Shown: one piece after another, positions 1 to 34,110 of the stretch
Layout of the letters: every line of letters starts with the position of its first letter
Position numbering within the stretch: position 1 is the first letter of the stretch
Virus record (IMG/VR): IMGVR_UViG_3300044701_000467
Span: 1-34,110 of that record
Strand: one strand, 5' to 3'
Source of the DNA: a virus
Length of the DNA: 34,110 bases
The notes under the pieces: model-generated
Seen by the model: only the letters and a program-made list of their open reading frames with translations
The model's database searches: none
What the model was told of the DNA's origin: nothing
Made by a program: the position numbers and the translations under genes

Positions 1-157
1 AGGCTTGCATCCCGCAGGCATCACGGTACTGCTGGCCATCCCATACTGCCGCCCAGCACCAGCGCTGCCGGTCATCGTCCAGCGTCACCAGCACCGTCTC
101 ATCGCGCTAGGGGTGATCGCCTGCCGGGTGCCAGATGATCAGTTCCGTGTGCTTCAT
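1..157 (-). pseudogene. Left-edge partial copy of the DUF551-like gene, interrupted by an amber codon
   Basis: The minus-strand ATG at 155-157 begins the same small protein that is complete at 33822-34031. Here A at 109 turns codon 17 (GAG, Glu) into TAG, and the window start cuts off the 3' end. I read this as a duplicate made by the assembly overlap, with a sequencing error or population variant, rather than a second, decayed gene. Confidence 0.6.
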
Positions 158-236
158 TCTGCTCCTTCCATGCTTTGATCAGATCCATCCGCAGCCGGTC
201 AGCAGCTGCATCGCCGCGCTTGGCCCGGACCTCGTT
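1..236. repeat. Terminal direct repeat, left copy (contig overlap)
   Basis: These 236 bases recur at 33875-34110. The only difference is base 109 (A here, C at 33983). The repeat begins and ends inside coding sequence, so it is more likely the overlap of a circular or circularly permuted assembly than a packaged terminal repeat. A true T7-type terminal repeat of this size cannot be excluded. Unique genome length would be about 33,874 bp. Confidence 0.95.
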
Positions 237-449
237 GATGTACATCGCCTTCGTCCAGCGCTTGCTGCGCGGCCCGACTCGATCCGGCAGACGCAGCGCC
301 CATTGCACCTCGCAATGATGCCGCCAGGCTTCACTCTGCAGCCCCACCAGCGTTCCGTCTGGCAGCTGCTTCAGCATCGCGTTGTCGTGTCGCTTCCCGC
401 AAGCGTGACATGCACCATCCGCATTGCCATCGTCTGTTCCTGCCGCCAT
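99..449 (-). CDS. Small phage protein with CxxC motif (DUF7696-like)
   Basis: About 116 residues from the ATG at 449, which has a GGAAGG ribosome binding site 6 nt upstream. An ATG-less extension to 521 is less likely. An N-terminal CHAC motif is followed by a segment LKQLPDGTLVG and a basic helical region ending near WKEQNEAHG. The middle resembles short accessory phage proteins with a 'cysteine - LPDG - CEV..LRLP - KRG' layout, an impression from memory only. It overlaps the zinc-finger gene upstream by about 120 bp in another frame and the next gene by 59 bp. Its 3' end lies in the terminal repeat, where the one mismatch changes Leu (left copy) to Arg (right copy). No function assigned. 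Confidence 0.6.
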   Translation of the reverse strand: MAAGTDDGNADGACHACGKRHDNAMLKQLPDGTLVGLQSEAWRHHCEVQWALRLPDRVGPRSKRWTKAMYINEVRAKRGDAAADRLRMDLIKAWKEQNEAHGTDHLAPGRRSPLAR

Positions 450-528
450 TGCTGACCTTCCAGTCTCCACCCTCGACTTTGTTCCGCTGCTGGCAATGAC
501 TGCAGAAGCGCGTCCCGTCATACGTCAT
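331..528 (-). CDS. Small CxxC/CxxC zinc-finger-like protein
   Basis: A 65-residue frame whose ATG (526-528) overlaps the RusA stop by one base (TGATG), a typical coupled start. CSHC near residues 9-12 and CGWC near 36-39, about 24 residues apart, look like a four-cysteine zinc ribbon. The basic, Arg/Ala-rich tail could contact nucleic acid. Its 3' third overlaps the start of the gene at 99-449, so one of the two may not be expressed; the coupled start favours this one being real. Function unknown. Confidence 0.55.
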   Translation of the reverse strand: MTYDGTRFCSHCQQRNKVEGGDWKVSNGGRNRRWQCGWCMSRLREATRQRDAEAAARRNAGGAAE

Positions 529-953
529 CAATCGATCACCTCGTGCATGTGAACCTCAATCCCTGGTGCCGCCGCGTAGCGCTTGCTCACGGTCAGCCTC
601 ACCACCTGCTTGTCGTCGATGTAGGCAACCCCGTTGCAGGCGTCCAGCACCGCCTTTGCCACGTTGTCCAGATCAGGCTTGCCCGGTATTTCCACACCCT
701 GCAGCGCCGCTTCCCGGCGCTTCCGCGGCCAACTGGCAGGCACCCGGCAGCTGATGTCGATCCGCACCGCCCAAGCGCTCTCAGTCGGTGCCAGCGAACC
801 CATAGCGGTCTGACAGGCATCAGCGACCTGCGCCTCCCATGCCGCGGTCTTGGCTGGCGTGTACAGGCGCGGCCTGCCGCCAATCGTTGACACTCGCGGC
901 CTGCCCTTGCCGACAGCATCGCCATCCAGCCAGAAGTAAAGCGACAGGCTCAT
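528..953 (-). CDS. rusA: RusA-like Holliday junction resolvase
   Basis: A 141-residue protein of usual RusA length (about 120-140). RusA enzymes are dimeric, metal-dependent endonucleases that cut four-way junctions, here probably resolving recombination intermediates made by the RecT/exonuclease pair. The GKGRPR segment (residues 15-20), KPDLDN (92-97, Asp94 and Asp96) and IDDKQV (112-117) match the acidic active-site pattern of the family. The start at 953 is chosen because ATG overlaps the upstream stop as ATGA and removes a 29-residue non-conserved extension. It lies in the leftward early operon between a small coupled gene and a zinc-finger gene. Confidence 0.9.
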   Translation of the reverse strand: MSLSLYFWLDGDAVGKGRPRVSTIGGRPRLYTPAKTAAWEAQVADACQTAMGSLAPTESAWAVRIDISCRVPASWPRKRREAALQGVEIPGKPDLDNVAKAVLDACNGVAYIDDKQVVRLTVSKRYAAAPGIEVHMHEVID

Positions 954-1159
954 TCGCGCCACGCTGCCCGCTGCAGCACCCGGACATGACAACTGTGGTG
1001 CAGCGTCGTCAGCTTGCCCTGGCCCTGCTTGCGTACCCAATGCCGAGTCCCGCCCGGTGTCTCCAGGTCGCGGTGGTGGTACTCGTAGACTTCTCCGGTG
1101 CGCGACAGCTCAAACCAGTCGCCGACCTGCATGTTGCGGACTCTCACGATGTCGCTCAC
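950..1159 (-). CDS. Small unknown phage protein
   Basis: A 69-residue protein starting with GTG at 1159. The GTG overlaps the stop of the ribbon-helix-helix gene (GTGA), and its own stop overlaps the rusA start (ATGA), so all three are translationally coupled. The N-terminal half (VGDWFELSRTGEVYEY) suggests a small beta-barrel/SH3-like fold. The rest is rich in His, Arg and Cys. I do not recognise a family. Placement directly before the resolvase suggests an early accessory role. Confidence 0.65.
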   Translation of the reverse strand: MSDIVRVRNMQVGDWFELSRTGEVYEYHHRDLETPGGTRHWVRKQGQGKLTTLHHSCHVRVLQRAAWRE

Positions 1160-1341
1160 CGCCGCGGCCCCAGCAAGCGCTGCAGCCTGACCTGTACATC
1201 CCCGGTCTGCACCAGGTGAGCATGGATCAGCCCCTCAATGATGCTGGCCCGGCTCTGCCGCTGCTGATCTGCAGCACGGTCGAGCAGCGCCCTGGCATCC
1301 GGTCGCAACCGGATCAAGATCGGTTTCAATGTCTCTTTCAT
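1156..1341 (-). CDS. Ribbon-helix-helix (Arc/CopG-like) DNA-binding protein, putative regulator
   Basis: A 61-residue protein. KPILIRLRPDARALLDRAADQ followed by SRASIIEGLIHAHL reads as one beta strand and two helices, the layout of ribbon-helix-helix repressors, which bind palindromic operators as dimers. It is the first gene of the leftward unit, and a GATATCG-N3-CGGTATC dyad lies 8 bp upstream of the ATG. No convincing Shine-Dalgarno is visible. I infer autoregulation and perhaps control of the other three dyad sites. Other possibilities are a plasmid-type antitoxin or a simple accessory DNA-binding protein. Confidence 0.75.
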   Translation of the reverse strand: MKETLKPILIRLRPDARALLDRAADQQRQSRASIIEGLIHAHLVQTGDVQVRLQRLLGPRR

Positions 1342-1349
1342 GCGATCAT

Positions 1350-1366
1350 GATATCGGCGCGGTATC
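1350..1366. promoter_or_regulatory. Operator dyad 1: GATATCG-GCG-CGGTATC
   Basis: Seven-base arms around a three-base centre, six of seven pairs symmetric. It sits 8 bp upstream of the ribbon-helix-helix start codon. It matches 15 of 17 bases of the dyad at 27419-27435. Confidence 0.6.
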
Positions 1367-1407
1367 AGATGTCCAGCACACCGCCAGCACCTGCTGCTCA
1401 GAGGAGG

Positions 1408-1437
1408 ATTAGGTTTTGCCTATCGTGTCATCGGCAA
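1408..1437 (-). promoter_or_regulatory. Possible leftward sigma70-type promoter
   Basis: On the minus strand TTGCCG (1437-1432) and CCTAAT (1413-1408) are 18 bp apart, each matching four of six consensus bases. Transcription would start near 1400 and run through operator dyad 1 into the ribbon-helix-helix gene. Weak by sequence alone; supported by position. Confidence 0.35.
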
Positions 1438-1494
1438 CGATCAAAAAATATTCCAACACAGACCTTCGATTCGCTGGCATAGTTCAGTCCATGC

Positions 1495-1511
1495 GATGTC
1501 ACAACGATATC
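1495..1511. promoter_or_regulatory. Operator dyad 2: GATGTCA-CAA-CGATATC
   Basis: Same 7-3-7 format as the other dyads, five of seven pairs symmetric, with one perfect CGATATC arm. It lies between the possible extended -10 (1475-1483) and the first rightward gene, where a bound repressor would block rightward transcription. Confidence 0.5.
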
Positions 1512-1518
1512 GCAACAC

Positions 1519-1540
1519 ACAACAGGAGCAGACGACATGA
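1519..1540 (+). repeat. Duplicated leader/ribosome binding site, copy 1
   Basis: 22 bases including AGGAG, an 8-nt spacer, ATG and the next A. They are identical to 1795-1816. It gives the first rightward gene the same translation-initiation region as the gene behind the ribozyme. Confidence 0.9.
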
Positions 1541-1740
1541 GCAAGCAATATTCCTACGAACAGATCGCCAGCGACTATGCCCTCTGGGCACAGTTCGTTG
1601 ATTTCTACGGTGTAATGGGCGAGGGCGAATTCAACTGCCTGAGCGTATCGGAAAAAATCAAGATTCAGATTGACGCATTCGGGCCTGAAAACGATGACGA
1701 TTTTGCTGCCGAGGCTGCAGCCTGGGATGCGCGTTTCTAA
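1537..1740 (+). CDS. Small acidic early protein, unknown
   Basis: A 67-residue, strongly acidic protein and the first gene of the rightward unit. It has a good AGGAG ribosome binding site within a 22-nt leader that is repeated in front of the next gene. The N-terminus (YSYEQIASDYALWAQFVD) looks helical; the C-terminus ends in an Asp/Glu/Ala-rich stretch (ENDDDFAAEAAAW). Small acidic proteins made first after infection often inhibit host DNA-binding enzymes or act as DNA mimics, but nothing here proves that. Its stop codon (followed at once by a second TAA) ends 3 bp before a hammerhead ribozyme, so its mRNA probably ends or is processed there. Confidence 0.75.
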   Translation: MSKQYSYEQIASDYALWAQFVDFYGVMGEGEFNCLSVSEKIKIQIDAFGPENDDDFAAEAAAWDARF

Positions 1741-1743
1741 TAA

Positions 1744-1793
1744 GGACGAAACCCCGAAAGGGGTCCAGGCGTAACGCGCCTGCTGATGAGTCC
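1744..1793 (+). ncRNA. Type II hammerhead self-cleaving ribozyme
   Basis: All core elements are present in the circularly permuted type II order. Stem II 5' strand GGAC (1744-1747) is followed by core GAAA (1748-1751). Stem III is CCCC/GGGG (1752-1755/1760-1763), capped by a GAAA tetraloop. U1764-C1765 is the cleavage dinucleotide. Stem I is CAGGCG/CGCCTG (1766-1771/1777-1782) with loop TAACG. Core CTGATGA (1783-1789) precedes stem II 3' strand GTCC (1790-1793). A1751-U1764 closes the core beside stem III. Self-cleavage is expected between C1765 and C1766. It exactly fills the gap between a stop codon and the duplicated leader of the next gene, so it would separate the first cistron from downstream early mRNA and leave a 5'-hydroxyl hairpin ahead of the second. 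Confidence 0.93.
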
Positions 1794-1794
1794 A

Positions 1795-1816
1795 ACAACA
1801 GGAGCAGACGACATGA
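1795..1816 (+). repeat. Duplicated leader/ribosome binding site, copy 2
   Basis: Exact 22-base copy of 1519-1540, ending in the start codon of the next gene and beginning one base after the ribozyme. Together with the ribozyme it ensures the cleaved downstream mRNA keeps a complete translation start. Confidence 0.9.
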
Positions 1817-2040
1817 CTTACCTCTACACCGTCAAAGCAAATCACCTGATCCGCGATGCAGAGCAAATTGAGCGCGATGCCGAACAGTCCCTGCAAGCCT
1901 GGATCATTCTCGGGCAAGGAGACAAGTACGGTGTTGCGATGAGTAAAGCCCGCGCCCTGCGCGCAGCGGCATCCGAGCGTAGTGTGGCGACCCGCCGAGA
2001 GATTCTTCGCAACTCCGGGTTTGTTGTGAAAACCGCCTGA
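1813..2040 (+). CDS. Small helical early protein, unknown
   Basis: A 75-residue protein. The ATG at 1813 is preferred to an upstream in-frame ATG at 1786 because the AGGAG site and the shared 22-nt leader point to it, and the upstream start lies inside the ribozyme core. The sequence is mostly amphipathic helix (DAEQIERDAEQSLQAW, then Ala/Arg-rich SKARALRAAASERS). It shows no similarity to the acidic protein before it, despite the identical leaders. Family not recognised. Confidence 0.75.
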   Translation: MTYLYTVKANHLIRDAEQIERDAEQSLQAWIILGQGDKYGVAMSKARALRAAASERSVATRREILRNSGFVVKTA

Positions 2041-2053
2041 TCAGGACAAAACA

Positions 2054-2704
2054 ATGTACATCGCCTACTACCGCGTATCAACCGACCGCCAGGGCAAGTC
2101 CGGCCTTGGCCTCGAGGCCCAGCGCAACGCAGTTCTGGCGCACATCGCCGGTGCGCCGCTGCTCGCCGAGTACACCGAGGTCGAGTCCGGTCGCAAGGCT
2201 GATCGCCCTCAGCTGCTGGCTGCGCTTGCTGCCGCCAAAAAAGCCAAGGCCACCCTCATCATCGCCAAGCTGGACCGCCTGGCCCGCAATGTGCACTTCA
2301 TCTCCGGCCTGCTCGAGTCCGGTGTCGCGTTCCGCTGCGCTGACATGCCCGAGGCTGACCGCACGTGGCTGCAGATGAGCGCCGTGTTCGCCGAATGGGA
2401 AGCGCGAAAGATCGGCGAGCGCACCAGCGCCGCGCTACAGGCTGCGAAGGCCCGCGGTGTTGTGCTGGGTTCACCCACCCCCGAGCGTGGCGCTGCAGCC
2501 GTTTCTGACGCCGCCCAGCGCTATGCTCTCGCGCTGGCCCCGGTCATCGCAGAGATCAAGGCAGCCGGTGCCGTGACCCTGCGTGACATCGCTGCGCAGC
2601 TGCAGGCCCGCAGCGTCAAGACCGCCCGCGGTGGCCTGGCATGGTCAGCGCAGCAGGTCAGCAACCTGATCAACCGTCTCAACCAAGAGGAGATCGCAGC
2701 ATGA
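2054..2704 (+). CDS. Small serine recombinase (resolvase/invertase family)
   Basis: A 216-residue protein of resolvase size, far shorter than large serine integrases. YYRVSTDRQ puts the nucleophile at Ser9 with Arg7 beside it. ESGRKADRP (44-52) and LDRLARN (73-79) are the arginine-bearing motifs of the catalytic domain. A C-terminal segment from about residue 175 (LRDIAAQLQARS, then WSAQQVSNLINR) fits the helix-turn-helix. Such enzymes synapse two short sites and exchange strands through a 5'-phosphoserine link. In this phage it could resolve multimers, invert DNA or serve as an integrase; no inverted fibre segment or attachment site is evident. Its stop overlaps the next start (ATGA). Confidence 0.9.
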   Translation: MYIAYYRVSTDRQGKSGLGLEAQRNAVLAHIAGAPLLAEYTEVESGRKADRPQLLAALAAAKKAKATLIIAKLDRLARNVHFISGLLESGVAFRCADMPEADRTWLQMSAVFAEWEARKIGERTSAALQAAKARGVVLGSPTPERGAAAVSDAAQRYALALAPVIAEIKAAGAVTLRDIAAQLQARSVKTARGGLAWSAQQVSNLINRLNQEEIAA

Positions 2705-2901
2705 ACAAGCCCCTTTGCAAGGTCGCAATCGGCAGCGCTTATCAGCGCCCGCTCCGGCGGGACTTCACCAAGGAGGAGATCTTCTGGCAGGCCCGCCTGC
2801 TGGACCAGCGCGAGGGACTCACCGCCTCGCAGGTGATTGGCTCGGTGCTGCAGCTGCTCGCATGGATCGGAATGATAGGACTGATGCTATGGATCGCGTG
2901 A
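2701..2901 (+). CDS. Small protein with C-terminal membrane segment
   Basis: A 66-residue protein. ATG at 2701 overlaps the recombinase stop (ATGA), with a GAGGAG site in the end of the recombinase gene. The N-terminal half is basic; residues about 45-65 (VIGSVLQLLAWIGMIGLMLWI) form one hydrophobic segment ending the protein, so it is probably a tail-anchored inner-membrane protein. Its stop overlaps the next ATG (TGATG). Possible roles are superinfection exclusion or membrane anchoring of a recombination complex; neither is shown. Confidence 0.7.
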   Translation: MNKPLCKVAIGSAYQRPLRRDFTKEEIFWQARLLDQREGLTASQVIGSVLQLLAWIGMIGLMLWIA

Positions 2902-3299
2902 TGCTTGACGATGCCTTTCAGACGCGGCAATGCGAGAAGCTGCTGGCCAGCGTTGTCGCCAACGCCCTGCGCGATCTGGCTGCAGGACGGGACCAGCGCT
3001 GGGATCGCGCTCGAAAACCCGGCGACCGTGAGATGACCATCTCGGGTCACTCGTTCACCGCTGCCCGGTTCCTGTTCGACACGGAAGCAACAGGCGTTGA
3101 TGCCTACCTGGAATGGCTCGACATCGATGTCGGGCATTTCAGGCAGCGCCTGCTTGAAACCATCTACGATCAAAGTCCGCACTCGGTAGGAGGCTGGGAC
3201 TCAAGCCAGCGCCGCATGATGAGGATCAACTACGAAGCGTGGCGCAAACTGCGCCACGGGGACACCAGCCGCTTCGAGGAGGATGAGGATGACAACTGA
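2901..3299 (+). CDS. Unknown early phage protein
   Basis: A 132-residue protein from the ATG at 2901, which overlaps the upstream stop. An ATG at 2889 would add four residues. The upstream open frame to 2715 is the shadow of the preceding gene. It contains a segment (FTAARFLFDTEATGVDAYLEWLDID) typical of small accessory phage proteins, and an acidic tail FEEDEDDN. No catalytic motif is visible. It sits in the recombination operon and is followed by a coupled gene starting 11 bp before its stop. Confidence 0.65.
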   Translation: MLDDAFQTRQCEKLLASVVANALRDLAAGRDQRWDRARKPGDREMTISGHSFTAARFLFDTEATGVDAYLEWLDIDVGHFRQRLLETIYDQSPHSVGGWDSSQRRMMRINYEAWRKLRHGDTSRFEEDEDDN

Positions 3300-3585
3300 A
3301 GCACAGGAGATCAAGGATCAGGCGCTTGACTCGCACGAAGAGCGGCACCGGGAATGGATACTGTCCGCCAGGCGACAGGCCATTGCAGTCGCCACCGACT
3401 TCGGCAGCGTCAGCATCAACGATGTGCGACCGCGCTGCCCGCTGCCCGATGGAGCGCACCCCTCGCTCTATGGCGCAGTTTTCAGGACTCCGGCGCTCCG
3501 TGCTGCCGGGTATGTCGTCGCGTTCCACCCCGAGTCACACGGTCGAGCCGTGCGTTCATACAAGCTCAACAACGAGGAGCATTGA
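3289..3585 (+). CDS. Unknown phage protein, possible DNA-binding accessory
   Basis: A 98-residue protein. ATG at 3289 follows a GAGGAGGATGAGG site and overlaps the upstream gene by 11 bp. The N-terminal half is a charged helix; the second half (VSINDVRPRCPLPDGAHPSLYGAVFR...GYV) resembles small phage proteins found beside recombination or replication genes that read as a winged-helix-like fold. That is from general familiarity, not a search. It is followed directly by the exonuclease gene. Confidence 0.65.
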   Translation: MTTEAQEIKDQALDSHEERHREWILSARRQAIAVATDFGSVSINDVRPRCPLPDGAHPSLYGAVFRTPALRAAGYVVAFHPESHGRAVRSYKLNNEEH

Positions 3586-3586
3586 C

Positions 3587-4540
3587 ATGGTAGGCAAGGT
3601 AACACCCAACACGATGATGAGCGCCAGCCGTATCCCGGCGCTGCTCGGCATGAGCAAGTACGCATCCCGCAACGATACCCTGCAGGCGGTAATTGCCGCC
3701 CACCAGGGCATCGAAGAACCCTGGAAAGGGTCAGAGGCTGCGGAATGGGGCAACGCGCTTGAGCCGACGATTCTGGCCGAGGCTGCCCGCCGCCTGCAGC
3801 TGCGTGATCTGCAGCTCGATCACCCCGAGGCACGGTTCCACCCGGATCTGCCGCTGGCCTGCAGCCTGGACGGGACCGCTGATGGTGGTGGACAGCGCCT
3901 GGTGTCTGACCCGGCGAGCGGCATCATCGTCGTCGGTCAGGACTCGATTGCGCTTGACGGCATCGGTGTCCTCGAAGCCAAGCTCACCAGCAGCTGGCCC
4001 GAGGATGTTCCTGCGCTCGACCGCGGCCCCCTCCAGCTGCAGGCGCAGATGGACATCATCGGCGCAAAGTGGGGAGCGGTGTGCGTGTTGTATCAGGGGA
4101 TCGAGTTGAGGGTTTTCTTGTTCGCCCCGCACCCCGAGTCGCTGGCTGCGATCAGCAATGCGGTGTTCGACTTCGACAGACGGGTGCAGTTCTGGCGGGA
4201 CACCGGAGCGATTGACTGGTACCCAGCTGACCAGGCTGGCGACACCGAGCGGATCTTCCCGGTCGCGGAAGACACGCAGATCGATCTACCTGCTCATGCC
4301 GCGATCCTGATCGACGACATGCAGAAAGCCGCTGCTGATATCGAGGATGCACAGGCTCGCAAGACCAAGGCAGAGACGGAACTCAAGCTGCTGCTTGGCA
4401 CGGCAACCGAAGGCAGGCTCGGATCGACTATCGTGCGCTGGCCGATGCGACACTACAAAGCCCAGCCCGAGAAGATCACCCCGGCTAAAGCCGCCTACAG
4501 CATCAGGCAGTCCACCCTCGCGCTGAAGGAAGCAAAATGA
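3587..4540 (+). CDS. YqaJ-like viral recombinase, 5'-3' exonuclease
   Basis: A 317-residue protein with a GAGGAG site 8 nt before the ATG. ASRIPALLGMSKYASRNDTL (about 13-32), WGNALEP (near 54-60), CSLDGTAD (near 96-103), VLEAKL (near 131-136) and LQLQAQMDI (near 153-161) follow the order of the YqaJ/lambda-exonuclease fold. Asp in SLDG and Glu/Lys in LEAKL form the metal-binding active site. Such enzymes degrade one strand of double-stranded DNA to expose single strands for a RecT-type annealase, and one is encoded downstream. The C-terminal 90 residues are helical. The stop overlaps the next ATG (ATGA). Confidence 0.9.
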   Translation: MVGKVTPNTMMSASRIPALLGMSKYASRNDTLQAVIAAHQGIEEPWKGSEAAEWGNALEPTILAEAARRLQLRDLQLDHPEARFHPDLPLACSLDGTADGGGQRLVSDPASGIIVVGQDSIALDGIGVLEAKLTSSWPEDVPALDRGPLQLQAQMDIIGAKWGAVCVLYQGIELRVFLFAPHPESLAAISNAVFDFDRRVQFWRDTGAIDWYPADQAGDTERIFPVAEDTQIDLPAHAAILIDDMQKAAADIEDAQARKTKAETELKLLLGTATEGRLGSTIVRWPMRHYKAQPEKITPAKAAYSIRQSTLALKEAK

Positions 4541-4707
4541 TCAGCGCTTACACCCTGGCGACCTGCCTTCAAGTCATCGAGGATGCGCTCGCAATGATGC
4601 CGATGAGCATCGAGCGGCGCACCGATCTGATCCTGGCGAAGAGCGAACTGCGCTACGAACTGGAGCAGGTGAGAATCAAGATCAAGGAGGAAAGCAATGG
4701 AAGATGA
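4537..4707 (+). CDS. Microprotein between exonuclease and annealase
   Basis: A 56-residue frame whose ATG overlaps the exonuclease stop (ATGA) and whose last 11 bases overlap the next gene. It is predicted as two helices, the second charged (LAKSELRYELEQVRIKIKEE) and coiled-coil-like. Coupling and position suggest a helper of the recombination pair. Family not recognised. Confidence 0.65.
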   Translation: MISAYTLATCLQVIEDALAMMPMSIERRTDLILAKSELRYELEQVRIKIKEESNGR

Positions 4708-4855
4708 CCCGATCCTGTTTGCGTATGACCGAGCGGTGCTGGCCCTGCAGTCGGCCATCCCCGGCCTCGAGGAAGAGCGAGCGTATGAGGTGGTCACAGC
4801 GATTAGCCTGGCCATCATCGAGAACATCAAGGATCACTTCAAGGAAGAGCAATGA
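4697..4855 (+). CDS. Acidic microprotein upstream of recT
   Basis: A 52-residue protein with a strong AAGGAGG ribosome binding site. It overlaps the previous gene by 11 bp and the recT-like gene by four (ATGA). Acidic N-terminus (MEDDP) and helical remainder. Unknown function; the tight coupling on both sides argues that it is translated. Confidence 0.65.
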   Translation: MEDDPILFAYDRAVLALQSAIPGLEEERAYEVVTAISLAIIENIKDHFKEEQ

Positions 4856-5946
4856 CAGCATTGACGACACACCGCGGCTTCGCGCCCGCCACCATGAGCG
4901 AGGCCATCGAGTTCAGCCGTATGCTCGCCGAATCGAGCATGGTCCCGAAAGCCTATCAAGGCAAGCCGCAGGACATCATGGTCTGCGTTCAATGGGGATA
5001 TGAGATCGGCCTGGCCCCGATGCAGGCGCTCCAGAACATCGCGGTCATCAACGGCAAGCCGTCAGTCTACGGTGACGCGGCAATGGCGCTGGTGCAGGCC
5101 AGCCCCGTCTGCGAGGATGTGCAGGAATACTTCGAGGGTGAGGGTTCACCGAACCCGGTCGCCGTCTGTGTGGCCAAGCGCCGCGGTCGCAACCCGGTGA
5201 CCGCACGGTTCAGCGTCGAGGATGCCAAGCGAGCGGGACTCTGGGGCAAAGCAGGACCCTGGCAAGCGTACCCCAAGCGCATGATGCAGATGAGAGCGCG
5301 AGGCTTCGCGCTGCGCGATGCGTTCCCCGATGTCCTCAAAGGGTTGATCACCGCGGAGGAAGCGCAGGATTACCCGGCAGAAGCAGCGCCGCGGGAGCGT
5401 GACATCACCCCGCGCAACCCGCTGGATCGGATCGCCGCCCCGGTCGGTGTGCCGATCACCGCCCCGGCAGTCATCGAGCAGCAGCTGGCCGACACCATCG
5501 ATCCCGATGAGCAGGCGGCGGCATTCGAGCAGATCACCGCCGAGATTCAGGAGGCAGGGATTGAGGTGATCGAGATCCCCGAGGTAGTCGAGGCAATCGA
5601 GGAGCGAGCGGCAATCATCGAAGAGTCAGGTGTGCCGCCCGACCAGGCGCTGCAGAAGGCCGTCGAGCAGGAAGGATACCCGCTGCGAGTACCCGGAAAG
5701 ACCGAGCCGCACTCGATGCACATCAGCCTTGAGGATTGGCTGGTGGCCTACAACCAGCTGGCCGATAAGACCGCGACCGCTGGCCGAGCAGAGCCGCGTA
5801 CCCGCATGACCAAGCTGCGCGAACTGAAGGAGGCCAATGAGAAGGTCACCGACAGGCTGGCCCCGGTCCTGCAGTCGGTGCTGAATGCCGCTCACCAGCG
5901 CCGCCTGAAGATCCTCGGTGCAAGCCTGGACCCTAGCCAGAAGTAG
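4852..5946 (+). CDS. recT: RecT-family single-strand annealing protein
   Basis: A 364-residue protein. Residues about 10-185 carry the RecT-like pattern: PATMSEAIEFSRMLAESSMV, then KPQDIMVCVQWGYEIGLAPM, INGKPSVYGDAAMAL, and WGKAGPWQAYPKRMMQMRARGFALRDAFPD. Such proteins anneal complementary single strands made by the partner exonuclease encoded upstream. The C-terminal half (from about residue 190) is an extension rich in Ala, Glu and Ile that is not part of the annealing core, followed by a basic helical tail. It may bind SSB or other partners. It is the last rightward gene and its 3' end overlaps the endolysin gene tail to tail by 14 bp. Confidence 0.88.
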   Translation: MTALTTHRGFAPATMSEAIEFSRMLAESSMVPKAYQGKPQDIMVCVQWGYEIGLAPMQALQNIAVINGKPSVYGDAAMALVQASPVCEDVQEYFEGEGSPNPVAVCVAKRRGRNPVTARFSVEDAKRAGLWGKAGPWQAYPKRMMQMRARGFALRDAFPDVLKGLITAEEAQDYPAEAAPRERDITPRNPLDRIAAPVGVPITAPAVIEQQLADTIDPDEQAAAFEQITAEIQEAGIEVIEIPEVVEAIEERAAIIEESGVPPDQALQKAVEQEGYPLRVPGKTEPHSMHISLEDWLVAYNQLADKTATAGRAEPRTRMTKLRELKEANEKVTDRLAPVLQSVLNAAHQRRLKILGASLDPSQK

Positions 5947-6445
5947 TCATCTCGAGCGCGGTGCGCCTGACATCCAAGACGCGCCGCGCCCAGCCCCGAC
6001 CGAATGTCTCCCAAGTCTTCAGCTCCTGCAGGAACGCCAGCCGCTTGTCACAGTAATTGTTGATGAGTTCCTGCTGGTCAATCGCATTGACCGCAGCCAG
6101 CGTCCGAGGCCCGATCGCTCCGTCCTGCGCCGCGCCGACCACCGCCTGCAGGAACCGCGCTGCCCTGCCTGGCCCGCTGTTGATCGCGGTGTCGAAGACA
6201 CAGTAAGCAATGCCCGCAGGCATCGCGCCCGCAGCCACAGCGTCCCAGTATTTCTTCCGGTAGAGCGGTGCGACATCCTCGGGTGTCAGCGCCTTGATCT
6301 CGTCAACTGTGACCGGCCTATCGCACCATTCTTCCCACACCGCTTTCGTGCAGCCGAGATTCGTCGCGCCGCCGGGATCAGCCGGGTGATCGACGAATCC
6401 ACCCTCGTGCGCCAGGACATGCTTCAAGCATTCTTCAAAGCTCAT
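5933..6445 (-). CDS. Endolysin, glycoside hydrolase family 108 muramidase
   Basis: A 170-residue protein. The start at 6445 overlaps the holin stop (ATGA) and removes a non-homologous extension. LAHEGGF (11-17) places the catalytic Glu at 14, followed by HPADPGGATNLG, the hallmark of the GH108/zliS lysozyme group. The C-terminal half (FDTAINSGPGRAARFLQAVVG...GAIGPRTLAAV) is the family's peptidoglycan-binding/helical domain. It cleaves the glycan backbone. No signal peptide is seen, so it needs the holin for release. It is the last gene of the leftward unit. Confidence 0.93.
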   Translation of the reverse strand: MSFEECLKHVLAHEGGFVDHPADPGGATNLGCTKAVWEEWCDRPVTVDEIKALTPEDVAPLYRKKYWDAVAAGAMPAGIAYCVFDTAINSGPGRAARFLQAVVGAAQDGAIGPRTLAAVNAIDQQELINNYCDKRLAFLQELKTWETFGRGWARRVLDVRRTALEMTTSG

Positions 6446-6852
6446 TTCTTCGCCCTCATGTCGATGATCTTCTCGAGTGTCCTGCCGCCGAAATAGAAGC
6501 TCATGATAAGCATGCCCCATTGACCGAGCAGTTGGACGTAAGACTCGTTTGTGTCCTTGCCGAACGCGCTCATCATCGCAAACGTGAAGTACCCGCCGAG
6601 GATGAAGATCAACGTCATGGGTCGGATGTTCTTCGACAGCCAGGAGTCGCTGCCCATATCGGCCTTCAGCCGCTCGGTCAGGTTGTTCTGCTCCAGCTCG
6701 AAGAGCTTCGTCTCGTTGGCCATCTTCGCCAGCTCACCATCCTGATGCAGCTTGGCAAGCTCGGCCTGCGCCTTCGCCTTTGCTTCGGGATCAGGCAAGA
6801 CCCGCTCGAGGATCTTGCCGCCGACCTCAAGTAGTGGACCGAGAGGGATCAT
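6442..6852 (-). CDS. Holin, GTA-type three-transmembrane family
   Basis: A 136-residue protein. The ATG at 6852 is chosen for the GGAG site 7 nt upstream. Residues 1-75 are amphipathic and charged (Lys/Glu/Leu-rich helix). Then SWLSKNIRPMTLIFI (about 77-91) and SFYFGGRTLEK near the end match the C-terminal signature of GTA-type holins, with hydrophobic segments around 85-105 and 110-127. It would form lesions in the inner membrane that free the endolysin, which is coupled by ATGA. Confidence 0.85.
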   Translation of the reverse strand: MIPLGPLLEVGGKILERVLPDPEAKAKAQAELAKLHQDGELAKMANETKLFELEQNNLTERLKADMGSDSWLSKNIRPMTLIFILGGYFTFAMMSAFGKDTNESYVQLLGQWGMLIMSFYFGGRTLEKIIDMRAKK

Positions 6853-7096
6853 TCCGTTTCTCCAGCGCAGTTGAAAGGGACTTGCGACCAACGACACCAC
6901 CGATGGCCCCGATGCAGAGCAGCATGATGTCCTTCAGGATTGCGAGGAAAGCCTCATCGATTGGACTCATGCGCTCCATGTCATGCTCGACGAACAGCAC
7001 ACCGCCGAGGATCGTCAGCACCGATATGACCAGGATGCCAGTCAGCGACAGGGTGATGATCGCCCACACCCGAACCTCGATCTCGTCGTTGCTCAT
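6827..7096 (-). CDS. Second small holin-like membrane protein
   Basis: An 89-residue protein with two clear membrane segments (about 10-32, WAIITLSLTGILVISVLTIL; and about 50-70, LKDIMLLCIGAIGGVVG) separated by an acidic loop, and a basic tail. This topology suits a class II holin or a holin/antiholin partner of the GTA-type holin. The start overlaps the upstream stop (ATGA) and the 3' end overlaps the next gene by 26 bp. Confidence 0.7.
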   Translation of the reverse strand: MSNDEIEVRVWAIITLSLTGILVISVLTILGGVLFVEHDMERMSPIDEAFLAILKDIMLLCIGAIGGVVGRKSLSTALEKRNDPSRSTT

Positions 7097-7608
7097 GATG
7101 CTTGCTCGATGATGAATGCGATGATGTGCCAGAGGATCAGACCGCCGGTGAACACGATCACACCGATGAAGGCATAGTCGGTCACCATCCTGATCAGCTT
7201 CTTGCGCCGCCTGATCTGCTCATAGACCTGCTTCTCGCGCTTCTCTTTGATCGAGCGCCGCATCATGATGAACTCGTTATATCCCTCTTTGCCCAGCCAC
7301 CAGAGTTCACCCAGGGTGAACATGTGCCGGATCTCTTCTTCCATCTGCTGGATCTTAATCTTCGCAGCGTAGGCATCGAACGCCTCGGCTGTCGCAGACT
7401 TGCTGAAGACCAGCTTCTTGAACAGAGGAGGAGGCTTGTTCGCGTTCTCTTCTTCGGTGCTCATCCACTCCTGCAGATCAGCGACCGCGCCAGCCCACTT
7501 GCCCAGTTGCGAGAACACATCCTCGGCCTCGCGCCCGACCTCGACAGCGGCCTTCAGACCGTTGAAGACAGCCGTTGCAGTAGCGAGCAGCGAGACGGGA
7601 TCAAGCAT
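7093..7608 (-). CDS. Membrane-anchored lysis-region protein
   Basis: A 171-residue protein. The N-terminus (LDPVSLLATATAVFNGLKAAVEVGREAEDV) resembles proteins found in the lysis or ejection regions of other podoviruses. The middle is a long charged coiled-coil (KIKIQQMEEEIRHMF..., EKREKQVYEQIRRRKKL), and residues about 146-168 form one C-terminal membrane segment. It may be a spanin-like or holin-regulating protein; no lipobox is present. It is coupled to the two-segment holin by ATGA. Confidence 0.65.
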   Translation of the reverse strand: MLDPVSLLATATAVFNGLKAAVEVGREAEDVFSQLGKWAGAVADLQEWMSTEEENANKPPPLFKKLVFSKSATAEAFDAYAAKIKIQQMEEEIRHMFTLGELWWLGKEGYNEFIMMRRSIKEKREKQVYEQIRRRKKLIRMVTDYAFIGVIVFTGGLILWHIIAFIIEQAS

Positions 7609-7610
7609 GG

Positions 7611-7775
7611 CTACACCTTCACAACAAGACCGATCAGCAGCACGATGATCGTTCCAGCGCTGGCCATCAGTATCTGTTCAAGCCTCTTCAATCGTGCGTT
7701 GATGCCAGCGTAACGCTCGGCGCAGACAGCTTCATGCGTCATCAGCTTTGCCTCGACCTCGTTGATGTTTCCCAT
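7611..7775 (-). CDS. XhlA-like haemolysin/holin accessory microprotein
   Basis: A 54-residue protein. A charged helical N-terminal half (residues about 5-35, ending INARLKRLEQIL) precedes one C-terminal membrane segment (GTIIVLLIGLVV). This is the layout of XhlA-type proteins, which assist holins in Bacillus-type lysis cassettes. It has a GGTGAGA site before the ATG at 7775 and ends 2 bp from the next start. It completes a lysis module of four membrane proteins plus endolysin. Confidence 0.7.
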   Translation of the reverse strand: MGNINEVEAKLMTHEAVCAERYAGINARLKRLEQILMASAGTIIVLLIGLVVKV

Positions 7776-7793
7776 GTCTCACCAATTTCTGGA

Positions 7794-9266
7794 TTAAGGT
7801 TGACCCTCAAGCGCCGCAATGCGTTGCGTCAGCTGTTCGATGATGGATTGTTGCTCTTGGATTGCTTTCACCAAGACAGAGCAAAGAGCGTCTAATCGCA
7901 GCGACTGGATTTTATTTTCCTCGTCTTTTTCCCCATCGACCGCGCTCGGAATGATTTCCGCTAGTTCGTGCGCGATGAAACCCTCTCGCAATACGTCGTC
8001 GGCCTTCCAGCTAAACGGCTCATAGTCCGCGTAGGTGTAGGTCACTGGTCGGAGTTGCGAAACCCGCGCCAGCGCGTCAGCGGTTTGGGTTTGAACGTCT
8101 TTTTTTATCCGATAATCAGATGAGACAGTAATGCTGCCTTGGTCTGTAGTATCAACCCACAACCTAGTGGCAGATCCATTCCATTGGAAATTTATAGCAT
8201 TGTTTTGATACGCCCCCCCAACACCAGAATGAGATCCAATCCCATAGTTGGAAATCAATCCTTCTGCATATAACCCGCCATCATAACTAGCGGAGCCTGT
8301 CTGCCTGACATTTCTATTGAACAAAAAGTTCCCGCTTGTGGATACGATAAGTTTGTACGCATTGTTAACAGCAATGGCAAAAGGTAAATACGTTCCGGCA
8401 CCATTCCTGCCAGACTCTATAAACGAATTGGTACTGTTCATTCCGACATAGCAATAAGAGGCATTGGTTATGTCTGAGTTATTGGCGTAAACAAAGCCCG
8501 ATGTAGTGGATGTTCCATTTGGAAGCACATATATATTTGTGTTGCCGTTTGTAATACTCGTTTGGAACATTGCCCTATTAGCAGCTGTTGCATTGCTGAA
8601 ATCGCCGGTGATCCTGCGAGCAGACCCGGTGATGTTCAGATTGCCATCGACGTTCAGAGTTGAAATCGTTGGTGACGATGCTAAAACTACCGCACCTGTC
8701 CCGGTCGATGTTGTGCTTCCGGTCCCGCCGTTTGCAGGCTGAAGCACCCCCGTCACATCGGTCGCCAAGTTTATAACTGAAGCAGTCCCAGTCCCTGGCA
8801 ATGCAGCCGGGTTCCCGCTGGCATCGAATCCGAGATACTTTGTCGCTCTCGTTGCGGCTGCAGGCAGCGTCATGTTGATGCTGGACGGGTCGCTGATCGG
8901 AGCCTGCAGCGCTCTACTCAAACCCTCGGCATTCTGCTGCGCGAAGATCGTCTGCTGGTCGAGTTCGTCGTTTAGGGTGTTAGCGAAAAAATCACCGCCG
9001 GTCACGAAGTCAGACAGCCGCTGGATCGTGCGGTTCCCGACGATGGCGATCTGCGTTGCCCCGGTCGGTGTTGCTGTCAGCGTGATGCTGCCCGTGCCGT
9101 TCGCGTTGATCGTCACCGTGTAGTCGGTTGTCAGCGTCAGCAGCGTGTCGTCCCGGTAGACCGCGATGTCGGTCGCCGCCAGAATCTCGAAGCTGAAATT
9201 GTACGGACCCGTACCGCTCGCCGCGTAGACCACGCGCCGGGTGACGTTGTTGATGGGGACTGACAT
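7794..9266 (-). CDS. Tail fibre with C-terminal S74 self-cleaving chaperone
   Basis: A 490-residue protein. Residues 1-125 resemble the T7 gp17-type N-terminal anchor (VVYAASGTGPYNFSFEI, VTGGDFFANTLNDELDQQTI), which attaches a trimeric fibre to the tail. Residues about 160-200 carry the glycine/threonine-rich GVLQPANGGTGS motif of tail fibres. The C-terminal about 109 residues begin at SSDYRIKKDV (382-391): Ser383 of the SDxRxK motif is the nucleophile of the intramolecular S74 chaperone, which trimerises the fibre and then cuts itself off. A coiled coil ends the protein. The centre (residues about 210-390, 8100-8650) is visibly AT-richer than both ends, indicating domain exchange in the receptor-binding part. 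Confidence 0.9.
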   Translation of the reverse strand: MSVPINNVTRRVVYAASGTGPYNFSFEILAATDIAVYRDDTLLTLTTDYTVTINANGTGSITLTATPTGATQIAIVGNRTIQRLSDFVTGGDFFANTLNDELDQQTIFAQQNAEGLSRALQAPISDPSSINMTLPAAATRATKYLGFDASGNPAALPGTGTASVINLATDVTGVLQPANGGTGSTTSTGTGAVVLASSPTISTLNVDGNLNITGSARRITGDFSNATAANRAMFQTSITNGNTNIYVLPNGTSTTSGFVYANNSDITNASYCYVGMNSTNSFIESGRNGAGTYLPFAIAVNNAYKLIVSTSGNFLFNRNVRQTGSASYDGGLYAEGLISNYGIGSHSGVGGAYQNNAINFQWNGSATRLWVDTTDQGSITVSSDYRIKKDVQTQTADALARVSQLRPVTYTYADYEPFSWKADDVLREGFIAHELAEIIPSAVDGEKDEENKIQSLRLDALCSVLVKAIQEQQSIIEQLTQRIAALEGQP

Positions 9267-9274
9267 GGATCACC

Positions 9275-12259
9275 TCATTTGATGTAGTTGCCGACCCTGG
9301 CTCGACGCCGCTGCGCCGCTTCAACCCGAGCCTCGATGCGTGGACCGAATGTCGGATGCGCGTACAGTTCCGCTTGCGCCATCTTCGTGAACTGCGAATA
9401 CACATCTCGGATGTTGTTCTGCTGGACATCCTTCGGGTCGTCGTAAAAGCCAGGCGACCTTGCTTTTTCAACGATGGCTTTCTGAATGTTCAGCGCCTCC
9501 GGCTTGCCATTGCGATCTACAATGATCGACACAAGCCCGAGCTGCTTCATCAAGTAATCGTATTCGTCCACCTCGAGCTTGACGTTGACGCCGCGGACCG
9601 TTACATCCATGCCTGGCTTCTGAATCGACATGCCCAGCTGGATCATAATCTTGTCAGCCATCCGCTGCTTGGTGGAGCTGTAGCGAATGCCGCTCATCCC
9701 GGCCAGCCAAGGATTCGCTGGATCGATGTCGGTGATAATCTCGCCGAGGTAGTCACGCTGCGCTGGCAGCGTCTCACTCAACACCGGAGTCCGAGATATA
9801 GAGCGATTGAGCGCCTCCCAGAATCCTTTGAGTCCAGTCGGGACCAGCGGTGACTCGGCAGTCATGCGCTTGGCCGGATCATAGATTCGCTCTGCCGTAG
9901 CCCTGGCGCTGCTGAAGATCCCGAGCGGCGAACCCTCGATCGCGTAAGACGTTGCGCTGCCAGCGACTTGATTGAGCGCGTTCTTGAATGCCTGCTTCGG
10001 ATTCGGGATCGTCGCGCTGAATGCACCAGCAATGCTGCTGACACCCTGCAGGAACGGAGACTGCCCGACATAGCCGTACAGACCCCACACCGCACCGAGC
10101 AGCACCTCGCCTGCCAGATCCTGATCGTCCTCATACCGAGCATATTCGACCGCATCTGCGATCATGGCCATCGGCCCTGCAATCGGATCGATCCCGCGGA
10201 ACGGAACGTACAGTTTGCCGTCCTTGCTGATGCTGGGATCGATCCCCATAGTCTTCAGGTACTTGACGAACTCGTCATCCCACTCCTGTTTTTGGAAGAC
10301 GAACGAATACGGTCGCCACCCGCTGTCGAGATAGACGCGCCGCAGGTTCTGATCGCCAGGCCCGCCGCCGGTCATGCGACCGTCAGCGACAAGCGATCCA
10401 GCGCCTATCATGATCATCGTCCCCATGCCCCACTTCGCCATTGCCAGCTCGCGCTTTGCGCCGCCTGCAGCGAAGTCCTGTCGCCATTGCTTGGACATCG
10501 GAGCGAATGCCGAATGCTGCATCCCCTCAGAAACCACCCATACCGGAGTCTTGACGAACGGGAGGGTGATGCGACCGAGCAGGTTGTCCTGCGCCAACTC
10601 TTGGACCTTCGCTGCGTTGCCGGTCAACTGCCGCGAGAACGTAACCATGTGGCCAAAGTCCTTCGCCAGCTCATCGATCTCAGCAGGGGGATCAGAGATT
10701 ATCTCTGCCATCTTCTGAAGGCCCAGCATCTCTGCCTGATCCCGCGGAACCCCGGCATCCTCGGCGCTGCGAATCACTTGCCGCTGCGTCCGGTACGCTT
10801 GAGCGTACAGCTCGGCCCGGTAAGCCATCGTCTTGAACAGCTCGTCCATTGCCATGATCGGGCGACCGCCGAGCAGCGTTACGAAGTTGGCCCAAAAGTT
10901 TGCACCCTTGACCAGCGCCTCTGTTTCGACTCCATAGTCTCGCGCATTAAATATGTGGTTCTGGCCTTCAAGCCTGCGTCCGGCGTCCGACAGCAGCCCT
11001 GTTCCCTCGCGCATCTCGCGGGTCGTCCCGGTTCGCAGCGCGGTGCCAGCCAGCGACATCCCCTCGCGGAATGAATGAACCATCCCGGCGACCAGCGCAC
11101 CAGCTTCACCCAGCTCGACCTCGCCCTGCATTCCGACCGAGCGTTTCGCCGTTCCGATCGCCCCAGCCAGCGCCCTCGTTGCGACCGTGCTGGCCAGGAA
11201 GGTCGTCGAACTGGTGAGGTTCACGACATGCGTTCCGATGCCTGACAGCAGACCGTTCTTCCAGGTGCGATCCCACAGGTCAGCGAACAGCCCGACCTTG
11301 CCGACCTTGTTGATCAGCCCTTCTCGCGCTGCCTCAGTCTCCAGCTGCACGAACTTCTCGACGAACACCTTCAGGTTCTGCGACACATTCGGATCAGCCA
11401 GCATCTGCTGGATCTCGGCGCTGTTGGGTGCCGGGATCTTCACATCGCCGACCTGGTCGAGGAACCCCGCCGCCCGCGCCTCGGTCAGTTGAATGCGCCC
11501 CGCTGCGGTGGCCTGCGCTGCCCGCGTTCGCGCAGACAGATACGCATCGTTGACCGCGTTCTGCAGGTTGAGCTTGTAGAGCAGCTGCGCCTGCAGGTCC
11601 ACATCGTCAGGGTTCAGGTACGCTCGACGCGCCAGGCTGTAGAACTCTCGGGTGTTCTGGTAGCTCGCCAGCCGCAGCCGCACAACATCGACCGGCAGCT
11701 CCCCGTATTGCTTCTTCAGCGCCTGCAGCTCGCCGATGATGTTGCCATCGACACCCTTCTTGACCGCCTTGCCGACCATCTCCTCGAACGTCATGCGCTC
11801 AAGTTCGATGCCGCTGGTCTTGGCCAATGACTCGACCGTCTGCTTGAAATCAGCAGGACCGTCGATCCGATTGAGGTTCATCAGCGTGTCAGGCGGTGTG
11901 CCTGCCGCTGGCATCTCGGTGATCGTGACCTCGATGTTCTCAAGCTGCTTCTGCGCTGCTTGAGGTGGTGTAGCGGTGGTGCCTGGCGGTGTCGGTGTCG
12001 GCAGAACATCGGTCGCTTCCTGCGCCGCCTTCCTCGCCGCCACGCCTTCCTGATAGACCCTCGCCCCGCCGGTCACCAGTTTACGAAGACCGGCAACCTG
12101 CACCACGTTGTCGTCAGCGGTGTGCGCTGGCTCGTACTGCGGAATCGGCTCGTCAGGCTCGGCGCTGCTGACGCGCTCCGGCAGAGCGCCATCAGTCTTC
12201 GCGCCTTCCGGCAGGATCTCGCTCAGTCGCTCTTCAAGAGGTGCTTTTGAGATTGCCAT
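9275..12259 (-). CDS. Large internal virion/DNA ejection protein
   Basis: A 994-residue protein, the largest in the genome, with a GAGGGAG site before the ATG. Long helical stretches dominate. The N-terminal 110 residues are Pro/Thr/Ala-rich and likely disordered. Glycine-rich hydrophobic patches near residues 355-385 and 610-640 (GMGTMIMIGAGSLVADG) could insert into membranes. Position between internal virion proteins and the tail fibre, as for gp16 of T7-like phages, and its size suggest that it is packaged in the head and ejected to build a trans-envelope channel. No transglycosylase or protease motif is evident. Confidence 0.75.
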   Translation of the reverse strand: MAISKAPLEERLSEILPEGAKTDGALPERVSSAEPDEPIPQYEPAHTADDNVVQVAGLRKLVTGGARVYQEGVAARKAAQEATDVLPTPTPPGTTATPPQAAQKQLENIEVTITEMPAAGTPPDTLMNLNRIDGPADFKQTVESLAKTSGIELERMTFEEMVGKAVKKGVDGNIIGELQALKKQYGELPVDVVRLRLASYQNTREFYSLARRAYLNPDDVDLQAQLLYKLNLQNAVNDAYLSARTRAAQATAAGRIQLTEARAAGFLDQVGDVKIPAPNSAEIQQMLADPNVSQNLKVFVEKFVQLETEAAREGLINKVGKVGLFADLWDRTWKNGLLSGIGTHVVNLTSSTTFLASTVATRALAGAIGTAKRSVGMQGEVELGEAGALVAGMVHSFREGMSLAGTALRTGTTREMREGTGLLSDAGRRLEGQNHIFNARDYGVETEALVKGANFWANFVTLLGGRPIMAMDELFKTMAYRAELYAQAYRTQRQVIRSAEDAGVPRDQAEMLGLQKMAEIISDPPAEIDELAKDFGHMVTFSRQLTGNAAKVQELAQDNLLGRITLPFVKTPVWVVSEGMQHSAFAPMSKQWRQDFAAGGAKRELAMAKWGMGTMIMIGAGSLVADGRMTGGGPGDQNLRRVYLDSGWRPYSFVFQKQEWDDEFVKYLKTMGIDPSISKDGKLYVPFRGIDPIAGPMAMIADAVEYARYEDDQDLAGEVLLGAVWGLYGYVGQSPFLQGVSSIAGAFSATIPNPKQAFKNALNQVAGSATSYAIEGSPLGIFSSARATAERIYDPAKRMTAESPLVPTGLKGFWEALNRSISRTPVLSETLPAQRDYLGEIITDIDPANPWLAGMSGIRYSSTKQRMADKIMIQLGMSIQKPGMDVTVRGVNVKLEVDEYDYLMKQLGLVSIIVDRNGKPEALNIQKAIVEKARSPGFYDDPKDVQQNNIRDVYSQFTKMAQAELYAHPTFGPRIEARVEAAQRRRARVGNYIK

Positions 12260-12263
12260 TGTC

Positions 12264-13226
12264 TTACTCCCTCACCTCAGGGTCATAGCCCCATTCATGG
12301 ATGGAATTGCCATCAGTATGAATGTCTTTGGCTTTAACCATCTTGCTTAGGATTTTGTACTCTCCACCAAGCACGCTCTCGCCATGTGACACGGCATAGT
12401 CTTTGTTTATTGTGACCCAATCACCGCGATTAATCTCTGCTTTTTCAACATCTTTTGGAACTGCTCGAAATATCATGACATCCATTTCAGGCTTGCCGCG
12501 CATCATTTTTATAAGTCTGACTGAGTTTTTATCCATCGGGTCATTCCCTCCGGTATGCCCGTAAAGATGTGCTGCTTTTGCGCTATAGATGTCATCCGGC
12601 ATGATCGTCGTCATGTCGAACCCTGGTGCTGAAACATCATCTGATCTCATCGGGGCGCGGTGCGATCCACGATAATCCTCTGGGGCTGCAAACAACCTAA
12701 GTCCCATTCGCCCCATATACTTGTCCAGCATCTCCCCGACTTTTGGCGCAGCGAACTTTGCGCCAGCCGCGGCAACAGTTCCAGTCGCCCGCGCAGCCGT
12801 TCCGACAATCGGCAGGTTTAGAAGCTCGGTCGCTTCAGGCTTCAGCCCCGATGTGCCGCCAATCCCGCCAGCCCCGCGAGTCGGAGGGAAACCGTAGCTC
12901 ATGTCCTCGATGACCTTGCCCATGTCGCCGACCGTCAGGTCTTTGAGCGTGACCCGGCCAAGCACCGGAATGTCGATGCCGACCTTGTCCAGTTGCACAC
13001 CCGCTGCTGTCAGCACCTCGCCGAATCGTCCCAGCGCTTGCTCGAACATGTTGCGGGGAATCTCTCGGATCGATCCTGTTGGCTGCGACATAGGCTCCGG
13101 AGCAGGAGCGACAGGCTGCGCCTCTTCCATCTGCACCGGCACAACATCCTCAATCGGAGTACCAGGCTCGTCCGGGTACGAAAAGCGCAGGTACTGATCG
13201 ACGATGCGCTGCTCGAGGTCTGTCAT
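12264..13226 (-). CDS. Virion-associated protein with ADP-ribosyltransferase-like C-terminus
   Basis: A 320-residue protein. The N-terminal 190 residues are Pro/Glu-rich then helical and glycine-rich, like its ejection-protein neighbours. The C-terminal part (about 195-316) includes IFRAVP (252-257, Arg254), RGDWVTINKDYAVSHGES (267-284) and HEWGYDP (310-316, Glu311). That order fits a mono-ADP-ribosyltransferase fold (Arg - Ser/Tyr region - Glu) seen in phage 'polyvalent' ejected proteins. If active it would modify a host protein on entry, using NAD. The bases encoding the C-terminal domain (12264-12640) are AT-richer than the N-terminal part, suggesting acquisition. The start overlaps the upstream stop (ATGA). 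Confidence 0.65.
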   Translation of the reverse strand: MTDLEQRIVDQYLRFSYPDEPGTPIEDVVPVQMEEAQPVAPAPEPMSQPTGSIREIPRNMFEQALGRFGEVLTAAGVQLDKVGIDIPVLGRVTLKDLTVGDMGKVIEDMSYGFPPTRGAGGIGGTSGLKPEATELLNLPIVGTAARATGTVAAAGAKFAAPKVGEMLDKYMGRMGLRLFAAPEDYRGSHRAPMRSDDVSAPGFDMTTIMPDDIYSAKAAHLYGHTGGNDPMDKNSVRLIKMMRGKPEMDVMIFRAVPKDVEKAEINRGDWVTINKDYAVSHGESVLGGEYKILSKMVKAKDIHTDGNSIHEWGYDPEVRE

Positions 13227-14959
13227 CGTGATACCCCTTGCAGAATTCGCTGCTGCTGCCGCAGCGCGGTGATGTCATCTTGCCGCAGCCGCGGATATTT
13301 CATCAGCAGATCATCGAGGTTTGTGGTCGCATCGATCTTCACGGTTTCGGCCAGCTTGTTCTCTTTCACCAAGTCAGCAACGATTGCATTCAGTCTCGTC
13401 AGCGCTTGTGTCTTTTGCAGGTCAGCCCGCTCTGTTGTGTTGTAAGCGTCAATCGATTGCTGCGCCAGATCGCGGAACGGGACAGCCTGGCCCTCGTTCG
13501 TTCTGCGGAAGTCTGTGACCAGTTGCTGATAGCGAGCGGTTATAGCTTCTGCTTTGGCAATCTGCGCTTCGTTGTCTTTCGTGGCAAAGACAGAACGAAC
13601 ATCAGGAACGCCAGCGGTCGCATTGATCAGGCGTTGTGCAGCAGCCGCGTCAGGATTTTCGACTTCCCGCATCCGCTGGTAGAGCCTGTTGATCTGGTCG
13701 CCATTCATTCCCGCTCGCGTTGCCTGCGGGATCAACTCATTCCAACCGCGGATGAATCCGTTGTCGATCTGATACTGAATCGTCGTGAACGTCAGCATGT
13801 CGCCGGGTGGCTGAGTCGGGTTCAGCAAGCGCTCGGTCTGCTCGATGGACATCACCCGCAGGTTGACCAGCTGGTCAGCAATCGCAGACTTCACCGACGG
13901 GGGAGTATTCGGCCGATGGTATTGTGCGATCAGATCGCTGGCTTGCAGCTCTCTGTTGCGCTTGTCGAGCGCGTCATCCTGATCGAGCTTAGTGATCCTC
14001 GCGGAAATCTCAGCCCGGAAGTTCTTGATGATCTCTTCGCCAGCTTTCGGGTCTTGCGCCACCATCGACCGCAGCACCTCGTTGAACCGCTCGTCTGGCA
14101 GGAACTGGCCATTGCGTATGCCATTGATCACCGCCAGCGAATTCGCTGCAGCAAAGTCGCTGGTCATCAGTTTGCGGGACAGCACACCCACTTGAGCATC
14201 GACCGCTTCCTTGCGGATCTTCGCCGCATACTCTCGCTGCATCGTTGCATCGCCCAGCGCAATCGCGGCGCGGTTGATGTTCTGTTCGTGCATCGCAATG
14301 AGCTGGGTCGATTGCTCGGGGTTTTGCTCAATCGTGTCCTGCAGCACTCGAGCGACATCGTTGAAGTACACATCGAACTTGATGCGGTTCCGCTCCCGGT
14401 CGTTCTTGATCTCCGTATCAAGTGCTTTCCGCACAATCGTGTTGCCCGACGCCGCCATGCTCGCGTTGAACTTCATCGCGGCCTGCGGGTCCAGCTTGGC
14501 AAGCGATGCGGTCAATCCGCTGTTCATCTCGCGCAGCTTCAGGATCACCTGCTCGCTGGTGATGCGACCGGCCTCGATGTCGGGCAACAACCGTGACATC
14601 GTGTTGATGCCCTCGGCCTCAAAGTGACTCGATAGCTGCAGGCTGCGAGCCTTCCTAAAAGCGTCATCGAAGATCCGGCCTGTCGGCTTTGTGATTGCCC
14701 CGTCCCTGGCCAGCGCGATCTCTTCGTCGGTGAGCGGGTTCTCGGCTGCGTACCGGAAGCCTTCCTGCTCGGCCATCTGACCGGCTTCCTTGAAGAGCGA
14801 CTCGCTCATGCGCTGGATCAGCTGCGCCATGCGGCCCTGCTCCTGCGCCGCAACCTGGAACCCAATTGGCTGCACGGTCGGCATCTGCGCCTGAACCATC
14901 GGCACATTGCCAGGTCGCGCAAGTTGCATCTGCCCTGATTCGATTCGCGTTGCCATCAT
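13223..14959 (-). CDS. Internal virion protein (gp15-like position)
   Basis: A 578-residue protein, almost entirely helical, with Gln-rich N-terminus and no catalytic motif. It sits between a 219-residue Ala-rich protein and the large ejection proteins, as T7 gp15 lies between gp14 and gp16. It probably forms part of the internal core and periplasmic conduit. It is coupled to the upstream gene by an ATGA overlap and to the next by ATGA at 13223-13226. ATG-ATG at the start leaves one residue of uncertainty. Confidence 0.75.
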   Translation of the reverse strand: MMATRIESGQMQLARPGNVPMVQAQMPTVQPIGFQVAAQEQGRMAQLIQRMSESLFKEAGQMAEQEGFRYAAENPLTDEEIALARDGAITKPTGRIFDDAFRKARSLQLSSHFEAEGINTMSRLLPDIEAGRITSEQVILKLREMNSGLTASLAKLDPQAAMKFNASMAASGNTIVRKALDTEIKNDRERNRIKFDVYFNDVARVLQDTIEQNPEQSTQLIAMHEQNINRAAIALGDATMQREYAAKIRKEAVDAQVGVLSRKLMTSDFAAANSLAVINGIRNGQFLPDERFNEVLRSMVAQDPKAGEEIIKNFRAEISARITKLDQDDALDKRNRELQASDLIAQYHRPNTPPSVKSAIADQLVNLRVMSIEQTERLLNPTQPPGDMLTFTTIQYQIDNGFIRGWNELIPQATRAGMNGDQINRLYQRMREVENPDAAAAQRLINATAGVPDVRSVFATKDNEAQIAKAEAITARYQQLVTDFRRTNEGQAVPFRDLAQQSIDAYNTTERADLQKTQALTRLNAIVADLVKENKLAETVKIDATTNLDDLLMKYPRLRQDDITALRQQQRILQGVSR

Positions 14960-15615
14960 GTCGTCCTGTAAAGCTGCAGCGCCGCCGATGTCAGGTTCAT
15001 GTCGGCCATTAGCCCACCGTAGCGCCTGGTCGTTGCCGCCGCCATCTCAAGGCCACCAGCCTGACGCTGCGCCGCGAACGTGCTGAGATAGTTCTGGAAC
15101 TCGGTACTCTGCAGCATCGCGGTCGCATCCTCGAATCCGAGAACCTGCGCCGTCAGCGCGTTGAGATCAGCGATGCCGACATCCCGCATCGTTGCCCCGA
15201 CATTCTCGCCCTGCAGCGCCAGCATCGAACCCTCGCCGAATGCCACACCGTTCGCCGCGGCCCTGGCCCTGATCGCCGCATTGCTGCGCCGCAGGTTCTT
15301 CAACAGCGTATTGCCAGCGATCTTGTAGTTCAGCGCCTCCATCTCTGACCGCAGCAACGTGCGGCCAGCCTGCAGCATTGCGTACTGGTTGGATGTCTCG
15401 GCCTTGACCTCGGCAATCGCCAAGGTGTCCCGAGCCTGCGTCAGATAGGCTGTCTGCTGATTGATCGCCGCAGCCTTGCCCATCTGGTTCGCGGCATAAG
15501 CATTCGCAAACGCAGCGCCCGCCACCATCGTCGATGCAGCAGGCATTGCCATGCCGCCACCAGCAGGCGCAGCCGCGAATTGCGTCTCCATTGCAGATGC
15601 AGGGTCGAATACCAT
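14956..15615 (-). CDS. Internal virion protein (gp14-like position)
   Basis: A 219-residue protein. ATG at 15615 is 1 bp past the upstream stop and has a GGAA site; an extension to 15639 is less likely. Ala- and Met-rich N-terminus with a hydrophobic helix (about 20-50, STMVAGAAFANAYAANQMG), then long helices. Size, composition and position after tail tubular B match the smallest T7-type ejection protein, which forms the pore in the outer membrane. Assignment is positional. Confidence 0.75.
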   Translation of the reverse strand: MVFDPASAMETQFAAAPAGGGMAMPAASTMVAGAAFANAYAANQMGKAAAINQQTAYLTQARDTLAIAEVKAETSNQYAMLQAGRTLLRSEMEALNYKIAGNTLLKNLRRSNAAIRARAAANGVAFGEGSMLALQGENVGATMRDVGIADLNALTAQVLGFEDATAMLQSTEFQNYLSTFAAQRQAGGLEMAAATTRRYGGLMADMNLTSAALQLYRTT

Positions 15616-15616
15616 G

Positions 15617-17833
15617 TCAGGTTCCTGAATAGACCGCAACGCGGTAGTCGAGTCCGAGCAGCGTCAGCTTCAGCGGCAGGGACTGCTCAATCTCAATGGC
15701 CTGCTCCCTGCTGTAGCCCAGCACTCCGTTGACGCGCTTGATGCCCGTGAATGTCGGAACCGGCAGATCCAGCAGCGGGTTGTCCAACAGCCTGAACTGG
15801 ATCACCTGGTCATTCAGGATCAACTCTTGCGAGTCCTTGACCACCGCGCTGATCTCGACCACCCGCTTCTTCATCGACAGCCTGCTGCCAGTCTGCAGCG
15901 CCAGCTCCACCGGCATCGTTTTCGCGTAGATCGTGACCGGCAGTCCGACCTCGTAGCTCGTCGTGCTGGCCCGGTCGAACGTCACCGACCCGCCAGCGCT
16001 TACCGTCTCATTGCTCTGCGGCACACCATCGCAGATCACGTTGAGCGACTTTCCGATGTGCGGCAGGCTCGAGGCACTCGCTGCAGCCCCGCCGGTAAAC
16101 GCGCAGTCGGTGAACAGGCTGTCGCTGAACATCTCGACGAACCAGCGATCAACCGAGTTGAAGGTTCGCTTGGTCACCACATAGATCGTGCTGACATCAA
16201 CACCGACATCGACGAACCGACCATCTGTCGTGAACTCGCTCGGGCTGGTGATCTGCTGGGACCGCATCACGCTGTAGACCGCCAGGCTCCCGTCCGAGTC
16301 ATTCGTCAGCATCAGCAGGTCGCCCTCATCCGTCGAGGTGGCCTTCCGCAGCGCGATCCGCTTGGGGGTCTTCAGCAGGTGACCGGACAACAGGCTGATC
16401 CGCTCGGTGATGTAGGTCAGCTGCGAGTCGCTGAACCGGAACTCGTTGAGCGACTTGCCGAGCCGCTGCACATAGACCGACCCGGACTCAAGCGGCTGCA
16501 CCCGCGTCCCGGCCTCGATGCCGTTCCTGCTCACATTCTTGAACGTGAACGTCAGCGGTGTGACCGGATCGGTTCCCTGCTGCGGGATATAGAACTCGCC
16601 GCCGCTGGTGAACACCTGCAGGTCGCGCCCGCTGATGATGTCGGTGATGACGTTCAGGTCATTGGTGTCGAGGGTCGCTTCAATTGCATCGTCGTCCAAA
16701 GACTCGGCAGGAACAAAGTCGAAGAACAGTCCGATCTTCGATCCCCAGATGGTGCTGGGCCTGCTCTTTGATCCACCGAAATAGAGTCGCCCTTCGTGGA
16801 AGGTCACCGTCCTCGGCCATCCCCTGCTTGCACTCCATACGTCCTCGTATCCTGACTCGATCTCCCAGTTGCCAGCAGCGATCACGCTGGTCGAGAAGAA
16901 CGGATATTCCACAATCGCATTCACCACCGTCGAGCTGACGTATTGCACGATCTTCGCTCGGCCCTGCGGTGATACGTTGATGTACTGATTGACCGACAAC
17001 GATGACCAGGTGGTCACCTCATAGGTCGATGTGCCGTTTGGTGCAGTCGCCCATGCAGGCGATACCGTTGCAACCTTCGTCGATCCCACATAGTCGCTGA
17101 TCAAGCGCACTTGGCCAGATCCCGTTCCTCCGGTGATCGTGACATACATGCCCGAATAGATGTCGTCTGTCGCGCTGGCTGTCGTCTTCAGCGTGATCGT
17201 TGTGCTTGTCCCGGCTTGCGCCGTGCCGCTGTCGTGATGCGTTGTCGATGCGGTCAGGGTCACATTCCCGCTGACCGCCGAGGGTGTCAACGTCGATCCG
17301 ATCTGCGTGAAGGTCTGCAGGGTGTACGCGTATTTGGTAATGCTGTCGAAGGTAATCGTGCTGGCGGTCCATGTCGCATCGGTCGCGCCTCGCACAATCC
17401 GCACCGGCTGCAGATCCGGATGGACAACGATCAGCGTGTCAGCGCTCTGCGTCCAGCAGAGATTCGCCAGCAGCGATGACCCGATTGTCGTCGTCAAGTA
17501 GTCGTTCCCGCTGCCGTTGATATTGGCCACCACCGAGCCGTTCTTGATGACGTACATGCGGTTATGCGTGAAGCACAGCATGTAGCTGTCTGCCACGCTG
17601 AACTGGAACGGCACCAAGCGCACACCGTTCCCGGCTGACTCGGTGCTGGTGTACGGAAGCGCCAGGGTATGCTTCAGCCCCGGCCTGCGCCGCATCCCGC
17701 CCTGCGGCTGGATCAGCACATTCGTCGCCTTGGCCAGCGCATTGTTGTAAGCCTGCAGGTCGATCCTAGCCCGCATCAACGGGTCCAGCTCGCCCGTCGA
17801 GAAATTGGTCTGCTGATCGACGAAGCGCGGCAT
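15617..17833 (-). CDS. Tail tubular protein B-like (tail nozzle)
   Basis: A 738-residue protein. The N-terminus (QQTNFSTGELDPLMRARID...YNNALAKATNVLIQPQGGMRRRPGL) is the signature of podoviral nozzle/stabilisation proteins: a 'FSTGELDP' start and a 'PQGGMRRRPG' strand. LYFGGSKSRPSTIWGSK near residues 350-366 is also typical. The protein forms the hexameric distal tail tube. Its ATG overlaps the tail tubular A stop (TGATG), the usual arrangement. Confidence 0.88.
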   Translation of the reverse strand: MPRFVDQQTNFSTGELDPLMRARIDLQAYNNALAKATNVLIQPQGGMRRRPGLKHTLALPYTSTESAGNGVRLVPFQFSVADSYMLCFTHNRMYVIKNGSVVANINGSGNDYLTTTIGSSLLANLCWTQSADTLIVVHPDLQPVRIVRGATDATWTASTITFDSITKYAYTLQTFTQIGSTLTPSAVSGNVTLTASTTHHDSGTAQAGTSTTITLKTTASATDDIYSGMYVTITGGTGSGQVRLISDYVGSTKVATVSPAWATAPNGTSTYEVTTWSSLSVNQYINVSPQGRAKIVQYVSSTVVNAIVEYPFFSTSVIAAGNWEIESGYEDVWSASRGWPRTVTFHEGRLYFGGSKSRPSTIWGSKIGLFFDFVPAESLDDDAIEATLDTNDLNVITDIISGRDLQVFTSGGEFYIPQQGTDPVTPLTFTFKNVSRNGIEAGTRVQPLESGSVYVQRLGKSLNEFRFSDSQLTYITERISLLSGHLLKTPKRIALRKATSTDEGDLLMLTNDSDGSLAVYSVMRSQQITSPSEFTTDGRFVDVGVDVSTIYVVTKRTFNSVDRWFVEMFSDSLFTDCAFTGGAAASASSLPHIGKSLNVICDGVPQSNETVSAGGSVTFDRASTTSYEVGLPVTIYAKTMPVELALQTGSRLSMKKRVVEISAVVKDSQELILNDQVIQFRLLDNPLLDLPVPTFTGIKRVNGVLGYSREQAIEIEQSLPLKLTLLGLDYRVAVYSGT

Positions 17834-18447
17834 CAGTACCTCACCGCGATCAGCGAGTAATCCTCAATCACCCTCGTCGGGTTGCCCTGCGAATCCATCT
17901 GGCAAGCCTGCCTGAAGTACCCGCCGCGCATGTTCTCAGACGGATCACCCAGCGCCACACGCTGCCACCGCGCAGCCTTGTCGCCCTGCTCGGTGATCGC
18001 CTCGGCAATGTGCCAGGCCAGCTGATACTTCAACAGCTGGACGAAGTATTGCGGCATCGCAAATTCCGGCACCGAATACTGGTAGTCGATGAAGACTGTC
18101 GGAAGGTTCGTCAGAACCTGATCGCCCTGGATCTCCCACTCTTTGCGAACGGGACTGCCGATTGCAGCCGACTCGTAAAGCGCAATCGGGTTGCCGAGCC
18201 TGTCGCCCGGTAACTGGTAGGCATAACGCCAGAAGCTGCCCGGTGCGGTGACCAGCTGCGCCAAGCCGGTCTTCTTCATCGAGAAGCTCCAGCGGTACAT
18301 GCTCAGGGTCATGTCGCGCACATCGGGATACAGACGGTCGCAGACAGACGATTCATCGGTGCCATCGTTGAACGATGAGATCGCCTTCGCGCCAAGCAGA
18401 ATCAGCGCATCAGAACTGATCGAAACCCCGGTGTCGCCCGCTGCCAT
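17833..18447 (-). CDS. Tail tubular protein A-like adaptor
   Basis: A 204-residue protein of the length of T7 gp11. SSDALILLGAKAISSFNDGTDESSVCDRLYP near the N-terminus and the helical DYQYSVPEFAMPQYFVQLLKYQLAWHIAEAIT segment are characteristic of tail tubular A/gatekeeper adaptors, which form the ring between portal and nozzle. It follows a weak terminator and is coupled to the nozzle gene. Confidence 0.88.
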   Translation of the reverse strand: MAAGDTGVSISSDALILLGAKAISSFNDGTDESSVCDRLYPDVRDMTLSMYRWSFSMKKTGLAQLVTAPGSFWRYAYQLPGDRLGNPIALYESAAIGSPVRKEWEIQGDQVLTNLPTVFIDYQYSVPEFAMPQYFVQLLKYQLAWHIAEAITEQGDKAARWQRVALGDPSENMRGGYFRQACQMDSQGNPTRVIEDYSLIAVRY

Positions 18448-18467
18448 GTCATTCCCTCAATGTGAGA

Positions 18468-18501
18468 AAGGCCAGCCTCCAATTACTCAGAAGCTGGCCC
18501 T
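18468..18501 (-). terminator. Partial intrinsic terminator between head and tail genes
   Basis: On the minus strand GGCCAGC (18499-18493) pairs with GCTGGCC (18476-18470) around a 16-nt loop, followed by a short TTTCTC. The weak U-run suggests attenuation with read-through, giving more head than tail protein. Confidence 0.65.
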
Positions 18502-18517
18502 CTTGCATCAGATCCGG

Positions 18518-18796
18518 TTAGTCCGAATCGGTGTTCGACAGGGTGGTCCCGTCAGTCACATCCACAACACCGGATGCGTTGCTGACAACGTAGACCAGCG
18601 TGACAACCGCGGTGGTCCCGGTCGAGGTGACGCAGTGAATGATGTCGCCCACCTCGAGCAAACTCGACAGGCTATTGAAATAACCCGAGGTGTTGACATC
18701 GGCGATTGCGTCAGCCGTTTTGTAAGCGTACATCGAGGGCGCGTTGCCACGTTTGCTCGCGCTATACGCGGTGAACCCATCTGCAGCGTATGCCAT
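18518..18796 (-). CDS. Small putative head decoration protein
   Basis: A 92-residue protein directly behind the major capsid gene, ending 17 bp before the partial terminator, so it would be made at capsid-like levels. Rich in Ala, Ser, Thr, Val and Gly with predicted beta strands (GDIIHCVTSTGTTAVVTLVYVVS). The size, position and composition fit a head decoration or head-fibre protein; no sequence signature proves it. Confidence 0.6.
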   Translation of the reverse strand: MAYAADGFTAYSASKRGNAPSMYAYKTADAIADVNTSGYFNSLSSLLEVGDIIHCVTSTGTTAVVTLVYVVSNASGVVDVTDGTTLSNTDSD

Positions 18797-18811
18797 TGCA
18801 GTAATCTCCTA

Positions 18812-19666
18812 TCAAGCCGCAGCCGCGGTGTCGCGGGCGGTGATCTTGACGATACCCTCGGCATCGATTGCAACCGAACCCGCCGAGAACAGAGCATTGA
18901 CCAGCCAGCTCGTCTTCTCGGGAATGTAGTTGATCTCGGTGCGAGGAGCGATTCCCTCGGCATAACCGATGGCATCACGGTGGAACGCGAAGAGCGTCCG
19001 ATCCGACGATCCATCGATAGGCAGGCCACCCTCGGAACGATCGCCCAAGACATGGAACGTGAATCCCATGAACTGGTTGATCTCACCCTGCACCAGCGCC
19101 TTCACGGTGTTGAAGTCAGAACTCGTCACCGAGGTCTGCTCCAGCATCGCGGCCAGCGAGTTTGCATGGATGATGATGTTCCGACCTTCAGCCGGGACAT
19201 TCTTGGTGTTGAGGATCTTCGCGGCTTCGCGCAGCTTGGAGATGTTCATATTGGTGTTCGAGCCACCAATTGAGTTCGCCACCGTGCCGGTGCCAGACGC
19301 AGCATTCAGCGCGTCGAGGATCATCTGATCCTGGCGGCGACCGATTGCAGCGCCGACCACCTGGGCCAGCTCTTGACGCTCATCGAAGTTGACCTTCTGC
19401 TGCGAGAAGATGTCGCTGTACTCTGCGGCATTCCAATCGCCCAACGTGCAGGTGACGGTCGAGAACCCGACGTTCATCGGGGTGACATCGGTCTGAGTCA
19501 CGCGAGCCGTAGCCACGCCGCGACCGACTTTCGGGAATTTGACGGTTGAGCCTTCGACTCCTCGACGCTGACGAACCGCACCCACCAGCATTGCTTTGCC
19601 CTGGTAGGCTTGTTTCACCTCAGCATCGAACAGAGTCACAAAGGCGTTCGAAAGAGAAACGCTCAT
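18812..19666 (-). CDS. Major capsid protein
   Basis: A 284-residue protein. The opening (LSNAFVTLFDAEVKQAYQG), STVKFPKVGRGVATAR, a DRRQDQMILDAL-type helix (GRRQDQMILDALNAASG) and GFTFHVLGDRSEGGLPIDG are typical of the HK97-fold capsid proteins of BPP-1-like podoviruses. It assembles the icosahedral head on the scaffold encoded just upstream. It has its own predicted promoter (19812-19840), a terminator ahead of that (19847-19873), a GAGG site 8 nt before the ATG, and a 130-nt leader, all consistent with high expression. Confidence 0.92.
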   Translation of the reverse strand: MSVSLSNAFVTLFDAEVKQAYQGKAMLVGAVRQRRGVEGSTVKFPKVGRGVATARVTQTDVTPMNVGFSTVTCTLGDWNAAEYSDIFSQQKVNFDERQELAQVVGAAIGRRQDQMILDALNAASGTGTVANSIGGSNTNMNISKLREAAKILNTKNVPAEGRNIIIHANSLAAMLEQTSVTSSDFNTVKALVQGEINQFMGFTFHVLGDRSEGGLPIDGSSDRTLFAFHRDAIGYAEGIAPRTEINYIPEKTSWLVNALFSAGSVAIDAEGIVKITARDTAAAA

Positions 19667-19802
19667 TTGATTACCTCATTCGGTTGATGATCAGGGTTGT
19701 CGCGCTGGTGAGCCGCTGCTGCGGGCCTCGCTTGCTGATTACGGTCAGCCACTCGTCGGATTCATCCGCTGTCAGGGTCGAGACATTGCATCCCGATATG
19801 CC

Positions 19803-19818
19803 TTATCTATCAAGATAA
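19803..19818. promoter_or_regulatory. Inverted repeat TTATCT-ATCA-AGATAA over the capsid -10
   Basis: A perfect six-base palindrome with a four-base centre that overlaps the predicted -10 hexamer. It is a second candidate protein-binding site at the capsid promoter. Confidence 0.45.
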
Positions 19819-19840
19819 CCGAAACGATATCGCATTGCAA
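19812..19840 (-). promoter_or_regulatory. Predicted capsid promoter
   Basis: On the minus strand TTGCAA (19840-19835) and TATCTT (19817-19812) are separated by exactly 17 bp, each matching four of six consensus bases. It lies just downstream of a terminator and upstream of the capsid gene. Its spacer contains the operator-like GATATCG element. Confidence 0.6.
19814..19831 (-). promoter_or_regulatory. Operator-like dyad 4: GATATCG-TTT-CGGTTATC
   Basis: Same left arm and centre length as the other three dyads; the right arm carries one extra base. It occupies most of the spacer of the capsid promoter, where a bound protein would block RNA polymerase. Confidence 0.45.
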
Positions 19841-19846
19841 GCAGAT

Positions 19847-19873
19847 AAAAAAACACCCGGACGGAGCCGGGTG
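19847..19873 (-). terminator. Strong intrinsic terminator after the scaffold gene
   Basis: On the minus strand CACCCGG (19873-19867) pairs with CCGGGTG (19860-19854) around a 6-nt loop, followed by seven T. A second hairpin, CCCGC/GCGGG (19877-19891), lies immediately before it. It ends the portal-scaffold transcript, so capsid expression depends on its own promoter. Confidence 0.92.
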
Positions 19874-19919
19874 CAACCCGCGCTGAGCGGGAAGGAGGAG
19901 ACGCGAACCAACAGGGTGA

Positions 19920-20696
19920 TTATTGCACAACTGCAGCGAACAGTCGCTCGACCTTCTGCCGGTAGGCAGCATCAGTCTTGTAACGCGGATCACCGACCAT
20001 CTGATACAACTCTTCCTTGCTCGGGGCGTTCTCCATCGGCATCGACTGAATCGGCACCCGGCCCTCGTAAGTCTCGCGGAGCTTCATCATCATCCGCAGA
20101 CCTGCAGCGGTGCCGTTGGCGATCTTGAACTCTTCCCAATCATCATTTGAGAAGATCCCCTTCTTGACCATGCCGCGGCCCCACTCGGCCATGCCGTTGA
20201 CCATAGCCTGGCCATTCGGCCCCAGCTTCTTCAGCTCGGTGCCGGGATCAACGATGTCGCCTGACATCGTGTCCTTCGCCCGTTCCTGAAGCTGCACCAC
20301 CAGATCGTCGAATGATGCCTGGCTGAGTCCGTTGTCCTTCGCCCAGCTGGTCAGCACCTCGGCCATCGGGTTGTCGGCAGCGGCTTCGCCAAACTTGCTC
20401 AGATCGTACTTTCCATCAGCCGGTGCGTTGTGCGCCCCCTTGCTGATCTTCGCTCGCAGATCCCGCCAGGACTTGGCGATGCCCTCGAGATCCGGTTCGT
20501 TGTCGTCCTTCTTCCAGAAGTTCTCCGGCCAGTAGTCCGGTCGCTGCAGCGGTTCGTCATCCGTTGACGGTGCGGCAGCAGTTGGCGCAGCCTCCTTGTG
20601 GCTGATCTCTGTCCTGCTCGGTTCAGCAGGCGCTGCTTCGGGTGCTGCTGCATCGAGTAGGCTGGCGCTGCCAGGCTCGTTTGCTTGCTCGCTCAT
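19920..20696 (-). CDS. Capsid assembly scaffolding protein
   Basis: A 258-residue acidic protein directly upstream of the capsid gene. The N-terminal 50 residues are Ala/Pro/Glu-rich and disordered. RPDYWPENFWKKDDNEPDLEGIAKSWRDLRAKI (about 53-85) is a hallmark of podoviral scaffold proteins, and the C-terminus is helical and basic (DPRYKTDAAYRQKVERLF), the usual capsid-binding end. It guides procapsid formation and is then lost. It is coupled to the Bbp19-like gene by an ATGA overlap. Confidence 0.88.
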   Translation of the reverse strand: MSEQANEPGSASLLDAAAPEAAPAEPSRTEISHKEAAPTAAAPSTDDEPLQRPDYWPENFWKKDDNEPDLEGIAKSWRDLRAKISKGAHNAPADGKYDLSKFGEAAADNPMAEVLTSWAKDNGLSQASFDDLVVQLQERAKDTMSGDIVDPGTELKKLGPNGQAMVNGMAEWGRGMVKKGIFSNDDWEEFKIANGTAAGLRMMMKLRETYEGRVPIQSMPMENAPSKEELYQMVGDPRYKTDAAYRQKVERLFAAVVQ

Positions 20697-20950
20697 AGTT
20701 TCCTTGCTCGTTGAATCCGCGCAATCAATCCCCGGATCACATCCCGCTGACCTTCAGCAAAGTATGCGAACGATGGATCAGTACCGGGCGCGGCGACCGG
20801 CACATCGACGAAGGTGGCCTTCAGCGTCATCAGCAGCTTCTGGCCATCCTCAGTTCCGAATACCCGCATGGTCAACCTGTCGAGGTCGTCCCTGCTCTGC
20901 TGGACATCGCGCACATCCAGCGTGATCGCATCGAGTTCGTCCCAACTCAT
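20693..20950 (-). CDS. Bbp19-like small structural-region protein
   Basis: An 85-residue protein. RLTMRVFGTEDGQKLLMTLKATFVD followed by FAYFAEGQRDVIRGLI matches the pattern 'VF.T.DGQ.LL..L...F - EGQR' that I associate with the Bbp19 family, named after a BPP-1 gene located just before the scaffold. Function of the family is unknown. It is coupled on both sides by ATGA overlaps. Confidence 0.75.
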   Translation of the reverse strand: MSWDELDAITLDVRDVQQSRDDLDRLTMRVFGTEDGQKLLMTLKATFVDVPVAAPGTDPSFAYFAEGQRDVIRGLIARIQRARKL

Positions 20951-21246
20951 ACCGCCACGCTTCCAGCCATGTCAGGCTGCGCCATGATCCATTGGTAGCA
21001 TTGTTGCAAAAACGAAGGACCATCATGCGCCTCAACCTGTGAAATCGGCGCAGAGTATCGTCGAGTCACAACAGGCTGGGCAGGCGTTTCCCCAGGGTCA
21101 ACTGCATACGTTGCCAGCTCGATCACCGCTCGAAACTTCTCCGCATCATCACGCTGCCGCTCAACAAAAGCAACAACGATGCGATGGTATGCGTCTGGAA
21201 ACGAAACACCAAAAACCGTTTGATTAACAGGCAATTGAATAGCCAT
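20947..21246 (-). CDS. Unknown structural-region protein
   Basis: A 99-residue protein from the ATG at 21246, which has a GAGGG site 5 nt upstream; an extension to 21312 overlaps the fibre gene and is not supported. Mixed alpha/beta, with no motif that I recognise (PVNQTVFGVSFPDAYHRIVVAFVE near the start). It is the last member of the receptor-binding cassette and is coupled to the Bbp19-like gene, so it may be a fibre assembly or attachment factor. Confidence 0.65.
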   Translation of the reverse strand: MAIQLPVNQTVFGVSFPDAYHRIVVAFVERQRDDAEKFRAVIELATYAVDPGETPAQPVVTRRYSAPISQVEAHDGPSFLQQCYQWIMAQPDMAGSVAV

Positions 21247-21253
21247 TTTTCCC

Positions 21254-21877
21254 TCACAAGGTTCGATAAAGTTTGACACACGGTCTGCCGCTGACCGTTG
21301 TACCGGCAACATCGCTAATGAGATATGTGCCGGATGAGTCGGTGCGAGAGTACCTTCCAGACCCGCCTGTGTTGCTTCTCACAACACCCGTAGAAGAATA
21401 CGTTGTTGGGCATTGCCCCCAGGCAAACGATATCCCAAGATTGCTAGTGCCGTCCCAAGCAAAAGCCGTGTTGAGTGTAATTATGTTTTCCTGGTTAACT
21501 GTAAACGATCTGCTTGCTTGGTTCACAACAGTCGTGATGCCGCTCGTAAAGTCAGACCCAACAGACAACCCGGTGTTTATCATCCCGATTGCATATAAAG
21601 GATAGGGCTGGTAAGTCGGTTGTGATGTGACATACAAAGACAAGCGCCTGATCGTCTGTCCACTACTCCACCCAGCCGCAACCAATTCAGCCGCGGTGTA
21701 GATCGCCTTGTAAACATAGCGCCTGTAATAGTTGTTGATTGGACCAGCAGTCGTACCGGAGGGAGTTGAGTTGAAAGCCAAAACATCAATTACATCTGGA
21801 ATAACGATTGCCGGTTTGTTAACGAACAATCCATACCCTCTTGCGGTAGCGTTCGCAAAAGTAGAAATCAATGCCAT
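21254..21877 (-). CDS. Receptor-binding cassette protein 3
   Basis: A 207-residue protein, rich in Ser, Thr, Tyr, Gly and Asn with beta-strand periodicity, like a receptor-binding or carbohydrate-binding tip. Its coding bases are AT-richer than the head genes. The start overlaps the stop of the preceding fibre gene (TAATG) and it ends 8 bp before the next start. Family not recognised. Confidence 0.65.
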   Translation of the reverse strand: MALISTFANATARGYGLFVNKPAIVIPDVIDVLAFNSTPSGTTAGPINNYYRRYVYKAIYTAAELVAAGWSSGQTIRRLSLYVTSQPTYQPYPLYAIGMINTGLSVGSDFTSGITTVVNQASRSFTVNQENIITLNTAFAWDGTSNLGISFAWGQCPTTYSSTGVVRSNTGGSGRYSRTDSSGTYLISDVAGTTVSGRPCVKLYRTL

Positions 21878-22443
21878 TAGGCAAACCTGCTTTGTGATGC
21901 CAACACCGTGTAGGTGTTGCTTGCTGTTTTAATGATGGTGTAAGTGTAAGCATCAATGCTGTTCGCATTGCCAGAAGTCGGGGCTGAACCACCAAGCCAT
22001 TTTAACGACACGCCTGCTGTTGTCCCTTCAATTGCAAAGCTCGTCGGGTAATAAGCTGTGGACCCTTGATTAGCCAGAAAAACAATCGTTAAAACATTAT
22101 TTGTCGCCATTGCCGTGTTCAGGGAAATAGATACAGAACCCCTAATATCAACCCCCCAATTCCCTGTCGAATTGCCTGCATAAAAAAATATCAACGGGCT
22201 GTTCAGCGTATACAATACCGTAGTTCCCGATGCTCCAGAAGCCGAATACGAATTGACCTCAAGAGCAGATCGAATCAAAGCTCCGTAATTGCTGGTGGAG
22301 CCTTGCAAATACTGTCGCCCCGTCCATGTCTGAGTAAATTGCAAAAGCGCAACATCATTGCCATTGACACGCAACGCATTGCCTGGGTTTGTCAATGTGA
22401 CATCAGCACCAGCCCCAAGATTGTTTATATTTATTGCAGCCAT
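21877..22443 (-). CDS. Receptor-binding cassette protein 2
   Basis: A 188-residue beta-rich protein starting at the ATG that overlaps the stop of the collagen-like fibre gene (TAATG). FTQTWTGRQYLQGSTSNYGALI near residues 36-57 recalls fibre-tip segments where 'Q.W.G.Q' strands join shaft and head domains. Low charge and AT-rich like its two neighbours. It probably forms a tip or accessory fibre with the collagen-like protein. Confidence 0.65.
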   Translation of the reverse strand: MAAININNLGAGADVTLTNPGNALRVNGNDVALLQFTQTWTGRQYLQGSTSNYGALIRSALEVNSYSASGASGTTVLYTLNSPLIFFYAGNSTGNWGVDIRGSVSISLNTAMATNNVLTIVFLANQGSTAYYPTSFAIEGTTAGVSLKWLGGSAPTSGNANSIDAYTYTIIKTASNTYTVLASQSRFA

Positions 22444-23960
22444 TACCAAGTCACCTCAACTGTATTGATTGAAGCCGCAGCATACATACTTGAAGAAGCA
22501 AACCCATAATTGAAAGTGTAAAGTGTCAAAGCATTGTTTACAGCATCGACTTGAATTCCAAAAAGCGTAGTCGGAGAAACGATCTCCGAGATTGTATTTA
22601 TGTTGTAATTTCCAAGCACAGGCGCACTAGATCCAGATCGTCCAATGGAGCCTTTAACTTCCCACATCACAGATGTGTCTGAAGTAGTGTCTCGCAACGC
22701 CACTATCCCATAAAAAGCAACCGTTGTATTTTCTGGAACAATTACTTGATTTATTGTGCTAACGCTAAGCCCGTCTGTCGTGAGATACATATAGCCCGTT
22801 GTTGGTCCATTTCTGTTATATAACAAATACTCAGACTTTTTGAAAAACGAACGGTCAAAAAAATTAGCAGGAAACCTTGCCTCTGAATTAGTAAACCTTT
22901 TAATTTCCGTTGGCGAGTAAAACTGTAAGTTAGCTCCGACCCCGTCGCTTATCGATGCAATTGAAGCATTTGTAATTGTTGACGAAACTCTATGATTAAA
23001 AGAAATTTCCCCAAGCACATCACCAGGAAAATTATCAGTTGTTGTCCCAGTCGTTCCAGATGTTGATTTTGCAAACGATATAACACCTGATCTCGATTGC
23101 GAACTTGACCAATTATATAAACCAATGTACGGGTTAGTAAAACTCGTACTAGACGCAGAGTGTATCTCCATCCTGTTAGATATCGCTGAAGTTCTCTCTG
23201 GTTTGCCAAGCAACACATTTCCAAGATGATCAATAACGGTCGGTGTTGCATCTGGATTGTTGGAATCCTCAACAAACAGCGCGTTGCCTGTTCCAAGCTG
23301 CCTAATCTCCAGTGCGTTCGATGTGGTATTGACGTCAATGAGCAAAGGGGTAGTGAACGGCCCCGACGTAGACACCCACTGCAGCGAGGTGCCATCAGTA
23401 CCGATCGCCTTCCCTGCGTTCGATGACTGTTGCTTTATCAGATCGGCAACAGACACCAGCTCAGCCTGGCGATCGGTCAGCTTGTCATCCCGGCCACCAC
23501 CGCCACCAGTCGGCACAACAATCCAGTCGCCCCATTGTCCTGGCGCTTTCTCGAACCGGAACATCAGCCCTTTGCGCTCATGCTTCGGCATCGGGCCAAT
23601 CGGCCCCGGCAACCCTTGCGGCCCCATTGGACCGGGTGCGCCTGTCATGCCATCAGCACCGTCCTTACCAGCAGGACCAGTAGGACCGCGCTCACCCTGC
23701 GGCCCCATCGGGCCAGGATCACCCTTTGCGCCCTTCGGCCCTGGCGCACCATACGGACCAACAGGCCCGGTCGATCCGCGGTCACCCTTGTCGCCCTTCT
23801 CGCCCTGTGGCCCCGGAACAGGAACCGTCTCGAGCCTGACAAGACCGGGATCACCCTTCGGGCCAGCGGGACCGGCAGGGCCAGGCTTTGCGCTGGACAG
23901 CGCCTTCTGCGCGATCTCGATTGCTTTGGCAGCTGCCGCTCGCGCTACATCATCCCGCAT
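22443..23960 (-). CDS. Collagen-like tail fibre/spike protein
   Basis: A 505-residue protein. After a 24-residue Ala-rich helix, Gly-X-Y triplets run from residues 27-39 and 50-122, interrupted at 40-49, and rich in GPx[10 protein letters not shown] and GDPGP. This predicts a collagen triple-helix shaft. [17 protein letters not shown] (about 142-158) is the usual hinge after phage collagen shafts, then a helical neck ([17 protein letters not shown]). Residues 180-505 form a beta-rich, AT-richer distal part, probably receptor-binding. It overlaps the portal gene by 11 bp. This puts a receptor-binding module between portal and scaffold. Confidence 0.82.
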
Positions 23961-25575
23961 TGAGCACCTCCATCAGTCGCTGGTCAACCGGAGCGCCGCC
24001 TTGCGGAGCGCCTGCCGCTTGCATCATCGCAGCCTCTGCAGCCATCTGTTGCTGCTGCTTGGCCAGCGCTTCCTCGAGCAGAACAGCCCGCTCTGCCGCC
24101 GTGTTCCTGACCCCGTATGGCACACCGAGCTTGTCGGCCACATAGTCCACCACCCGGTCCATCTTCAGCGCCAGCTGGCCATCGGTCCCCATTGCCTGCG
24201 ACAGCTGCATGAACTGCATGATCGCGTTGACCTCTTCCATGTTCTGCGCTTGCGCCAGCGGTGCAACCGGACTGACCTTCACCTCCAGCCCGTTGACCCG
24301 CAACGGAAGATCAATCAGCCCACGCTCGTCCAGCACCTCGAGGATCTTGGACATCAACGGGATCATCGTCTCGTTGATCAGGCGACCGAACGCGCTGCCG
24401 AGGTTCTGCGCCAGTTCTTTCATGCGCTCGACGATCTCGGTGGCCGACCGTGCGCTCATGTTGTCAGGCGGCAGGGACTCGTCCAGCAGGATGCGCTTGA
24501 TGCTGGCGGTCAGGTCGTTGATCACCAGCTGTGAGACGTTGAAGTCACCGGAGCGCGTCAGCGGCTGCAGCGATGCGCCCTGTGGTCCACCGTTCCGCGC
24601 AACCGGAATGATCGCACCCGGCACGATCTTCACCGTGTTGGGGTTCAGCACACCATCGTCTGCCGCGGTGTAGACGCCCGACACCGCCAGGCTCGCATTC
24701 TTCAGCAGCAGCTCTTTGGTCTTGTTCAGCGTCTTGATGTCGGGCAGCGCGGTGATCAGCGGTCCCCGCCCGTATATCTCGCCAGCGACCTTCATGTACC
24801 GGCTGATTACCCAGGGACTGGTCGCTCTCCTGCGATAGACGATCTCTTCCTTCGAGATCTTGTCGATCACATGGTAGCAATAGTCCCCGCGGGTGTAGTC
24901 GTAGATCGTCGCCTCGAGCAGCTCGATGTCGTCGGTCGGCTTCTGCTCGATCCGGCGCTGCATCTCGTCTGGAATCTTGGCATCCGGCCATTGCCGCTCA
25001 ATGCTCTCGCCCTTCATCCGCATCTTGCGGTAGACATTATCAACCTGCCCGTTCGCGCCTTCCTCGTAGGTGACAAGGAACAACGGCACAGGGACGAAGT
25101 TCAGCGGGCTGACATCATCACCCGGCTGCACCATCATGCAAGCCGTGCCGACCGCCAGGTCGAGCAGGAACTCGCCGATGGCGATGTCGAAGTTCGACTG
25201 CTTCAGCGCAGCGAATGCGATGTCGTTGTAGGCATCGAGAACACCCTGCAACTGGTCGCGCTGGTTCTTGTCCTGAATCGACGAACCTGGCTCCAGCTTG
25301 GACCACTTGCGCTGCGGCGGGAACACCACACTCTGCAGCTTATTGGCGAAGCGCTGGGTGCTGCTGATCGCGGTCGAGTCGAAGACGCGCTGCATCTTCT
25401 TCGTGCCGGTCGAGCCACCCTCCCAAACACCGTAGAGCTGACGCTGGGGCAGCGCGAACTCGTAGGCATCCTGGTAGATCTGCTGGAACTCATCTTTCCG
25501 GGTTTGCGCCAACTGCTGGCGAGCGATGATCTGCTCGGGCTTCAGCCTGATGCCGCCGCTCTTTTCATATTCCAT
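23950..25575 (-). CDS. Portal (head-tail connector) protein
   Basis: A 541-residue protein of T7 gp8 length. [20 protein letters not shown] (29-48), [23 protein letters not shown] (about 72-94) and [23 protein letters not shown] (about 269-291) are strong matches to the podoviral head-tail connector family. The dodecamer forms the DNA channel, docks terminase and starts head assembly. The C-terminal Gln/Ala/Met-rich helix ([19 protein letters not shown]) forms the barrel. Confidence 0.93.
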
Positions 25576-25896
25576 TTAATCTTCCTTCGCCTGGTCGAGC
25601 AATCTGCGACCCTTTGCCGCCAGTCTGCTCGCCGATGCAGCGGTTCTCGGCGCTGGCTCGCCCCATGCCCGAGCCGCGAGCGCCAGCCGAGTCGGTTCAC
25701 CCTTGTCGTCTGTCAACGGACCTGAAGGGTTTGTGTAGAAACGGGTCAGGAAAGATCCCTTGCGCCGCGCCCTGACGCCAGAAGGGTTCGACTCCTTCAC
25801 GCCAGGCTGCAGGTTCTCGCTCTCGCCTGAGCGCTCGAAGTGTCTGCGACCGGCCTCAGTCAGCCCACCCTCGGGATCTTTGTGCGCCGCCTTCAT
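25576..25896 (-). CDS. DUF6321-like basic phage protein
   Basis: A 106-residue basic protein. GGLTEAGRRHFERSGESENLQPGVK, RRKGSFLTRFYTNPSGPL, PTRLALAARAWGEPAP and LAAKGRRLL follow, in order, the blocks I associate with the DUF6321 family found before phage portal genes. Function unknown; nucleic-acid binding is plausible from the charge. Coupled to the preceding DUF6496-like gene by ATGA; 0-bp gap to the portal gene. Confidence 0.75.
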   Translation of the reverse strand: MKAAHKDPEGGLTEAGRRHFERSGESENLQPGVKESNPSGVRARRKGSFLTRFYTNPSGPLTDDKGEPTRLALAARAWGEPAPRTAASASRLAAKGRRLLDQAKED

Positions 25897-26045
25897 TTCT
25901 TCTTGTATCCCGCTTCGGACATTGCGATGGCGACTGCCTGATCGCGGCTTGTGACCTTCTCGCCGCTTGAGCTTTTCAGCGTCCCGGCCTTGTACTCACG
26001 CATAACCTTCGCGGCCTTGGCTTTCATCTTGTCTTGCTTGTCCAT
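25893..26045 (-). CDS. DUF6496-like microprotein
   Basis: A 50-residue, lysine-rich protein. VMREYKAGTLKSSSGEKV then TSRDQAVAIAMSEAG matches the small DUF6496-type proteins ('M.EFK.G.L.SGSG..V..R.QAIAIA.SEAG'). AGGAG lies within the end of the preceding gene, 2 bp before which the stop occurs, and its own stop overlaps the next start (ATGA). Function unknown. Confidence 0.82.
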   Translation of the reverse strand: MDKQDKMKAKAAKVMREYKAGTLKSSSGEKVTSRDQAVAIAMSEAGYKKK

Positions 26046-26047
26046 GC

Positions 26048-26632
26048 TTACGCTCCTTGCATCAAACCGCCACGCGGTCGGCGCTGGACTGCGGCCATTC
26101 GCGCACCGCGCCGCTCACCCAGTTCGCGCTGCAAATCAGACTGCAGCTGCTTGCGCTTCTGCTCGAACCCTGCTGTCTCGAACTCTCCGATCTTCGGGGC
26201 TTCAGGTATCGCAGGCGCAACAGGCGCAACCTGCTCGAAGGTCGGTACTTCCCGAGGTTCTTGGTATTCCTGCGTAACCGTCTTCGTTCTGCCGAACACC
26301 CCGGCAAGACCACCGCGAGGCATTTCGACCTGCTCTGTCTTAGTGACGGTGGGATTTTTTTTAATTTCTTCCAGTTGAGCCTGGAAAGCCTCGAGCGACT
26401 GCTGGTATGACTGACGTTGCTTCTCGTATTCAGGCAGCAGGGTAGTTCGGTACTGGTCCATCTGCTGTTCATACGGAGCCATCGTCTCAGCGACCTGCCG
26501 GGTGTATGCGCCAAAGCTCTCGGCCTGCTGACCGGACAGCTCGCGCATCCGCTTGTCGAACTCTGATGCCAGCCTGTCGATGCCGCTTGTTGCTCTGCGG
26601 GCTGCCGTGCGCCGTTGGTATGCCGTAGCCAT
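26048..26632 (-). CDS. Coiled-coil protein near portal, possible virion component
   Basis: A 194-residue protein. The N-terminus is basic. Residues about 30-105 form a long Gln/Glu-rich coiled coil (QQMDQYRTTLLPEYEKQRQSYQQSLEAFQAQ), followed by a Pro-rich linker and a basic tail (GERRGARMAAVQRRPRGG). No enzyme motif. Position between cupin-like and portal genes suggests a head or internal structural role. Coupled to the upstream gene by TGATG. Confidence 0.65.
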   Translation of the reverse strand: MATAYQRRTAARRATSGIDRLASEFDKRMRELSGQQAESFGAYTRQVAETMAPYEQQMDQYRTTLLPEYEKQRQSYQQSLEAFQAQLEEIKKNPTVTKTEQVEMPRGGLAGVFGRTKTVTQEYQEPREVPTFEQVAPVAPAIPEAPKIGEFETAGFEQKRKQLQSDLQRELGERRGARMAAVQRRPRGGLMQGA

Positions 26633-27075
26633 CAGATCATGCCCTGCGAACCAAGCATCGGGCTGGTGATGCCCAGCTCCGGCGTTGTGCGCTCTTGCGA
26701 CAGGAGCGCCCTGCGACCGCCGCGGGTTCTCGCTCGAAGCGCAGTCGCTTCGGACTGTGCCGCCTTGCGCCGCTCCTCGTCTGTCGCCTTCCGAACTTCC
26801 TCGGCCTGGCGCTCCATCATCAGCTTGTTCTCAGCGTACTGCGCTTGGCTGGCCTCGAAGGAGCGCTTGGCAATATCTGCCTGCTGCTCGAGCGATGCGC
26901 CTGTCTTAGCGTAGGCTGCGGTCTGAGCATCGATTGCCTGACGCATCAGCTCTGCGTCCTCGGCCTGCTTCTTCAACTGCTGAACCTGCGATTCGCTTGC
27001 AGACTTCCGCGCTTTCCGCGCTTCGTTCGCCATCGCCGCAGATCCGAGAAATATTGCTGCGGAAATCAACGCCAT
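26632..27075 (-). CDS. Ala-rich coiled-coil protein, possible virion component
   Basis: A 147-residue protein. A hydrophobic start (ALISAAIFLGSAAMANEA) could be a signal or membrane-inserting helix. Residues about 25-115 form an almost continuous Ala/Gln/Glu/Lys coiled coil. It pairs with the next coiled-coil gene (coupled TGATG). Composition resembles gp14-type ejection proteins, but it lies on the portal side of the gene order. Function unassigned. Confidence 0.65.
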   Translation of the reverse strand: MALISAAIFLGSAAMANEARKARKSASESQVQQLKKQAEDAELMRQAIDAQTAAYAKTGASLEQQADIAKRSFEASQAQYAENKLMMERQAEEVRKATDEERRKAAQSEATALRARTRGGRRALLSQERTTPELGITSPMLGSQGMI

Positions 27076-27076
27076 T

Positions 27077-27376
27077 TCAATCCCCAGTCAAAACGTGATC
27101 AATGTGGTCAGGATCAGTCTCGTCTGTCGCATGGATGCAGAACCAGACGCTCTTCATCAACCCGGTGATCTTGTGCTTCTTTCCGGCCTTGATGACAATG
27201 CAAGCAGGCGCACCGTAGATGTCAGACTGACCGTCCACATCAACGATGACACACCCAGCCGCCAGGATGCTCAAGTGATCGTGACTGTGAACATGCTTCT
27301 CAGCCACCTCATCCAGCTCAAGGGTATGCTGTTTCGCGTACAGACCAGCCGCAAAGTGATGAGTGATATCGCTCAT
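27077..27376 (-). CDS. Cupin-like protein
   Basis: A 99-residue protein from the ATG at 27376. HVHSHDHLSIL (43-53) followed by GCVIVDVDG, an internal Pro-less loop and AGKKHKI is the first-cupin-motif pattern (HxH for metal, then second-strand Lys/His). WFCIHATDETD is a recurrent ending in phage cupin-like proteins of structural clusters. Role unknown: it may bind metal or sugar in the virion. The start codon sits in an 18-bp near palindrome (27359-27376). Confidence 0.65.
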   Translation of the reverse strand: MSDITHHFAAGLYAKQHTLELDEVAEKHVHSHDHLSILAAGCVIVDVDGQSDIYGAPACIVIKAGKKHKITGLMKSVWFCIHATDETDPDHIDHVLTGD

Positions 27377-27418
27377 GGCGGTGATTCTGCTGGGAGCAGC
27401 GCTTCGTGGCAATGCTTC

Positions 27419-27435
27419 GATATCGGTGCGATATC
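27419..27435. promoter_or_regulatory. Operator dyad 3: GATATCG-GTG-CGATATC
   Basis: The most perfect copy: all seven arm bases pair. It lies 43 bp upstream of the cupin-like start codon, in the leader of the portal transcript. Confidence 0.6.
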
Positions 27436-27542
27436 TGGCGATAGTTCCCCCAGGGTGGAGCGCAACACTTTACGCTCTACCTCTCCCGCAGTCAGCATCC
27501 TGTGCCGTAGCCAGAGTACCCGGAGGCTGCGATTGTTTCGAT

Positions 27543-27573
27543 GCCTGGGTGGTCTACCACCGCTGTCCCAGGC
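27543..27573. other. Stable stem-loop in gene-free region
   Basis: GCCTGGG (27543-27549) and CCCAGGC (27567-27573) form a perfect 7-bp stem that encloses a second hairpin TGGT-CT-ACCA (27550-27559). No T tract follows on either strand, so it is not an ordinary terminator. It may be an mRNA leader structure or a protein-binding site. Confidence 0.5.
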
Positions 27574-27697
27574 GTCTACACCAGTCCCTCGCAGACAGGC
27601 TGGTCGGCTCGCAATCAGGGTGAGGATTGGCCGGTGTTTTCCGCTGGCTCCCATGCAGGAGCGCTGCTGCGTGAGCGGAACGGCTGATGTGGGAAAC

Positions 27698-27772
27698 AAA
27701 AAAGCCACTATCTGCTGCCCCCCGGTGGTAACCCTGACCGGAGAGACAGGGCGAGGAGCATGAGATAGTGGC
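27698..27772 (-). ncRNA. Structured RNA with long terminal stem and terminator tail
   Basis: On the minus strand GCCACTATCT (27772-27763) pairs perfectly with AGATAGTGGC (27713-27704) and is followed at once by six T. The 49-nt apical part is itself structured: CCCTG/CAGGG (27747-27751/27732-27736) or, alternatively, CCGGT/ACCGG, which cannot form together. At minimum it is an intrinsic terminator after the small lipoprotein gene. The large internally structured loop is unusual for a terminator and recalls phage C4-type antisense RNAs, an unverified comparison. Confidence 0.7.
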
Positions 27773-27813
27773 CTTCAAACTGTCGGTTACCACACCAACA
27801 GCTTGATCTTACA

Positions 27814-27960
27814 TCAGAAGCAGGTGGTAGTGCAATTCCCTGCCCAGCAGCAGGTCTGGCACATGACCATCCTGCCGTTGACGAAGTAGGTGTGCATCGT
27901 GCAAGCAGCGACAGCAGCACCTGAGATCAACATTCCAGCGACAAAGATCAGTTTCTTCAT
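27814..27960 (-). CDS. Cys-rich secreted/lipoprotein-like microprotein
   Basis: 48 residues. The ATG overlaps the methyltransferase stop (ATGA). A basic start MKKLIFV, a hydrophobic core and SGAAVAAC (13-20) form a signal peptide with a possible lipobox at Cys20. The mature part has five more cysteines (CQTCCWAGNCTTTC, 34-47), probably disulphide-bonded in the periplasm. It would act outside the cytoplasm, for example in superinfection exclusion or as a lysis accessory; neither is shown. It is followed by the structured RNA/terminator. Confidence 0.78.
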   Translation of the reverse strand: MKKLIFVAGMLISGAAVAACTMHTYFVNGRMVMCQTCCWAGNCTTTCF

Positions 27961-28646
27961 GCTTGCTCTCCAAAAAATGACTCTTGAGTGAATGATGATT
28001 TTTCCTGTTCAACGAACAGACTGCCTTGCTTGTATGCGTTCTCTATTCGCTCGCAGGCAATGTCGAAATAGCTTGGCTCGCGCTCTATGCCGATGAACTT
28101 GCGGCCCATCTGAACGGCTGCTACACCTGTGGTTCCGCTACCCATAAATGGGTCAAGAATTGTTTGCGGATGTCCGGCTTGCTCAATACACCACTTTATC
28201 AAGGCCAAAGGTTTTTGTGTAGGGTGAACAGCCCCGTCTTGTGCGATAGCCGCACGGTTCAACGTAAAGACGCGCAACGCCTTTTGAATGTTTGTAAATG
28301 CCAGTTCGCCATCAGACTGCGATATGCGTTGCCCTTTATCCCAAAACAACCAACCCATTGACGGAGGCAAGTACTGCGTAAAAAAGTTTCCTCCCCATAT
28401 AACCTGAACATTGGACAGTTCAAAAATTGCCTCAAACACTTTGCGCGGCGGTGTGCCATCATCCCAACCTAAAAACTCATACCCCTTATGTCCGCCATGC
28501 CTGGAAGTGGACTTCGGCTTTCCATCGCGCCTCATCCCATACGGCGGATCAGTAATTACCGCATCGACCTTCGGCAATGTTGGAAGTATGTCTTGGCAAT
28601 CGCCTAGATAGAGCGTTGCGTCACCGATTTGAACTTTATCCATCAT
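27957..28646 (-). CDS. DNA adenine/N4-cytosine methyltransferase
   Basis: A 229-residue enzyme. DPPY at 33-36 is the catalytic motif IV; DPFMGSGTTG at 165-174 is the AdoMet-binding motif I. This IV-before-I order is the beta class, together with HPTQKPLALIKWCI. The specificity region (about 40-75) is short. It methylates the amino group of adenine or cytosine, probably protecting phage DNA from host restriction. The ATG overlaps the large terminase stop (ATGATG, one-codon ambiguity) and the gene is coupled to the microprotein downstream. No restriction partner is present. Confidence 0.92.
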   Translation of the reverse strand: MMDKVQIGDATLYLGDCQDILPTLPKVDAVITDPPYGMRRDGKPKSTSRHGGHKGYEFLGWDDGTPPRKVFEAIFELSNVQVIWGGNFFTQYLPPSMGWLFWDKGQRISQSDGELAFTNIQKALRVFTLNRAAIAQDGAVHPTQKPLALIKWCIEQAGHPQTILDPFMGSGTTGVAAVQMGRKFIGIEREPSYFDIACERIENAYKQGSLFVEQEKSSFTQESFFGEQA

Positions 28647-30187
28647 GCAAACACATCAAAGTCAGATTTGGCGACAGTCTGCTGGACCATCGGTGATGCG
28701 CCGAGCTTCGAGGTCCGGGTCATGCGGTTGTACTCGCCACCGCCCAGCATCAGGTAGCCGAATGAGTCCCCGATGTGCGAATGCTCGTTCTTGTTGGGTG
28801 CGTCTCTGAATCGTTCCTGTCCCGCACCGACCGCAACACGCTTGAAGTGATACCCGCCTCCCAGGGACTTCCTGAGCATCTTGCAGGAGCGATTGACGAT
28901 CAGTCCAGGCTTACCCAGTATCAGCCTTTGCATCGGCGCTGCAGCGGCCTCCCGTCGGACCTTGAAGTCATTCGATGCTGTTGGCTGCGCTCGTAGCCCC
29001 AGCGTTCGCAAGAACTCGAAGCTGGTCACCTCATAGATCGCATCTCGCGCCATGCCTGCAGGATCGCCCCATAGCAACACCTGGTGATTCGGGAAGCGCT
29101 GATTGAGTTCAGCCAGCAGCTGCAGCCCGAAGCGCTCGAGGCCCATGTCGAAGGTCACGATCTCATGGTGGATCACCCAGCGGCCATTGCCGAGCCTCTG
29201 CCCGATGGTCGCTGCAGGTGTCAGACCAAAGTCCAGACCGATCTGAATCGGTACGGATGGATCGATCTCAGTCTCGCCGCTCATGGTGTTGTCGTCGTAC
29301 TCTGGCCAGACGGGTCTTCCTTCCTGAACGTAGGTGTACGCACCCGCGGCATAGCACCTGATCCAGTCGAGGTTCTTACCCGGCAGCATGGCCTGGTAGT
29401 AGCCCCCCGGCAGGTTGTTGATGTTCTCGGCTTTGGGGTTGACCTTCCACCACTTGCCGCCTGCCAGGACATGATCGTTGGCCTCGGGGTTGTCGGGCAG
29501 ATCATCCGCGGGAACCTCGACGACACCGCCTGGCTGCTTCCAGAACTTCCAGCCTTTCGGCTTTTCCTTCTCAGCCATGTTGTGCCACCAATGGTCATCA
29601 TCCATCGGGTTCGTATCCATCCAGATACCGCGCCAGGTGGCCCCGCCGTCTCGCTTGGTAGGGTAGCGTCCAACCCGGTGCGTCAGCCCGTCTATGACCG
29701 CTTTGGGCAGCTCTCTGGCCTCGTTGACCCATGCGCCTGTCAGCTCGAGCGAGAGCAGCTTCCTGACGTCCTTGGGCTGGTCCAGCGCCAGGAAGATCAC
29801 CTCGCAGTCGATGCCTGCCGCTTCACCGCGGGCGGGTAGCCTGATGTGGTGGGTGATGGGTGGCGTCCAGAGCATGGGACCGAATGTGGACTCAGGGAAA
29901 AGATCCAGCCAGGTCTTGATGGTGGTGGTCTTCAGCATGGGGTAGCTGTTCCGCACCACCGCCCAGCGCGAGTATCGGATGTTGTCGATTGGCGAGGGTT
30001 TCTGCTGGACAGCCCGGATGAATATCTTGGCAGCACAGGCGTATGACTTCCCGCTTCCGACCGGCCCCATGACACCGCCAACGAATGATCGGTCCTGCAC
30101 GAAGTCGAAGACGACAGGGGACTCGCTGAAGTCGAGATTCAGCCCGCCAGCACCGACCTCCTTTGCGCTCTGCTCTTTCGTTCTCAT
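28643..30187 (-). CDS. terL: Terminase large subunit
   Basis: A 514-residue packaging motor. GPVGSGKS (41-48) is the Walker A motif; GAWVNEARE (near 151-159) supplies the Walker B acidic pair. The C-terminal nuclease domain has IGLDFGLTPAA (near 313), LLWGDPAGMARD (near 373) and HIGDSFGYLML (near 479), the three acidic metal-binding blocks. It cuts concatemers and drives DNA into the portal. Overlaps with the zinc-ribbon gene before it and the methyltransferase after it (ATGA) show one operon. The small subunit lies 1.4 kb upstream, not adjacent. Confidence 0.95.
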   Translation of the reverse strand: MRTKEQSAKEVGAGGLNLDFSESPVVFDFVQDRSFVGGVMGPVGSGKSYACAAKIFIRAVQQKPSPIDNIRYSRWAVVRNSYPMLKTTTIKTWLDLFPESTFGPMLWTPPITHHIRLPARGEAAGIDCEVIFLALDQPKDVRKLLSLELTGAWVNEARELPKAVIDGLTHRVGRYPTKRDGGATWRGIWMDTNPMDDDHWWHNMAEKEKPKGWKFWKQPGGVVEVPADDLPDNPEANDHVLAGGKWWKVNPKAENINNLPGGYYQAMLPGKNLDWIRCYAAGAYTYVQEGRPVWPEYDDNTMSGETEIDPSVPIQIGLDFGLTPAATIGQRLGNGRWVIHHEIVTFDMGLERFGLQLLAELNQRFPNHQVLLWGDPAGMARDAIYEVTSFEFLRTLGLRAQPTASNDFKVRREAAAAPMQRLILGKPGLIVNRSCKMLRKSLGGGYHFKRVAVGAGQERFRDAPNKNEHSHIGDSFGYLMLGGGEYNRMTRTSKLGASPMVQQTVAKSDFDVFA

Positions 30188-30399
30188 CGCCGTGCAATTC
30201 CTCCATCTGGATCAATCGGTGTGAACTGGGTCATGTCGATGCTGTCTTCGGGTATCTCGTAGCTGCCGAATGTCTCACCGCAGCCGAGGCACACCCTGCG
30301 CCGCCAGGTGAACCCGTAGCGTGTGTCCATGCGGGTTTCCTTCACATCGCTGCCCTTACCCTTCTGGCAAGAGCAACCCGGGTGATCAAGCCGTTTCAT
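30184..30399 (-). CDS. Small zinc-ribbon protein (NrdR-like N-terminus)
   Basis: A 71-residue protein. CSC (9-11), then WRRRVCLGCGETFGSYEIP (32-50) with Cys37 and Cys40. The 'RRR.C..CG..F.SYE' pattern is like the zinc ribbon of NrdR, but the ATP-cone is missing and the first pair is CxC rather than CxxC. It may bind DNA or RNA, perhaps as a late regulator or packaging helper. Coupled to terL by ATGA and overlapping the upstream gene by 14 bp. Confidence 0.7.
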   Translation of the reverse strand: MKRLDHPGCSCQKGKGSDVKETRMDTRYGFTWRRRVCLGCGETFGSYEIPEDSIDMTQFTPIDPDGGIARR

Positions 30400-30598
30400 T
30401 CTTTTCCTTCAGCTCTGCTATCGCTCTCCATGCCGGTCGCCACACCTCGCAGTCAAGGCAGGTAGGATCACCGCAATCTGGCTCGACATGAATGACCATC
30501 CTCTCGATGATCTTCGCCAACCGCCCGACGATGGCTTCATGCTCGGTCACCGTCATGCACGGGATGCCGTCGATGACGCGGGTGAATTTGGGCTTCAT
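30386..30598 (-). CDS. Small unknown phage protein with CxxxxCxxC
   Basis: A 70-residue protein. CGDPTCLDC (42-50) suggests a small metal-binding loop. The middle (EHEAIVGRLAKIIERMVIHVEPD) is helical. Start overlaps the upstream stop (ATGA). Function unknown. Confidence 0.65.
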   Translation of the reverse strand: MKPKFTRVIDGIPCMTVTEHEAIVGRLAKIIERMVIHVEPDCGDPTCLDCEVWRPAWRAIAELKEKNETA

Positions 30599-30840
30599 CT
30601 ATCGCCCCTTGCTCTGATTGCTGCGGCGCAATCGTATGGGGTTGCGTCGGGTGGCCAATCTTGCAAGGCTTCGCAGGTCTTAGCGCATTCCTCGCATCCA
30701 TCTTCAACACCTGCGTCATAGCCCTTCATGTAGACGAGTTCAGCGAAGCGCATAAGCCTCTCCCCAAACCCATCTGACAGGTCGTTTCCCATCTCCCAGC
30801 CAGCCCCTTGCGCCATTCTGATGATGTCGTCTTTGGTCAT
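30595..30840 (-). CDS. Small phage protein with CAxxCEAL...CAAAIRARG motif
   Basis: An 81-residue protein of a widespread accessory type: 'DDIIRMAQGAGW' near the start, then ECAKTCEAL and a final CAAAIRARG. The same ending is found in the neighbour at 31091-31381, so the two are partly related. Function unknown. Coupled on both sides by ATGA overlaps. Confidence 0.7.
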   Translation of the reverse strand: MTKDDIIRMAQGAGWEMGNDLSDGFGERLMRFAELVYMKGYDAGVEDGCEECAKTCEALQDWPPDATPYDCAAAIRARGDR

Positions 30841-31094
30841 CTCTCACCCCTTGCTTTCTTAAGCGCCGCTCGTGCTCGTGTAAACGTCGCATCAAGATGT
30901 TCCCATCCTGTATCAGTCGCATCGACAATCTCTTGCAGCGCCTCGTACAGATCCGGCGCGGCTGCGATCAGTCGGGCATCTGCTGCGTTTACATTGCCGG
31001 TCGTGTAGTCCGCATCCTTACCGATCTGGACATACCTGTACTGTCTGCCGTACATCGACGGTCGGTGCTTCCACGGCCCCGGTGTGTAGCTCAT
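30837..31094 (-). CDS. Small phage protein (SYTPGPW...NAADARLIAAAPDLLEAL type)
   Basis: An 85-residue protein. The ATG at 31094 has an AAGGGG site and overlaps the upstream stop (ATGA). SYTPGPW at the start and NAADARLIAAAPDLYEALQ at residues 36-54 are signatures of a very common but uncharacterised accessory phage protein. The C-terminus is a basic helix. Confidence 0.78.
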   Translation of the reverse strand: MSYTPGPWKHRPSMYGRQYRYVQIGKDADYTTGNVNAADARLIAAAPDLYEALQEIVDATDTGWEHLDATFTRARAALKKARGER

Positions 31095-31381
31095 TGGTTT
31101 CCCCTTGCTCTGATTGCGTCGGCACATTCTTCAGCGGCGTCGTTGTAATACCTTGGCGCACCGCCGTCTTCTGGCGGGCAGTAGCCTGAATAACGGATGC
31201 CGTCACAAACCTTCGCACACGCCTCGCGCTCGGCTGCGATCCAGCTCTCAATGACCCGCATCGCCACCAGCGCATCCGCCTTCCGCACGAAATGGATCGT
31301 GTCGTTGAAGTCGCTCGACCCTTCCGGCCTGACGCAGAACATATCGAAGTACATCCGGTCCTCAAACACTTCGAGCTTCAT
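31091..31381 (-). CDS. Small phage protein with AEREACAKVC...CADAIRARG motif
   Basis: A 96-residue protein from the ATG at 31381, 2 bp from the upstream stop. The N-terminal half is beta-rich. The second half (AEREACAKVCDG...AAEECADAIRARG) is the same accessory-protein motif as at 30595-30840. The motif is frequent in small phage genes of unknown function. ATGA overlap with the next gene. Confidence 0.72.
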   Translation of the reverse strand: MKLEVFEDRMYFDMFCVRPEGSSDFNDTIHFVRKADALVAMRVIESWIAAEREACAKVCDGIRYSGYCPPEDGGAPRYYNDAAEECADAIRARGNQ

Positions 31382-31382
31382 C

Positions 31383-31619
31383 TCAATCCCCCAGCAACGC
31401 GCCAATGTTCGTCCGGTAGGTCGGTTCGACCAGCGCTCTGATCTCAGCAGGAATCTTCGGCAGCGGGAACCAGCCCACATACCAGTCGTCCTTCCCGTCC
31501 CACCAGCCCGTGCTGGCAATACCTGCCTTGTTCAGCAGCAATACCTTCGGGCCTGTCGGACACCCGTCCATCGGACGGAACACCAGCTCGCCATCCGTCA
31601 CCGCCTGCAGATTGATCAT
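31383..31619 (-). CDS. DUF551-like small phage protein
   Basis: A 78-residue protein. VLLLNKAGIASTGWWDGKDDWYVGWFPLPKIP matches the pattern 'VLL.....A..G.WDG....V..W.PLP' of short DUF551-type phage proteins. A second member of the same broad type is at 33822-34031. Function unknown. Its ATG overlaps the small terminase stop (ATGA). Confidence 0.7.
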   Translation of the reverse strand: MINLQAVTDGELVFRPMDGCPTGPKVLLLNKAGIASTGWWDGKDDWYVGWFPLPKIPAEIRALVEPTYRTNIGALLGD

Positions 31620-32023
31620 TCCTCCCCCCTCGGTGCAACCACATTCACATCGATCACACTCGGCTTATCCCCGTCACCCTCCGGCGCATCCAGCAAGCCG
31701 CTCGCCTTCGCCAATATCCGCAACACCGCAACCTTGTCGTACAGCTCCACCTCGAGCGTCTGCCGACCATCCTTCCCCTTCGTCACCTTGATGTTCTTGA
31801 TCGCCAGCAACGCATGATCAGGAATCCGACTGGCAGGCTTTACCTTCACATTCCCGTCCTCATCCCACGACAAAATGTCCGTGATCTGAGCACTCGCCAT
31901 CGCCAGCATCTGATACGCAATCGCCTCACGATTCATCGTGATCGTTACCGACCGCTCCAGCTTCCGCTGAATCGACGCAACCCCGCTCCACCCACCCAGC
32001 TCGCTCGGACCTCTAGTCGCCAT
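31616..32023 (-). CDS. terS: Terminase small subunit-like protein
   Basis: A 135-residue protein. The ATG at 32023 overlaps the methyltransferase stop (TGATG) and has a GGAGG site. SAQITDILSWDEDGNVKVKPASRIPDHALLAIKNIKVTKG (about 44-83) followed by ELYDKVAVLRILAKASGLL (about 92-111) is the C-terminal signature of Terminase_2-type small subunits. The usual N-terminal helix-turn-helix is absent or too diverged to see, so DNA recognition may differ. It is separated from the large subunit by six small genes. Confidence 0.75.
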   Translation of the reverse strand: MATRGPSELGGWSGVASIQRKLERSVTITMNREAIAYQMLAMASAQITDILSWDEDGNVKVKPASRIPDHALLAIKNIKVTKGKDGRQTLEVELYDKVAVLRILAKASGLLDAPEGDGDKPSVIDVNVVAPRGEE

Positions 32024-32619
32024 CACTCACCTCCCCATTGTGTGGCCATCGCCGCAGCAATGCCGGAATAAGTTTCGCTTCTGATCTTCCATCTGTCAGC
32101 GCTCGGCGGCAGCTTGTTCTGTCCACCATCAGTTTGATTGCCCCACCTCTTGCGACCATTGACGATCCGAGGCTCTACGATATTCGTCGGCGTCAATCGC
32201 TCCAAACCTTTCAGCCATAAGCAGGTCTTCTTGCTGGCGTCATGGCCAAACATCCACGGCTGCACGATCTGGTCAGGCTTGCGAATGCGACTACTGATGA
32301 CGCTAACCGGGTTCTCAACCGCGATGCGAGCAATCGGCGCATCCATCAACAGGCGCACAAACGTCAGCGCGTCCTCGGTCAACTGCGGATCACGCAACCC
32401 CCGCCTCGTCCAATGCATCCCACTCACCGACAGGTAAGTACAAGGCGGGTGCGCCACCATCAAATCCCATCCATCACCCAAAACATCCCTGACATCACCT
32501 TGGTAGTGTGGACCCGCAACATCAGTCGGCAACAGGTCGCATGACACCGCCTCATGACCAGCACGGATGAACGCATCCCGCACCGCACCGCTGTACTCGC
32601 AAGCAACCAAGACCTTCAC
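32023..32619 (-). CDS. Cytosine methyltransferase-like phage protein
   Basis: A 198-residue protein with a GTG start and a GAGG site. VLVACEYSG (3-11) fits the AdoMet-binding motif I, AHPPC (56-60) the catalytic Cys60 loop, and VENPV (near 110) the ENV motif of C5-cytosine methyltransferases. It is about half the size of standard enzymes and lacks an obvious target-recognition domain, like other phage proteins of this type, so activity is not assured. It would add a second modification chemistry to the genome. Coupled to the small terminase by TGATG. Confidence 0.8.
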   Translation of the reverse strand: MKVLVACEYSGAVRDAFIRAGHEAVSCDLLPTDVAGPHYQGDVRDVLGDGWDLMVAHPPCTYLSVSGMHWTRRGLRDPQLTEDALTFVRLLMDAPIARIAVENPVSVISSRIRKPDQIVQPWMFGHDASKKTCLWLKGLERLTPTNIVEPRIVNGRKRWGNQTDGGQNKLPPSADRWKIRSETYSGIAAAMATQWGGE

Positions 32620-32629
32620 ACCTCACCCC

Positions 32630-32896
32630 TCAAAACGGAATGTCTTCATCACCACCAGGCCTCTGATACCCGTTCGCCTTCTCAACCTCATGCCGACTCA
32701 CCGCACCAGGTCCAACCTCCCTCCCGATCCTCAACGATAACCAGCGACCCTTCGCACCAACCCTCTCCTTCACATCAACCCAATGCACCACACCTCCAGG
32801 CAACATCACCCTCCCCCTGAACTCAGGATGCCACTCCTCACTCTTCCTCTCATTCGCAAACAACGATCCCTGACCCTCTCTCATCTCATACGTCAT
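32630..32896 (-). CDS. SSB-like protein with acidic DEDIPF tail
   Basis: An 88-residue protein from the ATG at 32896 with a GGAGAG site. GQGSLFANERKSEEWHPEFRGRV (9-31), HWVDVKERVGAKGRWLSLRIG (about 38-58) is a small OB-like beta barrel of a common phage type. The last six residues, DEDIPF, copy the acidic tip of bacterial SSB, which recruits replication and repair proteins. It may coat single strands or compete with host SSB for partners. It lies in the early operon, near the possible initiator and RusA. Confidence 0.75.
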   Translation of the reverse strand: MTYEMREGQGSLFANERKSEEWHPEFRGRVMLPGGVVHWVDVKERVGAKGRWLSLRIGREVGPGAVSRHEVEKANGYQRPGGDEDIPF

Positions 32897-33150
32897 ATCA
32901 ACTCTCCAAGAAAAAAGGGAAGAAAATTTTTGGGAGGTCCCCACACGCTACCGGGTGACCGGGGGGGGCAAGGGGTCGCCTCCCTCGCCGCCGCCCTCTC
33001 GCCGCCTGGCCCCCGCCTCTCGAGCGCATCGCTGCTCTGCTGCTGGCTGACGCTGGACACGCTGCACCCCCCCCTGCCTGTCCAAAACCAAACGTCCGAT
33101 TGCCTTTTGACACGAGGCGATTACAGGCTCTACAACGCGCTGGAAGCACA
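32897..33150. other. 254-bp region without a confident gene
   Basis: Unusual composition: GC-rich with a run of eight G on the plus strand (32960-32967) and a C-rich minus strand, then a switch to AAAAATTTT (minus, 32931-32923 area) and a T-rich stretch before the SSB-like gene. A 67-codon minus frame (32948-33151) starts at an ATG overlapping the winged-helix stop, but it is low-complexity Arg/Gly/Ala and unconvincing. The region could hold a packaging or regulatory site. Confidence 0.5.
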
Positions 33151-33855
33151 TCAGGCTATGTCGCCCTTACCCGGCACCTGATCGTGCGCTGTAGGCGATC
33201 CTGACGCGATCTCGGGGCATTGGCGCAGCAGGTCGGCGATCGATTCCGCGATCAGCGCCTCGGATGGCATCGGCAACCCTTCCGCCAGATAGCGCTCGAT
33301 CACCACCGTTCGCAACCTTTCGTCAATCGTCGAACTTTCTTTCTTTGCTTTAGTTTCTTTCTTTATACCTATTCTTACCCCTATGTTCGGGTCATCAACT
33401 GTGACATTGCCTTTGCGTCTCATGCGGTCCTCGACTGGTTGAGTGTGGTGTGCGACCAGGGTGCGGAAAGCGGCGAGTTGATCGCGGTCATAGATGATGC
33501 GGTGTCGTGCGCTGGACTTGCCTGGTGTTGGCGCTCGGACTCGATGGATGTACATGTGTTCGAGGAGCGCCTTGATCTGGTTAGTGACTGCGGTGCGGGT
33601 GATGCCGAGCTTGCGGGCGATGGTGGCCTGGCTGACGTAAGTGACGCCGGTGCTGTTGGCGTGGTGGCACATGACAACGAAGATGCGGAATGCTGCGTTG
33701 CTGATCGCCGGGTCATACGCTGCGAATGACGGGACCAGCGCGAACTCGCTGATCGGGTTACCAAGCGGCTTCGGGGTGCGCTTCGGTCGCTTGGCAAGCC
33801 TGATCCGCGGTGGTCCATCGGTCACAACGGTCCTCGAGGCATCGCCGCCCAGCAC
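33151..33855 (-). CDS. Winged-helix DNA-binding protein, putative replication initiator
   Basis: A 234-residue protein with a GTG start at 33855. Residues about 48-115 read as a winged helix: AAFRIFVVMCHHANSTGVTYVSQATIARKLGITRTAVTNQIKALLEHMYIHRV. A Lys/Glu-rich linker (about 160-180) precedes a C-terminal helical domain (DERLRTVVIERYLAEGLPM...ESIADLLRQ). Two domains joined by an AT-rich linker, in the early region near SSB-like and recombination genes, recall lambda O-type initiators, so the origin may lie inside the gene (33325-33400). A transcriptional regulator is the alternative. It overlaps the DUF551-like gene by 34 bp. Confidence 0.65.
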   Translation of the reverse strand: MLGGDASRTVVTDGPPRIRLAKRPKRTPKPLGNPISEFALVPSFAAYDPAISNAAFRIFVVMCHHANSTGVTYVSQATIARKLGITRTAVTNQIKALLEHMYIHRVRAPTPGKSSARHRIIYDRDQLAAFRTLVAHHTQPVEDRMRRKGNVTVDDPNIGVRIGIKKETKAKKESSTIDERLRTVVIERYLAEGLPMPSEALIAESIADLLRQCPEIASGSPTAHDQVPGKGDIA

Positions 33856-34031
33856 CGCACCAGTCCTGGCCTGTAGGCTTGCATCCCGCAGGCATCACGG
33901 TACTGCTGGCCATCCCATACTGCCGCCCAGCACCAGCGCTGCCGGTCATCGTCCAGCGTCACCAGCACCGTCTCATCGCGCTCGGGGTGATCGCCTGCCG
34001 GGTGCCAGATGATCAGTTCCGTGTGCTTCAT
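33822..34031 (-). CDS. DUF551-like small phage protein
   Basis: A 69-residue protein. A strong GGAAGGAG site lies 5 nt before the ATG. ERDETVLVTLDDDRQRWCWAAVWDGQQYRDA follows the 'VLV.......A..DG..' pattern of short DUF551-like proteins, and the protein ends in a Trp-containing tail. Its first 53 codons fall within the terminal repeat; this copy is intact whereas the left copy has an amber codon at position 17. Function unknown. Confidence 0.65.
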   Translation of the reverse strand: MKHTELIIWHPAGDHPERDETVLVTLDDDRQRWCWAAVWDGQQYRDACGMQAYRPGLVRCWAAMPRGPL

Positions 34032-34110
34032 TCTGCTCCTTCCATGCTTTGATCAGATCCATCCGCAGCCGGTCAGCAGCTGCATCGCCGCGCTTGGCCC
34101 GGACCTCGTT
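33875..34110. repeat. Terminal direct repeat, right copy (contig overlap)
   Basis: Second copy of the 236-base repeat. This version keeps the small gene at 33822-34031 open, while the left copy carries an in-frame amber codon, so this is probably the correct sequence. Confidence 0.95.
33973..34110 (-). CDS. Right-edge partial copy of the CxxC small protein gene
   Basis: The C-terminal 45 codons of the gene at 99-449, repeated here by the contig overlap and cut by the window end. This copy encodes Arg where the left copy has Leu (base 33983 versus 109). Confidence 0.7.
   Translation of the reverse strand, partial: NEVRAKRGDAAADRLRMDLIKAWKEQNEAHGTDHLAPGRRSPRAR

Follow-up and report, generated by a model that had tools for sequence, protein, structure and literature searches.

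Type II hammerhead ribozymes located between phage genes were described in 2011, together with the proposal that they cut mRNA (Perreault et al. 2011, PMC3088659), and the ribozyme considered here therefore belongs to an already known kind. Tandem phage-type hammerheads cleaved in that study, in vitro as well as in E. coli, and cleavage in E. coli was also reported for a triple hammerhead arrangement that flanks ardA, an anti-restriction gene. About 40% of the hammerheads described there contain a pseudoknot between loop I and the tail, a feature that is not obligatory. Within the open-licence literature no later open-access paper that develops the mRNA-processing idea for phage hammerheads was found. 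Hammerheads also have an engineered use in the so-called RiboJ parts, which are used to normalise 5' UTRs (PMC7536230).

The DNA analysed here is the IMG/VR virus record IMGVR_UViG_3300044701_000467, from position 1 to 34,110, and this whole 34,110-nt stretch is referred to as the window. It has no DNA match among 50,697 phage records searched for close isolated phages. A type II hammerhead lies at 1744–1793 on the plus strand, and it shares its core and its stem II-open permutation with the type II hammerheads of bacteria and prophages (PMC3088659; Rfam RF02276), whilst intergenic arrays among phage genes and a proposed role in mRNA processing are further points in common with them. The window's ribozyme differs from these hammerheads in having a short 4-bp stem II and, in place of the pseudoknot between loop I and the tail, a compact 5-nt UNANG loop I and a conserved flanking A, in scoring under the Rfam cut-off and in sitting within a swappable first-gene cassette together with a homologue of the anti-CRISPR protein AcrIE4.

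Structure of the ribozyme

The first-pass annotation of this DNA had proposed a type II hammerhead with a full core, three perfectly paired stems in the type II arrangement and a GAAA tetraloop on stem III, and the sequence and the predicted fold bear out each of these features as well as the coordinates. The 5' half reads GGAC (1744–1747), GAAA (1748–1751), CCCC-GAAA-GGGG (1752–1763), U1764 and C1765, and the 3' half CAGGCG-UAACG-CGCCUG (1766–1782), CUGAUGA (1783–1789) and GUCC (1790–1793), all on the plus strand. Stem II, of 4 bp, pairs 1744–1747 with 1790–1793 and forms the open end of the molecule, whereas stems I and III are closed by loops, a layout seen both in the fold and in the pair counts. 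Stem III comprises 4 bp plus an A-U pair (1751–1755/1760–1764) and is capped by the GAAA tetraloop, and stem I comprises 6 bp (1766–1771/1777–1782) around the loop UAACG (1772–1776). The invariant core is complete, with CUGANGA at 1783–1789, GAAA at 1748–1751, the A15.1-U16.1 pair at 1751/1764 and H17 at C1765. Cleavage is predicted between C1765 and C1766, directly after core position 17 (a C that follows U16.1), which agrees with the 1765/1766 site put forward earlier.

The minimum free energy structure (-23.8 kcal/mol; z = -4.0 against shuffles) is exactly that of the hammerhead, although the pairing probability of stem II drops to 0.42–0.66 in some stretches of longer context. Inspection of the tail, AACAACAGGAG, revealed no complement to the loop UAACG with which a loop I–tail pseudoknot could form. 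Loop I matches a conserved UNANG consensus, which the search descriptor leaves unspecified. It is apparent among the 140 relatives whose stem-loop I is 17 nt long, where U1 is present in 138, A3 in 106 and G5 in 98. One sister phage (L227 / L153) has a 4-nt stem I loop, UAGA, rather than UNANG. Conserved bases also flank the ribozyme on either side, at A1743 and A1794. The base just 5' of stem II, which is A1743 in the window, is an A in 199 of 210 distinct relatives, a property that the search descriptor did not ask for, and in 122 of the 131 cases where no stop codon covers it. A1743 thus probably contacts loop I, and this tertiary contact between loop I and the stem II flank may stand in for the pseudoknot of PMC3088659.

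Detection and covariation

At its own threshold Rfam gave no match anywhere in the window. A permissive search with Hammerhead_II (RF02276) matches 1744–1801 at 18.8 bits, compared with a gathering cut-off of 37, which is a detection threshold and not a defining feature of hammerheads. A covariance model, R1, was built from 33 hammerheads of other, unrelated phages, with the phage group of the window excluded from training. It gives a single match in the window, at 1743–1794, with 63.9 bits and an E-value of 1.9e-15 that is approximate because the calibration was short. Within the same 19 loci 5 hammerheads pass the Rfam gathering threshold, whereas R1 finds 77 at E-values up to 0.01, which indicates that this threshold is too stringent for the compact sub-architecture; as the loci were fetched with the pattern of the sub-type, the ratio applies to that sub-type and does not extend to type II hammerheads as a whole. 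The first-pass annotation had suggested a covariance search and had taken a sub-threshold score, together with non-compensatory stem changes in homologous phages, as arguing against the ribozyme. The Rfam score does lie below its threshold, which misses most of the sub-type; R1 returned the strong match given above, and the stem changes in the homologous phages are compensatory, in the sister loci as in two alignments.

A pattern with 23 fixed bases that leaves the interiors of stems I and III free has at least 119 matches in viral contigs and 19 in bacterial and archaeal genomes. Both free stems are paired in 141 of 150 distinct sites, and several of the unpaired exceptions resemble chance matches in genome contigs. 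The full ribozyme descriptor has 244 matches in the fetched loci and none when those sequences are reversed, so that the hammerhead match is far beyond chance. Nine loci (L001, L003, L009, L018, L024, L048, L060, L062 and L086) each contain 4 to 10 intergenic type II hammerheads, of which the Rfam threshold reports almost none.

In an alignment of 20 relatives of the same length, 300 of 300 cells are paired with 64 double-sided changes, giving a covariation score of 0.616 versus 0.16 on shuffling. The alignment of 33 other hammerheads has 528 of 528 cells paired, 161 double-sided changes and a score of 0.835 versus 0.17, and none of 500 shuffles reaches the scores of the two alignments. The complete pairing in both is partly by construction, since the descriptor demands paired stems, and the less biased evidence comes from the free-stem matches and from the sister phages, which were chosen by their resolvase gene and leader DNA and hence provide a cleaner test. 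Among these sister loci the stem I sequence CAGGCG/CGCCTG is replaced by TACCGG/CCGGTA and by TGCCGG/CCGGTA, and TTCG or TCCG takes the place of GAAA as the loop of stem III, yet the stems still pair.

Position between genes

The ribozyme lies in a 72-nt gap that separates the stop codon of the preceding gene, whose last base is 1740, from the ATG at 1813. An exact 22-nt direct repeat, acting as a ribosome-binding leader, is found at 1519–1540 and again at 1795–1816, where the second copy is directly 3' of the ribozyme and supplies the next gene with its ribosome-binding site and ATG. The gap and the duplicated leaders are thus as first reported. No intrinsic terminator was found on the plus strand at the ribozyme site, and one weak terminator-like site on the minus strand is at chance level.

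The intergenic placement had also been called notable. The position itself is confirmed, but it is not exceptional, since 62% of 224 phage hammerheads, compared with 2% of controls, have an abutting same-strand stop codon together with a downstream start and ribosome-binding site. Across the 224 the preceding stop codon ends at a median of 1 nt 5' of the ribozyme, and it falls between -15 and +5 nt from it in 80%, versus 11% of control positions. These statistics indicate that the ribozyme, the window's included, is fitted between the stop codon and the ribosome-binding site. Multi-copy loci have up to 10 copies by the descriptor, spaced by a median of 577 nt, and both strands are used in one locus only. 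In a 7.5-kb contig piece (L080, 1650–7240) at least 12 hammerhead matches occur on one strand, nearly one per gene.

The neighbouring genes

The gene before the ribozyme (1537–1740, plus strand), the first of its operon, encodes a 67-residue protein whose acidic nature (pI 4.1) had been recognised previously and can now be refined. Its sequence identifies it as homologous to AcrIE4, an anti-CRISPR against type I-E systems, with matches to Pfam PF25703 (E 3.6e-16) and to AcrIE4-F7 (PDB 7vzm, E 6.1e-15) and with 51% identity over 51 residues to D3112 orf31, such that the whole AcrIE4 domain is aligned. The name of the Pfam family, AcrF31, probably derives from D3112 orf31. The 67-residue protein differs from AcrIE4 in having 15 extra C-terminal residues and in keeping only part of the surface that contacts Cas8e. 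In AcrIE4 the contact residues are E19, Y20, D22, D30 and E31, and the single changes E19K or D22K abolished binding (PMC8887544); the corresponding positions here are Q19, F20, D22, G30 and E31, so that D22 and E31 are kept and the activity or target of the protein may differ. No relatives of this protein were found in viral contigs, and no hammerhead was found near the AcrIE4 copy of D3112 and PA1/KOR. The present homologue lies outside the Pseudomonas D3112-like phages.

Downstream of the ribozyme, and also on the plus strand, is a gene for a 75-residue basic helical protein (1813–2040; phrog_16318, PHROG E 2e-5) that has 6 relatives in viral contigs and a low-confidence three-helix model; the low-confidence structure models of this and the 67-residue protein were left out of the conclusions. 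It is followed by genes for a serine recombinase of the resolvase/invertase family (2054–2704; Pfam Resolvase, E 1.1e-26), which is 93–98% identical across 10 sister loci, a RecE-like exonuclease (3326–4540; PHROG E 6.7e-29) and a RecT-like annealing protein (4852–5946; PHROG E 3e-50), all encoded on the same strand.

Amongst 280 hammerhead neighbours Pfam gives five counter-defence matches (the AcrIE4-like protein, ArdA, ArdC twice and an Acb2/Tad1 hairpin), and amongst 149 length-matched non-neighbours there are none within the best 25 of 35 families; this difference is not significant (p about 0.12). At one locus (L044, 1869–2771, minus strand) an ArdC-type anti-restriction gene begins directly 3' of a hammerhead, a situation comparable to the published ardA cases.

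A swappable first-gene cassette

The same promoter leader is found in 12 contigs, the window counted, which were picked by their leader DNA and not by the RNA. Some loci represent one contig fetched twice (for example L068/L147, L099/L145 and L091/L148), and distinct contigs were counted for the comparison. Nine of the 12 have a first gene with the ribozyme behind it and the other three have neither, which means that the ribozyme is present in 9 of 9 contigs with the first-gene cassette and absent from 3 of 3 without it. The first genes are of five types that show no mutual BLAST similarity, encoding the 67-residue AcrIE4-like protein or proteins of 50, 46, 88 and 66 residues; the 88-residue product carries a CxxCxGxG-like motif, and no informative family match was obtained for the first genes that sister phages carry in place of the AcrIE4-like one. 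As they share a slot with the AcrIE4 homologue, the first genes of L045, L099, L116 and L091 (50, 66, 46 and 88 residues, respectively) are counter-defence candidates.

The surrounding DNA is closely related in these phages, with upstream flanks 82–97% identical to the window and recombinase DNA 87–89% identical where measured. In the three cassette-free contigs the leader runs directly into the recombinase gene. These contigs share one leader-resolvase allele, and two of them are 99% identical over 5.7 kb in a gap-free comparison, hence the three are best counted as one empty allele, which may reflect a single event. The ribozyme thus keeps its place when a different gene precedes it, and contigs that lack the first gene lack the ribozyme as well. 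In more distant relatives of the recombinase the hammerhead was not found.

Proposed function and alternatives

Co-transcriptional cutting of the early mRNA, the role suggested by the first-pass annotation and proposed before for prophage hammerheads (PMC3088659), is supported by the present analysis as the best explanation. In our judgement the hammerhead probably does cut the early polycistronic message as it is made, yielding a separate message for the first gene and a standard, hairpin-capped 5' end downstream. The break would fall between C1765 and C1766 during synthesis. The upstream message, consisting of the leader and the AcrIE4-like gene, would finish with the hairpin of stem III, capped by GAAA, and would bear a 2',3'-cyclic phosphate at its 3' end. 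The downstream message would have a 5'-OH and open with the hairpin of stem I, shortly before a fresh ribosome-binding site. Hairpin-capped RNA ends that lack a 5' phosphate should resist degradation by RNase E and 3' exonucleases, and with both new ends capped in this manner the products would be shielded from 3' exonucleases and from the 5'-monophosphate-dependent action of RNase E. Since the first gene is a swappable cassette, the cut may double as an insulator that gives the following genes a constant 5' end. We infer cleavage in vivo, end protection and insulation from what was observed, namely the sequence and structure of the ribozyme, its covariation and position, and the fact that ribozyme and cassette occur together one to one.

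In this respect the site appears to resemble, in natural form, the synthetic insulator RiboJ (cited in PMC7536230), in which a hammerhead 5' of the ribosome-binding site likewise standardises the 5' end of the message that follows. RiboJ is an engineered hammerhead with an added 23-nt hairpin, whereas the putative insulator of the window is natural, of type II and placed between two genes.

The exact 22-nt repeats that flank the cassette, the presence of unrelated genes or none between conserved flanks in the sister phages and the RecE- and RecT-like genes downstream would also be expected if the ribozyme DNA chiefly marked the edge of a recombination cassette, with the leader repeats and the core serving as homology for RecE/RecT-aided exchange and RNA cutting being secondary. 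Such a role predicts that the letters of the DNA are conserved; stems I and III instead vary with compensation as pairing and core persist, and most hammerheads elsewhere occupy exact stop/ribosome-binding-site positions in many gene contexts, which makes this account unlikely. An active ribozyme could, alternatively, be a neutral or parasitic passenger that has no regulatory role and spreads because intergenic cutting is harmless. The diversity of gene contexts (191 and 195 neighbour clusters), the occurrence of about ten or more copies in some phages and the three sister contigs without the ribozyme are in keeping with this, but retention in all nine filled alleles, with stems changing by compensation, and the lack of anything to suggest a mobile unit larger than the cassette render it quite unlikely. 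It is highly improbable that the element is an inactive relic or a plain stabilising pair of hairpins, for although it scores under the Rfam threshold, has no pseudoknot and possesses a short stem II, its core is intact, every core base but N7 is invariant in 33 relatives from unrelated phages, and the positions of the tertiary contact are conserved.

Implications

As far as was found, the new elements are the compact UNANG sub-architecture, mostly under the Rfam threshold, the controlled demonstration that it fits exactly into the space from a stop codon to the following ribosome-binding site, the location of an AcrIE4 homologue immediately before the ribozyme and the gene-swap comparison. 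Because the Rfam gathering threshold passes over most of this sub-architecture, counts of phage ribozymes are probably too low. A broader and more doubtful idea is that phage hammerheads are natural insulators for plug-in first genes, often with counter-defence functions, in which case the large class below the Rfam threshold could flag unknown counter-defence genes; at this locus the ribozyme points to small uncharacterised genes that share a slot with the anti-CRISPR homologue. If cutting by the ribozyme does insulate the operon, genes of the anti-CRISPR type would be exchangeable without disturbing it, as the 5' end of the next gene would stay standard. Near-identical phages that carry one of five first genes with the ribozyme, or neither, constitute a natural experiment that makes the insulation idea testable and bears on the role of phage hammerheads, a question that has stood since 2011.
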